A stretch of 64,000 bases of DNA from Terriglobus roseus (GTDB lineage: Bacteria; Acidobacteriota; Terriglobia; Terriglobales; Acidobacteriaceae): contig NZ_LT629690.1 in the NCBI RefSeq assembly GCF_900102185.1, forward strand, positions 62,001 through 126,000, in the 5' to 3' direction. Position numbers and translations under genes: made by a program. Shown piece after piece: positions 1 through 64,000 of the stretch. Below the pieces are notes generated by a model that was not told the DNA's origin, did not search any database, and worked only from the letters and a program-made list of their open reading frames with translations. The first letter of the stretch is position 1. Every line of letters begins with the position of its first letter.

Positions 1-491
1 AGGAAGTTCTTGCCGGTTGCGCCGTAGACCCAGCTTGTTCGAAAGATCATGTACGCAGCGCCGCTGTTTGCGAGGGCTTGTTCGCCTTCCAGTTTTGTGC
101 GGCCGTATGTGCTCAAAGGGCCGGTTGCGTCAGTCTCTACCCACGGTTTCGTACCATCTCCAGCGAAAACATAATCCGTTGAAAAGTGGATCACCGGGAT
201 ATGCAATGCTGCAGCTTCTTCACCGAGAACGCCCGGCGCGATTGCATTGATGGCTTCCGCAAGTTCGACTTCCGATTCTGCTTTGTCGACTGCGGTGTAC
301 GCCGCGGCGTTGATGATCCAGGATGGCCGATGCTCGCGAACGTAGGAGCGGATTGCATCCGGCGATGCGAGGTTCATCTCCGCGCTGGTTGGTGCGAGAA
401 CGGATTGATTGCGGAGACGCAGGAGGATGACGATCTCTCCGCCAACCTGACCTGATGCGCCCGTGACAAGAATGGGGGAAGCAGCGGTCAC
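1..491 (-). CDS. rfbD: dTDP-4-dehydrorhamnose reductase, N-terminal part (runs off the window)
   Basis: Last step of dTDP-L-rhamnose synthesis: NADPH-dependent reduction of dTDP-4-keto-rhamnose in the cytoplasm. I translated the minus strand by hand from a GTG at 489-491. It opens with a Rossmann glycine motif (ILVTGASGQVG), followed by NAAAYTAVDKAE, HFSTDYVFAGDG and the catalytic-type YGRTK, all typical of RmlD. About 163 residues are visible and the C-terminus lies beyond position 1. It starts one base after the rfbA stop codon, so it is the third gene of an rfbB-rfbA-rfbD operon. The GTG start is inferred from spacing and family alignment. rfbC is not in the window. Confidence 0.93.
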   Translation of the reverse strand, partial: MTAASPILVTGASGQVGGEIVILLRLRNQSVLAPTSAEMNLASPDAIRSYVREHRPSWIINAAAYTAVDKAESEVELAEAINAIAPGVLGEEAAALHIPVIHFSTDYVFAGDGTKPWVETDATGPLSTYGRTKLEGEQALANSGAAYMIFRTSWVYGATGKNF

Positions 492-492
492 G

Positions 493-1368
493 TTAGAAGA
501 ACCGCTCTTTCAGAATGCGGCGGAGATAGACGGCATACGAACTCTTGCCAATCTTTTCAGCCAGTGCCTCAAGCTGGCCGCCGGTAATCCATCCCTTACG
601 CCACGCGATCTCTTCCGGACAGGCAACCTTGAGGCCTTGGCGATGTTCGATTGCATGGATGAAGTTCGAAGCTTCCAGCAGCGAGTCGTGCGTGCCGGTG
701 TCGAGCCAGGCGATGCCACGCCCCAGAATTTCCACCTGTAGCTGACCCTTTTCGAGGTACCAGCAATTGATATCGGTGATTTCAAGCTCGCCACGCGGTG
801 AAGGCTTGATGCTTTCTGCGGCTTCGACGATCTGGGAGTCGTAGAAGTAGAGGCCCGTCACGGCGTAGTTCGATTTGGGTTCCGCTGGTTTTTCCTGCAG
901 AGAGAGGGCGCGTCGTTGGTCATCAAACTCAACTACACCGTAACGCTCTGGATCGCTGACCGGATAAGCAAATACCATAGCGCCTTGCTTGCGCTTTGCG
1001 GCTTCCATCAAGGTTGGCTGGAGATCGTGTCCGAAGAAAAGATTGTCTCCCAGAACCAGACAGCAGCTATCGCCAGCGAGGAAGTCGCGACCAATGAGGA
1101 ATGCCTGTGCCAGGCCGTCAGGCGAAGGCTGCACAGCATATTGAATGGAAAGTCCCCATTGTGAACCGTCTCCCAACAGATGCTGAAAGCGCGGCGTATC
1201 CATGGGAGTGGAGATCAGAAGGATCTCACGGATGCCAGCGAGCATGAGTGTCGACAGCGGATAGTAGACCATCGGCTTGTCATACACAGGAAGAAGCTGC
1301 TTGGAGACGGGCAGCGTTACGGGGTGGAGACGTGTTCCAGAACCCCCAGCGAGAATGATGCCTTTCAC
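493..1368 (-). CDS. rfbA: Glucose-1-phosphate thymidylyltransferase
   Basis: RmlA makes dTDP-glucose from dTTP and glucose-1-phosphate, the first step toward dTDP-rhamnose for surface polysaccharide. The 291-residue length is standard. The N-terminus holds the nucleotide-binding signature [11 protein letters not shown] with [11 protein letters not shown]. Further on are [11 protein letters not shown], the sugar-binding segment with VVEFD, and [10 protein letters not shown]-like [10 protein letters not shown] near the C-terminus. Its ATG overlaps the rfbB stop by four bases (ATGA), indicating translational coupling, and its own stop sits one base before rfbD. Confidence 0.97.
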
Positions 1369-2456
1369 TTCTGTACCTCACGAGCCGAGTAGTTCTGCTC
1401 GATCCACTTTCTGTAATCGCCGCTTGTCACGCCCTGTACCCAAGCCTGATTTGCGAGGTACCACTCTACCGTCTTTCGCAGCCCGCTTTCAAAACTTTCT
1501 GCGGGCTTCCAGTTGAGTTCCGTTTCAATCTTTGTTGCGTCGATTGCGTAGCGACGATCATGTCCGGGGCGGTCCTGAACATGCGTGATCAGTTTGCTGT
1601 GCGGGACGTTTTGCGAGTCGGGCAGGAGCTCGTCAAGCAACGCACAGATGGTCTTGACCACGTCGATATTGGCGCGCTGATTGCAACCGCCGACGTTATA
1701 GGTTTCGCCGGGCTTGCCGCGTTCCAGAACCGCGCGAACGGCGGAGCAATGATCCTGTACGAAGAGCCAATCGCGAACCTGCAGTCCATCGCCATACACC
1801 GGCAGAGGCTTGCCTGCCATCGCGTTAAGGAGGATCAGCGGAATCAACTTTTCCGGGAAGTGATATGGCCCATAGTTGTTCGAGCAATTGGTGATTGTCG
1901 TCGGCAGGCCGTACGTGTGGTGCCACGCGCGTACGAGATGATCACTGGCTGCCTTGGACGCAGCGTAGGGGCTGTTTGGAGCGTATTGCGTGGTCTCTGA
2001 GAATGCCGGGTCGTTTGGTTCCAGCGTTCCATACACCTCATCGGTGGAGATGTGGTGGAAGCGGAATGCGGAGCGCTCGTCGCCGGTGAGCGTTTCATAA
2101 AACTCACGGGCCGCGTTCAGCAGCTGATGTGTGCCACCGATATTCGTGTCAAAGAATACCTTTGGCCCAAGGATCGAGCGATCGACGTGGCTTTCCGCGG
2201 CGAAGTGAATGACTGCCCGGAAACGATGCTCTGCAAAGAGACGTTTCAATAGGTCGGCATCACAGATGTCGCCGTGGATGAACGTGTAGTTGGGATTGTC
2301 CTTCAGCGATTCAAGAGTCAGCGGATTGCCCGCATACGTCAGCTTGTCGAGATTGACGAGCGGTGTTCCAACCGTTTCGAACCAATCGAGTACAAAGTTG
2401 GCACCAATAAAGCCCGCGCCGCCTGTTACCAGCACGGGGGCGTTCTGAAAACTCAT
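1365..2456 (-). CDS. rfbB: dTDP-glucose 4,6-dehydratase
   Basis: RmlB is an NAD-dependent extended SDR enzyme converting dTDP-glucose to dTDP-4-keto-6-deoxyglucose. It begins with [15 protein letters not shown] (the GxxGxxG motif), has [18 protein letters not shown], and the catalytic [10 protein letters not shown], then NCSNNYGPY. The frame is open 19 codons further upstream to 2513, but the ATG at 2456 (MSFQNAP) places the Rossmann motif at the family's usual distance and leaves about 363 residues. First visible gene of the rhamnose operon; it overlaps rfbA by four bases. Confidence 0.96.
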
Positions 2457-2597
2457 ACCAACCATCTTATATTTGAGCGACTTTCTCTGGAGTTTCCTGA
2501 GTGCCGTTTCCATGAGGGACGTTCCAGCATGAAACTGCGTGTGAGTTACGGCGGTTTCTGTGTTGTTCTGTCGAGAACTGGCGGTGATTTCTGGCGA

Positions 2598-3482
2598 TTA
2601 GATGGTGATGAGTGCGACGGCGGGCAGGGCGAGGAGCATGCCGAATCTTTGGCGGCGGGAAGTCTTTTCGTGTAGCAGCCATGCCGCAAGCAGGATGGTT
2701 CCGGCGGGGTAGATGGAGGCGAGGACTGCGGCTACGTCGAGACGTCCAGCGCGGGTGGCCGCCAGGTAGCTGAGATTGCCACCAGTGTCGAGTAGCGATC
2801 CTCCGAGGATGAACAGGAGCGTCTTGGTGTGCCGTGGGTCGATATGGCCTTTTTCGCGGAAGCCGACCAGCAGAAGCAGGAGCGATATCGCCAACGCAGT
2901 GGTGGATGAGCCGATACGGGCTGAGGCCATGCCCCAAAGAACGCCGGATTGTCCCGCGAACTTCAAGGCCACGAAGTAAATGCCAAAACCTATGCCACCC
3001 AGGACGGAGAGCACCATCGCTTGTCGTGAGGCGCTGTGTGTGGGGTCGGTGGACGAGGCGATCATCCAGATGGCGGTTCCCGCGAGCAGGAAGCCGCTGA
3101 GTCGTAGTACGCCGGGTGCGCCGTCGAGGAAGACGGAGACGATGGCCGGGACGATGGCGCAGAGGAGTCCGCTTACGGCCGCGGCGGAGCCCATGTGGCC
3201 GGTGGAGAGCGCGATGTAAAAGGCCACCAGCGAGACGGAGGCGATGACTCCTCCTCCGATGCCCCACCAAAGCGTGGTTCCTGTAGGGAGGGGATTGCCC
3301 TGAAGCGTGGCGAGGGTGGCGACGACGGCAAGGCTGACGAGATGGCCGATGAAGACGACCAGCAGGGCTCCGCGAATGGTGCTGCCTGCACGACGGACGG
3401 CGATGGAACCGGCGAAGTCGCCACCGCCCCATAGGGCTGCGGCGAGCAGTCCGAAGGCCGCGTTTGCCCCAAGGAATGTCAT
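2598..3482 (-). CDS. EamA-type (DMT superfamily) membrane transporter
   Basis: A 294-residue, strongly hydrophobic protein with about ten membrane helices arranged as two homologous EamA halves, typical of drug/metabolite transporters that export small molecules across the inner membrane. The start LLAAALWGGGDFAG and the late-half motif with ASIYPAGTILLAAWLLHEK resemble the family, in which the second half carries a conserved P and a E near the last helices. The substrate cannot be read from sequence. A rho-independent terminator (3512-3543) separates it from the upstream VWA gene, so it probably has its own promoter in the short gap. Confidence 0.85.
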   Translation of the reverse strand: MTFLGANAAFGLLAAALWGGGDFAGSIAVRRAGSTIRGALLVVFIGHLVSLAVVATLATLQGNPLPTGTTLWWGIGGGVIASVSLVAFYIALSTGHMGSAAAVSGLLCAIVPAIVSVFLDGAPGVLRLSGFLLAGTAIWMIASSTDPTHSASRQAMVLSVLGGIGFGIYFVALKFAGQSGVLWGMASARIGSSTTALAISLLLLLVGFREKGHIDPRHTKTLLFILGGSLLDTGGNLSYLAATRAGRLDVAAVLASIYPAGTILLAAWLLHEKTSRRQRFGMLLALPAVALITI

Positions 3483-3511
3483 CTATAGATGTTACCTGCT
3501 CGAACATGAGA

Positions 3512-3543
3512 AAGCCCCGTCACCGTGGTTGGTGGCGGGGCTT
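3512..3543 (-). terminator. Rho-independent terminator after the VWA gene
   Basis: A 13-bp inverted repeat (3512-3524 with 3531-3543, one G-T mismatch position) with a 6-base loop. In the minus direction the stem ends in CTTTCTC. It lies just past the stop of the minus-strand VWA protein at 3559. Confidence 0.8.
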
Positions 3544-3558
3544 CAGAGTATGGCGCGA

Positions 3559-4890
3559 TTACTTCTGAGGTGTGGTGGTGTTTCCGCCCGTGCGCATCAT
3601 GTTTTCTGCGGTGGGGTAGTAGCCCTTCTTGGCAACGATGTTCAGGTCCGGGCGCGTTACGCGAACTTCGACCGTTCGGAACTTGCCGTCGGTGATGGCT
3701 TCGTGGGAGTAGTAGCCGACGGTGTACTGCAGGCGGACGTCCTCAGCAACCTTGCCGAAGCTTTCTTCGATGCCCTTGCGGCTCCACTGCGAGACGGCTT
3801 CACCACCGGTGGCTGCAGCGTACTGCGGCAGTACGTTTTCACGCATGGTGTATGGGATGTGGAACTTGTCCAGCCAGCCCACGTAGGGGGTGGCGGAGTC
3901 GCCGACGACAGTGGAGTAGATGGCGATCTTGTTGGTCTGGAGGAACTGAACCACGTCCTTGAACTTGACCTTGGAGCCGTATTCCTTACCGTCGCTGACG
4001 ACGTAGATGATTCGGCGGCGGTCGCCGGGGCGCTTGGCGAGGGACTTGGCGGCTTCAAAGATGGCGTCGTTGAGCGGGTGCTGTTCCTTCGGCGGTGCCT
4101 GGAAAGTGGAGGCGGAGTTGCGCACCGGGGCCGTGTTGGGGTCGAACTGGTGGCCGTTGATGTTGGTGGTCTGCGAGAGTGGGCCCATGGGCGAGGCGAG
4201 GTAGGCTTCGCGACCGGTGGACTTAGCGCGCTCAATGGCGGCGATGGCGCGGTTGCTCTGCGCGCCGGTGTACTCGGTAACCATCTTGGTGCTGTTGTTG
4301 TAGGTAAAGATCGCCATTTCGTCGTAGGGCGTGAAGGCTCCCTGCACGGCGCCGAGGGCGTCGTTAACGCGCTGCATTACGTCAAAGGGCAACGACTGAT
4401 CGACGACGAAGGCAATGGAAAGCGGGAAAGGATCGCTGGAGAAGTAGCGCATCTGCTGGCGGATGCCGTTTTCGTAGACGCGGATTTCGCGCCAGTCGAT
4501 GGCGGGAACCAGCTTGCCGGACTTGTCCTTCACGGTGAAGGGAATCTGCACGAAGTTGACGCCGACGTTCAGCGTCTGCACGCGGCCGCCGGGGCCGAGT
4601 TCGGCTTTGAGGTCCGGAGCGGCCTGGTCGGCCTCGGGAACTTCATTTTTCTGCTGCGAACCCGGAAGCGACGAGGTGGGGACTACGCCGCCGTTGCCGC
4701 CATCGTCCGCGGGGGTGTTGCTGGTGCTGGTCGTGATGCCCCGGCCGGGGGTGACGCCAGCGGCCTCTGGGATCACGTTGGGACGTGGGCCGTCCGGGAT
4801 GGCCTGCTGCTGACCCGCCTGCGCGCCTGCTACCGTAACCAAGCCCGCCGCAAGACCTGTTGCCAACACCGCTGCCAATCCAAGCTTCAC
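3559..4890 (-). CDS. Secreted VWFA-related acidobacterial domain protein, degenerate MIDAS
   Basis: A 443-residue exported protein. A signal peptide (LAAVLATGLAAGLVTVAGAQA) is followed by a low-complexity Pro/Gly/Ser/Asn linker to about residue 100, an IPFTVKD-type beta segment, then a von Willebrand A fold. The metal-site strand reads FVVDQSLPF at about residues 163-171, so the usual DxSxS is D-x-S-x-P. A later strand reads YVVSDGKEYGS. The C-terminus (QYTVGYY, VRVTRPDLNIVAKKGYY) matches the end of the acidobacterial VWFA-related family. GTG at 4890 is preferred, with TTG at 4893 also possible; a good AAGGAG ribosome site precedes both. It is divergent to a second member of the same family. 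The role is unknown, probably protein-protein contact in the periplasm or at the surface. Confidence 0.85.
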   Translation of the reverse strand: MKLGLAAVLATGLAAGLVTVAGAQAGQQQAIPDGPRPNVIPEAAGVTPGRGITTSTSNTPADDGGNGGVVPTSSLPGSQQKNEVPEADQAAPDLKAELGPGGRVQTLNVGVNFVQIPFTVKDKSGKLVPAIDWREIRVYENGIRQQMRYFSSDPFPLSIAFVVDQSLPFDVMQRVNDALGAVQGAFTPYDEMAIFTYNNSTKMVTEYTGAQSNRAIAAIERAKSTGREAYLASPMGPLSQTTNINGHQFDPNTAPVRNSASTFQAPPKEQHPLNDAIFEAAKSLAKRPGDRRRIIYVVSDGKEYGSKVKFKDVVQFLQTNKIAIYSTVVGDSATPYVGWLDKFHIPYTMRENVLPQYAAATGGEAVSQWSRKGIEESFGKVAEDVRLQYTVGYYSHEAITDGKFRTVEVRVTRPDLNIVAKKGYYPTAENMMRTGGNTTTPQK

Positions 4891-5048
4891 CAAGACAAAA
4901 CTCCTTCAATACGAACGAAACTGTCCCACCAAGAGTATCAGCCGAGGGTTTCGCGGCGGAATCTGGCGGTCGCTTTCTTGTTGGACGCAGCGGCGGGGTG
5001 CATCGTTGTCGTAGACTTCGGGGCGTGGTGTCCCGTCCAATACTTTGT

Positions 5049-6092
5049 ATGCGTCCTCTGCGCGTTTCTACCCTTGCCTTTGCTGCCGTGATGTCGTTCG
5101 CCGCCTCTGCGCGGGCGCAGGATGCCCCATCGCCCATGGGGCCGCCGCCGGCGAGTTCCGCTCCGAAACAGGAGGAAGTGGTTGCCGATGGGCAGACGCT
5201 GAAGGTTCAAGTGAACCTTGTGAACACGTATTTCTCTGCGCGCGACAAGGGCGGCTTCCTGACTGGGTTGCACAAGGACGACTGCTCGCTGACGGAGAAC
5301 AACGATCCGCAGGTGATCAAGAACTTCACGCAGGAAAAGAAGCTGCCGCTGACGATTGGAATTCTGCTGGATACCAGCGGATCGCAGCAGAATGTGTTGC
5401 CGCTGGAGCAGGAGAGTGGCGCGACATTTTTGAAGGATGTGCTGACGCCTAAGGATGAGGCGTTCCTGATTTCGTTCGACATCAATGTTGACCTGCTGGC
5501 GGATTACACGAACAGTCCTGCGGCGTTGCGCAGAGCGATGAACAAGGCGCAGATCAACACGGGTGCGGCCACTGGCTCGGTGACGGGTAACTCCACTCCG
5601 AGAGGCACGCTGCTGTACGACGCGGTGTACCTGGCGACGCACGAGAAGCTGCATGACGAGGCTGGCCGCAAGGTGATCGTCATGCTGACCGACGGCGGCG
5701 ATCAGGGCAGCCAGGTGAAGTTGAAGGAAGCCATCGAAGCGGCGCAGAAGGCGAACACGATTATCTACGTGATCCTGATCAGCGACGCGGGTGGATTTGG
5801 CTTTGGTATGGGCGGGCCGATGTATACCGTGGGCAATCCTGCGGGAGACATGGACAAGCTGACCAAGGAGACGGGTGGCCGCGTGATCAACGTGGGGCAT
5901 AACGGCAAGAAGCTGGACGATGCCTTTGCGCAGATCAGCGATGAATTGCGCACGCAGTACCTGATCAGCTACACGCCGAAGAACCAGAAGTTCGATGGGA
6001 CATTCCGCAACATTGCCATCTCCTGCGGCAAGGATGTGAAGATCCAGGCGCGCAAGGGTTACTACGCGATGGCGGACTCGAATACGGAGTAA
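5049..6092 (+). CDS. Secreted VWFA-related acidobacterial domain protein, intact MIDAS
   Basis: A 347-residue exported protein. The reading frame is open from 4860, but ATG 5049 starts a clear signal peptide (MRPLRVSTLAFAAVMSFAAS, cleavage near ARAQ). The beta-rich lead segment (VQVNLVNTYFSARDKGG) precedes a VWA domain with a canonical metal site, ILLDTSGSQQ, and MLTDGGDQGS in the fourth strand region. It ends with QYLISYTPKNQKFDGTFR and VKIQARKGYY, the family's C-terminal signature. Unlike its divergent neighbour at 3559-4890, it keeps the full DxSxS. The function of this family is not established. Confidence 0.88.
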   Translation: MRPLRVSTLAFAAVMSFAASARAQDAPSPMGPPPASSAPKQEEVVADGQTLKVQVNLVNTYFSARDKGGFLTGLHKDDCSLTENNDPQVIKNFTQEKKLPLTIGILLDTSGSQQNVLPLEQESGATFLKDVLTPKDEAFLISFDINVDLLADYTNSPAALRRAMNKAQINTGAATGSVTGNSTPRGTLLYDAVYLATHEKLHDEAGRKVIVMLTDGGDQGSQVKLKEAIEAAQKANTIIYVILISDAGGFGFGMGGPMYTVGNPAGDMDKLTKETGGRVINVGHNGKKLDDAFAQISDELRTQYLISYTPKNQKFDGTFRNIAISCGKDVKIQARKGYYAMADSNTE

Positions 6093-6214
6093 CTGGTCTG
6101 ACGACTTGCGTGCATCCTTTTTCTTAGCCGCGCTATCTTAGGTGGAAACGCAAATAGTTTTTCCCCGGGGAAGATGCGATGCGGATTGTATTCCGTGGTC
6201 GACAGGTCTAAGTA

Positions 6215-7381
6215 GTGACGCAGGACAACGAATCAAAAGAGAAGTCTTCCGGACAGCTACTGCCGGTTGATGCGGCGCGGGCAAATTCGTTGCTGGCGGC
6301 GATTGTGGAGTCGTCTGACGACGCCATTATCAGCAAAGACCTGGATGGAACCATTACAAGTTGGAATGCGGCGGCGGAACGGATCTTCGGCTTCTCGTCA
6401 GAAGAGATCGTTGGCAAATCGATTTTGACGCTGATCCCTGAAGACCTGCAAGATGAAGAGAAGACGATCATTGCGCGGCTGCGTCGTGGCGAGCGCATTG
6501 AACACTTTGAGACGACGCGCGTTGCAAAGTCTGGCAAGTTGCTGTCGCTGTCGCTGACGATCTCGCCAGTGAGAGATGCAAGCGGCACAGTAGTGGGCGC
6601 TTCGAAGATTGCCCGCGACATTTCTGAGCGCAAGGAATTTGAGCGCCGACTGGTGGAGACGGAGAAGATCGTTGCCACGGGGCGCATGGCCGCGACGATT
6701 GCGCACGAGATCAACAATCCCCTGGAAGCTGTGGTGAACCTGATCTACCTGGCACGGTTGAGTCCTACCGTGAACGAACAGGTACGCGAGTATTTGCGGT
6801 TGGCCGAGCAGGAGATTGAGCGTGTGTCGTTGATTGCGCGGCAGACGCTGGGGTATTTCCGCGAGACGGCGGTGCCGGTGGATTTTCCGGTGAGCGTGCT
6901 GCTTGATGAAGTTCTGACGGTATACGGTGCGAAGCTGGCTTACAGCGGCATTGATGTGCATCGTGACTACCAGCCTGCGCAGCGCCTGACGATGCGTAAG
7001 GGCGAACTGACGCAGTTGTTCTCAAACCTGGTGGCGAACGCAATTGATGCGATGCCGCTGGGTGGCGATCTGTCTGTCTCGGTTGCGCCTGAGGGCCAGT
7101 CTCCGGAAGACGGTGTACGCGTGCAGATGGCAGATACGGGCACGGGTATTTCCGAGGAATTGCTGGAGAAGATCTTCGAACCGTTCTTCACGACGAAGGA
7201 ACAGCGTGGCACCGGTATTGGGCTGTGGCTCTCCAGGCAGTTTGTGGAGGACCATCGCGGTAGTATTGCTGTTACCAGCAGCACAGACGTCGAGGATCAC
7301 GGAACCACCTTCCGCATCTTCCTGCCGTACGCAAACGGTCTGATGCAGGATGCTGTGGCTGGTGAGAGAGGCAATGCATGA
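6215..7381 (+). CDS. PAS-domain sensor histidine kinase
   Basis: A 388-residue cytoplasmic two-component kinase with no membrane segment. A PAS domain occupies roughly residues 25-145 (IVESSDDAIISKDLDGTITSWN, then the PAC end GASKIARDISERK). The dimerisation/phosphoacceptor H box is TIAHEINNPLEAV near residue 170. The ATPase domain shows the N box (NLVANAIDAM), DTGTGI and the GTGIGLWLS glycine loop. Start is GTG at 6215. Its stop overlaps the start of the response regulator by four bases, so the two form a coupled pair. The PAS ligand is unknown; the absence of transmembrane helices suggests an intracellular signal. Confidence 0.93.
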   Translation: MTQDNESKEKSSGQLLPVDAARANSLLAAIVESSDDAIISKDLDGTITSWNAAAERIFGFSSEEIVGKSILTLIPEDLQDEEKTIIARLRRGERIEHFETTRVAKSGKLLSLSLTISPVRDASGTVVGASKIARDISERKEFERRLVETEKIVATGRMAATIAHEINNPLEAVVNLIYLARLSPTVNEQVREYLRLAEQEIERVSLIARQTLGYFRETAVPVDFPVSVLLDEVLTVYGAKLAYSGIDVHRDYQPAQRLTMRKGELTQLFSNLVANAIDAMPLGGDLSVSVAPEGQSPEDGVRVQMADTGTGISEELLEKIFEPFFTTKEQRGTGIGLWLSRQFVEDHRGSIAVTSSTDVEDHGTTFRIFLPYANGLMQDAVAGERGNA

Positions 7382-7830
7382 GCATCCTTCGCCTTGATGG
7401 CGATTCGGCGTTTCCCCCGCCGCCGCATGATGCGGTTGCACAATTTAGTGAACGTTCTGCTCCGCGCAGACGGCGTGTACTGGTGGTGGATGACGAACGC
7501 CTGATCACCGATACCGTTGTGCAGATCCTGAACATCCATGGCTATGACGCGTTCGGCGCATACTCTGCAAACGAAGCGATGAAGCTGGCAGAGAACTTTC
7601 ATCCAGACTTTCTGTTGTCTGACGTGATGATGCCGGGCACGAATGGTATTGAACTGGCTGTGGCCGTGCAAGAGATGTTGCCCACAGTACAGGTGCTGCT
7701 GTTTTCAGGCCAGGCAGGCACCAGCCAGTTGATTGAAAATCGGAACCTTCCGTTCGCACTGGAAGCGAAGCCAATTCATCCGGACAAGTTGATTAAGACG
7801 TTGGAGAACCTGGGCCGTCGACGCCGGTAA
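7378..7830 (+). CDS. Single-domain response regulator
   Basis: A 150-residue receiver protein that should be phosphorylated by the kinase whose stop codon it overlaps. After a roughly 30-residue polar/proline N-terminal tail come the receiver landmarks: acidic pair VVDDE, phospho-acceptor Asp in LLSDVMMPG, the switch Ser in LLFSG, and the conserved Lys in EAKPI. There is no DNA-binding or enzymatic output domain, so it probably acts by protein contact or as a phosphorelay intermediate. It ends just before a strong hairpin terminator. Confidence 0.92.
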   Translation: MSILRLDGDSAFPPPPHDAVAQFSERSAPRRRRVLVVDDERLITDTVVQILNIHGYDAFGAYSANEAMKLAENFHPDFLLSDVMMPGTNGIELAVAVQEMLPTVQVLLFSGQAGTSQLIENRNLPFALEAKPIHPDKLIKTLENLGRRRR

Positions 7831-7851
7831 GACTGATCGTATCCACATAGG

Positions 7852-7879
7852 TAAGGGCATGGCGAAAGCCATGCCCTTA
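7852..7879. terminator. Bidirectional terminator between the response regulator and hisA
   Basis: A perfect 12-bp stem (7852-7863 with 7868-7879) closed by a GAAA tetraloop, with T-rich sequence following on the plus strand (GCTTTTCG). It sits between two convergent genes and can serve both. Confidence 0.85.
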
Positions 7880-7905
7880 TGCTTTTCGTAGTTTGTTTAC
7901 GAGTA

Positions 7906-8607
7906 CTACGCTTCCATGGCTCCGCTGTAGACGGCCATGCCTGCTACGGCGTCAACGCCCATGGCGTCGAGGTCGTCGACTTCTTTCTTTTCCTTGATGC
8001 CGCCGGCGACGATCAACTGCTTTGCTGTGCATGCGCGCAGGATGCCGGCGATGTCCATGGGGAAGCCGCTCATGGTGCCTTCGGTGTCGACGTGCGTGTA
8101 GAGGAAGGCGGCGCAGTCGTTCTCAAGCCATGTGACGGCTTCCTCAGGCGTGAGGTCAACGCTTTCCTTCCAACCCTTTACTGCGACCTTGCCGTGCTTC
8201 GTGTCGACGGAGAAGACGAGTTGATCTTCACCGAGCGTCCTGTTGAGCGACTCTGCGAAGTTGAGGTTCATGATCGGGTGGCGCTTGCGGTCGGCCTCGT
8301 TGTCGCCGCCGAAGAGCGTGGAGCCGTAGATGACGCGCTTGGCGCCGAGGTCGAGCATGCGCTGGCCGTCTTCTGCGGTGCGCAGGCCACCGCCCACCTG
8401 GCAGGTGAGCTTCGATGTGAACTGCTGGATGAGTGCGCGGTTGTCGCCCTGGCGCATGGCGGCGTCGAGGTCGATCAGTTGCACGAGCGGGTACTTCGAG
8501 AAGCGGTCGATCCAGTAATCGAAGTCGTCAAAGGCGAGCTTGAGTTTTTCACCCTGGACAAGCTGGACGATCTGTCCGTTCATGAGGTCGATAGATGGAA
8601 TGAGCAT
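7906..8607 (-). CDS. hisA: Phosphoribosylformimino-5-aminoimidazole carboxamide ribotide isomerase
   Basis: HisA catalyses the Amadori rearrangement of ProFAR in histidine biosynthesis. It is a 233-residue (beta/alpha)8 barrel. The first catalytic Asp lies in IPSIDLMNG and the second in VFSVDTKHGKVAVKGW. The phosphate loops are CQVGGGLRT and IVAGGI, and HVDTEGTMSG matches the family's D-x-DGTxxG loop. It is rather divergent from proteobacterial HisA. It is separated from the rest of the his genes by two glycoside hydrolase genes and starts 39 bases after the minus-strand GH63-like gene, so it may be transcribed with that gene rather than with the his operon. Confidence 0.93.
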   Translation of the reverse strand: MLIPSIDLMNGQIVQLVQGEKLKLAFDDFDYWIDRFSKYPLVQLIDLDAAMRQGDNRALIQQFTSKLTCQVGGGLRTAEDGQRMLDLGAKRVIYGSTLFGGDNEADRKRHPIMNLNFAESLNRTLGEDQLVFSVDTKHGKVAVKGWKESVDLTPEEAVTWLENDCAAFLYTHVDTEGTMSGFPMDIAGILRACTAKQLIVAGGIKEKKEVDDLDAMGVDAVAGMAVYSGAMEA

Positions 8608-8646
8608 GACTCTTCTAGTGTCGCAGCTTTGCGGTGGTGGCCGCCA

Positions 8647-11355
8647 CTATTGGGCGCGGTTGCGTAGGGCACGGCGTGTGTAAAGGCCGTGGATGAGCGT
8701 GGCGGCGAGGGCGGTCCAGCCGGTCTGGTGCGAGGCTCCAACACCGCGGCCCGTGTCGCCGTCAAAGTATTCGCTGAACAGAATGAGGTTCTTCCAGTGG
8801 GGGTCGTCAGCGTAACGATGTTCGCGGCCGTGGCTGGGACGATAGCCATCCTTGTCTGGAAGGAAGAGGTTCACCATGCGGCGAGCGATGTCTTCGGCGA
8901 TTTCAACGAAGGTCTTTTGTTCGCCGCTGCCGGTGGGGTATTCCATGGTGAAGCTGTCGCCGTAGACGAGGTAGTAACGCTCGAGCGCGGTGATGAGCAG
9001 CATGTTCATGGGGAACCATACGGGGCCGCGCCAGTTGCTGTTGCCGCCGAACATGCCGCTGTCGCCCTCTGCGGGAACGTAGCGTACGGTGAAGCGCTGG
9101 CCGTGGATTTCCGTCTCAAAGGGATGTTCGAGGTGATGACGCGAAAGGCCACGGATGCCGTGTGGCGAAAGGAATTCTGATTCGTCGAAGACGCGGCGGA
9201 GGATGCGTTCCATGCGGTCGCGCGGAGCGATGGCGATCCAGCGCGAGTTATCGATTTCAGGGTTGCCGCTCTTCGCAGTGGTTACGAAGTTCTTGAGTTC
9301 GGTTTTGTAATCAAGGAACCAGTCGATGCGCTTTTTGAAATCGTTCAGACCTTTGACGGTGCCTTTCTTCAGGATGCAGACGGCATAGAGCGGTGCGATG
9401 CCGACGAGGCTGCGTGCCTTGAGTGCGGTGGAGTTGCTCCCATCGGTTTTTTCGAGGCGGTCGAAGTAGAAGCCTTCTTCCTCATCCCATAGGCCGTTGC
9501 CACTGCTGGAATTGATGGCATCGATGATGGAGATGTAGTGCTCGAAGAACTTGTTTGCAATGTCTTCGTACGCGCTGGAGCGGCGGTGCGCAAGTTCGAG
9601 CGCCATGGTGAGCATGACGGAGCAGTACAGTCCCATCCATGCTGTGCCATCGGCCTGATGTAGGAGGGTGTCTTGTGGCAGCGGGATGGAACGGTCGAAG
9701 ACGCCGATATTGTCGAGGCCGAGGAAGCCGCCGCCGAAGAGGTTGCGTCCTGACTGGTCGTTGCGGTTGACCCACCATGTGAAGTTGAGCAACAGCTTCT
9801 GGAAGGCGCGTTCCAGGAACTCGATGTCGCCTTCGTTGTTCTTATCAATGCCGAGGCGATAGACGTGCCATACGGCCCATGCATGCACGGGCGGATTGAC
9901 GTCGCCGAATGCGAACTCGTATGCGGGCATTTGCCCGTTGGGGTGCATGTACCACTCACGCAGCAGGAGCAACAGTTGGTTCTTTGCGAACTCCGGATCG
10001 ATCTGCGCCATGGGGATCATGTGGAATGCAGTGTCCCATGCGGCGAACCATGGGTACTCCCACTTGTCGGGCATGGAGAGAACGTCACGACAGAAGAGGT
10101 GACGCCACTCCGCAGACTTTTTACTGCGCGGTGGTGGCGCTACCTGTGTTGAGTCGCCGCTCATCCACTGCTGCGCGATGAAGTAGTAGAACTGCTTGCA
10201 CCATAGCAGTCCTGCGTAAGCCTGGCGCGAGACGTTGCGCTCTTCCTTGGTGGCCTGGAGCGGGATGTGCGTTCCATAAAAATCGTTTGCTTCTGCGATG
10301 CGTTGATCGAAGATGGCTGCTGCTTGTTCCGCTTCAATGCGCGGCGGATGGGGCATATCTGCTGTTGGCAGTCGGACGAGGCGCAAGTAGACGGATCGGC
10401 TTTCGCCTGCGGGGATGGTGTCTTTGAAGAGCAGTGCGCAGCGTGTGCCCTCTGTGTGTTTCACGGCGTTGGCGTCGCCGTGAACGATGTAACGATCGAA
10501 GCCGTCTTTGCTGTAATGCGGCTCGCCTTTGTAGTTGGGGTCGAGGCGGAAGAAGTTGGTGTCGTTCTCAGTGAAGAGCAGTTCACTGGGCGTGAGTTGG
10601 CTGCCGGTGAGCGCGTAAAAGTTATATGTGCCCAGCATCTTGTGGACGGCGCGGACGCCTGTCTCTGCGCGCTTGCGAATGATGGGACGCGTTTTGCCGG
10701 TGGCTTCAAGATTGCGCCATGACCAGTTGTTGCGCAGCGTCAACGTGGGCAGCAGGTAGAGCGGTGCAGCGTCAGGGCCGCGATTGGAGGCGGTGATGCG
10801 GATGAGCGTGTCTTCATCGTCGGCCTTGGCGTATTCGATGAGGATGTCGAAGTAACGGCTCTCGTCGAAGATGCCGGTGTCGAGTAGTTCGTACTCAAGG
10901 TCGTTGTAGCCACGACGCTTGTTTTCTTCGCGCAGCTGCTGGTACGGGAAGGCACGTTGCGGATACTTGTAGAGCGCCTTGCAGTAGCTGTGCGTGGGTG
11001 TGGCGTCGAGATAGTAGAACTGCTCTTTGACGTCTTCGCCGTGATTGCCTTCCTGATTGCCGAGGCCGAAGAGGCGCTCCTTCAGGTGCGAGTCCTGGCC
11101 GTTCCACAGCGCGGTTGAGAAGCAGACGCGGCATTGGCGGTCGGTCCATCCGAGAAGACCGTCCTCGCCCCAGCGATAGGCACGGTACTGCGCCATCTCG
11201 TAGGGAAAGCTAGTCCACACATTGCCATCGGCGGAGTAGTCTTCGCGCACGGTGCCCCACTGGCGTTCCGGAAGGTAAGTGCCCCAGCGCTGCCAGTTCT
11301 TTTGACGGGTCCGATTTTCTTCTAAGCGATGTTCTTCGGCGGTGGTGTGTGACAT
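8647..11355 (-). CDS. GH63-like (MGH1-type) glucosidase
   Basis: A large cytoplasmic-looking glycoside hydrolase of about 902 residues without a signal peptide, resembling bacterial (alpha/alpha)6-barrel glucosidases related to GH63/MGH1. Recognisable stretches are the N-terminal WGTYLPERQWGTVREDYS, AWDTAFHMIPMAQIDPEFAKNQ, MPAYEFAFGDVNPPVHAWAVW, ERILRRVFDESEFLSPHGIRGLS and the C-terminal NSNWRGPVWFPMN, HQTGWTALAA. The natural substrate in this family is often a manno- or glucosyl-glycerate or a glucan, which cannot be settled here. The frame opens at a TTG (11373), but ATG 11355 is the better start. It is divergent to the GH43 gene. Confidence 0.85.
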   Translation of the reverse strand: MSHTTAEEHRLEENRTRQKNWQRWGTYLPERQWGTVREDYSADGNVWTSFPYEMAQYRAYRWGEDGLLGWTDRQCRVCFSTALWNGQDSHLKERLFGLGNQEGNHGEDVKEQFYYLDATPTHSYCKALYKYPQRAFPYQQLREENKRRGYNDLEYELLDTGIFDESRYFDILIEYAKADDEDTLIRITASNRGPDAAPLYLLPTLTLRNNWSWRNLEATGKTRPIIRKRAETGVRAVHKMLGTYNFYALTGSQLTPSELLFTENDTNFFRLDPNYKGEPHYSKDGFDRYIVHGDANAVKHTEGTRCALLFKDTIPAGESRSVYLRLVRLPTADMPHPPRIEAEQAAAIFDQRIAEANDFYGTHIPLQATKEERNVSRQAYAGLLWCKQFYYFIAQQWMSGDSTQVAPPPRSKKSAEWRHLFCRDVLSMPDKWEYPWFAAWDTAFHMIPMAQIDPEFAKNQLLLLLREWYMHPNGQMPAYEFAFGDVNPPVHAWAVWHVYRLGIDKNNEGDIEFLERAFQKLLLNFTWWVNRNDQSGRNLFGGGFLGLDNIGVFDRSIPLPQDTLLHQADGTAWMGLYCSVMLTMALELAHRRSSAYEDIANKFFEHYISIIDAINSSSGNGLWDEEEGFYFDRLEKTDGSNSTALKARSLVGIAPLYAVCILKKGTVKGLNDFKKRIDWFLDYKTELKNFVTTAKSGNPEIDNSRWIAIAPRDRMERILRRVFDESEFLSPHGIRGLSRHHLEHPFETEIHGQRFTVRYVPAEGDSGMFGGNSNWRGPVWFPMNMLLITALERYYLVYGDSFTMEYPTGSGEQKTFVEIAEDIARRMVNLFLPDKDGYRPSHGREHRYADDPHWKNLILFSEYFDGDTGRGVGASHQTGWTALAATLIHGLYTRRALRNRAQ

Positions 11356-11460
11356 GGGTTCTTTGATGCTCAAGTGTCCGATAGGTCACAAGCTGATTGG
11401 GATACCACATTTTTGTTAGTGGCCGTTGCAGTGTCTGGCTATGGGTTAGTGTATTGACGC

Positions 11461-11489
11461 TTGACCGGGCGTGCATGTTGGCTTGGAAT
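11461..11489 (+). promoter_or_regulatory. Candidate promoter for the GH43 gene
   Basis: TTGACC at 11461-11466 and TGGAAT at 11484-11489 are 17 bases apart. A transcript starting about seven bases downstream would begin at or very near the ATG at 11496, implying a leaderless or nearly leaderless mRNA. This is inference from consensus matching only. Confidence 0.35.
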
Positions 11490-11495
11490 TGGCGG

Positions 11496-12446
11496 ATGAA
11501 ACTTCTTCGCGTGTTGGTGTTGTGTGTTTTGAGTGCGGGTGTTGCGGTGGCGCAGGCGAATCCACTACTGGATCATGCGGACCCATTCATTACGCTGCAT
11601 CCGGTGCAGGGCAAGTACGTGTTGCTGGCGACCACGGGCAACAACATTACGCTTTGGAGCGGCGCCTCTGTGCCTACCGCGGCGCAGGATAGCAAGGTGG
11701 TGTTAACCGCGCCTGAAGGGATGGATCAGGTGTGGTCGCCGACGCTGTGGCAGATGCAGGGGAAGTGGTGGATCTACTTTACGGCTCGCATGAACAAGGG
11801 CGGCCATGCCATCTTTGTGTTGTCGTCAGATACGACTGATGTGTTTGGTAGCTACACGTTTCATGGTGCGCTGGAGCTGGGAAGACCTTCGATTGATCCG
11901 TCATTGTTGATGGTGAAGGGCGTGCCGTACCTGATGTATGTGACAGTGGATCGTGGTGAGAATGCGATCTGGATGACGAAGCTTGCATCGCCATTGCAGC
12001 CGGTGGGTGAGAAGGCATTGATTGCGGAACCGGAGTTCGCGTGGGAGCGTGGTGCGGGGACGACGAAGAACTATCCCGTGAATGAAGGGCCTACAACGCT
12101 GTATCACGCGGGTAAGACTTTCATTGTGTATTCGGGGAGCGATACGGCATCGCCACGATATTGCTTGGGATTGTTGACGTTTCGTGGCGGCGATCCGTTA
12201 GTGCGGACGAACTGGGTGAAGATGCCGCAACCGGTGTTTGAGGCGAATCCTGCGAATGGGATTTATGGGCCGGGGCGTGGCACGTTTGCGCAGGATGCTG
12301 GCGGTTGGTGGCTGCTGTATGCGGCCAAGGCTACGGATGATCCTACGTCTCGGAATCGTGCGGTGCGGGCGCAGCGATTTACGTGGAAGGATGGCGTGCC
12401 GGTGTTTGGTGTGCCGATGAAGGATGGGCCGATCAACTCTCGCTGA
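11496..12446 (+). CDS. Secreted glycoside hydrolase family 43-type enzyme
   Basis: A 316-residue exported five-bladed beta-propeller hydrolase, likely acting on arabinose- or xylose-containing plant polysaccharides. A signal peptide (MKLLRVLVLCVLSAGVAVAQA) precedes the three GH43 carboxylates: general base Asp in HADPFITLH, pKa-modulating Asp in PSIDPSLLM, and general acid Glu in VNEGPTTLY. The frame is open from 11397, but ATG 11496 gives the signal peptide. The C-terminal GPGRGTFAQDAGGWWLLYAAK is also family-like. The stop codon falls inside the terminator hairpin. Substrate specificity (arabinosidase, xylosidase or other) cannot be assigned. Confidence 0.88.
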   Translation: MKLLRVLVLCVLSAGVAVAQANPLLDHADPFITLHPVQGKYVLLATTGNNITLWSGASVPTAAQDSKVVLTAPEGMDQVWSPTLWQMQGKWWIYFTARMNKGGHAIFVLSSDTTDVFGSYTFHGALELGRPSIDPSLLMVKGVPYLMYVTVDRGENAIWMTKLASPLQPVGEKALIAEPEFAWERGAGTTKNYPVNEGPTTLYHAGKTFIVYSGSDTASPRYCLGLLTFRGGDPLVRTNWVKMPQPVFEANPANGIYGPGRGTFAQDAGGWWLLYAAKATDDPTSRNRAVRAQRFTWKDGVPVFGVPMKDGPINSR

Positions 12447-12453
12447 TCGGCCC
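12426..12453. terminator. Terminator hairpin overlapping the end of the GH43 gene
   Basis: A perfect 10-bp stem (12426-12435 with 12444-12453) and 8-base loop followed by TGTTGTTCTT on the plus strand. The GH43 TGA (12444-12446) is the first triplet of the downstream arm, so the last codons double as terminator. hisF converges from the other side. Confidence 0.75.
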
Positions 12454-12478
12454 TGTTGTTCTTAGAGTTAATTTTTGT

Positions 12479-13252
12479 TCACAGGCGGACAGGAACGCCG
12501 TGTTGTTGCAGTTCGCGCTTGAGTGCCCAGCTATCGGTGATGCCGAAGTGGAAGATGCTGGCGGCGAGTGCGGCGTCTGCTTTACCGCGACCAAACACAT
12601 CTGCGAAGTGTTGTGCGTTGCCTGCGCCGCCGCTGGCAATGACAGGGATCTGCACGGCCTGCGAGACGCGTGCGGTGAGTTCGTCGTCGAAGCCGGTGCG
12701 TCGACCGTCGGAGTCCATGCTGGTGAGCAGGATTTCGCCTGCGCCGCGCTGCTCAGCTTCAATGGCCCAATCGACTACTTTCAAGCCGGTGTTTTTGCGT
12801 CCGCCGCTTACGTACACTTCGGCATTGCCTACGGGATCGGATGAGTCCGCGGCACGCTTGGCGTCGATGGCGACGATGACGGCTTGGGCTCCGAAGCTGC
12901 TGCCGATTTCACCGATGAGTTCCGGGCGTGCGATTGCGGAGCTGTTGATGCTGACCTTGTCTGCGCCTGCCAAGAAGACCTGCTCCGCGTCTTCCGCCGA
13001 GCGGATGCCGCCGCCTACGGTGAAGGGGATGAAGAGTTCCGCGGCGGTGCGCTTCACTGTGTCGATGAGTGTGCCGCGGCCTTCGTGTGTAGCGGTGATG
13101 TCGAGCAGAACGATTTCGTCCGCGCCCGCTGCTGCGTGGCGGTGGGCAAGTTCGGCGGGGTCACCAGCGTCGATGATGTCGACGAACTGAATGCCTTTGA
13201 CGACGCGTCCGGCACGGACGTCGAGACAGGCGATGATGCGTTTGGTCAGCAT
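12479..13252 (-). CDS. hisF: Imidazole glycerol phosphate synthase, cyclase subunit
   Basis: HisF is the (beta/alpha)8 partner of the glutaminase HisH. It condenses PRFAR with ammonia to give imidazole glycerol phosphate and AICAR. The 257-residue length is standard. The catalytic Asp residues lie in [15 protein letters not shown] and in [15 protein letters not shown], with phosphate loops TVGGGIRS and VIASGGAG. It is the last gene of the main his operon, one base downstream of the small gene 13254-13673, and converges on the GH43 gene. Confidence 0.97.
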
Positions 13253-13253
13253 G

Positions 13254-13673
13254 TTATTTCTTCTTCCCGCGAATGTTGAGTAGCTTCATAAGTCCATCGA
13301 GAAGCGGAGAGCTTTCACGATCACGGATATGTTGAATTCGAGTGCGCTCAGCTACTTCAATGGCTCGCAATGTTATAGGGCCAGCTTCTGCGCGAATTCG
13401 ATTTGCATTTCTTAGTGATGGGAGTGGTTCTCCGAGGCCGATGTAAACCAAATTGGAGTCGTCAACGGCTGTTTGTTCTACAAATCTCATAAGCCGTTTG
13501 AATTCGTGATCATCAGTTTCAGCAACATCATCCAATCTTGGCTGAAGGATGGTTTCGAAGATTAGATAGTGGCCGGGCTCCTCGTCGTCAAAGTAATCGA
13601 ACATCTTCAATGCGTGCTCCTCCAAGTGGGGGAACTGAGCGAAAAAGCGCGCGTTGAAAGCTGTCCAGATCAT
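13254..13673 (-). CDS. Uncharacterised small protein inserted between hisH and hisF
   Basis: I do not recognise this 139-residue protein. It is soluble and acidic in its first two thirds ([21 protein letters not shown], with many D/E) and ends in a basic LLNIRGKKK tail. The length and acidic helical look recall small immunity-type proteins, but that is only an impression. The start is ATG 13671-13673, sharing one base with the hisH TGA; the longer open frame upstream of it is a shadow of hisH. The base composition is visibly more A+T-rich than in hisH and hisF, suggesting later arrival in the operon. It is transcribed with the his genes. Confidence 0.75.
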
Positions 13674-14281
13674 CACAGCTCCACGAAATTGCGTAGTAGT
13701 TTGAGGCCGGTGTCGCCGGATTTTTCTGGGTGGAACTGGACGCCCATTACGTTGTCGCGTTCTACGGCTGCGGTGAAGGGGCCGCCGTAGCTGGTGGAGG
13801 CTGCGGTGTCTTTGCTGATGGGCGCGCGCCAGGAGTGGGTGTAGTAGACGAACTCGCCGTTGGTGATGCCGCGCAGCAGTTTGCTGTCGGGGCGGATGTC
13901 TTCGAGGGAGTTCCAGCCTACGTGGGGGCTTTTGAGTTCGGCTCCGTTGAAGGTGGCAGGGAAGCGTTCGCACTTGCCGCCAAAGGCGCAGAGGCCGTCG
14001 GTGCTTTCTGCTTCCGTGGAGCCCTGATAAAGCCACTGCAAGCCCACGCAGATACCGAGGAAGGGCACGCCGCGTGCGATGGCTTCGCGTGTGGCCTCGG
14101 TCAGCTGTAGGTCATGCAGAAGCTGTGTGGCCTGAAAGTGACCCACGCCGGGAAGGACGATCTTGTCGGCCTTGCGGACGTCGTTGGGCGATTGCGTGAT
14201 GTTGGTCTCTGCACCGAGATAGTTAAGTGCCTTAACTACGCTGGTGAGATTGCCGGCTTTGTAGTCGATTACCTGGATCAT
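13673..14281 (-). CDS. hisH: Imidazole glycerol phosphate synthase, glutaminase subunit
   Basis: HisH hydrolyses glutamine and channels ammonia to HisF. It is a 202-residue class I glutamine amidotransferase with nucleophile Cys in FLGICVGLQWLYQGS, catalytic His-x-Glu in GVQFHPEKSG, and an early IDYKAGNLTSV. Its TGA overlaps the start of the small gene 13254-13673 by one base. Upstream lies the small membrane-protein gene at 14304-14672. Confidence 0.97.
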   Translation of the reverse strand: MIQVIDYKAGNLTSVVKALNYLGAETNITQSPNDVRKADKIVLPGVGHFQATQLLHDLQLTEATREAIARGVPFLGICVGLQWLYQGSTEAESTDGLCAFGGKCERFPATFNGAELKSPHVGWNSLEDIRPDSKLLRGITNGEFVYYTHSWRAPISKDTAASTSYGGPFTAAVERDNVMGVQFHPEKSGDTGLKLLRNFVEL

Positions 14282-14290
14282 AATTTTTAG

Positions 14291-14330
14291 GCGAGTCCGC
14301 GGGTTAGCGAGTCAGCAAGTCAGCGGGCTC
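14291..14330. repeat. Imperfect 8-bp tandem repeat at the end of the small membrane gene
   Basis: Five octamers in a row (GCGAGTCC, GCGGGTTA, GCGAGTCA, GCAAGTCA, GCGGGCTC) span the last codons and stop of the 14304-14672 gene and the gap before hisH. Such GCGAGTCA-type octamer runs look like a replication-slippage or insertion scar rather than coding selection. Confidence 0.6.
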
Positions 14331-14672
14331 GGTGTTCTTCGTTTTGAATCCACGTATGATGCGGGCAATTTCTAATACAAACGTAATTGCGAAAATGAAA
14401 GCCAAATCTTTCGCACTGCTCTTGAGTGTTTCCCTAAATGCTCCATCTACCAGCATTAAAGTGACCACAATCCAAAGTGGAAGAGACGCCCACTTCTTCT
14501 GCAGATATCCCAGTAAGCAGAGCGGGAACATAAGCACTGCACAGGCGTTACCTAAAGTGAGATGTGGGTAATAGCCATACGACACGAATCCAAGACCACA
14601 CATGAAAAGCGCACCTGCGCTTGCCATGATGAATAAGGGAACCGACATGTCTGTACGGCTAATTCCCCACAT
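14304..14672 (-). CDS. Small membrane protein inside the his operon, function unknown
   Basis: A 122-residue protein with about four hydrophobic helices (LFIMASAGALFMCGLGFVS, NACAVLMFPLCLLGYL, PLWIVVTLMLVDG, LAFIFAITFVLEIARI) and a polar C-terminal tail. I recognise no family. It is noticeably more A+T-rich than its neighbours. It lies nine bases after hisB and 22 bases before hisH, so it must be co-transcribed with the his genes, but there is no reason to link it to histidine synthesis. The stop codon is inside an octamer tandem repeat. The start may be the ATG at 14648 (MSVPLF) instead of 14672. Confidence 0.65.
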   Translation of the reverse strand: MWGISRTDMSVPLFIMASAGALFMCGLGFVSYGYYPHLTLGNACAVLMFPLCLLGYLQKKWASLPLWIVVTLMLVDGAFRETLKSSAKDLAFIFAITFVLEIARIIRGFKTKNTEPADLLTR

Positions 14673-14681
14673 AAGACGTCC

Positions 14682-15371
14682 CTAGAGCAGCCCCTTAGTG
14701 GAGGGCAGCAGGTCTTTCATGCGTTCGTCGCGGCTTACGGCTCCGCGTAGGGCTCGGGCGAAGGCTTTGAAGATGGCTTCGATCTTGTGATGGTTGCTGC
14801 GGCCGTACATGGTTTTTACGTGGACGTTGCAGCGGCCGCCGCGGGCGAAGCCGTCGAAGAAGTCGGTGACGAGTTCGGTTTGCATGTCGCCGACGATGGC
14901 TACGTTGACCTGGTCGTCTACGGCGTAGCCGACGCGGCCGCTGATGTCGATGGCGGCGACGGCGAGTGTCTCGTCCATGGCCATGACGAAGTAGCCTGCG
15001 CGCAGGATGCCTTTCTTGTCGCCGAGTGCCTTATCGAACGCTTCGCCGAGTGCGATGCCTACGTCTTCAATGGTGTGGTGCTGGTCGACGTCGAGGTCGC
15101 CGTTACAGACGAGGTCGAGATCGAAGCCGCCGTGGCGCGTGAAGAGTTCCAGCATGTGATCGAAGAAGCGGATGCCGGTGCGGACGTTGTAGGTGCCCTG
15201 GCCGTCGAGGTTGAGGCGCAGCTTGATCTTGGTTTCGGTGGTGTTGCGATCAATCTCTGCGATGCGTGGCGATGCGGTGGCAGCCACTGCGGGAGTGCCC
15301 GGCTGATTGGGGAACGCTTCGGTGTATGCGGGTGCGGTGTGGAGGTCGCTTCCGTTTTGTTCATTACTCAT
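14682..15371 (-). CDS. hisB: Imidazoleglycerol-phosphate dehydratase
   Basis: Monofunctional IGP dehydratase (229 residues), the sixth step of histidine synthesis. It shows the two manganese-binding repeats of the family: [17 protein letters not shown] with [17 protein letters not shown], and [19 protein letters not shown] near the C-terminus. The first 38 residues are a polar, Pro/Ala/Thr-rich extension not found in most homologues; a later start is not offered by an in-frame ATG. No histidinol-phosphatase domain is attached. Its ATG overlaps the hisC end by eight bases. Confidence 0.96.
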
Positions 15372-16491
15372 AGTCGGGTGTCTCCTTCGGTTGTGTCTCC
15401 GGCTTGTTCACTTCGGCGGGCGTCCATCCCATGCCTGCAAGTGTGTCGCGGAGTGCGGCGATGCCGGTGGTGATCTGATCTTCAAGGCCAATGGTGATGC
15501 GGACGCAGCCATCGAGGCCGGGGTCGCTGCTGCGATCGCGGACGAGTACGCCGCGTGCGCGCATGCCATCGACAAATTCCTTGTGGCGCGGGCCAATGTG
15601 CATGAGTACGAAGTTGGCGTGCGACTGCCAGTAAGGCACCTTCATGTTGGCGAGCGCCTTGTACACGCGTTCGCGGCCTTCGGTGATTTGTGCGACGTAC
15701 CAGTCGATGTATTCGGTGTCGTCTACGCTGGCGTTGACGGCGGTGAGTGCGATGCCGTTGACGTTGTAAGGCGAGCTGGCCTTGCGGAGATGGTTAATCA
15801 GATTAACTGGTCCGGCGATGGCGCCGACGCGCAGGTTGGCCAGACCGTAGGCCTTGCTGAAGGTGCGCGCGATGAGAATGTTGGTTAGTTCTCCGCTGAT
15901 GAGATCGTCCATGACGGATTCGCCGAAGAAGTGGAAGTACGCTTCGTCGACGAGAATCACCGCGTGTGGTGCGGCTTTCGCGATGGTGCGAATCTGCTCA
16001 CGCGTGATGGTGTTGCCGGTGGGGTTGTTTGGCGAGCAGAGGATGATGAGCTTGGTCTTGGGCGTGATGGCTGCGAGCATGCGCTCGTAGGGGAACTCAA
16101 GCTTGTCATCCATCTGGATGCGAACGAGTTTCGCGCCCATCGCCATGGCGTTGACGTCATACATGAAGAACGACGGCGTGGCGAAGAGGCATTCGTCACC
16201 TTCTTCAAGGAAGGTGTAGGTGACGAGGTGAATGCCTTCGTCAGTGCCGTTGGCGAGCAGGACCTGTTCTGGCTTGAGGCCGTAGTGTGCGGCGACCTTT
16301 GCTTCTACGGGGCCGCGCTCGGGATAGATGGTGAAGCTTTCCAGCGAGAGTGTGCTGAGTGCTTCACGCACGCGCGGCGATGGTGCGTGCGTGTTCTCGT
16401 TGAAGTCGAGGCGCAGAGCGTCGCGGCCACCGAGAGGTGGGTGGTACTCCGGCATGGCGAGGATGGCGCGGCGGGGTTGAATGTCGCTCAT
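15364..16491 (-). CDS. hisC: Histidinol-phosphate aminotransferase
   Basis: PLP enzyme (375 residues) of fold type I that transaminates imidazole acetol phosphate with glutamate. Visible landmarks are [12 protein letters not shown] near the N-terminus, [34 protein letters not shown] and the PLP-lysine segment [18 protein letters not shown], with a C-terminal RITIG. ATG 16491 overlaps the hisD TGA (ATGA). The reading frame is open further upstream, but that part is a shadow of hisD. Confidence 0.96.
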
Positions 16492-17753
16492 CGTTTGCCT
16501 CCTTTTCTGCGGATGCGCACGGAGTTGGCGTGCGCGATGAGGCCTTCGGCCTCTGCGAGTGCGATGGCGTGCGGCGCAAGTGTGGCGAGGCCGCTGCGCG
16601 TGTAGTTCTGCACAGTGATGACTTTGAGGAAGTCGTTCACGCTGAGTCCGCCACGCATACGACCGACGCGGCCTGTGGGCAGAACGTGGTTGGGGCCGCT
16701 GATGTAATCGCCCATGGATTGCGGTGAATAGTTGCCGATGAAGACGCTGCCAGCGTTGATTACCCACTTGAGGTCTTTGTCGCTGTCGACGGTGAGGTGT
16801 TCGGGTGCGAGGCGGTTGGTGATGGTGTGTGTCTCTTCGATATCGCCGCAGAGGAAGACTGTGCCGCGTGCCTTCAATGAGATTTCAGCGAGCTTGTTGC
16901 CCTTGGCTTGCAGCTTGGTTTCCGCAACCACGTCGCGTGCGAGCTGTTCGTTTGCGGTGACGAAGACCGCGAGGGTTTCGGGGTCGTGCTCGGCCTGCGC
17001 AACGAGGTCGGCGGCGATGCCTGCGGCATTGCCCTTCTCGCTGGTGACAACGATTTCCGTGGGACCTGCGGGCATGTCGATACCGCACTCGGTGGATGCG
17101 ATGATCTTCGCGGCGGTGACGTAGAGGTTGCCGGGGCCAACGATCTTATCGACGTGCGTGATGGTCTGCGTACCGTATGCGAGTGCTGCGATGGCCTGCG
17201 CGCCGCCGGTGCGATACATCTCCGTGATGCCTGCGAGGTGCGCTGCCGCGAGTGTTTCGCGTGCGGGCTTCGGCGAGCAAACGACGATGCGCTTGACGCC
17301 TGCGACGGATGCGGGGATCGCGGTCATCAGCAGCGTTGAGGGAAGAGGGAAGCGTCCACCGGGGACGTAGCAGCCAACAGATTCGAGCGGGCGAACGATC
17401 TGGCCTACGGTGACGCCGGGCGTGTTCTGCGTCATCCACTCTTCGGCTTTCTGTTGTTCTGCGAAACTGCGAATGTTTTCTGCTGCGGTCTGCAATGCGG
17501 CTTTTAGTTCTGGTGATGTTTCATTCCACGCGGCGAGCATTTCTTCCTGCGTTACGCGGATGGGGCCGTTCAAGCTGTCGAACTGCGTTGCGTATTTCAG
17601 CAGCGCCTTGTCGCCGTTCTTCTGCACGTCGCGCATGATCTTGCGGACGACGGGTTCCACCTCGGCGGTTTTGACTGCACCGCGGCGCTCGAGTGTGGCG
17701 AGGAGTTCGTAGGCGTTAGCTTTGGCGCGGCCTGTGGTCTTGATGAGCTTCAT
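16488..17753 (-). CDS. hisD: Histidinol dehydrogenase
   Basis: NAD-dependent, zinc-containing enzyme (421 residues) performing the last two oxidations from histidinol to histidine. It shows VGCYVPGGRFPLPSTLLMTAIPA, IVVCSPK, DKIVGPGNLYVTAAK, GIDMPAGPTEIVV, APEHLTV and the active-site region NHVLPTGRVGRMRGGLSV. It lies 151 bases downstream of hisG across a repeat-bearing spacer, and couples to hisC by a four-base overlap. Confidence 0.97.
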   Translation of the reverse strand: MKLIKTTGRAKANAYELLATLERRGAVKTAEVEPVVRKIMRDVQKNGDKALLKYATQFDSLNGPIRVTQEEMLAAWNETSPELKAALQTAAENIRSFAEQQKAEEWMTQNTPGVTVGQIVRPLESVGCYVPGGRFPLPSTLLMTAIPASVAGVKRIVVCSPKPARETLAAAHLAGITEMYRTGGAQAIAALAYGTQTITHVDKIVGPGNLYVTAAKIIASTECGIDMPAGPTEIVVTSEKGNAAGIAADLVAQAEHDPETLAVFVTANEQLARDVVAETKLQAKGNKLAEISLKARGTVFLCGDIEETHTITNRLAPEHLTVDSDKDLKWVINAGSVFIGNYSPQSMGDYISGPNHVLPTGRVGRMRGGLSVNDFLKVITVQNYTRSGLATLAPHAIALAEAEGLIAHANSVRIRRKGGKR

Positions 17754-17767
17754 TGGTCGTCCCTTGT

Positions 17768-17896
17768 TGCATTCCCGTGGTGCGAGAGGAATGCAGGTCC
17801 TTCGACTTCACTTCGTTTCGCTCAGGATGACGCACGCTGTGCGTATGAGCCTCGCTGTTCCTCACGCGAGCTTCGTTACATGAAGCTCGCATGAGG
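17768..17896. repeat. Intergenic hairpin-rich element between hisG and hisD
   Basis: The 151-base spacer holds an 8-bp inverted repeat (17768-17775 with 17788-17795), a segment ending TTTCGCTCAGGATGACGC of the kind scattered through many genomes, and a 15-bp hairpin with one mismatch (17860-17874 with 17882-17896, loop 7). There is no T-run after the hairpin in the transcribed minus direction, so an mRNA-processing, partial-termination or repetitive-element role is more likely than full termination. Confidence 0.55.
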
Positions 17897-17904
17897 AGGC
17901 TGTT

Positions 17905-18780
17905 CTACAGAACAACCTTGCTCAGCGGATATTCGACAATGCCGCTGCCGCCTGCTGCCTTGAGCTTGGGGATGACTTCGCGCACGGTGCTTTCGGGCAG
18001 GATGGTGTTCACGGCGACCCAGTTCTCATCCTTCAAATGCGAGACGGTGGGTGACGAGAGTGCGGGCAGGATCGACAGGATTTCGTCGAGGTTGGCCTTG
18101 GGTACGTTGAGCATCAGGCCGACCTGCGAGAGCGCGTTGATGGCGCCATTGAGCATAAGCGCCAGGTTGTCGATCTTCTGCTTCTTGAACGGATCGGCGT
18201 AGGCAGCCTTGTTGGCGATGAACTGCGTCTCGCTTTCCATCAGCAGATCGATCACGCGGAGGCGGTTGGCGCGGAGGCTGTTGCCGGTCTCGGTGACTTC
18301 AACGATGGCGTCGCAGAGCATGGGCGGCTTCACTTCGGTTGCGCCCCAGGAGAAGTCGACCTTAACGTTGATGTTCTTTTCGGCGAAGTAGCGCTTGGTG
18401 TACTCGACCAATTCGGTGGCAATGACTTTGCCTTCCAGGTCTTCGGGCTTCTGATAGGGCGAGTCTTCGGGAACGCAGAGAACCCACTTCACCTTCTGGC
18501 GGCTGGCCTTGCTGTACGTGAGCGAGGTGATGCGCTCAACGTCGGAGAGGTTCTCAAGAATCCAGTCGTTGCCGGTGAGGCCTGCATCAAGTGAGCCGGT
18601 TTCTACATAACGTGCCATCTCCTGCGCGCGGACGAGCATGCATTCGATCTCGGCGTCGTTGATGGAAGGGAAGTAGCTGCGGCCCGAGGGATCGATCTGC
18701 CAGCCAGCAAGTTTGAAGAGGTTGAGTGTGGCGTCCTGTAGGGAGCCCTTGGGGATGCCGAGTTTGAGTTTCTTGCTCAC
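17905..18780 (-). CDS. hisG: ATP phosphoribosyltransferase, long form
   Basis: First committed enzyme of histidine synthesis, joining ATP and PRPP. At 291 residues it is the long form, with a C-terminal regulatory HisG_C domain (about residues 215-291, [20 protein letters not shown]) that binds histidine. This form does not need HisZ. The catalytic half shows [22 protein letters not shown] and the PRPP loop region [17 protein letters not shown]. Start is GTG at 18780 with a GGAG ribosome site upstream. Feedback inhibition by histidine plus the upstream attenuator would give two layers of control. Confidence 0.96.
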
Positions 18781-18823
18781 TGTTTTCTCCGAAGTTTGGA
18801 AACTTGTTGTCGCGATGCGCGCG

Positions 18824-19174
18824 TTACTTGCCGAGTTCGATTTCTTTGGTGAAGCAGCTTACGGTGCCTTCGTGGCAGACCAGGCCGTCGCCTTCCACTT
18901 CCACCTGGAAGAGCAGCGTGTCAAAGTCGCAGTCGGTGCGCAGGCTGACAATCTTCAGGCGGTTGCCGCTGGTTTCGCCCTTCATCCACAGCTTGTTGCG
19001 TGTGCGCGAGAAGAAGGTGACGAATCCGGACTCCAGTGAAAGGCGGTAGCTCTCCTCATTCAGGAAGCCGAGCATGAGCATCTGGCCGGTGGCTGCGTCC
19101 TGCACAATGCCGGGGACAAGGCCGCCTGCTTTTGCGAAGTCGATGGTGGGTTGCGGGGCTGCTGCTGTGGTCAT
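18824..19174 (-). CDS. hisI: Phosphoribosyl-AMP cyclohydrolase
   Basis: Opens the adenine ring of PR-AMP in histidine synthesis. The 116-residue protein from ATG 19174 shows [30 protein letters not shown], the metal-binding DCDFDT and the zinc cysteines of CHEGTVSC. It has only the HisI domain; no HisE pyrophosphatase is fused, and none is found in the window. First structural gene of the his operon, downstream of the attenuator. The upstream extension of the reading frame to 19222 crosses the terminator hairpin and is unlikely to be translated. Confidence 0.95.
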
Positions 19175-19222
19175 ACGTTCCTCAAGTCTGATGTGTCGTT
19201 TGTGATGAGGCGGACACAACAA

Positions 19223-19253
19223 AGCCCGCCGGTGAGCATCGCTCGGGCGGGCT
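19223..19253 (-). terminator. Attenuator terminator of the his operon
   Basis: On the minus strand an 8-bp G+C stem (19246-19253 with 19223-19230) is extended by an inner 4-bp stem (19241-19244 with 19234-19237) and followed by TTTGTTGTG. It lies 35 bases after the His-rich leader stop codon and 48 bases before hisI. A GGCGGCGG run inside the leader (19309-19316) could pair with part of the 5' arm and act as antiterminator when a ribosome stalls on the His codons. Confidence 0.75.
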
Positions 19254-19288
19254 GGTGATGAATCGAATCCTGTGCTTGCTGCCTTCGT

Positions 19289-19372
19289 TTACCGCTTTGC
19301 ACCGGATACCGCCGCCGTCGCGCTGATATGCGCGTGGTGATGGTGGCCGTGATGGTGCGTGCGGACGAGCAT
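19289..19372 (-). CDS. hisL: Histidine leader peptide (attenuator)
   Basis: A 27-codon reading frame, too short for usual gene calling, begins MLVRTHHHGHHHHAH and ends in AKR and TAA. Eight of the ten residues 6-15 are histidine, in the order HHH-G-HHHH-A-H. It lies directly upstream of the his operon on the same strand, with a promoter just before it and a terminator-type hairpin 35 bases after its stop. This is the classic arrangement for transcription attenuation: low charged tRNA-His stalls the ribosome in the His run, blocks the terminator, and lets hisI onward be transcribed. Seen: the peptide, hairpin and order. Inferred: the mechanism. Confidence 0.9.
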   Translation of the reverse strand: MLVRTHHHGHHHHAHISATAAVSGAKR

Positions 19373-19382
19373 TGCAGCTATA

Positions 19383-19412
19383 AAGCTACCCGGGATGCGG
19401 GCGGTATGTCAA
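19383..19412 (-). promoter_or_regulatory. Promoter of the his leader and operon
   Basis: Perfect TTGACA (+ strand TGTCAA at 19407-19412) with TAGCTT (19383-19388) 18 bases downstream on the minus strand. Predicted transcription would start only a few bases before the leader ATG at 19372, so the leader peptide would be read from a nearly leaderless transcript; no Shine-Dalgarno is visible before it. Confidence 0.6.
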
Positions 19413-19509
19413 TTATTTCAGTGCGATGAAGAGCTTTGACTACGGTCTATGCAGCGGCGCTGCGGTGGCGTATCTTCCTTACGGAAGTACTCTTTGGAGG
19501 ACATTTCGT

Positions 19510-19833
19510 ATGAAGTTTTTCCGCTCGCTTCCCCTTCTTGCACTGGCGCTGACCCTGCTGCCGGTTTCACCCGCGCAGAGCAAGCCGGCGGCCAAGGCTG
19601 CTGCAACTGCTCCGACCCCTCCGGCGATGACCATGGGTGATCCGCTGGATATCAATACGGCATCGCTGGACCAACTGCAGGCTCTGCCGGGCATTGGCCA
19701 GGTGTACTCGAAGAAGATCATTGACGGTCGTCCGTACACGGCGAAGAACCAGCTTGTATCGCGCGGCATTGTTCCCAAGGCCACGTATGACAAGATTTCG
19801 TCGCAGATTGTAGCGAAGCAGGTTAAGAAGTAG
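19510..19833 (+). CDS. Secreted ComEA-like helix-hairpin-helix protein
   Basis: A 107-residue exported protein. A signal peptide (MKFFRSLPLLALALTLLPVSPAQS) is followed by an Ala/Pro linker and one helix-hairpin-helix DNA-binding domain: LDINTASLDQLQALPGIGQVYSK-type sequence with the hairpin LPGIG and a KNQLVSRGIVPKATYDKI second half. This resembles the C-terminal domain of ComEA, which binds incoming DNA in the periplasm during natural transformation. The protein lacks a membrane anchor apart from its signal. Start is ATG 19510, with GGAGG nine bases before it. No other competence gene is nearby, so a role in DNA uptake is inference. Confidence 0.85.
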   Translation: MKFFRSLPLLALALTLLPVSPAQSKPAAKAAATAPTPPAMTMGDPLDINTASLDQLQALPGIGQVYSKKIIDGRPYTAKNQLVSRGIVPKATYDKISSQIVAKQVKK

Positions 19834-19851
19834 CTTCGAGTTTTACGTATG

Positions 19852-19883
19852 AGAAAGGGGGAGCCTCGCGGCTCCCCCTTTCT
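19852..19883. terminator. Bidirectional terminator
   Basis: Perfect 14-bp stem (19852-19865 with 19870-19883) with a TCGC loop, A-rich on one side and T-rich on the other. It lies between the convergent helix-hairpin-helix and phosphoglucomutase genes. Confidence 0.9.
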
Positions 19884-19897
19884 ATTTGTGTGTCTCG

Positions 19898-21562
19898 TTA
19901 GCCTTTGAGGGCTGCGTTGACCAGTTGCTTGGCTTCGTCCTGAATCTGGCGTAGGTGATCTTCACCCTGGAAGCTTTCCGCGTAGATTTTGTAGACGTCT
20001 TCTGTGCCGGAGGGACGTGCTGCGAACCAGCCGTTCTCCGTCGCGACCTTCAGACCGCCGATGGATGCGCCGTTGCCGGGTGCCTTGGTGAGGATGGCAG
20101 TGATGGGTTCGCCTGCCAGTTCCTTGGTCGTGACCTGTTCCGGCGATAGCTTGCCGAGCTTGGCCTTTTCTTCCTTGGTAGCTGCGGCGTCAATGCGCTG
20201 GTAGACGGGGTTGCCGAAGCGTTCCGTGAGCGACTGGTAGAGCTGTCCGGGGTCTTTGCCGGTGCGTGCGGTCATCTCGGCGGAGAGCAGGCCCATGATG
20301 AGGCCGTCCTTGTCGGTGGACCATGCGGAACCGTCAAGGCACAGGAACGATGCGCCTGCCGACTCTTCGCCACCGAAGCCGAGCGAACCATCGGAGAGGC
20401 CGTTGACAAACCACTTGAAGCCGACAGGTACTTCGAGAACCTTGCGGCCAAGACCAGCGCCGACGCGATCAATCATCGAGGATGAGACGAGCGTCTTGCC
20501 GATCGCAGCTTCCTTGCGCCAGTTGGGGCGGTTGTCGAAGAGGTACTCAATGCTGACGGCGAGGTAGTGGTTGGGGTTCAGCAGGCCGGTGGATTTAGCG
20601 ACGATGCCGTGGCGATCGTGGTCGGTGTCGCAGGCCCAGCTTACGTCGAAGTGGTCCTTGTTCTGGATCATGCCAGCCATGGCGAAGGGCGAGGAGCAAT
20701 CCATGCGGATCTTGCCGTCCCAATCAATGTGCATGAAGCGGAAGGTGGGATCCACGATGGTGGAGAGCACCTGCAGCGGCAGCTTGTATTTGTCGGCGAT
20801 GCGCTGCCAGTAATAGACGCCTGCGCCGCCGAGGGGATCAACGCCCAGCTTGAGGCCGCTGGCGGCGATGGCCTGCATGTTGACCACGTTGGAAAGGCCG
20901 TCAACGTACTCGGTGATGTAGTCGTGCTTCGTTGTTGTGGAGGCCTTCAGTGCCTGTTCAAACGGCAAGCGCTTTACGCCTGCGAGCTTTGCTTTCAGGA
21001 TGTCGTTGGCGCGGTTCTGCACCCAGCCTGTGACGTCGGTGTCGGCAGGGCCGCCGTTGGGCGGGTTGTACTTGAAGCCGCCATCCTCCGGCGGATTGTG
21101 CGAGGGCGTGATGACGATGCCGTCTGCCAGGCCGTCTTTGCGGTCCTTGTTGTAGTCCAGGATCGCGTGCGAGAGCGCGGGTGTTGGCGTGTAGCCGGGC
21201 TGACCGTTGGTCTCGGGCGTGCCCGCGTCGATGCGTGTGGCAACGCCATTGGCAGCAAGGACTTCAAGAGCGCTGCGGAAGGCGGGTTCGCTGAGGGCGT
21301 GAGTGTCCATAGCGAGGAAGAGCGGGCCGGTGATCTTCTGGCCTGCTCGGTACTCGCAGATGGCCTGCGTGATGGCGAGGATGTGGTCCTCATTGAATGC
21401 GCCCTGGAGCGCTGAGCCGCGATGGCCGCTGGTTCCGAAGCTGACCTTCTGCGCGGCGTTATCCGCGTCGGGGTGCAGCGTGTAGTAAGCGGAGACGAGA
21501 CGGGGCAGGTCGGTGAGGTGATGTGGATCGGGCAGTTTACCGGCGTTCGGGCTGTTGCTCAT
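19898..21562 (-). CDS. pgm: Phosphoglucomutase (alpha-D-glucose-specific)
   Basis: Interconverts glucose-1-phosphate and glucose-6-phosphate and so feeds dTDP-glucose, glycogen and trehalose pathways. The 554-residue protein has the substrate-binding N-terminus [21 protein letters not shown], the phospho-serine loop [13 protein letters not shown], the magnesium loop [11 protein letters not shown], the sugar-binding [12 protein letters not shown] and the C-terminal phosphate site [15 protein letters not shown]. This is the bacterial Pgm type (as in E. coli Pgm) rather than PgcA. It is monocistronic, with a terminator after it. Confidence 0.96.
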
Positions 21563-21812
21563 CAGTGTGCTTCCTCAAAGAAACAAATTGGTGCATAGCG
21601 AACCCTGCGAGTGTATCGCGGGAGTGTTATTCCCGTTTTGGGATTACCTGTGCTTAGATGCGGAAATTCTGTGTTGTGTGTTGCCGTTGCGGCGGGAGTG
21701 GGGTGGAGTTCTGTCGTTACACTGTAGCTCTCCTGAATAGGCATACGGACAGCGAATGGCCCTGTTGGTATATGGCCTTTTGCATCGTGTGTTGTGAGTT
21801 GACTTACGCCGC

Positions 21813-24800
21813 ATGCGATTGTGTTTGACTCCATTACGGACTGCGCATAGGCAGTCCGTTACCGCGGCGCTGGCATTTGCAGGCCTGTTGCTGTTGCCGG
21901 GGCGCGTCCACGGACAGGCGGCGACGCTGGCTGCAGATACTGCTGTGGATACTGGGCGTCCATCCGTCAATTTCGGTTCGTTGAGCAATCTCTACATCAA
22001 CAGCACCAGCACTTCGCTGCTGCGATTTGACCTGGGCACGTTGCCGTCTGGCACGACCGGATCGCAGATTAGCCGGGCCACGTTGCGCCTGTATGTGAAC
22101 CGAGTGAATACGCCGGGAGTGGTTGGTGTTGCACCGGTTTCAGCGGCATGGGCGGAAGGCGCGGTCACGTCGCAGACGCTGCCTGTGTTTGGCACTGTGG
22201 CGCAGGTGTTTGCTGTTACGGATGAAGGGCAGTTTGTGACGGTGGACGTCACGGCGATGGTGCAGGCCTGGGTGAATACGCCGTCGACAAATTTTGGCTT
22301 GGCGTTGACGGCGTCGACTGCGGACGTGGTGCTGGATAGCAAGGAAAGCGATACCACGGCGCATCCTGCGGAGTTGCAGATTGCACTGACCAGCGGTGTT
22401 GTGGGGCCGGTGGGACCGCAGGGGCCGAAGGGCGACAAAGGCGATGCTGGGGCCCCGGGTCCACAAGGTATTCAAGGTCCGAAGGGCGATCCGGGACCAC
22501 AAGGCATACAGGGCATTCAAGGTGTTCAAGGACCGGCTGGGCCTGCGGGTGGTCCTGTTGGACCGCAGGGGCCGGTTGGTCCTCAAGGGCCAAAGGGTGA
22601 CAAGGGCGATCCCGGTTACGGGCTGACCTACAAGGGCGCTTGGAATGCGGCCTTGTCATATGCGACGGGCGATGTTGTCACGTCTGGGAATGCCGCGTGG
22701 GTGTCGCTGGTGGACGCGAATGTAGGGAATGCGCCGAGTGCGTCCGGAGCATCGTGGGGACTGCTGGTCCCTGCGTCTTCCGGGACGTCGACGGTCATCA
22801 ACGGGTTGCTGTTTGACGCCACGTACGTGCCCACCACGAACTATGCGACGAACCATGTTGTGACGTGGCAGAACACAGCCTGGGTCTCATTGCATGATGC
22901 GAATCATGGCAATGCGCCGGATGCTTCGGTAAACGACTGGGCTGTGCTGGTACCTGCTGCCATTGGGATTCAGGGGCCACAGGGAGCTGCGGGAGCGACT
23001 GGTCCACAAGGCCCTCAGGGTGTGAAGGGCGATACGGGCGACGTTGGACCACAAGGAGCGCGTGGTGCAACGGGAGCCACGGGGCGTCCGGGGTTTGTGT
23101 ATCAGGGGGCGTATGCGTCCGCCACGAACTACGCCGCAGGAGATGTGGTGATGTGGCAGGGCGGCGCCTGGGCGTCGTTGGTGGATTCGAATCAAGGGAA
23201 CACGCCGGATATTTCGCCAACCTATTGGGGAGTGCTGACCTCGCAAGGCGCTCAGGGGTTGAAGGGCGATAAAGGCGACACAGGCGTCGCCGGGCCACAG
23301 GGGCCCGAAGGTATCGCAGGTGTGGCTGGACCTCAGGGGCCGACCGGACCGATGGGATCGACTGGACCGCAGGGCGCTCCAGGACGCGATGGTGCACAGG
23401 GCGTGCAGGGACCAACGGGGCCGGTAGGGCCGCAGGGCAATCCGGGACCGGCAGGTCTGTCGTGGCAAGGGACGTATGCGTCTGCCACGAACTACTCCGC
23501 GAACGATGCTGTGGCATGGCAGGGGCAGACATGGCTTTCCCTGCATGGCACGAACCAAGGAAATACGCCGGATAGCTCGCCTGGAGACTGGACTCTGTTG
23601 GCCGCGGCGGGTGCCACGGGTTTGCAGGGGCCACAGGGAGTTCAAGGACTTCAAGGACCGGTGGGGCCAGCAGGTCCACAAGGTGCGAAGGGTGATCCCG
23701 GCGACACAGGTGCTCAGGGTCCGCAGGGTGCTGCAGGAATGCAGTATCAGGGCGCTTACAACAGCAGCACCAGTTATGCGTTGCATGATGCGGTGGCGTA
23801 TGGGGGTGGTACGTGGATTTCGTTGCAGGCGATGAACCATGGCAATCCCCCGGATTCGTCGGCGCTGTGGTGGCAGCAGATTGCTGCTCCCGGAGCGCCG
23901 GGGCCTGTGGGTTCTCAGGGAGCGAAGGGCGATCCCGGCGATACAGGTCCTCAGGGTTTGCAGGGACCGATTGGTCCCACCGGCCCGCAGGGTCAGCCAG
24001 TGCATTTTCTGGGGGCATGGTCGGCGACAACGCCATATCTGACCGGCGATGCAGTTTTCTATGGCGGCTCGGCGTATATCGCTTCGAGTGCGGTGACGGG
24101 GAACGCTCCGGGTGTGAGTCCGGTGTGGCAGTTGCTCGCCCAGAAGGGTGATGCTGGAGCCGCAGGCTCGCAGGGAGCTCAGGGAATTCAGGGTCCACAA
24201 GGAAATCCGGGAGCCGCTGGTGCAACAGGGCCGCAGGGCGCCGCGGGATTGCAGTGGAAGGGCGTGTGGAACGGCAGCACCGGGTATGTGACGGGCGATG
24301 CGGTTTCGTATAGCGGCTCTGCTTATATCTCGACTTCCGATGTAAATGTGGGAGTGACTCCGGGATCGTCACCCTCGTGGTCGTTGCTGGCAGCTGCAGG
24401 TGTAGCAGGGCCTGCGGGTACGAATGGCACCAATGGAACGAACGGTGCGACGGGTACAGCAGCAACCATTCAAGTAGGCACGGTCAGTACAGGCACTGCG
24501 GGCAGTAGCGTGGTGGTACAGAACGTCGGCACCAGCAATGCGGCCGTTTTGAATTTCACCATTCCGCAAGGAGCGGCGGGAGCAGCAGGCACGCCGGGGT
24601 TGAACTACAAAGGAACGTGGCTGAACGGCTCTGGATACAGCACAGGCGATGTCGTCTTCGAGGCTGGATCGTCGTACGTGTCCAAGCGAGATACAAATAC
24701 GGCTGATCCCGCAACGTCTGTTGCGAACAATACGGGCGACTGGGCACTGCTGGTTTCACAGGGAAGCCCAGGACCTGCAACGGTAGCGATTGGCACAGTG

Positions 24801-25640
24801 ACCAGCGGTGCAGCCGCTGCTGTTACGAATACAGGGACTTCGAATGCAGCGGTGTTGAACTTCACTTTGCCGAAAGGCGATACCGGCGCAACCGGTGCTG
24901 TAGGGCTAACGTTCTTTGGGGCGTGGGATAGTTTGGTTTCTTATCCACCCACAAGCGTGGTCACCTATAACGGCTCGGCTTACTTTGCACGCGCTGCCAG
25001 CAGCGGCGTGCATCCTGTAGGCGATCCGACGAGCGCGTCGGCATGGTCCCTATTGGCTGCTGCCGGAGCGAACGGTGCGGCTGGAACTGCCCCATCGATC
25101 AACGTGTACGCCACGCATACGGGCAACGCGGGAACTTCCGCCATTGTGAAGAACGTGAGCACAGACCCGTCGAGTATCCAGCTGGACTTCACCATCCCAA
25201 AGGGAGATACCGGCGCGACAGGACCGACTGGTGCGACCGGGCCTGCGGGCTCGGGCGGTGGAGGCAGCTCGTTTTTCACGACGGTACACACGGTGCCGAA
25301 TGGAGCGGCGCAGTATCACAACCCCATCGCGGATGCGAAAGGCACAACCGAAAACGGTGCCGTACTGGGATGGCTTCCCTCGACGTGCAACCTGGCCAGC
25401 ATTCAGGCGTATTACTATGCCGCGGCCACCACGGGTGGGCAGCCGACGAATGCGCAATTAACCATTCGCACGGGAACGCCAGGAAACATGAGCGCGGCAA
25501 CGGCGTGTACGGTAGCGCCGAACACCACGACTACATGCACAGGGCCGGGAACTCTGGGGGCCGGCAACTTCGTGTCGCTGAACATCTCTACGATCGCGAC
25601 CACGACGTCGTACCTGTACACACAGTTCAGTTGTAACTAG
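21813..25640 (+). CDS. Large secreted mosaic of collagen-like triplets and chitin-binding-like modules
   Basis: A 1275-residue exported protein. After a signal peptide (about residues 1-35) comes a DNRLRE-like beta-sandwich (36-196, with [12 protein letters not shown] and [11 protein letters not shown]). Then Gly-X-Y collagen-like blocks (such as 197-269, 385-427, 478-548, 599-642, 693-728, 777-813) alternate with nine roughly 50-residue CBM5/12-like units, each of the pattern YxGxY-x(6)-Y-x(3)-D-V-V-x(3)-G-x-x-W-x-S-x(20)-W-x-L-L (near 272, 332, 428, 549, 643, 730, 814, 930, 1032). Three phage-tail-like repeats ending LNFTIPQG or similar lie near 884, 987 and 1094. A Ser/Thr-rich C-terminal domain with four Cys closes the protein. 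Probably a surface fibre or polysaccharide adhesin; no catalytic domain seen. Confidence 0.85.
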
Positions 25641-25650
25641 TGCTTGCGTG

Positions 25651-25684
25651 AGAGGGCAGCCTTTGTTGTAGAAGGCTGCCCTCT
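25651..25684. terminator. Terminator after the collagen-like gene
   Basis: Perfect 13-bp stem (25651-25663 with 25672-25684) with an 8-base loop, between the collagen-like gene and the convergent cold-shock gene. Confidence 0.85.
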
Positions 25685-25712
25685 GAATCTGTCGGGGTTT
25701 CTTGCAGAGACC

Positions 25713-25913
25713 TTAGAGAGGCGTGACGTCCGACGCCTGCCAGCCCTTGGGTCCCTTCACCACGTTGAATTGCACTGCCTGGCCTTCCTGCAGGCTCTTA
25801 AAGCCATTGGACTGGATTGCCGAGTAGTGTACGAAGACGTCCTCGCCATTTTCACGGCTGACGAACCCGAATCCCTTTGCGTCGTTGAACCACTTCACTG
25901 TGCCCTGTTCCAT
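25713..25913 (-). CDS. Cold-shock domain protein
   Basis: A 66-residue CspA-family single-stranded nucleic-acid binding OB fold. RNP1 is KGFGFVSR and RNP2 is VFVHYSAI, after the [12 protein letters not shown] opening. The frame is open to 25994, but ATG 25913 gives the family length and has a GAGGGA ribosome site. The 199-base gap upstream toward cmk probably holds its promoter and a long 5' leader, as is common for csp genes. A second, distinct member lies at 34396-34611. Confidence 0.95.
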
Positions 25914-26112
25914 AAAGCCCGGTCCCTCTTCTTCTTTGTTCGAGTCTGCCGTTGAATACAAGGGATCAACCGCTTTTGGCGGGGAAATGACCACTTTGTC
26001 TCAAACGATTGCGCATAGACTAGCACGAAACTAAAAATTTACTGAGGAAAAACAAAGGTTCGTACGATTTCGTGAAAACACCGAAGTCTGGCGACCCCAT
26101 TTCCGCGAAAGA

Positions 26113-26811
26113 CTAGCGTTGCGCGACTTTTGCGACGATCGCTGCTGCGCGTTCCAGAACTTGATCCAGCGTCATGCCGGTCGTATCGACAAGAACAGCG
26201 TCATCTGCGGGCCGTAGTGGGCTCTCTGTGCGCTCACGATCGCGCTTGTCACGTTCACGCATATCGCGAAGAAGATCTTCCTTGGATTCGGTTGCTGGCT
26301 GCTGCGCATAGCGACGATCACCGCGTGCTTCCACGCTGGCATCGAGGAAGATTTTGACATCCGCGTCAGGAAAGACAACGGTGCCAATGTCGCGGCCTTC
26401 CATCACAACGCCGGTCGGCGCTGCGAGGCCAAGCGTGCGTTGTGAGTTGACCATCCACACTCGCACCGGGCCGTGTGTGGAGACCTGCGAGGCAGCCTGC
26501 GTTACATCGGGATTGCGCAGCGCAGCGGTGACGTCTTCACCATCAAGCAAAACGCGGTTGCCATTGGCGCTGGGCTCCAACGTGATGGTGGTGCTGTGCG
26601 TGAGCGCGAGTACAGCTGCGCCATCGGTCACGACAACGTCACCGCGCAGGGCCTTGAGAGCCAGGGCGCGATACATGGCGCCGGTTTCCAGATTGAGCAG
26701 ACCAAAGGTGCGCGCAAGATGCGCAGCCACCGTGCTTTTGCCCGCGCCTGCGGGGCCATCAATTGCCACGACGAGGCCGTGGCGCGTTCCGTTCTGAGGT
26801 GCAGAAGTCAT
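26113..26811 (-). CDS. cmk: Cytidylate kinase
   Basis: Phosphorylates CMP/dCMP with ATP. It is a 232-residue P-loop kinase: VVAIDGPAGAGKSTVAAHLAR is the Walker A region, followed by LNLETGAMYRALALKAL (substrate binding), VVMEGRDIGTVVFPDADVKIFLDAS and the LID-type ARGDRRY region. Gene order with rpsA or aroA is not seen here. The start ATG 26811 fits the family. Confidence 0.96.
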   Translation of the reverse strand: MTSAPQNGTRHGLVVAIDGPAGAGKSTVAAHLARTFGLLNLETGAMYRALALKALRGDVVVTDGAAVLALTHSTTITLEPSANGNRVLLDGEDVTAALRNPDVTQAASQVSTHGPVRVWMVNSQRTLGLAAPTGVVMEGRDIGTVVFPDADVKIFLDASVEARGDRRYAQQPATESKEDLLRDMRERDKRDRERTESPLRPADDAVLVDTTGMTLDQVLERAAAIVAKVAQR

Positions 26812-26853
26812 TCTTTCTATTGTGCCGGATGTGTGAAGCTTGCGTGACAGGTC

Positions 26854-27840
26854 TTAGCGGTCCGTGTTTTTGTGCATCGGGTTGCGCAGCAGCATGGTGA
26901 AGGCGAATCCTACCGTGTCTTCATGCAGGCGCAGGCCACGGCTGTAAAACGCCGACCATGTCAGGTGAGGAGCCAGCGGTACGTCCAGAGAGAGGTTGAT
27001 GCCGTTGTCTTCGGCAAGTCCGTTGGAGTTTTGCGTGGCGTCTGGACGGCCGGAGCGCGGATCGACCTGGTAGACGGTTTGTGTGCCCAGTGGGAGCTGC
27101 TCGTAGCCTTCCAGGTAGAGCGTGGAGGCTCGCGGAAGTTCCAGGCTGACGCCTACACCAAAGTTCGCGAGTTCACCGCGCGAGGTCTGCGAACGTTGCA
27201 CGCGACGGTTTTGCAGACGGCTGGTGGAACCGATGCCAAGGTCAACATAGGGCGCAAGGAAGCTGGCGGATTGCAGGTGGTTGGTGACGTTGTATGTCAC
27301 CTTGCCCGCGCCAATGCCGTCTTCCACGGAGCCGGTGGGCGCAGCGAGCGATCCGGTCAGAACATCGTTGAAGTCGCCCAGCTTGCCCATGCTGAAGCTC
27401 TTGGAGCTCAGATGGAGCGCCATGGTGGTGTCGCCGGGCAGGCCGTGGCGGATGGTGGTGTCCGTATAGGGTGGGCCGGTGGTCGGCTGCACTACGCGTT
27501 GCGAACGCATGTACAGGAAGAGCGGCGTTGCCACGTCGGCGCTGACATAACGATTGAATCGCCATGCAAGGCTTGGGGTCAGGATGTTCGCCCAGCCGGT
27601 GATGGAATCGTATTGTGAGCTGGAGATGACGCTGGCGTTGAAACCGGTAGTACGCGGCACAATGCCCGCAGGGCCAAGGCTGTTGGCGACGGCCAGCGCC
27701 AGATCCTGATCGGACATGTTCTTGGTGCTTTGGATTGCGGCGGTGGTTTGTGGCGTCGCGGTCTGGGCAGGGCAGGTTGTTGCGGCCATCGCGGCCCACA
27801 AACCCCATCCCAAAAAGAAACGCCCTGACCGCATAGACAT
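26854..27840 (-). CDS. Predicted outer-membrane beta-barrel protein
   Basis: A 328-residue exported protein. A signal peptide (GWGLWAAMAATTCPAQT) is followed by alternating hydrophobic/polar strands typical of a beta-barrel (SLAWRFNRYVSADVATPLFLYMR, APYVDLGIGSTSRL, ANFGVGVSLELPRASTLYLEGYEQL, LTWSAFYSRGLRL) and a C-terminal strand FAFTMLLRNP. It resembles putative outer-membrane or 'transporter' proteins of Acidobacteria. No precise family is recognised. It starts 45 bases after the citrate synthase stop on the same strand, so it may share that transcript. Confidence 0.7.
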   Translation of the reverse strand: MSMRSGRFFLGWGLWAAMAATTCPAQTATPQTTAAIQSTKNMSDQDLALAVANSLGPAGIVPRTTGFNASVISSSQYDSITGWANILTPSLAWRFNRYVSADVATPLFLYMRSQRVVQPTTGPPYTDTTIRHGLPGDTTMALHLSSKSFSMGKLGDFNDVLTGSLAAPTGSVEDGIGAGKVTYNVTNHLQSASFLAPYVDLGIGSTSRLQNRRVQRSQTSRGELANFGVGVSLELPRASTLYLEGYEQLPLGTQTVYQVDPRSGRPDATQNSNGLAEDNGINLSLDVPLAPHLTWSAFYSRGLRLHEDTVGFAFTMLLRNPMHKNTDR

Positions 27841-27885
27841 AGAGCCTATTCGGGCAGGGTGCTTCGTGGCAATCGACGGTTGTAC

Positions 27886-29022
27886 TTACGAACGCTGAGT
27901 CATCGGAACGTAAGGCGCGGGATAGGCCGGGCCAGTGTATTCGGCGCGCGGACGGATCAGGCGGTTGTTGTCATGCTGCTCAATCACATGCGCTGCCCAG
28001 CCGGAGATGCGGCTTACCGCGAAGATCGGCGTGAACAGATCCATATCAATGCCGAGCGTGGTGTACGTGGAGGCGGAGTAGAAGTCGACGTTGGCGTTCA
28101 GCTTCTTTTCACCGCGTACGTAGCCTTCAATCTGTTCGCTCATCTCGTACCACTTGGCGTTGCCAGCGGCGGTGCCAAGGTCCTTCGACATGCGGCGCAG
28201 ATGCGTGGCGCGCGGGTCTTCCGTCTTGTAGACGCGATGGCCAAAACCGGAAACCTTCACCTTGTTGTTCAGCAGATTCTTCACGTACTCCACGGGGTCT
28301 GCGCCAGCGGCGTCGATCTCGTAAAGCAGCTTCATCACAGCTTCATTCGCGCCGCCGTGCAGCGGCCCCTTCAGCGCGCCAATGGCGCCGGTGATGGCAG
28401 AGTGCACATCGCTGAGCGTGGCGGCGATGACGCGTGCGGCAAAGGTGGAGGCGTTCAGTTCGTGATCGGCGTGCAGAATCAACGCGCAATCAAATGCCTT
28501 CTCAGCCTCTGCAATGGGCTTTACGCCGGTCAGCATGTAGAGGAAGTTGCCCGCGTGGCTGAGCGTGGTGTCAGCCTCAACGATGGCCTTGCCCTTACGG
28601 ATGCGATCGAAGTACGCCACGATCATGGCGATTTGCGAGGTAAGGCGGAAGCTCTTGCGAACGTTGGCTTCGTGGCTGCTGTCCGTGTCGTCCGGGTCGC
28701 CAATGCTAAGCAGGCTGACGGTGGTGCGCAACACTTCCATCACGTTGGCTTCGTTGGGCAGCGTCTTCAGGAAATCGACGACGTTTGTAGGAAGCGTGCG
28801 GGTGGCCGCGAGTTTCTGCTTGAAGTCTTCCAGTTCCGCGTCGGTGGGCAGTTTGCCAAACCAGAGCAGGTAAGTGGTTTCTTCAAAAGTGGATTTCGCG
28901 GCGAGCTCGTGAATATCAATGCCGCGATAGGAAAGGACGCCCGCCTCACCATCAATCCAGCAGATACCGGAGGTCGTAGCAACAATCCCTTCAAGCCCGC
29001 GTGGGGCAACTGCCTGCGACAT
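27886..29022 (-). CDS. gltA: Citrate synthase
   Basis: Condenses acetyl-CoA with oxaloacetate, the entry into the TCA cycle. The 378-residue length fits the smaller (Gram-positive/archaeal or methylcitrate-like) type II-independent form. Catalytic residues are in LHADHELNASTFAAR (His), GPLHGGANEAVM (His) and FYSASTYTTLGI (Asp region FYS). The substrate loop GFGHRVYKTEDPRATHLR is present. Start ATG 29022 is preceded by an AGGAG site and a good promoter at 29070-29099. A methylcitrate synthase role cannot be excluded. Confidence 0.95.
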   Translation of the reverse strand: MSQAVAPRGLEGIVATTSGICWIDGEAGVLSYRGIDIHELAAKSTFEETTYLLWFGKLPTDAELEDFKQKLAATRTLPTNVVDFLKTLPNEANVMEVLRTTVSLLSIGDPDDTDSSHEANVRKSFRLTSQIAMIVAYFDRIRKGKAIVEADTTLSHAGNFLYMLTGVKPIAEAEKAFDCALILHADHELNASTFAARVIAATLSDVHSAITGAIGALKGPLHGGANEAVMKLLYEIDAAGADPVEYVKNLLNNKVKVSGFGHRVYKTEDPRATHLRRMSKDLGTAAGNAKWYEMSEQIEGYVRGEKKLNANVDFYSASTYTTLGIDMDLFTPIFAVSRISGWAAHVIEQHDNNRLIRPRAEYTGPAYPAPYVPMTQRS

Positions 29023-29069
29023 GGATGAGGACTCCTGAGTAGGTGGACAAAACAGCCTTATAAACCGCC

Positions 29070-29099
29070 GTTATATCGAAAGGTCTGTGCGGTTGTCAT
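29070..29099 (-). promoter_or_regulatory. Candidate sigma-70-type promoter of citrate synthase
   Basis: On the minus strand ATGACA (29094-29099) and TATAAC (29070-29075) are separated by 18 bases, each one mismatch from consensus. The predicted start lies about 40 bases upstream of the gltA ATG. Confidence 0.6.
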
Positions 29100-29147
29100 C
29101 ACGTCTGCGCGAATATCGCGCTACTCGCCGTCGCGGGAGTCCTGACT

Positions 29148-30167
29148 TCAGGCGGCGTACTCCTGGAATCGCTGCGGACGGAAGGCCTGCAGGTCCAGAA
29201 CAGGCGGCTCATTGAGGATGAGTTCGGCCATGGCCTGCGCCGTTGCGGGGGCAAGCAGAATGCCGTTGCGGAAGTGCCCAGCAGCGACAAAAGAATGCTC
29301 GCCGGTGCGGCCAAGCAGGGGCAGATGATCGGGTGTATCGGGGCGCAGACCGGCCCAGCGCTCAACCTCCGGCGCGTCGGCCAGCGCAGGCAGCAGAGCC
29401 GCTGCTTCGGCGCGTAAATGCTGGATATCTGTGTCGTGTACGGTGCGATCGAAGCCTGAATCTTCAATTGTGGAACCGATCACGATAGTGCCATCCAACC
29501 GCGGAATCAGGTAGATGTCCTGCGTGCGCACCACGATGTTTCCCAGGCCACGCGCAGACATCGCTCCGGGCGCATTCACCCGCAGCATCTGGCCTTTGGC
29601 GGGATGTACGGGCGGTGGGCTCCATGCGCCGGTGCAGTCCAGGAAGGTGCCGCAGGAGATCACGCTGTCCTTTACGCGGACGTCGATGCCGCCTTCGCGC
29701 TGAAATGCGCCGCGGACGGGAGCGTCTTCCTGAATGGTGATGTCGGACTTGGTGACGGCATCGCGCAACGCGGCAAAAAGCTTGCGCGGGTCGACGCTGG
29801 GCTCCGCGTGTCGGCGATAACCCGATCCGGCCAGCGCCGGGAGCGCGGTGCGGTGGTGCCGCCAGCCTTCGGCGTGCTCCAGCACCCATTCCGTCTCATA
29901 GGGCACGCGTGTTCCGCCGCGCTCCGCGATGATCTCCAGGTAGTCGCGATAGAGGTTACCGCTGTGTTCCGCCATGGCCACCAGCTCCGGCGGATGCGGA
30001 TGGGTGGAATCGTTAACCCCAATCATGCCCCCGGCAGCCCAGGAAGCCTGCTGCCCGGCGCGTCCCCGCTCCACCACGGTCACGGACATGCCTGCGGCTC
30101 GCAGCTCCAGGGCGCATGAGAGGCCAATCAGTCCGGCACCAGCAATGACAACATCGGGGGATCGCAT
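29148..30167 (-). CDS. thiO: FAD-dependent oxidase, glycine oxidase ThiO-like
   Basis: A 339-residue DAO-family flavoenzyme that likely oxidises glycine to iminoglycine for thiazole synthesis in thiamine biosynthesis. The FAD-binding motif is VVIAGAGLIGLSCALELRAAG, and the region GQQASWAAGGMIG matches the second FAD contact. The C-terminus has WAGLRPDTPDHLPLLG and AAGHFRNGILLAPATA, both typical of ThiO. No other thiamine gene is adjacent, so another amino-acid oxidase specificity is possible. It diverges from the 30190 gene with only 22 bases between starts. Confidence 0.82.
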   Translation of the reverse strand: MRSPDVVIAGAGLIGLSCALELRAAGMSVTVVERGRAGQQASWAAGGMIGVNDSTHPHPPELVAMAEHSGNLYRDYLEIIAERGGTRVPYETEWVLEHAEGWRHHRTALPALAGSGYRRHAEPSVDPRKLFAALRDAVTKSDITIQEDAPVRGAFQREGGIDVRVKDSVISCGTFLDCTGAWSPPPVHPAKGQMLRVNAPGAMSARGLGNIVVRTQDIYLIPRLDGTIVIGSTIEDSGFDRTVHDTDIQHLRAEAAALLPALADAPEVERWAGLRPDTPDHLPLLGRTGEHSFVAAGHFRNGILLAPATAQAMAELILNEPPVLDLQAFRPQRFQEYAA

Positions 30168-30189
30168 GCGTCTATTCTAAGTTCGCACC

Positions 30190-31065
30190 ATGCGTGATTC
30201 GAAATCTGCGGCGTCAGATAACGATCCGCAGAGTATCCGTGGAGGAACCGTGGACGATCAGATTTCCCATACCGAAGGACAGCGCTCCTATGCAGCGCTG
30301 CTTCCCGTTGCTGTTGCACTTTCCATTCTTTTGGCCATCGGCGCGCTCATATGGGCCTTCATGCTGCAGAACCGTCTGCAGAAGACAGAAGAAAAACTAG
30401 CCATGACGGACGAACGCGCCAGCACGCTGCAACAGCGCATTTATGCCTCCGATGCAAGGTCTCGTGCGGCTTCGGAGACGTTCGCGCAGAGGCTCGGCAC
30501 CACGCAGGCACAGCTTGATGCGAAGGCTGCGGCCATCATGAAGCAGCAGAACGTTGACAATGCGAGGCGCGAAGAAGCGGAAGCGAAGTTGAATGAAAAT
30601 GTGTCTGCCGTGAAGACCGACCTGGGGTCCACGAAGACGGATCTTGGCACAACGAAGACAGATGTTGCTGCGACCAAGGCTGATCTTGCAGATACGAAGT
30701 CACAACTGCAGCGCACCATGGGTGACGCGGGCGTGATGAGCGGCCTGATTGCGAAGAACCACGATGAGCTGGAAGAGCTGAAGCACAAGGGCGATCGCAC
30801 CTACTACGAGTTCACGCTGCAGAAGGGCGCACAGCCCACGCTTCTGTCGTCTGTGAAGTTGCAGTTGAAGAAGGTGGATCAGAAGAAGGGCAAGTTCACG
30901 CTGAACGTAAGCTCTGACGATCGCAACATTGAGAAGAAAGACAAGACCGTCTACGAACCAGTGCAGTTCTATAGCGGCAAAAATCCTGCGTTGTTTGAGA
31001 TCGTGGTGAACAACGTGGCGAAGAACCAGGTGACAGGATATTTATCTGTCCCGAAGGGGCAATAG
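30190..31065 (+). CDS. Membrane-anchored coiled-coil protein, function unknown
   Basis: A 291-residue protein not matched to a named family. One transmembrane helix (residues about 37-57, VAVALSILLAIGALIWAFML) is followed by a long heptad-like coiled coil (about 60-190), including a run of seven-residue units of the form TDLGSTK-TDLGTTK-TDVAATK-ADLADTK. A C-terminal beta-rich domain (YYEFTLQKGAQPTLLSSVKLQLKKVD, FEIVVNNVAKNQVTGYLSVP) completes it. It faces the periplasm if the short N-terminus is cytoplasmic. It lies upstream of the TonB gene in the same direction, with a 54-base gap, which may suggest an envelope function. Confidence 0.7.
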   Translation: MRDSKSAASDNDPQSIRGGTVDDQISHTEGQRSYAALLPVAVALSILLAIGALIWAFMLQNRLQKTEEKLAMTDERASTLQQRIYASDARSRAASETFAQRLGTTQAQLDAKAAAIMKQQNVDNARREEAEAKLNENVSAVKTDLGSTKTDLGTTKTDVAATKADLADTKSQLQRTMGDAGVMSGLIAKNHDELEELKHKGDRTYYEFTLQKGAQPTLLSSVKLQLKKVDQKKGKFTLNVSSDDRNIEKKDKTVYEPVQFYSGKNPALFEIVVNNVAKNQVTGYLSVPKGQ

Positions 31066-31119
31066 CTGTAACAAAACGATTCGCGGCGGTGTCTACAGTC
31101 CCAGCATTCTCTCTCGCAG

Positions 31120-31857
31120 ATGGGACTGCTTATGTTCGAGATGTCGATCGTCGAATCGTCGGGCGCGCTGAAGTCAAAGTCCAGCCGCTTTGTGTGGATC
31201 ACGGCCACGTTCAACGCAATGGTTGTCGGTGCCATGATCCTGGTTCCACTGCTGTATCCGGAGGCGTTGCCACGGACATCGCTGATGTCTGCAGTGACAG
31301 CGCCTCCGCCTCCTCCCCACGCTGCGCCTGTTCAGCAAGCCGCGCCGCAGCGTCAGATGAGGCAAGTGGCAGCGATGAACATATTCACCGCTCCAAGAAC
31401 TATCCCGCACACGATTGATCGCACCCATGATGCCGCGCCTCCGTTGATCGGCAGTGGAAACATGTCCATTGCAGGTGTCATGGATGGTGGTGGTTCTGGC
31501 CCCATCGGCGTACTCGGTGTGGCTCCGGGTCCACCTGTTGTGACTGTGGTGAAGCCGAAGGTGACTGCGCCTGTGCTCATCTCCAGCGGAGTGATTGCTG
31601 GCAACAGGCTTTCGGGAAATCAACCTGTCTATCCAGCGATTGCAAAGGCTGCACACCTGTCGGGTGCGGTGGTATTGCGTGCCATCATCTCGAAGACTGG
31701 AGAGATGGAGCGGCTCACAGTCATCTCAGGGCCAGAGATGCTTCGCAGTAGCGCGGTAGCTGCTGTGCAGACGTGGCGCTATCGGCCTTACCTGCTGAAT
31801 GGCGAACCAACCGACGTGGAGACAACCATCACCGTGAACTTCTCGCTCGGCGGATAA
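31120..31857 (+). CDS. tonB: TonB-family energy transducer
   Basis: A 245-residue protein that would couple the inner-membrane proton-motive force to outer-membrane TonB-dependent receptors such as the one at 56393-59572. One N-terminal transmembrane helix (VWITATFNAMVVGAMILVPLLYP) is followed by a Pro/Ala-rich periplasmic stretch and a TonB C-terminal domain: NQPVYPAIAKAAHLSGAVVLRAIISKTGEME, VAAVQTWRYRPYLLNGEPTDVETTITVNF. No exbB/exbD neighbours are visible. The start may be the ATG at 31132 (MFEMSI). Confidence 0.9.
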   Translation: MGLLMFEMSIVESSGALKSKSSRFVWITATFNAMVVGAMILVPLLYPEALPRTSLMSAVTAPPPPPHAAPVQQAAPQRQMRQVAAMNIFTAPRTIPHTIDRTHDAAPPLIGSGNMSIAGVMDGGGSGPIGVLGVAPGPPVVTVVKPKVTAPVLISSGVIAGNRLSGNQPVYPAIAKAAHLSGAVVLRAIISKTGEMERLTVISGPEMLRSSAVAAVQTWRYRPYLLNGEPTDVETTITVNFSLGG

Positions 31858-31880
31858 CGAGGTCCATCAGGACTTCGTAG

Positions 31881-31918
31881 ATGTTGCGAAGAGATGGAAA
31901 ACAATCTCTTCGCAACAT
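31881..31918. terminator. Bidirectional terminator hairpin
   Basis: Perfect 15-bp inverted repeat (31881-31895 with 31904-31918) with an 8-base A-rich loop, lying between the convergent tonB gene and the 31934 gene. Confidence 0.8.
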
Positions 31919-31933
31919 ACCGCTGTGGGCTAT

Positions 31934-32512
31934 TTACTTTGGCAGTTTCACCTTTACGGTTTCCTGGTGATAGAAGCTGATGCTTACGTCGGAAGCTTTG
32001 CGCTTGTTCCACACATCCTGCGGTACGTTGTACGCAAAGATGACATAACCGTGGCCGGTAGCGCCGGGAGCGATGGTGCTTTCACGCAGCAATGGCGCGG
32101 GTGCAACGGCATCCAGCTTTGGCTGCATGTCCGGGAACATGGCGGCGAGGCGGGGCAGGTCTGGCTTCTCCAACGCATTGGCGGTCATGATTGTGCCATC
32201 TTCCATAGTCAGCGTGCCGTCGATGGTTTTCAGGAAGAGCGGTACTTCGGTGTTGTCCTTCAGCGCAATGTCGGCGATGACATAGGTAACCACGTCGGTC
32301 TGATTCTCACCAACGAGCATGCCGCCACCGCGCGCATACTTCGCCGTGTACTCAAACGTCTGCAAAGGCCCTGCGGTGGCTGTGACCTCAGGGTGCAGAT
32401 ACACCTTTGCAAACCATGCGCCTGCTGCTGCCAGGATTGCCAGCGCAATCAGAATGGGTACCAGCATGCCCCGCTGTTGCTTATCGCCGCCGTCCAGCTT
32501 CATCTCTGCCAT
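31934..32512 (-). CDS. Membrane-anchored protein of unknown function, linked to polX
   Basis: A 192-residue protein: a short polar N-terminus (MAEMKLDGGDKQQRG), one transmembrane helix (MLVPILIALAILAAAGAWFA), then a periplasmic beta-sandwich-like domain (VVTYVIADIALKDNTEVPLFLKTIDG, YVIFAYNVPQDVW). It ends in a SFYHQETVKVKLPK strand. I cannot name the family with confidence. Its ATG at 32512 lies five bases after the polX stop, so it is translated from the polX message. The open frame upstream to 32608 is within polX and rejected. Confidence 0.65.
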   Translation of the reverse strand: MAEMKLDGGDKQQRGMLVPILIALAILAAAGAWFAKVYLHPEVTATAGPLQTFEYTAKYARGGGMLVGENQTDVVTYVIADIALKDNTEVPLFLKTIDGTLTMEDGTIMTANALEKPDLPRLAAMFPDMQPKLDAVAPAPLLRESTIAPGATGHGYVIFAYNVPQDVWNKRKASDVSISFYHQETVKVKLPK

Positions 32513-32517
32513 GTGTT

Positions 32518-34287
32518 CTATGCTCTCACCTGCGTTGGACGTGGACGAAGCGCTTTGAGAAACGCATCGGCCTCGAGTGTGTTCAAAACGTCGTCCTTCG
32601 TAAGCCATGCACGACGAAGTTGTGTGATGCCGAAGCGCATCTTGTCCATGTCTTCCAGTGAATGCGCATCGGTGTTCACGCTTATTTTGCAGCCCAGCGA
32701 TTTCGCTTTACGAAGATTCAGATCGCTGAGGTCGGCACGTGCAGGAGCTGCATTGTGTTCCACCGCAACGCTTAGTTCTGCACATCGACGCAGTACCTTG
32801 TCCATGTCGAATGGATACGGATCACGCTTCAACACTTTGCGTCCGGTGGGATGACCCAGGATGTGCAGATAGGGATTCTCAACAGCACGCAGCAGGCGTT
32901 CTGTTTGTTCGTCCGCAGGCAGATTGAACGCGGAGTGAATACTCCCAATGACCACATCCATCTGTGCGAGCGTTTCGTCTTCCAGGTCGAGCGAGCCATC
33001 CTGCAGGATGTCCACCTCAATGCCGGCGAAGACGCGGATGCGGCCTTCCATCTCTGCATCCACAGCATGGATAGCGCGGATGTGATCGCGTGCACGCGCA
33101 TCGTCCAGACCATTCGTCATGGCAAGGTTCTTCGAGTGATCGGTGATGGCGATGTACTTCAACCCGCGCAGCAGTGCGCCTTCTGCCATCTCGCGAATGG
33201 TGAAGGTGCCATCAGTGGCAACCGTGTGCATGTGGACGTCGCCACGAATGTCATCCAGCGTGATGAGCTGCGGCAAGCTGTTCGCTTCCGCCATCTCCAG
33301 TTCGCCGCAGTTTTCGCGCAGCTCTGGTGGAATCCATTGCATGCCCATCGCTGCGTAGATTTCTTCCTCAGTTGCCGCTGCAACGATGGCGCTCTCACCC
33401 TCTTGAGGATTCATGCGTGCCAACGCATATTCGCTCAGCGTATAGCCACGCTTCAACGCTTTCTGGCGCAACAGCACGTTGTGCATCTTGGAGCCGGTGA
33501 AGTATTGCAACGCCGCGCCATAGCTAGCGCGCGGCAGCAACCGCACATCCACCTGCAGTTGATTGCGTAGCGTGAAGCTGACCTTGTTCTGACCGCGTGC
33601 AAGCAGCGTATCGATCAATGGCAACGATGCAACATGCTCTACAGCTGCACTGACAACGTCCGGTTCACATGCAGGACCGGTGACAAGAAGATCGAGGTCG
33701 CCAACAGATTCCTTGCCGCGTCGTAACGAGCCCGCTGGCGTGATGGTTTCAATGCCGGGAAATTCGCGGATCAGTTTGCTGATGGTCTCAGCGATCTCTG
33801 CTGCATTGTCGATCCGATAACGGCCGCTATTTTTCTTGGCGTCTTCAATGCCCTTAAGCAGCTTGTCCACCTGCTTCTGTCCGAAGCGCGGAAGCTTTGC
33901 CAGCTGGCCTGCCTTTGCGGCTGTTTCAAGCTCATCGATGTTGGAGATTTCAAGTGCGCTCCACATCAGCGCAACGGTCTTTGGCCCCATGCCGGGCAGG
34001 CGAAGCAGTTCCAGCATGGAGGGCTTGTACTTCTTCAGCAGCTCGTCGCGCATGGGCATGGAGCCGGTGCGAACCAGGTCCACAATGTTCGCGGCCATGC
34101 CTTTGCCAATACCGCCGATGGCAAGCAACTGTTTGGGGTCGTCAACAAGTGTGACAAGCGGGGTGGTTTGCTGTTCCACAGCTTCCGCAGCGCGGCGATA
34201 GCTGCGCACGCGAAAAGGATCAGCTGCGTCAATCTCCAGCAGCGCCGCGGTTTCTTCCAGCAGGCGTGCCATGGTGATGTTGTCCAT
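32518..34287 (-). CDS. polX: DNA polymerase/3'-5' exonuclease PolX
   Basis: A 589-residue family X DNA polymerase with a C-terminal PHP exonuclease domain, likely for gap filling in base-excision repair. The N-terminal helix-hairpin-helix parts carry LLAIGGIGKGMAANIVDL and LLRLPGMGPKTVALMWSAL. The palm has GSLRRGKESVGDLDLLVTG with the two catalytic Asp in DLDLL. The PHP domain begins at DIRGDVHMHTVATDGTFTIREM and includes AITDHSKNLAMTNGL and IGSIHSAFNL, the metal-binding His/Asp set. Start ATG 34287 matches MDNITMARLL. It is the first gene of a two-gene unit with 31934-32512. Confidence 0.95.
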   Translation of the reverse strand: MDNITMARLLEETAALLEIDAADPFRVRSYRRAAEAVEQQTTPLVTLVDDPKQLLAIGGIGKGMAANIVDLVRTGSMPMRDELLKKYKPSMLELLRLPGMGPKTVALMWSALEISNIDELETAAKAGQLAKLPRFGQKQVDKLLKGIEDAKKNSGRYRIDNAAEIAETISKLIREFPGIETITPAGSLRRGKESVGDLDLLVTGPACEPDVVSAAVEHVASLPLIDTLLARGQNKVSFTLRNQLQVDVRLLPRASYGAALQYFTGSKMHNVLLRQKALKRGYTLSEYALARMNPQEGESAIVAAATEEEIYAAMGMQWIPPELRENCGELEMAEANSLPQLITLDDIRGDVHMHTVATDGTFTIREMAEGALLRGLKYIAITDHSKNLAMTNGLDDARARDHIRAIHAVDAEMEGRIRVFAGIEVDILQDGSLDLEDETLAQMDVVIGSIHSAFNLPADEQTERLLRAVENPYLHILGHPTGRKVLKRDPYPFDMDKVLRRCAELSVAVEHNAAPARADLSDLNLRKAKSLGCKISVNTDAHSLEDMDKMRFGITQLRRAWLTKDDVLNTLEADAFLKALRPRPTQVRA

Positions 34288-34350
34288 ACGGACATGAGAC
34301 TACATCGACGCAAGCTAAGTTGTGAGGCCTCGTTACGCGGAGAGGAGTTT

Positions 34351-34370
34351 GGGCGGGTTGAGGCCCGCCC
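34351..34370. terminator. Hairpin with T-run between polX and the second csp gene
   Basis: A 7-bp G+C stem (34351-34357 with 34364-34370) followed by TTTT on the plus strand. Its position after the minus-strand csp gene suggests it ends that transcript, though the T-run is on the other side. Confidence 0.5.
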
Positions 34371-34395
34371 TTTTCGATTCGCCGTGAACGAAGCG

Positions 34396-34611
34396 TTAGG
34401 CTGCCGTCAGAATGACTGCGTCGGCCTGCGGTCCTTTGGAGCCTTGAATCACGTCGAACTCCACCGGGTCGCCTTCCTTCAGGCTCTTATAGCCATCCAA
34501 CTGGATCGCGCTGTAGTGCACGAAAACATCCGCGCCACCGTCATCGCGTCCCAGAAAGCCATAGCCCTTTGCATTGTTGAACCACTTTACTGTGCCCTTG
34601 TACTGTGCCAC
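34396..34611 (-). CDS. Cold-shock domain protein
   Basis: A 71-residue CspA-family protein with RNP1 KGYGFLGR and RNP2 VFVHYSAI after [11 protein letters not shown]. It differs from the cold-shock protein at 25713-25913 in an inserted Asp-Asp-Gly-Gly before RNP2 and a longer tail. The start is GTG (34609-34611). Probably transcribed alone from the short gap upstream, where a separate terminator ends the Nudix gene. Confidence 0.93.
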
Positions 34612-34740
34612 TCGTGCTCACCACTTGCGCAACCATCACGGCCTACGTGCTCGCTGGATTATCCTTCGCGAGGATGGTGCTTGATAGACGCGCTGAAGAA
34701 GATTTCGGAGCACGGTGAGGTAATTTTTTCCGAAAAATTA

Positions 34741-34780
34741 CAGTCTCCGATGGCATGTCATTTCATGACATCGAAGACTG
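34741..34780 (-). terminator. Rho-independent terminator of the Nudix gene
   Basis: A 12-bp stem with one wobble (34741-34752 with 34769-34780) enclosing a second ATGTCAT repeat, followed on the minus strand by TAATTTTTCGG. It begins four bases after the Nudix stop codon at 34784. Confidence 0.8.
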
Positions 34781-34783
34781 CGT

Positions 34784-35476
34784 TTACTTGCCGGAAAGAT
34801 CGCGCAAACGCTGCGCATAGCTCAGTGCGCCAATGATGGTTTTGCCATCGTGAATCTCGCCTGCGGCGCACATGCGTACTAGCTCGGACAACGGCAGAAG
34901 GCGAACCTCAATCTTTTCATCGTCCTCAGGCTGCGCCGTTCCAGCGACGATGCCGGTGGCCAGATAGATTTCCATCCACTCCGCAACAAAACCGGGGCTG
35001 GCGTAATAGCGGACCAGCTTTGTCCACTTCTTTGCGCGGTAGCCGGTCTCCTCAATCAGTTCGCGCTTGGCGGCTGCCAGGGTCTTTTCGCCGGGTTCCA
35101 CACGTCCGGCAGGAAGTTCCAGCAGGTACTGGTCAGCGGCGTGGCGGAACTGGCGTTCAATCACAACGAGGGGATCAGCGGGGTTGGTGCTTTCATCAAC
35201 CGCTAACACAACGACCGAACCGGAGTGTCGAACGACATCGCGAATGGCTTCCACGCCGTTCGGTTCGCGCACTTTTTCTGTGAATACGCTGAAGACTTTG
35301 CCCTGATACGCCTTTTTTGAGGACAGGATTTGTGCCTTGCCCTTGGGCACTCGGGGTGCCTTGACGGGCAGCTTCGGCATCTCTGCAGAGGCCACGACAC
35401 CCTTCTTCGCTTTTGGGCTGGAAAGCTTGGTGAGTTTTTTCTTTGCGGGGGCGGTGGGTGCGATACGCTTGGCCAT
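34784..35476 (-). CDS. Nudix hydrolase, ADP-ribose pyrophosphatase-like
   Basis: A 230-residue Nudix enzyme, likely hydrolysing ADP-ribose or a related nucleoside diphosphate sugar. The Nudix box is complete: G-x5-E-x7-REL-x-EE-x-GY in GRVEPGEKTLAAAKRELIEE-TGY. Upstream are VVVIERQFRHAADQYLLELPAG, the signature of the NudF/ADPRase group. From ATG 35476 (MAKRIAP) there is an unusual roughly 50-residue Lys/Ala/Pro-rich tail that may bind nucleic acid or be a flexible linker. It diverges from bshC; the starts are about 90 bases apart. Confidence 0.9.
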   Translation of the reverse strand: MAKRIAPTAPAKKKLTKLSSPKAKKGVVASAEMPKLPVKAPRVPKGKAQILSSKKAYQGKVFSVFTEKVREPNGVEAIRDVVRHSGSVVVLAVDESTNPADPLVVIERQFRHAADQYLLELPAGRVEPGEKTLAAAKRELIEETGYRAKKWTKLVRYYASPGFVAEWMEIYLATGIVAGTAQPEDDEKIEVRLLPLSELVRMCAAGEIHDGKTIIGALSYAQRLRDLSGK

Positions 35477-35566
35477 AGCAATCAACGTATCAAAACCTGC
35501 ATCCAACACGTGGTACGTGCCATCCTATAGCGGACCCCGTTCAATCGCGGAAGCAGTGACCTGTTT

Positions 35567-37183
35567 ATGAGTCTTGAGTGTTACCCGATCACCGTTCTTC
35601 CGCACCTGTCGCGGCTCTTCGTGGATTACACGGAGCTGCGTACGGCTGCGCCGGATGCCCCGGTGCGCCGTTTTTATGCGGCCAGCCCATTTGATGACCG
35701 TTGGATGCAGGGGCGGTCTGGACGTCTGCAACCGGAACGCAATGTTCTGGTGGATGCGCTGACGGAACAGGCCAAGGGGTTTGGTTGTAGTGACACAACG
35801 TTTGAAAATCTCGAAAAACTTCGTAACGGCGCAAGGGTGGTTGTCACCGGCCAGCAGGTAGGTCTGCTTGGCGGCCCGCTGCTCACGTTGATGAAGGCCG
35901 CCACGGCGATTCGCAAGGCTCAGGTTGCCAGCGAGCGTGGTGTGCCGCATGTGCCCATCTTCTGGATGGCCACCGAAGATCATGATCTGGACGAAGTGAA
36001 CCAAGTTTCGCTGCTGGCAAGGCACAGTGTAGAGACATTGCATTCCACCTTCCCACAGCATCGCCAGCAGCCGGTGGGTGACCTGGTGCTGGGGCCTCAG
36101 ATTGAGGCTGTGCTGGAGAAGGCGGAAGAACTGCTCGCCTATGCTCCCATCACAGAACTTTTGCGCAGCAGCTATACGCCGCAGGACACGTTGGCTTCCG
36201 CGTTCGCCAAATTCATCGCAGGCGTCTTTGCAGAGTTTGGTCTGATCGTTATTGACGCCAGTACCCGCGCGTTCCATCAGATGGGTGCGCCAGTAATGCG
36301 TGCGGCGATTGAAGATGCGGATGCACTTCACGCTGCCGTGGTGCAGCGCAATCACGATCTGGCGGCTGCGGGTTATGGCGCGCAGGTGCTGGTGCATGAC
36401 GACAGCACGCTGTTATTCGTTGTTGGTGAAGATGGCAACCGCGTTGCCCTGAAGCGCGCTGCGGGAAGCAATGAGTGGAAGGCCGGATCGCGTGTTTATA
36501 CCGCGGAAGAACTGCTGGCCATCCTGGATGCCGAGCCGGAACGTATCAGCCCAAATGCTTTGCTGCGACCAGTGTTTCAGGATGCGATTCTGCCTACGTC
36601 GGCTTACATCGGTGGCCCTGCGGAGATTGCCTATTTCGCGCAGTTGCAGCCTCTTTACAGCGCGATTCTTGGCGTACCGACACCGATCCTGCCGCGTCTT
36701 TCCGGAACACTCGTCACCGCGCCCATTCGAACCGTGATGGATCAGCATGAGGTTGCGTTCCGTGATGCGTTGACCACGGCCGATGCGCTCTCGCAACGGT
36801 TGGCGGCACGGGCGATGCCCATTGAAGGCAAACGCAAGATCGCCGGTGCGGGCAATGCTCTGGATGCCGAGTTGAAGGAAGTGGAGCAGTGGATGAGCGC
36901 CATGGACAGCAACTTGGGCCATAGTGCTTCCATTGCAGCGAACAAGATGCGTTACCAGATGAACCGTTTGCGGCGACTGGCTGCGAACTGGCAACTGGAG
37001 CGCGAGACCTTCCTGCGCAAACATGCTGAGGCGATGACGCTGAACCTTCATCCGAACGGGCATGTGCAGGAGCGTCTGCTGGCGGGCGTGCAGTTCCTTG
37101 CTGTGAGCTCGGTGGACTTGGCTCGGATGCTCGTGGAAAACGCTGAGCAGGATTGTCCCGGCCACCGCGTCTTCGACATCTAA
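35567..37183 (+). CDS. bshC: Bacillithiol biosynthesis cysteine-adding enzyme
   Basis: BshC links cysteine to glucosaminyl-malate in the last step of bacillithiol synthesis. The 538-residue length is normal. Characteristic stretches are ARVVVTGQQVGLLGGPLLTLMKAATAIR (nucleotide-binding loop region), HVPIFWMATEDHDLDEVNQV and FQDAILPTSAYIGGPAEIAYFAQL, and the ILPRLSGTLVTAP region. bshA and bshB are not in the window. The gene is known from several Acidobacteriota, Bacteroidota and Deinococcota. It starts on a clear ATG, divergent to the Nudix gene. Confidence 0.94.
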   Translation: MSLECYPITVLPHLSRLFVDYTELRTAAPDAPVRRFYAASPFDDRWMQGRSGRLQPERNVLVDALTEQAKGFGCSDTTFENLEKLRNGARVVVTGQQVGLLGGPLLTLMKAATAIRKAQVASERGVPHVPIFWMATEDHDLDEVNQVSLLARHSVETLHSTFPQHRQQPVGDLVLGPQIEAVLEKAEELLAYAPITELLRSSYTPQDTLASAFAKFIAGVFAEFGLIVIDASTRAFHQMGAPVMRAAIEDADALHAAVVQRNHDLAAAGYGAQVLVHDDSTLLFVVGEDGNRVALKRAAGSNEWKAGSRVYTAEELLAILDAEPERISPNALLRPVFQDAILPTSAYIGGPAEIAYFAQLQPLYSAILGVPTPILPRLSGTLVTAPIRTVMDQHEVAFRDALTTADALSQRLAARAMPIEGKRKIAGAGNALDAELKEVEQWMSAMDSNLGHSASIAANKMRYQMNRLRRLAANWQLERETFLRKHAEAMTLNLHPNGHVQERLLAGVQFLAVSSVDLARMLVENAEQDCPGHRVFDI

Positions 37184-37220
37184 GCCGCCGCCCACGCAGA
37201 GGGCGTAGAATCCTCTGCGT

Positions 37221-37538
37221 ATGGCGAAGAAGCAGACGAAGGAAATCGGATTTGAAGTGATGTGTCCGGACTGTGGCGCGATGCTGCGCATTGATCCCGT
37301 GACGCAGACCATCATTGCTCACACCCCCGCCCCGCGAAAGCGCACGTTTGAAGATCTGGGCTCGGCCGCAAAGGCTGCGCGCGAGAATGATGCGCGTCGC
37401 GACAACATCTTTGCGCAGTCCGTGGAAGCGCAGAAGAATCGCGACAGCATCCTGAATGCAAAGTTTGAAGAGGCTTTCCGCAAGGCGAAAGAGACGCCGG
37501 ATACGGGCAAGCCCTTCCGTGAGTTTGATCTGGATTAG
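37221..37538 (+). CDS. Small charged protein with a single CxxC motif
   Basis: A 105-residue soluble protein, Lys-rich with Asp/Glu/Arg-rich helices. Near the N-terminus is one CPDCGAML knuckle followed by RIDPVTQTIIAH, like half of a zinc ribbon; no second Cys pair is found, so zinc could be bound only by a dimer. The C-terminal half (LGSAAKAARENDARRDNIFAQ, AKFEEAFRKAKET) is helical. I recognise no family. It follows bshC by 37 bases and precedes the GH28 gene by 26, so it could share the bshC transcript, although a redox link to bacillithiol is speculation. Confidence 0.7.
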   Translation: MAKKQTKEIGFEVMCPDCGAMLRIDPVTQTIIAHTPAPRKRTFEDLGSAAKAARENDARRDNIFAQSVEAQKNRDSILNAKFEEAFRKAKETPDTGKPFREFDLD

Positions 37539-37564
37539 TTCAGCAAAATAGGGAACAGGTTGCG

Positions 37565-38971
37565 ATGGTTAGGAAAGTAAACTTCTTGCTTCGCGGCCTG
37601 TTGCCGCTGGCGCTGCTTGTATCCGCTTCACTGCATGCGGCCACGCTTCGCGTGAACGATTTCGGTGCAAAGGGCGACGGCGCTGGGGATGATACAAAGG
37701 CCATTCAACGCGCGCTGGATAAGGCCGCAGGGCATAACGATACGGTGACGTTTGCTCCGGGCACGTATCGCATAGGCTCCATCTTTGTGAAGAACAACAC
37801 GCACCTTGATATCCCTAAGGGCGTTACGCTAATCGGCATTCAATCGCTGAGTGCGTATCCACAGATGCCAACGCGTGTCGCGGGCATTGAAATGACATGG
37901 CCTGCCGCGCTGGTGAATGTCTACAAGCAGCAACACGTGCAGATCAGTGGCGAAGGCACCATCGATGGCGACGGCAGCTACTGGTGGAAAAGCTACTGGG
38001 ACCTGCGTGCCACGTATGAGCCAAAGGGATTGCGCTGGGCCAGCGATTACGATGCGAAACGGCCACGCCTGATCCAGGTGTTTGACTCGTCAGACGTGAA
38101 GCTGGGTGGCGGTTTGCAACTGCATCGCTCAGGCTTCTGGACGGTGCACATCTGCTACTCGCATGATGTCACGGTGGATGGTGTGGCCATCCGCAACAAC
38201 ATCGGCGGCAAAGGACCTTCGACGGATGGCATTGATATCGATAGCTCGCATGACATCCTGGTGCAACACGCCGACATTGATGTGAATGATGATGCACTGT
38301 GCCTGAAGGCTGGCCGCGACAGCGATGGTCTGCGTGTGAACCGGCCCACGTATAACGTGGTGATTCGCGATTCAGTGATTCGCTCTGGTGCTGCCGCGGT
38401 GACGTTCGGTAGCGAGACATCCGGCGGCTTCCGCAACGTGGAAGCCTACAACCTGACCGCAGAGAAGAACGTAAGCAATGGCGTACTGATTAAGAGCGCA
38501 CGCGTGCGTGGCGGCTTCGGTGAAAACCTGCGTGTGCATGACCTTCATCTCGATGGTGTGAAGACGCCGATAAAGGTGACGCTGAACTGGAATCCCGCAT
38601 ACAGCTACGCCACATTGCCGAAGGACGCCGACCCAAAGGCCGTACCGCCGTACTGGATTCCGTTAACAACGCCTGTGCCGCCGGAGAAGGGTCTGCCGCA
38701 CTTTCACGATGTCCACATCTGGAACATCGACGCGAAGAACGCGACCACTGCGATCGACATGTCCGCCTATCCAAACACAACGCTGGATAACTTCGTGATC
38801 GATCATGTGACAATTGCCGCGAAGTCTGCAGGAAGCATTACGAACACACGCAATATAAAACTGAACGACATTCAGTTGAAGATTGAGGATGGTAGTGTGC
38901 TGAAATTCGCGGACAACGCAGAGCTTCAAGGGCAGGACAAGGTGCAATACGGCATCACGCTGAAGCAATAG
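37565..38971 (+). CDS. Secreted glycoside hydrolase family 28 (polygalacturonase-like)
   Basis: A 468-residue exported right-handed parallel beta-helix, likely acting on pectin. A signal peptide (FLLRGLLPLALLVSASLHA) is followed by the family's LRVNDFGAKGDGAGDDTKAIQRAL lead. The core has STDGIDIDSSHDILVQHADIDVNDDALCLKAG, in which the Asp residues of the NTDGxD and DD motifs are catalytic. The usual GHGxSIGS is replaced by TFGSETSGG, common in bacterial members. Convergent with the DUF59 gene, ending four bases before it. Confidence 0.92.
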   Translation: MVRKVNFLLRGLLPLALLVSASLHAATLRVNDFGAKGDGAGDDTKAIQRALDKAAGHNDTVTFAPGTYRIGSIFVKNNTHLDIPKGVTLIGIQSLSAYPQMPTRVAGIEMTWPAALVNVYKQQHVQISGEGTIDGDGSYWWKSYWDLRATYEPKGLRWASDYDAKRPRLIQVFDSSDVKLGGGLQLHRSGFWTVHICYSHDVTVDGVAIRNNIGGKGPSTDGIDIDSSHDILVQHADIDVNDDALCLKAGRDSDGLRVNRPTYNVVIRDSVIRSGAAAVTFGSETSGGFRNVEAYNLTAEKNVSNGVLIKSARVRGGFGENLRVHDLHLDGVKTPIKVTLNWNPAYSYATLPKDADPKAVPPYWIPLTTPVPPEKGLPHFHDVHIWNIDAKNATTAIDMSAYPNTTLDNFVIDHVTIAAKSAGSITNTRNIKLNDIQLKIEDGSVLKFADNAELQGQDKVQYGITLKQ

Positions 38972-38975
38972 ATCG

Positions 38976-39341
38976 CTACAGCGTGATGCGGACGAGACCT
39001 TGTTTTGCAGGACGATCAAGGCCAAGCTGCTGGCGCGCCGCAGGCGTCATACGTTCAGCGGACCAAGCAGGTTCCCACACAACTTCGACCGTAGAGCGAC
39101 TGACTTCACGCATGCCGGCAAGGCGGTTGTGGATCTGGCCTAGCATCAAGGCTTCGCGTTCATCATTCGGAGCACGCATCGTTAAGTCGATGTGGACGAA
39201 GTAGCGCGGCTCATAGCCGGGAGCCTCTTCGTCGCGCGTGATCTGGATCCCGTAAACGAGGCCGAGATCGACGATGTTCACCTGCAACTCGGTGTCAAAA
39301 CAGACACGGAGTGCCTCGCGAACATCGTCTTCGGTAAGCAT
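38976..39341 (-). CDS. DUF59/MIP18-family protein, iron-sulphur assembly-related
   Basis: A 121-residue protein of the family used in Fe-S maturation (SufT, PaaD, MIP18). It has DTELQVNIVDLGLVYGIQI, the family's core. The place usually holding the conserved Cys (TLTSPGCP) reads DLTMRAPNDE here, so the Cys is absent; the C-terminal half with VVWEPAWSAERMTPAARQQLG is family-like. ATG 39341 is preferred, lying four bases past the ispA stop, so the pair is coupled. A TTG at 39362 would overlap ispA. Convergent with GH28. Confidence 0.82.
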   Translation of the reverse strand: MLTEDDVREALRVCFDTELQVNIVDLGLVYGIQITRDEEAPGYEPRYFVHIDLTMRAPNDEREALMLGQIHNRLAGMREVSRSTVEVVWEPAWSAERMTPAARQQLGLDRPAKQGLVRITL

Positions 39342-39345
39342 GGGA

Positions 39346-40257
39346 TTAGTGTGTGCGCTCAACCAGAGCGCGGGCCACGGCCTTCAGACGTTCAGCATGT
39401 GCACCAAAGCGATCAAGCTCTGCAAGCGCATCGCGCAGCAGTTCTGCAGCGGTGGCGCGGCTGCTCTCAATGCCGAACACAGCGGGCCAGGTGGCCTTGT
39501 CGGTTGCTGTGTCCTTGCCTGCGGTCTTGCCCAGCTCTTCGCTGCTCTGGGTCATGTCAAGTACGTCATCAACAATCTGAAATGCAAGTCCGGCCTTCTG
39601 TCCGAAACGACGAAGACTGGCGACTTCGTCCGCAGAAGCGCCGCCGATCAGTCCACCGGCAACGATGGAGACGGTGATGAGCGCACCGGTCTTGGACCGA
39701 TGAATGGCTTCCACACGCTCGGCGGTGGGCTTGGTGCCTTCGCCTTCAATGTCCCACACTTGGCCGCCGATCATGCCGGGAGCCAGACCGTCGTAGCCCA
39801 CGCCGGTGCCTGTGGCGATGGCGATTTCCTTCACGATTTCAATCTTCGCGAGCGCATCACCGGGAAGCTTGGCGAGTGTCTCGTAAGCCAGCGTCTGCAG
39901 CGCGTCGCCTGCGAGGATAGCCATGGCCTCGCCATAGACCACGTGGCAGGTGGGCTTTCCGCGACGCAGATCATCGTTATCCAGCGCGGGCAGATCATCG
40001 TGGATGAGCGAATAAGTGTGCAGCATTTCAACGGCTGCACCAACGTCGGCCGCGCCATCCGGCAGCGTGCCTTTGATCATGCGCGCGGATTCCAGCGCCA
40101 GCAACGGGCGCAGGCGCTTGCCGCCCGCGAAAACGCTGTGGCGCATGGCGCGATGGATGTTGTGCGGCTGCACATCCGGGCCGGGCAGCAGGCGTTCTAA
40201 CGCTGCGTCGGTCTGGGCCAGGCCTTCCTGAACGAGTTGCGAAAAATCTACAGACAT
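39346..40257 (-). CDS. ispA: Polyprenyl diphosphate synthase (farnesyl/geranylgeranyl type)
   Basis: Head-to-tail prenyltransferase (303 residues) that condenses IPP with allylic diphosphates. The first aspartate-rich motif is LIHDDLPALDNDDLRRGKPT and the second FQIVDDVLDMTQSSEELGKTAGKD, both typical of FPP synthase. It works with Dxr (47316-48488) and UppS (51478-52371) in the isoprenoid and lipid-carrier path. Start ATG 40257; it is followed directly by the DUF59 gene. Product chain length is inferred, not proven. Confidence 0.93.
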   Translation of the reverse strand: MSVDFSQLVQEGLAQTDAALERLLPGPDVQPHNIHRAMRHSVFAGGKRLRPLLALESARMIKGTLPDGAADVGAAVEMLHTYSLIHDDLPALDNDDLRRGKPTCHVVYGEAMAILAGDALQTLAYETLAKLPGDALAKIEIVKEIAIATGTGVGYDGLAPGMIGGQVWDIEGEGTKPTAERVEAIHRSKTGALITVSIVAGGLIGGASADEVASLRRFGQKAGLAFQIVDDVLDMTQSSEELGKTAGKDTATDKATWPAVFGIESSRATAAELLRDALAELDRFGAHAERLKAVARALVERTH

Positions 40258-40282
40258 GTGTGGGTGAGCGATCTCTTTGATT

Positions 40283-42103
40283 CTACCGGAGAAGGCTGCT
40301 GTGCGAAGATTCTTCGCGCTTTGCCGCGATGATAAGGAAACCTAACCCAAGCAAAGACAGCGCGCCGCCCGCCCACTGATCCCACGGCTTGCGATAGCGC
40401 GCTTCAACACGATGCTTCCCGACGCTGTTCAGAGGCACAGCCAGAAGTCCGTCCGGACGCTGAGGCAAAGCGCTTTGCTCCACACCATCCAGCACCACAT
40501 GCCACCCGTAAAAAGGGCGCAGGCGAACGATCAACACATCGTCGGCGTGGGTGGCATGTGCAGTGAAGATCAGGTCGTCCGAATGCGGAATCTGCTCGGC
40601 AGGCAGCGGTGTTCCTTTCGGAAACGAACCGTTACCGCTGGCAGGTTGATTACGCACATCCTGTGCGATCCATGCCGCGGGAAGTTTGATCTTTAACACA
40701 TCGTTGTCGTCATGCGTGGGAGTGTATTCGTCCGTCTGCTCGAAGCCGTCGCCACGATGAAAGAACGTCCATTGCGGCGCAAGACCTTCTTCGTCATCGC
40801 AACCCTGACGGAAGATGGGATTGGCAAGTCCGTACGCAGCGACGAGCGTCAGCACCAACCCCGCCACGATCCACGTCGTATTGGTCTTCTGTGTAACTGC
40901 GTGGGATGCGGTGATGCGTTTCACCATCAACATCACCACCGTCACAGAAACCGCACCCTGCATAGCAAGAAAACGCCATGGAAATTGCAAAAAGTTCAGT
41001 TGCGGTGCGTGATGCCACACCGGACCAGAGACCGGCGTTTGCAACACAAGAACGATGACGCTGTAGATCATCAACAGAGGCACAACGATGCGCCACGCAT
41101 TGTGTTGTTGCAGGGACGCATCGCGGTCATGCATGCCAGCGAATGCCCGCACCTGTTTGCGCTGCAACAGCAAAGCCACGCCACCACACACTAGCGCCGC
41201 GGCCACCAGCACCAACGCAATGGTGGACGAATGGAGCAGCACACCATTGTGAAACTCGTCCTTCGAGTATGCGAAAAGATAGTTCGCCTCGGGGCTTGCA
41301 GCGGGAGTCAACGCCGCATTCAGCGTGATGAATTTGCGTTCAACTGCAAAAGGGAAGAGGTAAAACGCATCCAGCAGAACGCCCAACAGAAATCCCGCGG
41401 TCACGCGGCCGAAGTAGGGCCATGCCGCATTGCGGTCTTTGCGCAGAAGGTAAAGCCAGCGCATGCCGCCGATGAGCAGCATCGTGTAACAGCCCACAAC
41501 CGCAGCGGGCGCATTGCTGATCCACAGCAGTGCGATGGCCACAGCAATGCGCCATGCCGTTACACGCTCGCGAAGCAGCCCGATCAGCAGCAGCGGCATC
41601 CACGCGGCAGCCATCAATTCTGCATAAGCAGTGCGCTCGTAAGCGCAGAACAGCATGTACGGGTTCACCAGATAAAGGCAGCCGCCTAGGACGGCGAGGC
41701 CTGGCGACACCCATCGCCGCAGCAGGCGATGCATGCTCACGCCACAGAGGAACAAGATGAGCGCGGTAAAGCTGAAGACGATGCCGCTCCACGGCAGCAG
41801 TAATGTCAGCAACGCGCCGGTCATCCATGACAGTGGTGGATAAAAGAGCAGGCGTGGTTCGCCGGCGTCCCATGCGGCGTGGAAGGCCCATACGGGCTTC
41901 ACAATGCCGCCCTTCCACTGCGTGCTGGCTTCCATCCAACTGCGCAGGTGAAAGTCGAAGTCGTGGCCGCAGGAGTAGCCGCGTGTCAGCAAAGGAAGGG
42001 AAGCCAGTACGGCGGCAATCGCCAGCACAATCCACGCAAGCACGTCCGCTCGCGTGACGAAGTGCTGGGGCCCTTTCGTCTGCGTTTTCGCTCTATCCAA
42101 CAT
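40283..42103 (-). CDS. Large polytopic membrane protein, GT-C-like
   Basis: A roughly 606-residue protein with about ten transmembrane helices and a large C-terminal soluble part. It begins with the sequence YSCGHDFDFHLRSWMEASTQW after the first helix. An Asp-rich loop here is typical of GT-C fold glycosyltransferases and of the 'PTPS-related' bacterial membrane family. It has a periplasmic beta-rich C-terminal domain (DVLIVRLRPFYGWHVVLDGVE) before a last helix near the C-terminus. Start is either ATG 42103 or an upstream TTG (42151). It is encoded upstream of ispA by 25 bases. Substrate unknown; perhaps polyprenyl-linked sugar transfer. Confidence 0.7.
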   Translation of the reverse strand: MLDRAKTQTKGPQHFVTRADVLAWIVLAIAAVLASLPLLTRGYSCGHDFDFHLRSWMEASTQWKGGIVKPVWAFHAAWDAGEPRLLFYPPLSWMTGALLTLLLPWSGIVFSFTALILFLCGVSMHRLLRRWVSPGLAVLGGCLYLVNPYMLFCAYERTAYAELMAAAWMPLLLIGLLRERVTAWRIAVAIALLWISNAPAAVVGCYTMLLIGGMRWLYLLRKDRNAAWPYFGRVTAGFLLGVLLDAFYLFPFAVERKFITLNAALTPAASPEANYLFAYSKDEFHNGVLLHSSTIALVLVAAALVCGGVALLLQRKQVRAFAGMHDRDASLQQHNAWRIVVPLLMIYSVIVLVLQTPVSGPVWHHAPQLNFLQFPWRFLAMQGAVSVTVVMLMVKRITASHAVTQKTNTTWIVAGLVLTLVAAYGLANPIFRQGCDDEEGLAPQWTFFHRGDGFEQTDEYTPTHDDNDVLKIKLPAAWIAQDVRNQPASGNGSFPKGTPLPAEQIPHSDDLIFTAHATHADDVLIVRLRPFYGWHVVLDGVEQSALPQRPDGLLAVPLNSVGKHRVEARYRKPWDQWAGGALSLLGLGFLIIAAKREESSHSSLLR

Positions 42104-42255
42104 GGTGATCTTTACGAGTCTAGCTTCGTAGAAAGAGTTTGTTCCGGCCAATCGGGATTTTCGTGTGGCTTCCAGATTCCGTGTTCATGGAACAACCCGG
42201 ATATCTCTACCTGACCCCATTCATAAAGTGGCGTTGCGGATGGCACACTAGAAGG

Positions 42256-43854
42256 GTGAATCTTCATGTCCTGCAATCGCTCCTGCTGGGGCTGCTGATT
42301 GCGATTGCACTGATCGCAGGAGTGGCACGGCGGCTTTCTGTCTCTTATCCCATCGTGCTGGTGATGGCGGGACTGCTTGCGTCGTTCCTGCCGGTCGTTC
42401 CGGATATCCCGTTGTCGCCCAGCCTGGTGTTTCTGGTCTTCCTGCCGCCACTGCTGTTTGCGGCCGCATGGCAAACATCGTGGACAGAGTTCAAATACAA
42501 CATCATCTCCATCAGCTCGCTGGCCATTGGGCTGGTCTTCTTCACCGCTACCGGCGTAGCAATTGCAGCGCATTATTTTCTGCCAGAGTTTGACTGGCGA
42601 ATCGGATTCCTGCTGGGCGCAGTCGTCTCGCCCACGGACGCGGTCGCGGCAACATCGATTGCCCGCAAGATCGGCATGCCCAAACGCATTGTGGACATTC
42701 TGGAAGGCGAAAGCCTGCTGAACGACGCCACGGGCCTCCTCGCGCTGGAGTTCGGCGTGGACATGCTCCTGCGCGGTTCGGCACCCACGCTTTCAGAAGG
42801 GCTGCTCCGTCTGCTCTGGCTGTTTGCAGGCGGTGTGGGCGCGGGTTTGCTCTGCGGCAAGGTCGTTGTGTGGTTTGAGAGCTACATCGATGACGGCCCG
42901 GTTGAGATCGCCGTGTCCTTCATCGTGGCCTATGGTTCGTATCTGACGGGTGAAGCCGTGCATGCTTCTGGCGTAATTGCCGTGGTGGTGTGCGGCCTGT
43001 TCATGAGCCGCAAGAGCGCCACATTCTTTTCGCCGGGTGTGCGTCTGCAGATCACAGCGGTCTGGGATGCTGCAGAGTTCCTGCTGAATGGCATGGTCTT
43101 CCTGCTGCTGGGCATGCAGATTCAGCCCGTGCTGAACGGTATTCGCGGCCTCACTCACGTTCAGGCTGTTCTCTACGGTTTGAGCTTTGCGGCTGTCCTG
43201 ATTGCGTTGCGATTGCTATGGTGCTTCCCCATGGCTGGCATCACATATGGGCTGCGCCACCGCTTTCAACATCAGCCTGATCCAAAACCTTCAGCACGAA
43301 GCATCTTTGTGATTGGTTGGACAGGCATGCGCGGTGTTGTGGCTCTGGCCGCTGCAAACTCGTTGCCGTATCAACTGGCGGATGGGCGTCCCTTTCACCA
43401 GCGCAACATGATCATCTTCCTTACGTTCTGCGTCATCCTTGTGACGTTGGTGCTGCAAGGGCTTTCGCTACCGGCTCTGCTGCGCGTCCTGCGGCTGCAG
43501 AATCTTCCCACCAGCGAATGCGATGAAGGAGAGGCACGGCGCATCCTGATCCGCAGCGCGGTGGGCTATCTGACGACGGCACGCGAGAGTGATGATGTTT
43601 CGCTGCATCATGCCTACGACGACCTGCTGCATCAGTATGAGCATCGGCTTGAGTCCATTCAGGACTGCGGGCCCGGTGTTCCAGCGCAGGATCTTCACGC
43701 ACGTTCCATGCAGACGATTCTTGCGGAGACGTATCGCACAGAGCGGCAGGAGCTGATCGCACTCCGCGATCAGGGCCGTGTGGACGAGAGCGTCTATCGC
43801 ACGCTGGAACGCGAGCTGGATCTGGATGAAAGCCGCTTGCAGAGTTCCACGTAA
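42256..43854 (+). CDS. NhaP-type sodium/proton antiporter
   Basis: A CPA1-family antiporter of about 532 residues with about 12 transmembrane helices, exporting Na+ or K+ in exchange for protons. Landmarks are PIVLVMAGLLASFLP, FLPPLLFAAAW, LLGAVVSPTDAVAATSIARKIG (ion-binding Asp), ILEGESLLNDATGLLALEF and IGWTGMRGVVALAAA. The C-terminus is a roughly 120-residue hydrophilic regulatory tail. The frame opens at 42139, but the GTG at 42256 starts exactly where the family does; ATG 42187 is the alternative. It converges on the DHH gene (gap two bases). Confidence 0.9.
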   Translation: MNLHVLQSLLLGLLIAIALIAGVARRLSVSYPIVLVMAGLLASFLPVVPDIPLSPSLVFLVFLPPLLFAAAWQTSWTEFKYNIISISSLAIGLVFFTATGVAIAAHYFLPEFDWRIGFLLGAVVSPTDAVAATSIARKIGMPKRIVDILEGESLLNDATGLLALEFGVDMLLRGSAPTLSEGLLRLLWLFAGGVGAGLLCGKVVVWFESYIDDGPVEIAVSFIVAYGSYLTGEAVHASGVIAVVVCGLFMSRKSATFFSPGVRLQITAVWDAAEFLLNGMVFLLLGMQIQPVLNGIRGLTHVQAVLYGLSFAAVLIALRLLWCFPMAGITYGLRHRFQHQPDPKPSARSIFVIGWTGMRGVVALAAANSLPYQLADGRPFHQRNMIIFLTFCVILVTLVLQGLSLPALLRVLRLQNLPTSECDEGEARRILIRSAVGYLTTARESDDVSLHHAYDDLLHQYEHRLESIQDCGPGVPAQDLHARSMQTILAETYRTERQELIALRDQGRVDESVYRTLERELDLDESRLQSST

Positions 43855-43856
43855 GG

Positions 43857-44852
43857 CTAAAGTGGGTCAGTGGGCAGAATGTTGCGCTGATCCAGCGCTT
43901 TCAACTCTTCTGTGACTTCTGCAGCAATGCGACGTGCTTCATCCACGCGATCTACGGGAACGCTGATCGCGCCCACGCGTGGATGGCCGCCGCCACCATA
44001 GCGTTCGCAGATAGCTGCGATGTTCGCAAGCTTGTCCGCAGATACAGTGGTCCATGGATTGGTTCCGACTGAGATCTTCGTACGGAAGCTGGACTTCGAC
44101 AGTCCCACCACGTACACACCCTGCGGCAATAGGTAATACGGAATGAACTTGTTGTAGCCCTCGGTGGGCTGGTCCGTAATGTCGAAGGTGATCACGCCCT
44201 TGTCGCTGGCCGCGCGTGAACGCAGCAGCGTGATGTCGCGACGATGCTTCTCCAGCCGCGGCTGCACTTCTTCCTGCACAAAGTTTTCCTGCAACGTATC
44301 CACCAGCGGCTGCGATGTCAGCAAAGGAATCAGCCGCGGAATGAAGGTAGGATCGCTGGTGCCTTCAATCGCCATCATTAACTTCATAGCTGGCGCTGCG
44401 AGACCCACAGCGGCATCGGCCGACTCAAACTTTGCACCGTCGATGATGTCAGCCCACAGCAGCAGGTCTTCCAGGCCCTTCGTACTGAAGCCAAACTTCT
44501 CGCGCGCAATGTCTGCAATGAAACCCGTGCACGAGATGCGCGTGGGATCGAAGAACTTCTTGCCAGACTTGTCGTGCAGAAAATCTTCGTGATCCGCTTC
44601 CGTCAGAAACGCGCTCTGGTGATGATCGAACCACCACGTCAGCTTCGGTGAATCGTAATACTTGAAGTCCACGATGGCGTTTTCATCGCCGCTGAAGTCT
44701 GCAGGATCAAACTGCGCTCCGGCTTTGTGAGCAAGACCTTTGTAGCTGTACTCCGTTGCGGTGCCAATGCATTCGCGATGAAACTTGGTGAACAGCGACG
44801 CGGAGCATGCACCGTCAAAACAGTTGTTGTGATACAGCACGCGCAGGTTCAT
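43857..44852 (-). CDS. DHH-family phosphoesterase
   Basis: A 331-residue cytoplasmic DHH/DHHA1 protein, related to RecJ, oligoribonucleases and exopolyphosphatases. The metal-binding DHH sits in WWFDHHQSAF, with an earlier FDGACSAS. The C-terminal DHHA1 signature is RYGGGGHPRVGAI. Substrate is unknown: short oligonucleotides, pAp or cyclic dinucleotide products are all possible. Its ATG overlaps the panE stop by four bases, so it is coupled in the rseP-panE-DHH unit. Confidence 0.85.
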   Translation of the reverse strand: MNLRVLYHNNCFDGACSASLFTKFHRECIGTATEYSYKGLAHKAGAQFDPADFSGDENAIVDFKYYDSPKLTWWFDHHQSAFLTEADHEDFLHDKSGKKFFDPTRISCTGFIADIAREKFGFSTKGLEDLLLWADIIDGAKFESADAAVGLAAPAMKLMMAIEGTSDPTFIPRLIPLLTSQPLVDTLQENFVQEEVQPRLEKHRRDITLLRSRAASDKGVITFDITDQPTEGYNKFIPYYLLPQGVYVVGLSKSSFRTKISVGTNPWTTVSADKLANIAAICERYGGGGHPRVGAISVPVDRVDEARRIAAEVTEELKALDQRNILPTDPL

Positions 44853-45772
44853 CCACGTCTTCCTTCGTACACTTTCAAGTGCGTGTAAGCCGCGCCCAGC
44901 AGCGGCGCTTTCACACCATTAGCGCGAGCCAGCAGATCACCCAGGATGTGATCGGCTTCTACCGGCAAGCCCTTCGTCATATCGCGATACATGGATGACG
45001 TCAGTGTCGAACCAGCCTCGGTCATACGATGACCATGGCCTTTGACGAACTCCGCATCAGCGGGATGACTGTTTGCCGTGGCAATCGCAATAGCCTCATC
45101 CTGCACCGCAAGCGCCATCGCGACGCCATGTTCGCCTGTTGCAACGATCTCGCCAACATTGCCGCCACCCAGCACGCAGACCGCGCCCATGGTGGAGAGG
45201 ATCCACCACTTCTGCCACATGGTATCGATGATGTCTTTGGACAACACAAGCGTGATGCCGGGAACCGCAAACGTGTCGTGCAGCGCCTGCGCGCGTGTCG
45301 TCACAGTGCCGTCGATCTCGCCAAAGTTCATGTGATCCAGCTTCGTCATCTGACGAATAACGCCGTCAGGTTCCACATCGCAAACGATGCGCACGGAGCC
45401 GCCCATGACCTTCTCTTTGCCGAAGCGATGCGCCAGTGTGTCCAGGTGCCGCATGCCGTTCAGGATCGGCACAATCACAGTGTTGTCACCAACTGCGGGA
45501 GCGAAGTCGTTCATCGCGCTCTCCAGCGAGTACGCCTTCACGCTGATGATGACGACATCAAATGCGCCAGCGGACTTCAGTTCTTCCGCAGTGATTAGCT
45601 TCGGCTGCGAGAGTACAGCCTCACCGGCTGGCCCAGCAATGCGAAGTCCGTCACGCTGCAACTGTTCTTTGCGCTTGCCACGCACAAGAAACGTAACGTC
45701 GCGATCGGCGAGCGCCATGCGTCCACCAAAGTATCCGCCAGTGGCGCCGGCGCCCACCATCAGAATGCGCAT
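44849..45772 (-). CDS. panE: 2-dehydropantoate 2-reductase (ketopantoate reductase)
   Basis: NADPH-dependent enzyme (307 residues) of pantothenate/CoA synthesis. The Rossmann motif MRILMVGAGATGGYFGGRMALAD is followed by VIISVKAYSLESAM, VPILNGMRHLD, and the C-terminal ketopantoate-binding helical domain, with DIIDTMWQKWWILSTMGAV and TLTSSMYRDMTKGLPVEADHILG. Starts five bases after the rseP stop. The member could have another 2-keto acid as substrate, but the family call is firm. Confidence 0.92.
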   Translation of the reverse strand: MRILMVGAGATGGYFGGRMALADRDVTFLVRGKRKEQLQRDGLRIAGPAGEAVLSQPKLITAEELKSAGAFDVVIISVKAYSLESAMNDFAPAVGDNTVIVPILNGMRHLDTLAHRFGKEKVMGGSVRIVCDVEPDGVIRQMTKLDHMNFGEIDGTVTTRAQALHDTFAVPGITLVLSKDIIDTMWQKWWILSTMGAVCVLGGGNVGEIVATGEHGVAMALAVQDEAIAIATANSHPADAEFVKGHGHRMTEAGSTLTSSMYRDMTKGLPVEADHILGDLLARANGVKAPLLGAAYTHLKVYEGRRG

Positions 45773-45777
45773 TTGCG

Positions 45778-47205
45778 TTATCCCTTATGGCTGAAGATTG
45801 ACAGCTTGGTGATGTCGTTGAAGATCACGAACATCGCAAACAGAATGATGCAGACAAACGCCGCCTGGTAGATGCGCTCTTTCAACTGCGCATTCACATC
45901 GCGACGGATGATGCTTTCAATCACCAGGAACAGGATCATGCCGCCATCAAGGATGGGCATCGGCAACAGATTGAAGATGCCAAGGTTTAGGCTGATCGCA
46001 GCGGCCAGGCTCAATACAGTCCATGTGCCCATCTCGCGAGCCATGCCCACCTGCTGCGCAATGCCAACGGGGCCGCTCAGGTTGCGCACAGACACCTGGC
46101 GCTTGAACATGCCACTCAGCACATCGAACACCAGCGTGGAGTTCTTGGTGAAATCCTTCCAACCGGTTTTGATCGCAACGTTCATCGGCTGCTTGGTTGT
46201 TACAACCGGCGGCGCAATCACTCCAAAGCCCAGCTTGTAAGCCTGTGTACCGTTCGGTCCGGGTGTAAGACGCGGCGTAATGGGAACTCGCAGTGTTTCG
46301 CCCTTGCGATCGATCGTGAGCATCACCGCACGGCCATCCACGTCGTTCAGATAGGCGCTGGTGGCCTCCGTGCCATGGAAGCTATGGCCATCAATGGCCA
46401 TGATCTTGTCGCCCTTCTGCAGACCCGCACGTGCAGCAGGCGTGGTGCTATCGGGCAGATCGTTAATCACCACAGGGCCTTCCTGCGGACGCGGCACAAG
46501 ACCCAGCACCATGGAAACATCTTCAGGGCCAAAGTCTTCCGGCTTACCGGTGTAGTTGATGGGCAGTTTCGTGTCGACGCGGTGGCCGTTATGGATGTAC
46601 GAGAAGGGAAGCGTCTGCCCCGCCTTCAAACCGCTGAACATCATCACGTCCTGCCATGTGGGATTCGTGATGCCGTCGAAACGCACAATCTGATCGCCCA
46701 CCTGGATACCGGTTTTTGCTGCAGCCGAATTGGCCACAACGTAATCCAGTTCGCCACGATCCTGCAGATACTCAATGGTCTCGTGGTGGAAGTGCGCAAC
46801 GATGGTGAAAACAAAAATCGCCAGGATGAAGTTGGCGATCGGACCCGCCAGGGCAATCACCATGCGCTGCCAGCGCGGCTTCGCGTTGAAGTTGCCAGAG
46901 TCTTCACCCGGCCGACCGGAGTGTAAAGCGCCGTCAGGAGAATTGGGTTCGATGCTTTCGCTGGGCGCCGTCTGGATCATGTCCATTTCGGTTTCGCCCG
47001 TCATCTTCACGTATCCGCCAATGGGCAGCGCGCACACTTTGTAGTCGGTGCCGTTATGCACATAGCCAAACAGCCGCTTGCCCATACCGATGGAGAATGC
47101 CTCCACGCGGACGCCGAAGAGCTTCGCCGCGGCAAAGTGACCGAACTCGTGAACCAGGACCATAACGCCCAGGATTACGAGGAAATAAATAATGGTGATG
47201 AGCAT
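45778..47205 (-). CDS. rseP: Site-2 intramembrane metalloprotease RseP
   Basis: Zinc protease of the inner membrane that cuts anti-sigma factors or signal remnants inside the bilayer. About 475 residues from ATG 47205, aligned with the family start; a TTG at 47220 is possible. The first helix carries the HExxH site in MVLVHEFGHFAAAK. Two PDZ domains follow (KTGIQVGDQIVRFDG and ARAGLQKGDKIMAIDGHSF). The last helix pair has LPMPILDGGMILF, the LDG motif that supplies the third zinc ligand. It lies 110 bases after dxr and five before panE. Confidence 0.94.
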   Translation of the reverse strand: MLITIIYFLVILGVMVLVHEFGHFAAAKLFGVRVEAFSIGMGKRLFGYVHNGTDYKVCALPIGGYVKMTGETEMDMIQTAPSESIEPNSPDGALHSGRPGEDSGNFNAKPRWQRMVIALAGPIANFILAIFVFTIVAHFHHETIEYLQDRGELDYVVANSAAAKTGIQVGDQIVRFDGITNPTWQDVMMFSGLKAGQTLPFSYIHNGHRVDTKLPINYTGKPEDFGPEDVSMVLGLVPRPQEGPVVINDLPDSTTPAARAGLQKGDKIMAIDGHSFHGTEATSAYLNDVDGRAVMLTIDRKGETLRVPITPRLTPGPNGTQAYKLGFGVIAPPVVTTKQPMNVAIKTGWKDFTKNSTLVFDVLSGMFKRQVSVRNLSGPVGIAQQVGMAREMGTWTVLSLAAAISLNLGIFNLLPMPILDGGMILFLVIESIIRRDVNAQLKERIYQAAFVCIILFAMFVIFNDITKLSIFSHKG

Positions 47206-47315
47206 TTCGCCGATGTGCAACAGACCCTCTCGAACTACGCCCGACCGGCACTAAAACTGACCGAGCAACATGAAGTTTAGACGTTTTGTGGTGCGTGTTT
47301 GTTCCCTGTACGGCC

Positions 47316-48488
47316 TTAGGCGCGTGACAGCATCTCCGATGCCACCAGGCGTGCATTTTCTCGTGCGGCAGCGTCGGCTTGTAGAACTTCGGCAATTGTC
47401 GCAGGATTAGCCGCTGGTGTCCGTTCCAATACGCGTTCAATCGTGCGCGGAATACCAAGAAAGGGTAGATCGCCGTTCAGAAATGCCGCAACAGCAATCT
47501 CGTCGGCGGCGTTCAGGGCAATGCAGTGCGACGGGCCGGCTTCCGCAGCTTCATACGCCAACCGCAGGCAAGGGAAGCGCTCAAAGTCCGGCTGCTGGAA
47601 ATCCAGTTGCGCCAGCGCGGCCATATCGAACGTCAGTTCGCTGGGAACGCGTTCCGGATAAGCCATCGCATAAAGAATCGGCAAACGCATATCCGTAACG
47701 GAGAGCTGCGCCAGGATGCTGCCGTCCACATACTCCACCAGTGAATGAATGGTGGATTGCGGATGGATCGTGACCTTCACCTTGTTCGCAGGCAGATCAA
47801 AAAGGCGGCAGGCCTCAATAATCTCCAACCCCTTGTTCAGCATGGTGGCGCTATCAATCGTGATGCGCTGTCCCATAACCCACGTGGGATGCTTGAGCGC
47901 CTGCGCGGGCGTAATGTTTTCAAAGTCCTTCAGCGGCGTATTGCGGAAAGGGCCACCGCTGGCGGTCAACCATATCTGCTTGACTTCGTTGGTCGTTCCG
48001 GCGCGCATGGCCTGATGAATGGCATTGTGCTCGCTGTCGATGGGCAGAATCGTGACGTTGTTCTTCTTCGCCGCCGCAATGATCAATTCGCCCGCAGCCA
48101 CCATCGCTTCTTTATTGGCAAGCCCAATCGTCTTACCCGCATTCACAGCGGCATAGGTCGCTTCCAGACCGGCGACACCAACAATGGCGCTAACAACAAA
48201 ACTCACTTCCGGCAGCGTCGCCACGCGCACAGTGCCTGCAGTCCCGTAGACCACTTCCGTGCCGGTAATGCCTGCAGCCTTCAGCTTTTGCGTCAGTTGT
48301 GTGGCCAGCTCTTCCGTGGCAACGGACATCACCTGTGGGCGCCAGCGTGCAGCCTGCTGATAAGCAAGGTCCAGGTTCGTTCCGGCAGCGAGTGAGACCA
48401 CGCGATAACGCTCCGGGTAGCGCTCGCAAATGTCCAGGGTGCTGGTTCCAATAGAGCCGGTGGAACCGAGAATAGCGATGTTTTTCAT
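47316..48488 (-). CDS. dxr: 1-deoxy-D-xylulose-5-phosphate reductoisomerase
   Basis: Second enzyme of the MEP isoprenoid pathway, NADPH-dependent and Mn/Mg-dependent. The roughly 390-residue protein begins with the Rossmann IAILGSTGSIGTSTLDI. Metal and substrate residues are in LPIDSEHNAIHQ and LTASGGPFRN, with MGQRITIDSATMLNKGLEIIEA and the flexible loop VTIHPQSTIHSLVEYVDGS. ATG 48488 follows a GTG at 48491. First gene of the dxr-rseP-panE-DHH set. Confidence 0.97.
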   Translation of the reverse strand: MKNIAILGSTGSIGTSTLDICERYPERYRVVSLAAGTNLDLAYQQAARWRPQVMSVATEELATQLTQKLKAAGITGTEVVYGTAGTVRVATLPEVSFVVSAIVGVAGLEATYAAVNAGKTIGLANKEAMVAAGELIIAAAKKNNVTILPIDSEHNAIHQAMRAGTTNEVKQIWLTASGGPFRNTPLKDFENITPAQALKHPTWVMGQRITIDSATMLNKGLEIIEACRLFDLPANKVKVTIHPQSTIHSLVEYVDGSILAQLSVTDMRLPILYAMAYPERVPSELTFDMAALAQLDFQQPDFERFPCLRLAYEAAEAGPSHCIALNAADEIAVAAFLNGDLPFLGIPRTIERVLERTPAANPATIAEVLQADAAARENARLVASEMLSRA

Positions 48489-48550
48489 CACCTTTCATTT
48501 TCTCAGATAGCCAATGCCTACGGGTGCTATCGTTCGTGGGCGAGGTGCAA

Positions 48551-49015
48551 ATGGCTGCACGCGGTTGCTGGAGTCCGGGCACGGTCATCCTGGTGGCAAC
48601 ACTCCTTTGCGGAACCCTGGATATCGCAGATGCTGCAATCTTTACCCTCGCCCACGGACATGATCCGCTCGTGATGCTGCGCTCCATCGCCGCCTGCCTG
48701 CTGGGCCCAGGCGCAATGCGCGGCGGTTACGCTATGTCATTCGTCGGCTTGGGCTTGCATTTTCTGATTGCTGCCTTCTGGGCCAGCTTTTACGTTCTGG
48801 TGGTTGGTCAGGTGTCCGTCGCGCGCCGTTACCCGCTTGCAGCAGGCGTTATCTACGGTCTGTTGATTTACCTGGTGATGAACTACGTCGTGTTGCCGCA
48901 CACGGCACTCCATATTCCGCTTCCAAAAGGCGGTCTCGGCATGGTGAACGGCTTGCTGGCCCTCATGCTGCTCTTCGGTGTTCCAGTCAGTCTGCTCAAT
49001 CGCAAACGTTGCTGA
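48551..49015 (+). CDS. Small integral membrane protein, function unknown
   Basis: A 154-residue protein with about four transmembrane helices (VILVATLLCGTLDIADAAIFTL, MSFVGLGLHFLIAAFWASFYVLVV, LAAGVIYGLLIYLVMNYVVLP, MVNGLLALMLLFGVPVSLL), typical of uncharacterised DUF1440-like acidobacterial/bacterial families. ATG 48551 has GAGGT in front; an upstream GTG at 48524 is possible. It diverges from dxr and is followed by the HU gene in the same direction, with a gap of 162 bases that should hold the HU promoter. Confidence 0.65.
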   Translation: MAARGCWSPGTVILVATLLCGTLDIADAAIFTLAHGHDPLVMLRSIAACLLGPGAMRGGYAMSFVGLGLHFLIAAFWASFYVLVVGQVSVARRYPLAAGVIYGLLIYLVMNYVVLPHTALHIPLPKGGLGMVNGLLALMLLFGVPVSLLNRKRC

Positions 49016-49177
49016 TCGGTCCCGGGTTTTCCTCACGTGGGTCCCCTGATCTCCCGTAGTTTCTTCACGATCGTTTAAGTTGGCGTGACCTCTTGGCGCG
49101 CCGTCCGGTGTACACTCCATGCATCCGCGTGTGATATCGCGGCCAGGCAGACAGGGTTTCGTAAGGAGGCATCCCGT

Positions 49178-49468
49178 ATGACCAAGGCAGATCTTGTGGA
49201 TGGCGTGACCGCCTCCGGCGACCTTACCCGCCGCGACGGCGAAGTGATTGTGGATACATTCTTCGAAGGCATCATTGATGCCATCCGTGGCGATGAGAAA
49301 GTGGAGATCCGTGGTTTCGGATCGTTCCGCATCCGCCAGCGGAATGCGCGCATCGGACGCAATCCAAAGACAGGCGACAAAGTAGAGGTGCCCGCCAAGC
49401 GCGTGCCTTACTTCAAGCCGTCTAAGGAACTACGCGATCTGGTCAACGCCGCCGAACCAACCACTTAA
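49178..49468 (+). CDS. HU/IHF-family DNA-binding protein
   Basis: A 96-residue nucleoid protein that bends DNA as a dimer. It begins MTKADLVDGVTASGDLTRR, has VEIRGFGSFRIRQRNARIGRNPKTGDKVEVPAKRV as the DNA-binding arms, and ends KELRDLVNA. The arm sequence GRNPKTG is shared with IHF as well as HU. Start ATG 49178 is preceded by a strong TAAGGAGG. Its TAA shares a TTAA palindrome with the stop codon of the convergent YbgC gene. Confidence 0.95.
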   Translation: MTKADLVDGVTASGDLTRRDGEVIVDTFFEGIIDAIRGDEKVEIRGFGSFRIRQRNARIGRNPKTGDKVEVPAKRVPYFKPSKELRDLVNAAEPTT

Positions 49469-49896
49469 ACTTCCTTTTCCAGCAACTTGCGAAACGCCTG
49501 GGCGTAGGGCTCAGGCAACTCGCGTTTCGTCATCTCGCGGCTTACCACCACGTGGCTCGTTGAGCCTTCGCACAGTAGTTTCCCGTCTTCCACCCGCACA
49601 ACCTCATAGGCCATCTTTAAGACTGGGCCGCGCATGGCTGTAATACGCGTGCGCACTGCGATTTCGTCGTCGTAACGAGCCGATGCGCGATAGCGCGCTT
49701 CCACGCTGACGACTGCGATAAGGCAGCCGTGATCTCTCTCCAGGTCAGCATAGGCAAGCCCCAGCGAACGCATCAGCTCCACGCGCCCCACCTCAAACCA
49801 GATCAGGTAGTTGGCGTGATAAACCACGCCCATCTGATCGGTTTCGGCATAGCGGACACGGAGACGGGCTTCGGCGTGGAAGGGTTGTTGCGGCAT
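49465..49896 (-). CDS. YbgC-type acyl-CoA thioesterase
   Basis: A 143-residue hot-dog-fold thioesterase hydrolysing short- to medium-chain acyl-CoA or acyl-ACP. The N-terminus has RVRYAETDQMGVVYHANYLIWFEVGR, in which Asp and His are catalytic in 4-hydroxybenzoyl-CoA thioesterase-type enzymes. In other bacteria this family is part of the Tol-Pal cluster, but no tol genes are near here. Its end overlaps the HU end by four bases (shared TTAA). Confidence 0.9.
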   Translation of the reverse strand: MPQQPFHAEARLRVRYAETDQMGVVYHANYLIWFEVGRVELMRSLGLAYADLERDHGCLIAVVSVEARYRASARYDDEIAVRTRITAMRGPVLKMAYEVVRVEDGKLLCEGSTSHVVVSREMTKRELPEPYAQAFRKLLEKEV

Positions 49897-49905
49897 AGGT
49901 TAAGT

Positions 49906-50526
49906 CTAACGGTGTAGCAGCGTTTCGCTTGTGACGGTGCTCACACCGGCCGCCTGCCATCTCTTGGTCATCTCCGTCATCGATTGCGGATCGATTCCCC
50001 GCACCGCATCCGTAATCACCGTGATGTTGAAGCCAAACTGCTTGCCATCCAGGGCAGAGAAGCCCACGCAGTAATCCCACGCAAGGCCGCACAGGTAGAG
50101 GTTGGTGACTCCCTTATCGCGGAAGTACCCAGCCAGACCGGTAGATGTGGTGTGATCGTTTTCCAGAAAAGCAGAGTAAGAGTCGATATCGCGCCGAAAC
50201 CCTTTGCGTAGAACCATCCCCGCATGAGGCAGTTCCAGATCAGGCGACAGCTCCGCCCCGGCGCTTTCCTGGATCGTGTGGTCTGGCCAAAGTGCCTGTG
50301 TTCCATAAGCAGCCTCAACGGTCTCCACAAATGCCTGCTTCCCGTGCGTCGACGCGAACGAGATGTGGCCCGCCGGGTGCCAATCCTGCGTCAGGGCAAT
50401 CTCAGCAAATTTTTTGCCCAAGCGGTTGATCACGGGAATCACTTCTTCACCTTGGGGAACAGCCAGCGAACCACCCGTGAGAAAGTCCCTCTGAACGTCA
50501 ATAACCAGCAGCGCATCCTGTGACAT
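49906..50526 (-). CDS. pncA: Nicotinamidase (PncA-like)
   Basis: Hydrolyses nicotinamide to nicotinate for NAD salvage. The 206-residue protein has the catalytic Asp in LLVIDVQRDFLTGG, the metal-binding DWHPAGHISFAS, Lys in MVLRKGFRRD, and the nucleophile Cys in YLCGLAWDYCVGFSA. Start ATG 50526 gives the family N-terminus (SQDALLVIDVQ); the longer open frame from 50595 is not needed. Nine bases separate it from the YbgC start on the same strand. Confidence 0.94.
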   Translation of the reverse strand: MSQDALLVIDVQRDFLTGGSLAVPQGEEVIPVINRLGKKFAEIALTQDWHPAGHISFASTHGKQAFVETVEAAYGTQALWPDHTIQESAGAELSPDLELPHAGMVLRKGFRRDIDSYSAFLENDHTTSTGLAGYFRDKGVTNLYLCGLAWDYCVGFSALDGKQFGFNITVITDAVRGIDPQSMTEMTKRWQAAGVSTVTSETLLHR

Positions 50527-50813
50527 GTCCGGCACGATCCTTTGCGTTTCTAAGCTTTGTTTTTGATTCTCTGCTTCATCACGTCGATGCGCCACAGTGC
50601 GTCGCTGCGTCTTCCACTTACACGGTTACAGCGGCGGGGCATAGTTACTTGTTTGGTTCCTTTCCGGTTTTCTTCTGGAATTCGGGGGTATTTCTGGCGG
50701 TTCCCCCTTGACTTACCAGTTACCCCGTATCAGAGTAGGAACATCGCGGTCGTTCTTTATCGGACGTGCGCGATATGGGGCCTTGCTCTGGCACCCATCC
50801 GCTACAAGACAAT
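50527..50813. other. Non-coding gap between pncA and the XRE regulator
   Basis: About 287 bases between divergent genes. I see a TTGACT (50709-50714) without a convincing -10 partner at standard spacing, and T-rich and C-rich stretches. No RNA gene, riboswitch or repeat is evident. Confidence 0.4.
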
Positions 50814-51356
50814 ATGGCAACCATGATGGCACCCGTCGAACAGCGGGAGGTACTTCGTTGCGATCACTGCAGCCTGGTTCAGTTCCGGTCTGCAAACTCG
50901 CTTTGCCGCAAGTGCCGCAAGCCCCTGGATGTGGAAGAGCCTGAGCCGGTTGCGGCTCCCGCGCTTTCACTGGTTCCGCCGGCTGCACAGTCGTCGGACG
51001 ACAGCGGTTTGCAGGTGGCTACCGCAGTGCGCGATCTGCGTCGCGTACGCAACCTGAGCCAGCGTCAGCTTGCTGGCCGCATGAACGTCCCCCGCACCTA
51101 TATCAGCAAGATTGAGAACGGCAAGGCGATGCCGACCCTCAGCAGCCTGGAGCGTCTGGCCAGGGCTCTGCAGGTGGACATCAGCGCCCTTCTGCGCGAC
51201 GCAAAGACGCGTCACAAGGACGAAGCTGCTGTTCTGATGGCAGATCCGTTCCTGGCAGAGATCGCTCAGTTCTGCTCGCAACTGGACGCGCTACAGAAGT
51301 CGATCTTCCTGAACCATGTGCGCGAACTGGCCAGTGGCCGTCGCCGGATGGCTTAG
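50814..51356 (+). CDS. XRE-family transcriptional regulator with N-terminal zinc ribbon
   Basis: A 180-residue regulator. The N-terminal 30 residues form a four-cysteine zinc ribbon (CDHCSLVQFRSANSLCRKC), then a Pro/Ala linker, then a Cro/C1-type helix-turn-helix (VRDLRRVRNLSQRQLAGRMNVPRTYISKIENGKAMPTLSSLERLA). The C-terminal region (MADPFLAEIAQFCSQLD) is helical. The ribbon-HTH joining is not a common layout. Start ATG 50814 is favoured, with 50775 and 50766 upstream as alternatives. It precedes uppS by 121 bases in the same direction, but with a plausible uppS promoter between; target genes unknown. Confidence 0.85.
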   Translation: MATMMAPVEQREVLRCDHCSLVQFRSANSLCRKCRKPLDVEEPEPVAAPALSLVPPAAQSSDDSGLQVATAVRDLRRVRNLSQRQLAGRMNVPRTYISKIENGKAMPTLSSLERLARALQVDISALLRDAKTRHKDEAAVLMADPFLAEIAQFCSQLDALQKSIFLNHVRELASGRRRMA

Positions 51357-51477
51357 GAACCTGACTTTTCGCGACTTCTCTCTCCTCGGCACCGCGCTCA
51401 GGTCGATTGCTTCATTGCAACGGCCTGAGCGGACGTGCTACGGTCGAGCGGTAGCGAATCTTCCGGAGTAGAAACCC

Positions 51478-52371
51478 TTGCCACTGACCCAGCCCTTGCG
51501 TATCCACGAGCTTTCCCCTGAGGAACTCGAGGTGTATCGCACGCTGGATCCGTCCCGCATCCCGGAACATGTTGCCATCATTATGGATGGCAACGGCCGC
51601 TGGGCAGGCAAGCGCGCCATGAAGCGCTTCCTCGGCCATCAGCAGGGTGCTGAGAGTGTTCAGTTCGTGGTGGAAACAGCATCACGCATCAATCTTCCGT
51701 TCCTCACGCTGTATGCGTTTTCGCTTGAAAACAATCTGCGACGCCCCAAGGCGGAAGTCAGCTTCCTGATGAAGCTGCTGAAGAATTATCTGGTCAGCAA
51801 TGTAAAGCGCATGCAGGACAACAATGTCCGCATGAACTACATTGGCCGCACCCATGAACTGCCGGAAGAAGTGCAGGAAACCATGAAGTGGGCGCAGGCG
51901 GAGACCGCAAAGAACACCGGCACCACGCTCACACTGGCGCTCAATTACGGTTCGCGTGCAGAGATTGTGGACGCAACGCGTTCCATCCTGCGCGATCTGA
52001 TGGAAGAAGCGCACCGGCGCGGCTGCTCTGTAGAAGATCTGTTAAGCGTGCAGGGCGGCGTCGAATCCATCGACGACGAAACCATGTCGCACCACATGTA
52101 CACGCGCAACATGCCCGACCCGGATCTACTGATCCGTACCAGCGGCGAGATGCGCATCTCCAACTACCTTCTCTGGCAAATCGCGTACTCAGAGTTGTTC
52201 GTCACAGACCGCCTGTGGCCGGACTTCCGCGGTGTACACCTGCTGGAAGGCATCGCAGCGTTCCAACAGCGCAGCCGCCGCTTTGGCGGTTTGGATACAG
52301 AATTCACCGACGAAACGTTACCTGATCCTCAAATGCCGCAGGCCGCAACGCCGGAGATGGTTAGCCGCTAG
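51478..52371 (+). CDS. uppS: Undecaprenyl diphosphate synthase / isoprenyl transferase
   Basis: Cis-prenyltransferase extending farnesyl diphosphate with IPP to the C55 carrier for cell wall and O-antigen synthesis. The 297-residue protein has VAIIMDGNGRWAGKRAM (the first catalytic motif), FSLENNLRRPKAEV, ALNYGSRAEIVDA, and the C-terminal PDLLIRTSGEMRISNYLLWQIAYSEL and WPDF. The start appears to be TTG 51478, with GGAG ahead. A short gene (52375-52716) starts four bases after its stop. Confidence 0.95.
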   Translation: MPLTQPLRIHELSPEELEVYRTLDPSRIPEHVAIIMDGNGRWAGKRAMKRFLGHQQGAESVQFVVETASRINLPFLTLYAFSLENNLRRPKAEVSFLMKLLKNYLVSNVKRMQDNNVRMNYIGRTHELPEEVQETMKWAQAETAKNTGTTLTLALNYGSRAEIVDATRSILRDLMEEAHRRGCSVEDLLSVQGGVESIDDETMSHHMYTRNMPDPDLLIRTSGEMRISNYLLWQIAYSELFVTDRLWPDFRGVHLLEGIAAFQQRSRRFGGLDTEFTDETLPDPQMPQAATPEMVSR

Positions 52372-52374
52372 CCG

Positions 52375-52716
52375 ATGCGGACGCTCGACCGCATCCTCGG
52401 CTGGGTTCTCGTCGGCTGCAGTCTGGCGCTATTCGTCCTTCTGCACCGCTCATACTCAGGAACTGCTGAACCACTCGTTCTAAGCACCACGCTCTGCGGG
52501 CTCCTCTTGGGTTCCATGAACCTGATGCGAGCCGAACGCCCCCACGATCGCACACTCGCAAAGGTTTGCGTCGCAGGCAATGCGTTTTTCGCCGTTTTGC
52601 TCGGTGCTCTGGCGCGTGCCACAGAGAATCTTCCCCTGCCGCTGACCTTGGCAGCTGTTTGTGTGGCCCTCTTGCTACTCAGCATGCGAACACGCCGACG
52701 CAGCCGCCCGATGTAA
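52375..52716 (+). CDS. Small membrane protein between uppS and cdsA
   Basis: A 113-residue protein with about four hydrophobic segments (ILGWVLVGCSLALFVLLH, LVLSTTLCGLLLGSMNLM, VCVAGNAFFAVLLGALAR, LPLTLAAVCVALLLLSM) and a basic C-terminal tail. I recognise no family. It is spaced four bases from uppS and 23 from cdsA, clearly in the same operon. Confidence 0.65.
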   Translation: MRTLDRILGWVLVGCSLALFVLLHRSYSGTAEPLVLSTTLCGLLLGSMNLMRAERPHDRTLAKVCVAGNAFFAVLLGALARATENLPLPLTLAAVCVALLLLSMRTRRRSRPM

Positions 52717-52738
52717 AGGGTATTCTCAACACTGGCCT

Positions 52739-53593
52739 ATGAAGAGAATCCTTACTGCCACGGTCCTGATCGCCCTCGTGTTTGGGTTGATCTTCTGGGG
52801 AAATCAGCTTGCTTTGATCGTCATGTCAGCGCTGGCGGCGCTGCTGGCCGCGTATGAATACGTGGCGCTGACGCGAGCAGGCGATGAAGTGGTTCCTGCA
52901 TGGTGGTTGCTCCCCGCCGTGGCTCTGCTGTTCGTGGTGACGTACTGGCGTCCTCTCGATTCGCCGCTTCCCGTGTTAAGCGCGCTCGGCCTCAGCCTGT
53001 TGACCATCGTCGCCTTTCGCGAAGCAAAGAGCGGGCATCTAGAACGCGTTCTTCCAATCGCCGCCGCAGGCTTTTTCGGCCTCATCTACATCGCCTATCC
53101 GTTGACGCTCCTGCCGCAAATCGAGGCAAAGGAAAACGGCCCCACACTGCTGATCTTCCTCATGCTCGTGGTTTGGACAGGAGACATCGCCGCGCTCTAC
53201 ATCGGCAAGGCATTCGGCAAACACAAGCTCGCTCCAGCACTCAGCCCCAACAAAACACAGGAAGGCGCACTGGCATCCATCGCCGGTTCGGTGCTGATTG
53301 CAGCGATCCTGGCAGGCGTATGCGAACTCTTCGGTCGCCGCGGCAGCACCCTGCTACACATCTCCGAGCCTCTCTGGCAAACGCTTCTGCTCGCAGCACT
53401 GGTCAACGTAGCAGCCCAGGTAGGCGATCTGCTCGAAAGCGCACTGAAGCGCGGCGTCGGTGTAAAGGACTCCGGCGCAATGCTGCCAGGACACGGGGGC
53501 ATCCTCGATCGCATCGACGCGCTGCTCGTAGCTGCGCCAGTGCTCTGGTACCTACTCCTTCTCAAAGACGCCGCAGGATTCGGCGGATTCTAG
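52739..53593 (+). CDS. cdsA: Phosphatidate cytidylyltransferase
   Basis: Makes CDP-diacylglycerol from phosphatidate and CTP, the branch point of phospholipid synthesis. The 284-residue integral membrane protein has about eight helices and the C-terminal signature VKDSGAMLPGHGGILDRIDALL. The frame opens at 52661, but ATG 52739 gives the normal N-terminus. It lies between the small gene and proline dehydrogenase in the uppS operon. Its product precedes the PlsY/GpsA steps at 62.3-63.9 kb in the same pathway. Confidence 0.94.
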   Translation: MKRILTATVLIALVFGLIFWGNQLALIVMSALAALLAAYEYVALTRAGDEVVPAWWLLPAVALLFVVTYWRPLDSPLPVLSALGLSLLTIVAFREAKSGHLERVLPIAAAGFFGLIYIAYPLTLLPQIEAKENGPTLLIFLMLVVWTGDIAALYIGKAFGKHKLAPALSPNKTQEGALASIAGSVLIAAILAGVCELFGRRGSTLLHISEPLWQTLLLAALVNVAAQVGDLLESALKRGVGVKDSGAMLPGHGGILDRIDALLVAAPVLWYLLLLKDAAGFGGF

Positions 53594-53656
53594 CGACCTC
53601 GCAGCCGGGCATGCGTGAGCTAACATGCCCGCCCCTGCGATAAACTTTTGATAAAG

Positions 53657-54571
53657 ATGCTCCGTTCTCTCCTGATCTCACTTTCCCAGAACAACACTAT
53701 GCGCGGCATCATGGAGCGGTCGGCTCCCGGTCGCAAGCTGTCCAGCCGCTTCGTCGCTGGCCTGACCGTGGAAGACGCGCTTCGCGTCACGCGCGACCTC
53801 AACGCGCAGGGATTCGCCGTCACCGCCGATGCCTTAGGCGAAAGCGTGCGGTCAGAGGCGGAAGCACTCGCTGCTGCTGACATCTACCATCGTCTGCTCG
53901 ACGGCATCACCACAGCGCGCCTCAACGCGAATGTAAGCCTCAAGCTGACGGGCGTGGGCATGGATGTTTCGCCGGAGCTGGCAGAACGCACCACCGGCGA
54001 CATCGTGGCACACGCCGCGCATGAGGGAAACTTCGTCCGCATCGACATGGAAGGAACGCCATACACCGAAGCGACCATCGCCCTCACAGAGAGGCTGGCC
54101 CAGCAATATCCCGGTTCAGTGGGAACTGTGTTGCAGGCCTACTTGTTTCGCACCGCCGATGACACGGCGCGCCTGCTGCAGCAGGGCATTCGCATCCGTC
54201 TCTGCAAGGGTGCTTACAAGGAAGCTGGCGACGTTGCTTTCCCCGCCAAGTCTGACGTGGACGCGAACTATGTGAAGTTGATGCAGACGATGCTGCCCTC
54301 AGGAGTCTTCTGCGGCATTGCCACACATGATCCCGCGATGGTCGAAGCGACCGAACGTTTCGCTGCAGAAAACAACATCCCGCGCTCCGCGTTTGAGTTC
54401 CAGATGCTCTACGGCGTGAAGCGAGAATTGCAGCGGGAGCTGGTGCGTAAAGGCTACGGCGTGCGGATTTACCTGCCCTTCGGCACTGACTGGTATCCGT
54501 ACTTTATGAGGCGTTTAGCAGAGCGTCCCGCCAACGTTCTTTTCCTACTGCGAAACCTCGTGTCCAATTAA
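53657..54571 (+). CDS. Proline dehydrogenase
   Basis: FAD-dependent oxidation of proline to pyrroline-5-carboxylate. The roughly 304-residue (beta/alpha)8 barrel has LNANVSLKLTGVGMDVSPELA, the IDMEGTPYTEATIAL region, IRIRLCKGAYKEAGDVAFP (substrate Lys region) and FEFQMLYGVKRELQRELVRKGYGVRIYLPFG with a WYPYFMRRLAERPAN end. It is the monofunctional form rather than fused PutA. ATG 53657 is preferred over TTG 53648. A partner P5C dehydrogenase is not in the window. Confidence 0.93.
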   Translation: MLRSLLISLSQNNTMRGIMERSAPGRKLSSRFVAGLTVEDALRVTRDLNAQGFAVTADALGESVRSEAEALAAADIYHRLLDGITTARLNANVSLKLTGVGMDVSPELAERTTGDIVAHAAHEGNFVRIDMEGTPYTEATIALTERLAQQYPGSVGTVLQAYLFRTADDTARLLQQGIRIRLCKGAYKEAGDVAFPAKSDVDANYVKLMQTMLPSGVFCGIATHDPAMVEATERFAAENNIPRSAFEFQMLYGVKRELQRELVRKGYGVRIYLPFGTDWYPYFMRRLAERPANVLFLLRNLVSN

Positions 54572-54649
54572 CGCCACTGCTGGCTTTTTCACGACGTTTT
54601 CTGCATCTTAGGGAGAGATTTCCCGTCTCTAATCTTTGTGACCCAAGTT

Positions 54650-55495
54650 ATGATTCGTAGTCGTTTTGCGCCTGTACTTCTTGCACTGGCGTGCACCACC
54701 CCTGCCCTGCATGCACAGCAGGCCAGCGTTCCCGTGCAAACTGCCGCAAACGACAATGCTGTCGTCGCAGTGGCCCAACCCGTAAACCTGGCAGCGGAAT
54801 CGTCCAGCCTGCCGGATGCTCCGGGAAGGAATACGGACTCCGATCAGCAGTCTCAGGATCCGCATGCCGCTAACGCAGGGCAGACTGGCCACACGGCAAC
54901 AGGAGAGCCTCAGCAGACGCAACGCATCCTCGGCATCATGCCAAACTTCAGCGCGGTATCCGCCGACACCAAGCTGCCTCCCATGACGTCGAAGGAAAAG
55001 TTTGTGCTGGCCGCGAAGAATTCTTTTGACTACTCAAGTTTCGTGCTCGCCGCATTCACTGCAGGCTTTGCCATGAACGGCAATTCCTATCCTGAGTTTC
55101 ATCAGGGCGTGAAGGGATACGCGCGTTACTACTGGCATGGACTGGCTGACACGGCCAGCGAAAACTTTATGGTGTCCGGCGCCATGCCGGTGGTCTTCCA
55201 TCAGGACCCGCGGTATTACACACTGGGCCACGGTGGCTTCAAAAAACGGGCGTTGTATGGTGCCACCCGCATCTTCGTCTCGCGTTCGGATGACGGTGCC
55301 GCCATGCCGAATTACTCAGAGATCATCGGTGCTGGAGCAGCAGCCGGCATCTCTTCTCTGTACTACCCCACGCGTTATCGCACGTGGACCAAGGTTGGGC
55401 AGAAGTGGCTGACCAGCGCACTGATTGACGGAGCCGGTTACACATTCAAGGAATTCTGGCCTGACATCAACCACAAGCTCTTCCACACGCATTAA
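54650..55495 (+). CDS. Exported acidobacterial protein of unknown function
   Basis: A roughly 281-residue exported protein: a signal peptide (SRFAPVLLALACTTPALHAQQ), a Gln/Ala/Pro-rich low-complexity linker to about residue 105, then a 170-residue conserved-looking domain (GIMPNFSAVSADTKLPPMTSKEKF, GYARYYWHGLADTASENFMVSGAMP, HQDPRYYTLGHGGFKKRALYGATRIFVSRSD). I recognise this as a family common in Acidobacteria but without a known function. GTG 54638 is an alternative start. A strong terminator follows. Confidence 0.7.
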   Translation: MIRSRFAPVLLALACTTPALHAQQASVPVQTAANDNAVVAVAQPVNLAAESSSLPDAPGRNTDSDQQSQDPHAANAGQTGHTATGEPQQTQRILGIMPNFSAVSADTKLPPMTSKEKFVLAAKNSFDYSSFVLAAFTAGFAMNGNSYPEFHQGVKGYARYYWHGLADTASENFMVSGAMPVVFHQDPRYYTLGHGGFKKRALYGATRIFVSRSDDGAAMPNYSEIIGAGAAAGISSLYYPTRYRTWTKVGQKWLTSALIDGAGYTFKEFWPDINHKLFHTH

Positions 55496-55508
55496 TTCTT
55501 CGCATACG

Positions 55509-55534
55509 AAAGGGCGGACTAAGGTCCGCCCTTT
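55509..55534. terminator. Terminator after the acidobacterial protein gene
   Basis: Perfect 11-bp stem (55509-55519 with 55524-55534) with a 4-base loop, ending in TTTTC on the plus strand. The convergent glycosyltransferase gene ends at 55568. Confidence 0.9.
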
Positions 55535-55567
55535 TCAATTCAGTATGTCGATCGATCAACGCGCAGA

Positions 55568-56365
55568 TTATTCCTGCGCTGCTTTCTTTCGTGCTTCCCA
55601 CACCTTCACATATTTCCAGTGAGCATAGACAGCGTGGTTGAGGTGGAAGATCAAACCTTCCGCGCCATCCAGAAAGCCTAGCCGGAAGATGTAGTTCTTC
55701 ACCCATCCAAAGAATGGATTGATGAAGGACTGTGCCAGCAACGCCCAGTTGGGTGTTCCAGCCTTGCGTCGTGACAACGACACCACCGTACCGGTGGAGT
55801 ACTCGTTCATGTGGTCAAGATAGTTGGCGAAATCCGGATAGCCGTAGTGCTGCAGATGATGTTTTAGGTAGGCCTTGTCCGCATCGTATTGCGGCGTGCC
55901 ATGTGGCCCAATGCTTTCGTCCACGGTGGCCATGCCGCGCCGGAAGAGCCGCAGCTTTTCATCAGGAAACAGGCCGCCGTGGCGCATCCATCGCGTCATG
56001 AAGATGTTCAGCCGCGGCATCCAGAAGGCGTTCACCGTCGCATTGCGTAACGCATTCTGAATCTCGACAGCCAGCTCTGGCGTCACCACTTCATCCGCAT
56101 CCAGCAACAGAATCCAATCGCCGGTGCACTTCGCAATGGCAACGTTCTTCTGCTCCGCGTGCCCTTTGAAGTCGCGATTGTAGCTGTGCTTCGCGCCGTA
56201 TTGCACGGCAATCTCCGGCGACCGATCCTTCGATCCAGAGTCGACGATGACGATCTCATCCACCCACCCCTGCAATGCAGCCAGCGTGCGGGGCAGGTTC
56301 TTCTCTTCGTTGGTGGCGATCATCGCCACGGAGATAGTGGGCCCGGAGTTTTCGTTCGTGTTCAC
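55568..56365 (-). CDS. Family 2 glycosyltransferase
   Basis: A 265-residue GT-A fold glycosyltransferase resembling the KdtX/WaaE lipopolysaccharide core group. It has SVAMIATNEEKNLPRTLAALQGWVDEIVIVDSGSKD, the nucleotide-sugar Asp in WILLLDADEVVTPELAVEIQ, and a C-terminal amphipathic segment. Start is GTG 56365. It follows the TonB-dependent receptor gene by 27 bases on the same strand; co-transcription is possible but a shared job is not evident. Confidence 0.88.
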   Translation of the reverse strand: MNTNENSGPTISVAMIATNEEKNLPRTLAALQGWVDEIVIVDSGSKDRSPEIAVQYGAKHSYNRDFKGHAEQKNVAIAKCTGDWILLLDADEVVTPELAVEIQNALRNATVNAFWMPRLNIFMTRWMRHGGLFPDEKLRLFRRGMATVDESIGPHGTPQYDADKAYLKHHLQHYGYPDFANYLDHMNEYSTGTVVSLSRRKAGTPNWALLAQSFINPFFGWVKNYIFRLGFLDGAEGLIFHLNHAVYAHWKYVKVWEARKKAAQE

Positions 56366-56392
56366 AGCAGTTGAGTCTAGAGCATTTTCTGT

Positions 56393-59300
56393 TTAGAAAT
56401 CGAAACGCGCACCCAATTGAATTTGGCGACTCGGCGTGAGCGTTGTCGTAATGGTACCGGCGCTGGCCATGGGAATCTCGCACGGAGCACCGATGATCCT
56501 TGTCGTTGTCGGCGTCGCATTGAGACAGGTACTCATGTTTGTCGCTGCTGAAGTGGGCGTACTGGTGAACACATTGCGCTGACTCGGAATGCCGAAGTTA
56601 GGCCGATTCGGCAGATTGAAGACCTCCGCGCGAAGTTGCAGTCGGGCGCGAGTACCGAAGGAGAAATTCTTCGCAAGCGCTGCGTCAAACGACACCAGTC
56701 CGGGACCAATCAGCGTATTTCTTCCCAGGTTTCCATAAGATCCTGAGGGCTTCAATCCATAGTTTGTGGGCGCTATAGCGAACGCACTCGGATCGAAATA
56801 TTGGACCGGGCCACCCTTTACTGGGTTGGAGCTGCGACCGGGCACCAGGTCTGGCCGCAGTGGCGAAGGGCCAGTTCCAAAGTTTGCGCCTGCGCTGTCA
56901 TAGCTGATCAGTGCAGAGAACGGCGCACCGGAGGCGAGGATGCCAATGGCGTTGAACTGCCATCCCTCTGCAATCGCACGTGGCCCACGGAAGAAGCGCG
57001 GCAGGTTCGCCGTCAGGAACGTAGACGAGTAATTGCGCAGATCGTAGTTGCTCAGACCCTTCTCCGCAGCCAACGAATCCGGATCCTGCGGCACATCGTT
57101 TTCAGAACCCTGCGCTGTTACCAGCGAACTGGTGTCCAGGCTCTTGCCCCAGATGTATGTCGAGCGTAACTGCAGAATGTCGCGCCACTGCCACGCCAAC
57201 ACTGCTTGCAATGCGTTGTAGCTGGAGAGGCCGTTGGTCTCCTTATAGCGAATGGCGGTGAAGTTCGGATTGCGTACCGGAGTGCCAACAGGGAAGAACT
57301 TGCGCCCATTTACGTAGGTCGGCAGCGACTGGTTCTCATCCACAATGCGTTGATCGTGCACGCCGCGATTGGCGTCGTAAGCCAGCGTGAATGAAATTCC
57401 ACGATGCAGTTGTTGCTGCATGCTCAGATTCCACTGCATCACGTAAGGCGCTGCAGGGTTGTACTGCACCACGTCGATGCGCCCCAGCTTGAGGTTGGAC
57501 GCCGTGATGTTCGCATGCGGAAACGTGGGTGGCGACACCGTGCCTACCGTGAAGAATGGAGGCTGACGGCTGCCCGCGTTCAGATAGAAATCTGTCCACA
57601 ACGGATCAAAGTACACGCCGAACGCACCACGAATGCTGGTGTTCTTCTCTCCCGGCACGTAAGCAAAACCAACACGCGGCGCGAAGTTCAACTTCGACGG
57701 ATCGGTGTACATGGGGCCGATGGTGTCTGCCGTATCGTGCAGCACATCGCGCACCGTGGCCTGCAAGCCATTCTCTTCCTGCGGCACGCTGGTGTGTTCA
57801 TAACGGATGCCGCCGGTCAGCGTAAGTGCATCGTTTGCACGCCACGTATCGCTTATGTACGCCGCATCCATGTGCTGCCGCCAGTTGCGTTGCGGATTCG
57901 AATTCGGCAAAGCCACTTCAACGCTGGAAGCCGTTCCCGCCATGAAATTCGCAACAGACGTGAACTGATAGAAGCCGTTCTGGCTCTGCGCCGCTTCCTG
58001 CGGGAAGATGATCTGCTGCTCATCGACACCAAACGACAGCGTATGGCGGCCAATCGTCCACGTCAGATCGTCCGCACCCTGAAACAGGTTCAGTTGGTTC
58101 ACATTCGGACCAAAGCGCATGGGGCCAATCATCGCCAGGCCGGTCACACTGATGGAACCAAAAGGCCTTCCCGGCACGAAGGACAACGAATCAGGAATGT
58201 CCTTAATCAGCGTGTATTCCAGCGTGTAGTACGACCGGTTGTAAGCAACACGCGCTTCGTTCACCAGGTGGTCATTGAAGCTGTGCGTCGTCTGGGCCGT
58301 CAGGTACTGCGTGCGCGAACGATTATGCGCCTGCGAAATCTGCAGCGAATCCGGCGTGTACGCATTAGCGTTATCGAACTGATAACGCGCAAACCAGCTT
58401 GTCCGTTCCGAGTGCTGATGGTCGTACCGCAGCACGAAAAAATCTTCCGTGGTCTTATTCGTGTTCGTGGTCTTGAAATACCCCGTGCCATCGTTGAACA
58501 GAGTGCTATTAGGCGAAGGGATGATCGTAAGGAACGGCTGAACACTGGCCACAGCAGTCGCACGCGCCGTCGCATTCGGCACCAGCGCGCTTGTGGTTAC
58601 GCCAAGGCTCTGCCGCAGACCCTCATAGTTGCCAAAATAAAAATCACGCTTTGAGATCGGACCGCCCAGCGATCCACCAAACTGATTGCGACTGAAAGCC
58701 GGGATAGGCAACGAAGCCGAGTCAAAATAATTCTTCGCATCCATCGCAGAGTTACGAGCAAATTCAAACGCACTGCCATGAAGCTGCGACGTTCCACTGC
58801 GAGTAATCTCGTCAATCACGCCGCCGCCGGTGCGCCCAAACTCCGCGCCATAGCCACTCACCAGCACGCGGAACTGCCCCACCGAATCCACACCCAGGAT
58901 CGTGCCGCTCGCTCCGCCCGGCGTGTTGTTGTACGCGTCGTTTACATCGGTGCCATCCAGTAGGAACGCCACCTGGTTGGTGCGACGCCCAGAAATGCTG
59001 ATCTGCTTACCCAACCCCTGCGAATCCGGATTCAATCGCCGAGACATCACCACGCCCGGCGACAGATACGCAAGCTGCGTAACATCGCGACCATTCAGCG
59101 GCAGTTCACGAATCGCACGCGGCCCAGTCACCGTCGACAGCGACGCATCCTCGCGCTCAATCTCGGTCTCAGGCGCAGCCTGCACCTGCACGCTGGCAGA
59201 AGCTTCCACACGCAGCGCAGCATCCAGCGCGGCATGCTGACCCACGGTCAACGTCAGCTTCTGTTCCGTCGGCGCAAAGCCCGCGGACGTAATCTGCACC

Positions 59301-59572
59301 ACATAATCGCCCGGTGCAATCTGCGGAATCACATAAACGCCGGTGCTATTGCTATCCACCGTACGCACCGTGCCGCGATTGGCATCGGTCAGCGTCACAT
59401 GCGCTCCGGGAACAACAGCCCCCGACTGGTCATGAACAATGCCAGACAGCGAAGCATTCGCGCCCTGAGCCATGGCAACGCCGGGCAGCAGAACGCAGGC
59501 AAGCGCCATCGCAGGCGCGCTCAAGCCACGCGCACGGGCGGGCAGAAATCTCTCATTGCTAAACAAGCGCAT
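56393..59572 (-). CDS. TonB-dependent receptor with carboxypeptidase-regulatory domain (Oar-like)
   Basis: Outer-membrane active transporter of about 1059 residues. Order: signal peptide (LSAPAMALACVLLPGVAMAQ), an N-terminal Ig-like carboxypeptidase-regulatory domain (SLSGIVHDQSGAVVPGAHVTLTDANRG), a plug domain (TVTGPRAIRELPLNGRDVTQLA, VAFLLDGTDVNDAYNN), then a 22-strand barrel ending in Phe (RQIQLGARFDF). This form is very abundant in Acidobacteria and often imports plant polysaccharide pieces. ATG 59572 fits the signal peptide. Ligand unknown. The TonB at 31120 could energise it. Confidence 0.94.
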   Translation of the reverse strand: MRLFSNERFLPARARGLSAPAMALACVLLPGVAMAQGANASLSGIVHDQSGAVVPGAHVTLTDANRGTVRTVDSNSTGVYVIPQIAPGDYVVQITSAGFAPTEQKLTLTVGQHAALDAALRVEASASVQVQAAPETEIEREDASLSTVTGPRAIRELPLNGRDVTQLAYLSPGVVMSRRLNPDSQGLGKQISISGRRTNQVAFLLDGTDVNDAYNNTPGGASGTILGVDSVGQFRVLVSGYGAEFGRTGGGVIDEITRSGTSQLHGSAFEFARNSAMDAKNYFDSASLPIPAFSRNQFGGSLGGPISKRDFYFGNYEGLRQSLGVTTSALVPNATARATAVASVQPFLTIIPSPNSTLFNDGTGYFKTTNTNKTTEDFFVLRYDHQHSERTSWFARYQFDNANAYTPDSLQISQAHNRSRTQYLTAQTTHSFNDHLVNEARVAYNRSYYTLEYTLIKDIPDSLSFVPGRPFGSISVTGLAMIGPMRFGPNVNQLNLFQGADDLTWTIGRHTLSFGVDEQQIIFPQEAAQSQNGFYQFTSVANFMAGTASSVEVALPNSNPQRNWRQHMDAAYISDTWRANDALTLTGGIRYEHTSVPQEENGLQATVRDVLHDTADTIGPMYTDPSKLNFAPRVGFAYVPGEKNTSIRGAFGVYFDPLWTDFYLNAGSRQPPFFTVGTVSPPTFPHANITASNLKLGRIDVVQYNPAAPYVMQWNLSMQQQLHRGISFTLAYDANRGVHDQRIVDENQSLPTYVNGRKFFPVGTPVRNPNFTAIRYKETNGLSSYNALQAVLAWQWRDILQLRSTYIWGKSLDTSSLVTAQGSENDVPQDPDSLAAEKGLSNYDLRNYSSTFLTANLPRFFRGPRAIAEGWQFNAIGILASGAPFSALISYDSAGANFGTGPSPLRPDLVPGRSSNPVKGGPVQYFDPSAFAIAPTNYGLKPSGSYGNLGRNTLIGPGLVSFDAALAKNFSFGTRARLQLRAEVFNLPNRPNFGIPSQRNVFTSTPTSAATNMSTCLNATPTTTRIIGAPCEIPMASAGTITTTLTPSRQIQLGARFDF

Positions 59573-59622
59573 GGTATGCCGATTGGACGGTAGTGGAGCC
59601 CGAAAGGACTCGCGCAATTATG

Positions 59623-60402
59623 CTACGGATTCCGACGGTGAATTGTCACGGCATTCGCCTGGTCAATGGACGTCAGCAACAAAGACGAGACATTCACGTG
59701 CGCAGGCCGCGTAACCGCCCACACAATCGCATCCGCCACGTCGTCCGGCGACAGCGGCGTGGTGTTGGCATACACTTTGGCCGCACGCTCTTTATCGCCG
59801 CCAAAGCGAACTTCGCTGAATCGCGTCTCCACCATGCCGGGGTCAACGCTGGTCACGCGCACCGCAGTCCCCATCAGGTCAATGCGGATGCCCTCTGACA
59901 AAATCTTCTCTGCCGCCTTGGTCGCGCAATACACGCTGCCACCGGCGTAAGCGGTCCATCCAGCCGTCGAGCCAAGATTCACCACATGGCCACGATTACG
60001 CGCCACCATACCCGGCAGAATCGCACGCGTCACATACAGCAAGCCCTTGGTGTTGGTGTCGATCATCTCTTCCCAGTTGTCGATGTCGTCCAGATAAAAC
60101 TTGTCCATGCCACGAGCCAGCCCAGCGTTATTCACCAGGATGTCCACCGCACGCCATTCCTCGGGAAGATTTGCAATCGCATCGGCAACAGCAGCACGAT
60201 CCCGCACATCCAGCGCAAACGTATGCACCGTAGACGCACCGGCCTGCAAAAGCTCGTCACGCATCGCGTCCAACGCATCCGTGGAGCGCGAACACAGCAA
60301 CAGCTTTGCGCCTTCTTTTGCCAATGCCAGTGCTGTTGATTTCCCAATGCCCGCGCTGGCGCCCGTAACAAATGCAATGCGATCGCGAATGCTGATTCCC
60401 AT
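59623..60402 (-). CDS. Short-chain dehydrogenase/reductase (YdfG-like)
   Basis: A roughly 259-residue NADP-dependent classical SDR. The cofactor motif is AFVTGASAGIGKSTALALAKEGA, then LVNNAGLARG, the catalytic Ser in VNLGSTAGWTAYAGGSVYCATKAAEK (Tyr-x3-Lys), and GMVETRFSEVRFGG. It resembles YdfG-type serine/3-hydroxy acid dehydrogenases. ATG 60402 is preferred; the frame is open upstream to 60432. A terminator hairpin stands on its upstream side, so it has its own promoter. Confidence 0.9.
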   Translation of the reverse strand: MGISIRDRIAFVTGASAGIGKSTALALAKEGAKLLLCSRSTDALDAMRDELLQAGASTVHTFALDVRDRAAVADAIANLPEEWRAVDILVNNAGLARGMDKFYLDDIDNWEEMIDTNTKGLLYVTRAILPGMVARNRGHVVNLGSTAGWTAYAGGSVYCATKAAEKILSEGIRIDLMGTAVRVTSVDPGMVETRFSEVRFGGDKERAAKVYANTTPLSPDDVADAIVWAVTRPAHVNVSSLLLTSIDQANAVTIHRRNP

Positions 60403-60456
60403 AGGTATCAGTAGACCAGACCGCTCCGGCATATGTCATTGCGCGCAAAAGAAAAA

Positions 60457-60476
60457 GGCTGCGCTTTCACGCAGCC
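60457..60476. terminator. Terminator hairpin between OmpA-like and SDR genes
   Basis: A 7-bp G+C stem (60457-60463 with 60470-60476), A-rich on one flank and CTTTCC on the other. It lies after the minus-strand OmpA-family gene, with a run of A on the plus strand (T on the minus). Confidence 0.75.
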
Positions 60477-60503
60477 CTTTCCTTCCTCCAACAACCTTGT
60501 TTC

Positions 60504-62105
60504 TTACTGACCGACCGTTGGTTCCGCCTGCGTCTTCACGCCAATAGAAGGTCCTGAAACCACCATCTCCACGCGGCGATTCTGCGCGCGACCCGAAGAG
60601 GTTCCATTGTCCGCAACAGGATTTGACTTACCAAATCCAAGCGAGGACACATTCGTCGGGCTCACGCCATTGTTCACCAGGAACGCTTGCGTGGAATTCG
60701 CACGATCCTCACTCAACTTCAGGTTGTAGGCATCGCCACCAATCGCGTCGGTGTAACCCTCAATCTGCAGTTTCAGATCAGGATATTGCTGCAGAATCGC
60801 GGACACCTTCGCCAACGAAATCTGCGCATTCTGCTTCAACGAGCTCTTGCCCGTGTCGAACAATACGTCACCCAGAGTTACAACCAGGCCACGCGCCGTT
60901 TCCTGCGTTGCCAGCACTGCGTTCAACTGTGCCCGCAGCTTTTCACGCATCGCCACCACGTCCTGCCGAGCAGCATCAGCTTGTGCCTTTGCTGCTGCAG
61001 CGGCTGCATCAGCATTGGCTGCATTGGCTTCAGCACGAGCGCGTTCCGCGGCTGCGCGGTCTGCCGATGCACGCGCACGTTCTGCGTCCAGCGCCTGTTG
61101 CTGCGCTGCCAGTTGTGCTGCAGCAGCCTGTGCCTGCGCATCCTTGCGCGCATTCACTTCAGCAATCTGACGTTCGGTTTCCTTCTTACGCAATGTTGAG
61201 ATACGAGCATCTTCTGAACGCTGCACCGCCTCGCGAGCCATCGTGATTTCCATCTTTTCATCGCGATGCTTGTTCATATCCATGGCATCCGCGTTGTCCA
61301 GATTCGTCTTTACCTGCGCCATGATGTCTGACGCATACTTATCCGCTCCAGCCAGCATGGCAATTTGATAAGCGTTATGTGCTTCGTACAGTTCCAGCGG
61401 GCTGTGCTCATCACGCGTAATCGGACGGAACACAGTCTTCGCGCCATCCGTCTGCGCATACAGACCCTTTGGCAGCAACGTGTAGTGGGCATCCACGTGT
61501 TCAATCACACCGTTGGTCTTGCCTTCGATCACGTGGTTCTCCATCACAACCACATCGCTCGGAACCTTTACAGCAAAGTAAGGTTCAGCGGTGATGATCA
61601 AACCAAACGATTGCAGCGGAACAGTAACATTCATCTTCACGCGCTGGCTGCCACCGGCGGGAAGTACTTCACCTAAGTTAGTCGGAGCACCATCAGGAGT
61701 AATTGCCCACAAAACATAGGTCAGGTATTCGGGGCCAAAACCATTGGCTGGCGGCAGATGGTCTACGTCCAGATCGACGGTGATGCGACCCTTGTCGCTG
61801 TTCACCTTCGCATCGCCCTTGGCGCCTGCCAACAGGGCCGTACCATTCATGTCCAGTTTGGTATCGCCGCTGCGGTGCTTGTAATTCACCGCGTCCAGAT
61901 TGCGCTTCACCACGTTCACGCGATACAGCGGCTGTCCATTCAACTCGCCCACAGGACGTCCGCCATTTTGAATACCCGTGCGCGCTGTCTGCGGGTCCGC
62001 CGTGGGATTCAACTCTTGTGCGTGTGCGAACACGCCGCACGCCAGAACACTGGAAAGAATAGCAACTGCGCCAACCCGCACCGATTTATATCCGTCGCGT
62101 TTCAT
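60504..62105 (-). CDS. OmpA-family peptidoglycan-binding protein with Ala-rich coiled coil
   Basis: A roughly 533-residue exported envelope protein. Signal peptide (VRVGAVAILSSVLACGVFAHAQ), a beta-rich segment to about residue 250 (SDKGRITVDLDVDHLPPANG), then a long coiled coil very rich in Ala, Gln, Arg and Glu (residues about 275-390). The C-terminus is an OmpA domain: VTLGDVLFDTGKSSLKQNAQ, LQIEGYTDAIGGDAYNLKLSEDRA, RAQNRRVEMVVSG, which binds diaminopimelate in peptidoglycan. A helical rod between the cell wall and the membrane is the likely shape. ATG 62105 fits the signal peptide. Confidence 0.92.
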   Translation of the reverse strand: MKRDGYKSVRVGAVAILSSVLACGVFAHAQELNPTADPQTARTGIQNGGRPVGELNGQPLYRVNVVKRNLDAVNYKHRSGDTKLDMNGTALLAGAKGDAKVNSDKGRITVDLDVDHLPPANGFGPEYLTYVLWAITPDGAPTNLGEVLPAGGSQRVKMNVTVPLQSFGLIITAEPYFAVKVPSDVVVMENHVIEGKTNGVIEHVDAHYTLLPKGLYAQTDGAKTVFRPITRDEHSPLELYEAHNAYQIAMLAGADKYASDIMAQVKTNLDNADAMDMNKHRDEKMEITMAREAVQRSEDARISTLRKKETERQIAEVNARKDAQAQAAAAQLAAQQQALDAERARASADRAAAERARAEANAANADAAAAAAKAQADAARQDVVAMREKLRAQLNAVLATQETARGLVVTLGDVLFDTGKSSLKQNAQISLAKVSAILQQYPDLKLQIEGYTDAIGGDAYNLKLSEDRANSTQAFLVNNGVSPTNVSSLGFGKSNPVADNGTSSGRAQNRRVEMVVSGPSIGVKTQAEPTVGQ

Positions 62106-62247
62106 GATTCTCCTCTGAGAGCGGTGTAGCCGTCGCGTGTAGTCAACAACAGGCATTCGTTCCGCTTCTTGGCATGGAAAGATGCAGAGGATAAGTTCTA
62201 AGTGGCCCGAAAAATGCGGAAAAGTATAAGTCGCACGCGACGATAAT

Positions 62248-62279
62248 TTCTAAGTCATGGTTGCCCATGACTTAGAAAG
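62248..62279. terminator. Hairpin downstream of gpsA
   Basis: Perfect 14-bp inverted repeat (62248-62261 with 62266-62279) with loop TTGC, 37 bases past the gpsA stop. It is A+T-rich and followed by TTATCG, so a terminator or mRNA 3' end is likely; an operator for the downstream OmpA gene is the alternative. Confidence 0.6.
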
Positions 62280-62316
62280 TCGTTATCTGGCGCTGGTATT
62301 TTGATCGTTCGAAAAT

Positions 62317-63309
62317 TTATTCACTCTTACCGGGGCGGGTCATCAGGATGCGAATCGCTTCCTGCGGCGAACGGCCTTCATGCAGGATGGCATGCATCTC
62401 GCGAGTGATGGGCATCTCGATACCCAGACGCGCAGCCAGGCCCAGTGTCGCACCTGTGCAACGCACGCCTTCTGCAACCTTGCCGTTCAATCCCGCAATG
62501 ATCTCGGGCAGTTTCTTGCCCTTGCCAAGCTCCACACCCACGGTGCGATTTCTGGAAAGCGAACCCGTGCAGGTCAGAACAAGATCGCCGTAGCCTGCAA
62601 GGCCCGCCATGGTTTCTGGCTTCGCTCCGGATGCAACGGCGAGTCGCGTCATCTCTGCCATGCCGCGTGTAATCAGAGCAGCGGCTGCATTGCTGCCAAG
62701 CTCAAGTCCTGCCACCACACCAGCAGCAAGTGCGATCACGTTCTTCAATGCGCCGCCAAGCTCAACACCAGTGACATCATCGTTCACGTAAACGCGAAGA
62801 GAGTCGGATGAGAAATCGCGTTGCAGTTGCTGCGCAGCTTCCGTGTCTGTCGACGCAAGTACGATCGCCGTCGGCAACGCTGCTGCAACTTCCTTCGCAA
62901 ACGAAGGCCCGCCAAGCGTGGCAAAGCGCACAGGCGATGTAGCAGCAACTACTTCACTCATACGCAGAAACGTTGCGTTCTCCAGTCCCTTCGATGCGGA
63001 GACAAAGATCTGATTCTCACGCAGCACGGGTTCCATGGCGCGCACCGTATCGCCCACAAATTCTGAAGGGGTAACGCAGAGCAGTACGTCATGCTCTTGA
63101 GCAGTCAGCAGCAGGTCCTTGGAGATGCGAAGATCTTCCGGCAGAGCATAGCCCGGAAGAAACTGCTTGTTCTCGCGTGTTGCAATCATTGCATCCACAT
63201 GCGCGGGCGTATGCGCCCACAGTGTCAGCTCATGCTTCTTTTGGCGCGCCAACGACAGGGCCAGCGCAGTACCCCACGCACCCGCTCCCAGAATTGCAAT
63301 CCTGCTCAT
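62317..63309 (-). CDS. gpsA: Glycerol-3-phosphate dehydrogenase [NAD(P)+]
   Basis: Makes sn-glycerol-3-phosphate from dihydroxyacetone phosphate for phospholipids. The 330-residue protein starts at ATG 63309 with the Rossmann motif RIAILGAGAWGTALALSLARQ. Substrate residues lie in VSASKGLEN, the NADP-binding FATLGGPSFAKEVAAALPT and the signature GALKNVIALAAGVVAGLELGSNAAAALITRG, and GYGDLVLTCTG. Its ATG overlaps the plsY TGA, so the two are coupled. The long open frame upstream is within plsY. Confidence 0.97.
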   Translation of the reverse strand: MSRIAILGAGAWGTALALSLARQKKHELTLWAHTPAHVDAMIATRENKQFLPGYALPEDLRISKDLLLTAQEHDVLLCVTPSEFVGDTVRAMEPVLRENQIFVSASKGLENATFLRMSEVVAATSPVRFATLGGPSFAKEVAAALPTAIVLASTDTEAAQQLQRDFSSDSLRVYVNDDVTGVELGGALKNVIALAAGVVAGLELGSNAAAALITRGMAEMTRLAVASGAKPETMAGLAGYGDLVLTCTGSLSRNRTVGVELGKGKKLPEIIAGLNGKVAEGVRCTGATLGLAARLGIEMPITREMHAILHEGRSPQEAIRILMTRPGKSE

Positions 63310-63941
63310 GCTTCCTTTTTCTTTGCTCCGAATTTGGGTTCGGTGCGGTTCAGCAGACGCGAGATATTCGCGTGATGTTTCACAATGACCAGCAACGGAA
63401 TCGCAATGTAGACAAGGTCCACAATGAGCTGGTGCCGTCTGTCGAAGAAGATGCAAAGCACTGCGAGCGCCGCGGCAGAGATGATGGAGGCAAGCGACAC
63501 ATACTTCGTCAGCGCGAAGATGATGGCGAAGATCACCACCGCAAACAACGTTGTCAGCGGCATCAGGTAAAGGAACACGCCCAACGCCGTGGCAACGCCC
63601 TTGCCGCCCTTGAAGCCAAGCCACACTGTGTACATGTGACCCAGCACGGCGAACAAGCCCGCCATCGCTTCCAGATCATAGCCGCTCGGAAATCCAAGGC
63701 GTTGTGCCATGTGCCATGCGAATGCAACGGCAACGAAACCCTTCAGTGCATCCAGCACCAGCGTCGCAATGCCCAGTCCCTTGCCGCCCGACCGCGCCAC
63801 GTTCGTCGCGCCAATATTGCCGGACCCGGTAGCGCGAACATCTTCATTCTTGAAGAAGCGGACAAGCAGGTAGCCCGTCGGGATCGACCCCAACAGATAG
63901 GCAACCAGCAACGTAATGATCCAGATCAGGGTCGGTGTCAT
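63306..63941 (-). CDS. plsY: Glycerol-3-phosphate acyltransferase
   Basis: Integral-membrane enzyme (211 residues, about five helices) that acylates glycerol-3-phosphate using acyl-phosphate. The three family motifs are visible: LLGSIPTGYLLVRFFKNEDVRATGSGNIGATNVAR, VLGHMYTVWLGFKGGKGVATALG, and a late SLASIISAAAL-type segment. It is the first gene of a plsY-gpsA pair that supplies lysophosphatidate for CdsA (52739-53593). The partner plsX is not in the window. Confidence 0.97.
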   Translation of the reverse strand: MTPTLIWIITLLVAYLLGSIPTGYLLVRFFKNEDVRATGSGNIGATNVARSGGKGLGIATLVLDALKGFVAVAFAWHMAQRLGFPSGYDLEAMAGLFAVLGHMYTVWLGFKGGKGVATALGVFLYLMPLTTLFAVVIFAIIFALTKYVSLASIISAAALAVLCIFFDRRHQLIVDLVYIAIPLLVIVKHHANISRLLNRTEPKFGAKKKEA

Positions 63942-64000
63942 GACTCGGTAGAGTGTAGCAAGCCGGGCCCACGAACAGACGGTTCCACAGGGCAGCGGCA

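Follow-up and report, generated by a model that had tools for sequence, protein, structure and literature searches.

The window analyzed here, the whole 64,000-nucleotide stretch of Terriglobus roseus DNA, carries a histidine biosynthesis cluster on the minus strand, with hisI as its first gene and a short His-rich frame ahead of it (Table 1). Pfam matches (PRA-CH, HisG, Histidinol_dh, IGPD, His_biosynth, and others) confirmed hisI, hisG, hisD, hisB, and hisF and placed an aminotransferase in the position of hisC and a glutamine amidotransferase in that of hisH. Two frames inside the cluster (14307-14672 and 13257-13682, both minus) had no Pfam match. An SD-like GAGGA at 19183-19179 ends 4 nt before the hisI ATG at 19174. 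A second strong His_biosynth match (PF00977; 7915-8604, minus), probably hisA, lies apart from the cluster, with two large frames (8647-11373 and 11397-12446) in between. On the other side, the divergent neighbor at 19510 encodes a helix-hairpin-helix protein. Between this gene and the convergent frame 19898-21562 lies a strong hairpin of 14 pairs (19852-19883) that resembles a shared terminator, and the plus-strand frame at 21813-25640 encodes 1275 amino acids with collagen-like GPQGPxG repeats.

Table 1. Features of the hisI upstream region and his cluster (window coordinates)
Feature	Position	Strand	Basis or remark
-35 element TTGACA	19407..19412	minus	sequence; TTGAC[N] conserved
-10 element TAGCTT	19383..19388	minus	18-nt spacer from -35; ends 10 nt before leader ATG
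Leader peptide frame MLVRTHHHGHHHHAHISATAAVSGAKR	19289..19372	minus	ATG at 19372, stop ends 19289
Sensor: ten codons, eight His (five CAC, three CAT)	19328..19357	minus	sequence
Antiterminator 5' strand GCGACGGCGG	19312..19321	minus	inside leader frame; pairs with terminator 5' arm
Predicted inner stem: AUCC (19307-19304) and GUGC (19302-19299) with GCAC (19275-19272) and GGAU (19270-19267)	19267..19307	minus	
Terminator hairpin AGCCCGCC (19253-19246)...GGCGGGCT (19230-19223)	19223..19253	minus	-20.9 kcal/mol; 5' arm common to antiterminator
Interrupted U-rich terminator tail UUGUUGUGU	19214..19222	minus	sequence
hisI (phosphoribosyl-AMP cyclohydrolase, PF01502), first operon gene	18824..19174	minus	Pfam
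Remainder of his cluster: hisG, hisD, aminotransferase, hisB, unnamed, amidotransferase, unnamed, hisF	12479..18780	minus	

The initial annotation had described a 27-residue frame at 19289-19372 (minus) with eight His codons within ten, a terminator hairpin 35 bases past it and then hisI, and a perfect TTGACA ahead of the leader. The coordinates, order, and gap agree with the sequence (35 nt separate the leader stop at 19289 from the hairpin at 19253), and TTGACA lies at 19412-19407. The pattern CAYCAYNNNCAYCAYCAY occurs 15 times in the genome of the strain (4.85 Mb, single contig), compared with once for the backwards control. Among these 15 occurrences, the his leader is the only site that combines a frame of fewer than 60 residues with TTGAC at most 90 nt upstream. 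The closest relative (L083) encodes an identical leader peptide, and the three differences between the start and stop codons all fall in third positions. Over 42 disjoint leader pairs, codon positions 1, 2, and 3 carried 99, 119, and 207 differences, respectively, a third-position excess that we take as a modest sign of coding. The leaders are 19-30 residues long, with an interrupted His run and a tail that is often conserved as VSAE- or VSG-like.

Conservation was examined first within the family. A search of 150 family genomes for HisI gave a match in 111, and 105 loci were obtained, including that of the window. Six genomes with fragmentary HisI matches were left out, and one locus with 54 nt upstream (L135) was dropped, giving 104 loci. 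Within 600 nt before hisI, each of the 104 contained a short frame in which five or more of ten codons are His, and 96 reached at least six. Controls yielded no such frame on the antisense strand (0/104), at 600-1200 nt upstream (0/93), or in mononucleotide shuffles (0/520). Eight further family genomes, drawn from a phylum-wide sample, each had a His-rich leader (8/8). Behind the leader frame, all 104 loci have a hairpin with a U-rich tail (median -22.65 kcal/mol). The initial annotation had named a lack of conservation of the His run or the hairpin in close relatives as a refuting observation; both are conserved, and it was not refuted on this count. As a separate observation, 39 of the 150 family genomes gave no HisI match. 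Among 19 of these that were searched, 18 gave no HisG match (the one match is a fragment) and 17 no HisD match, although HisD also went unmatched in Bacillus subtilis, one of the 14 control genomes. Eleven of the 17 genomes without a match to HisI, HisG, or HisD are 97-100% complete, and histidine synthesis has possibly been lost in part of the family.

The sequence after the 3' arm of the hairpin in the window reads TTGTTGTGT (minus strand). A consensus scanner run on the window flagged neither the terminator, whose U tract is interrupted, nor the promoter, whose -10 element, TAGCTT, matches TATAAT at 3 of 6 positions. Support came from an alignment of 84 of the 99 non-redundant stretches, the other 15 having been excluded by hand. 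In these 84 rows, 92.5% of the cells of the terminator helix are paired, with 55 two-sided changes; its pair and type counts, two of the five covariation measures, were no higher than in shuffles, which do not correct for kinship among the rows.

The promoter, too, is conserved in the family. In 100 of 104 loci, TTGAC[N] and a TANNNT at the proper spacing lie ahead of the leader, against 1 at a control position 300 nt upstream; these counts are slightly inflated, as the choice of leader start codon favored TTGAC at most 55 nt upstream. The -10 element ends 6-14 nt before the leader start codon in 96 of the 104 loci and farther upstream in 4. SD-like motifs were found before the leader start in 5 of 104 loci, counting one start; for hisI, where any in-frame candidate start was accepted, 80 of 104 loci have such a motif before one or more candidates. 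Judging from the promoter position, transcription in the window would begin at about 19374-19378, and at the usual distance from a -10 element to a start site no more than a few untranslated bases would remain. Since the promoter ends 6-14 nt before the leader start in most loci and SD-like motifs are uncommon at that start, we predict a near-leaderless transcript on which the ribosome would load without a Shine-Dalgarno site. Leaderless genes are reported to make up 13.3% on average in three Acidobacteria genomes (PMC3160421).

These features bear on two other roles for the region. The frame could raise hisI translation by coupling or reinitiation rather than control termination, and short frames ahead of genes have been suggested to act in this way in several phyla, including Acidobacteria. 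That proposal deals with distances near 10 nt (PMC4833913), whereas the leader stop lies 48-181 nt before hisI (projected, across the family). The strong hairpin and U-rich tail intervene at every one of the 104 loci, and most hisI genes have an SD-like motif of their own before a candidate start, as counted above. We regard translational coupling as extremely improbable. The 5' region might instead be a tRNA-binding T-box or another riboswitch; his genes are under T-box control in some Firmicutes and Actinobacteria, as two articles describe (PMC9413887, PMC3896937). A search of 18800-19900 against Rfam returned no family at threshold, and the six sub-threshold matches, up to E 5, included neither the His_leader family (RF00514) nor a T-box or riboswitch. 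Moreover, the untranslated stretch is predicted to span a few bases and the remainder is coding frame, so that a T-box or riboswitch has a negligible chance of being correct.

An attenuator also requires a competing helix. The initial annotation had considered the antiterminator plausible but weak, placing its strand at GGCGGCGG (19316-19309, minus), coordinates that agree with the sequence. Weakness does hold for the window taken alone, where the antiterminator fold has a z of -0.66 and 54 of 200 shuffles fold equally well. Across relatives, however, the pairing covaries and is therefore supported, in a register (19321-19312) that overlaps, but differs from, the one first placed. In 100 of 104 family loci, and in 64 of the 69 named loci (taken from the best 80 of 327 HisI relatives), the antiterminator strand binds its own terminator 5' arm better than its dinucleotide shuffles do on average. 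Among family loci, binding averages -21.6 kcal/mol to the own arm, -15.0 to dinucleotide shuffles, and -19.7 to the arms of other loci. The preference for own over foreign arms gives p values of 3e-7 (family) and 0.001 (named loci, best 80 of 327), from statistics that ignore kinship.

In the 84-row alignment, 91.9% of the cells of the ten-pair antiterminator helix are paired, compared with 28-44% for slid-partner controls, a comparison that favors this register because the structure was taken from the predicted duplex of one locus (L116). Four pairs show two-sided changes, in 17 cells. None of 500 shuffles reached the paired percentage, the two-sided cell count, or the covariation score, while the pair count was reached by 2 of 500 and the type count by 7 of 500; these controls ignore kinship among rows. 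RNAalifold applied to the alignment recovered six terminator-stem pairs and nothing else. As the two helices are mutually exclusive, the antiterminator pairs were scored as a separately specified structure. In the window, folding further predicts an inner stem nested inside the antiterminator. Measured over 84 loci, a median of 17 nt separates the 3' end of the antiterminator strand from the downstream end of the leader stop codon, close enough that a ribosome on this codon would cover or adjoin the strand.

Predicted folding indicates how ribosome position may influence the choice of helix. Before the terminator 3' arm is made, the 5' arm is paired at 0.77 with a ribosome in the middle of the His run, 0.45 with one at the stop, and 0.72 on an untranslated leader (medians, n = 104); values for the window are 0.67 in mid run, 0.51 at the first His, 0.49 at the stop, and 0.65 untranslated. 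Pairing of the antiterminator strand with the arm exceeded 0.4 in 78 of the 83 family loci (of 104) covered in the stalled state and in 58 of 104 untranslated. Folding no further than the end of the 5' arm reproduced a switch. A switch at equilibrium was tried and rejected: on the full leader, the terminator wins with medians of 0.99-1.00 in all five ribosome states, and 7 of 104 loci switch. Because the complete terminator prevails at equilibrium, the switch would have to be kinetic, which is the usual view of attenuators. On the untranslated leader of the window, the antiterminator strand is predicted to be sequestered in a hairpin farther upstream, the classic 1:2 protector (0.69, versus 0.03 with the arm), which would favor termination. 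This protector exceeds 0.4 in 36 of 104 family loci, and so the untranslated leader in many relatives may read through, unlike that of the enterobacterial his operon. The leader frame folds more than 1 sd better than codon shuffles in 63 of 104 loci.

Beyond the family set, we examined named loci comprising the best 80 of 327 HisI relatives, the nearest of which are titled Terriglobus, Granulicella, and Acidobacteriaceae. After removal of two loci with less than 150 nt upstream, a leader with at least four His in ten codons was present in 70 of 78, and the remaining eight (L041, L059, L068, L074, and L077-L080) yielded none. At a threshold of at least five His in ten, 61 of 77 named loci, mostly outside the family, had a leader. 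The terminator is present in 69 of the 70 named loci with a leader, and hisG directly follows hisI in 75 of 80. Two of the loci in which a His-rich leader was not found, L041 and L059, are sister acidobacterial loci that keep hisI-hisG and possibly represent natural loss.

The phylum-wide sample extends the picture further. HisI was found in 128 of 198 genomes, of which 70 were examined: 21 from the family (8 of them new) and 49 from other families. A frame with at least six His in ten codons was present in 15 of the 49 other-family loci (family codes f2, f14, f23, f32, f43, f45, and f57). The other 34 had no such frame, and in several of these the frame just upstream resembles the end of HisF by eye, that is, hisI is internal to an operon. 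Where checked, hisG comes directly after hisI in all 29 family loci and all 24 phylum-sample loci.

A tree of HisI and HisG (72 rows) offers clues to the history of the arrangement. Five loci titled Acidimicrobium or Actinobacteria (L042, L053, L063, L064, and L069) have the leader, the terminator, and hisG, and they group as a single clade (100/100) in the midst of rows with the titles Acidobacteria and Bryobacterales. The operon and its attenuator were likely transferred from Acidobacteriota to these loci; we put it no more firmly because the fork joining the clade has 83/90 support and is drawn open. Another locus titled Acidimicrobiia (L018) sits elsewhere among acidobacterial rows. Together with L004 and L056, titled Verrucomicrobia and Bifidobacterium breve, it lies within Acidobacteria rows, and all three are probably mislabeled bins. 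A more sweeping reading can be entertained, in which an attenuator family of its own spans Acidobacteriota, is ancestral to hisI-hisG, loads ribosomes at a 5'-terminal AUG without a Shine-Dalgarno site, and passed as a cassette with hisIG to Acidimicrobiia. We hold this tentatively, at somewhat less than an even chance; the promoter rule is satisfied in 24 of the 70 named loci with a leader (best 80 of 327 HisI relatives; mostly outside the family), which lowered its odds.

Other amino acid operons of the relatives were scanned for sister attenuators. Enriched short frames within 700 nt upstream, by thresholds set for this analysis, preceded trpE in 2 of 20 loci, ilvB in 1 of 19, and leuA-like genes in 4 of 25, where none of the leuA-like matches reached the leuA cut-off. 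None of these trpE, ilvB, or leuA-like frames has a promoter placed as in his; identical code applied to the his loci returned 104 of 104 frames, 101 of them with a promoter. The scan took base 1501 as the start of every match, which misplaced it in several loci truncated by a contig end, and it left out six ilvB-like loci (L291-L293 and L295-L297).

Taken as a whole, the region is very probably a ribosome-mediated transcription attenuator of the operon that begins with hisI and hisG. The initial annotation had recognized the logic of the enterobacterial his attenuator here, and its elements (His-rich frame, terminator, competing antiterminator strand, and his operon) are indeed present and conserved. 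Comparison among relatives shows the leader frame and its terminator, the pairing of the antiterminator, the placement of the promoter, and the link between hisI and hisG. From this arrangement we infer the start site, ribosome stalling, termination, and the response to histidine. Transcription would start a few bases before the leader AUG, where a ribosome would load without a Shine-Dalgarno site. With ample charged His-tRNA, the ribosome would pass the His codons and reach the stop, covering or bordering the inner stem as well as the antiterminator strand, upon which the terminator hairpin would form and RNA polymerase would halt at the U-rich tail. With charged His-tRNA in short supply, the ribosome would stall in the His run and leave the antiterminator strand free to pair with the terminator 5' arm once this is made, allowing read-through into hisI.

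The same frame could in principle encode a functional His-rich, perhaps metal-binding, micropeptide that has its own terminator and is unrelated to the sensing of charged His-tRNA. Occurrence of the His-rich peptide in 104 of 104 family loci and the frequent conservation of its VSAE- or VSG-like tail would suit such a function. Yet the number of His residues, from 5 to 10 per leader, and their spacing drift, and conservation of the tail is at least partly explained by its pairing with the terminator arm. A free-standing peptide gene also fits poorly with the near-constant hisI-hisG pair downstream in all three sets of loci, and the micropeptide reading predicts no mutually exclusive helix. We consider it very improbable and retain attenuation.

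Most known cases of leader-peptide attenuation, a textbook mechanism, come from Proteobacteria, Actinobacteria, and a few Firmicutes. Among the literature matches listed (titles, abstract starts, and passages, with little coverage of subscription papers), no description of an acidobacterial his leader was found. A comparative attenuation survey (Lopatovskaya 2010, cited in PMC4833913) may contain a prediction of one. His attenuators have been described in gammaproteobacteria and predicted in a few Firmicutes, and the main text of the article concerned has no word beginning with "acidobacter" (PMC9413887). Acidobacteria are among the phyla whose predicted attenuators have almost never been assigned a function (PMC2965389). 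The attenuator upstream of hisI thus gives such an acidobacterial element a clear likely job, kept in all 104 readable family loci. With this well-defined, covariation-backed, and probably near-leaderless attenuator, one can test how polymerase and ribosome stay in step when the AUG is 5'-terminal; if loading at such an AUG holds true, the start of transcription would be tied to ribosome loading. The arrangement shared by the relatives suggests that histidine shortage in these soil bacteria is probably sensed by a ribosome-stalling switch of the Escherichia coli type.

The enterobacterial his operon begins with hisG, whereas the Terriglobus operon has hisI first. The enterobacterial his attenuator (hisL; RF00514) is alike in its His-rich leader peptide, alternative terminator and antiterminator, and downstream his operon (PMC9413887, PMC3896937). 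It differs in that the present leader has a predicted near-leaderless start without a Shine-Dalgarno site and no RF00514 match. The interrupted His run in leaders of 19-30 residues also contrasts with the 18 residues and seven consecutive His reported for E. coli (PMC3896937). The Firmicutes his attenuators (Bacillus cereus group, Peptostreptococcaceae, Lutispora, and Erysipelotrichales) are comparative predictions that share the short His-run leader, terminator, and antiterminator; compared by their published description, they belong to another phylum and have three to five consecutive His codons (PMC9413887). A leader frame that starts at the first base of the transcript is described for trpL of Sinorhizobium meliloti (PMC7298713) and for leuL, trpL, and ilvL of Streptomyces lividans (PMC8079986). 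Those cases concern other amino acids and phyla, and the start proposed here is predicted from promoter spacing. As far as we have seen, the host phylum and the RNA family would be new for his attenuators, while the logic is ordinary.
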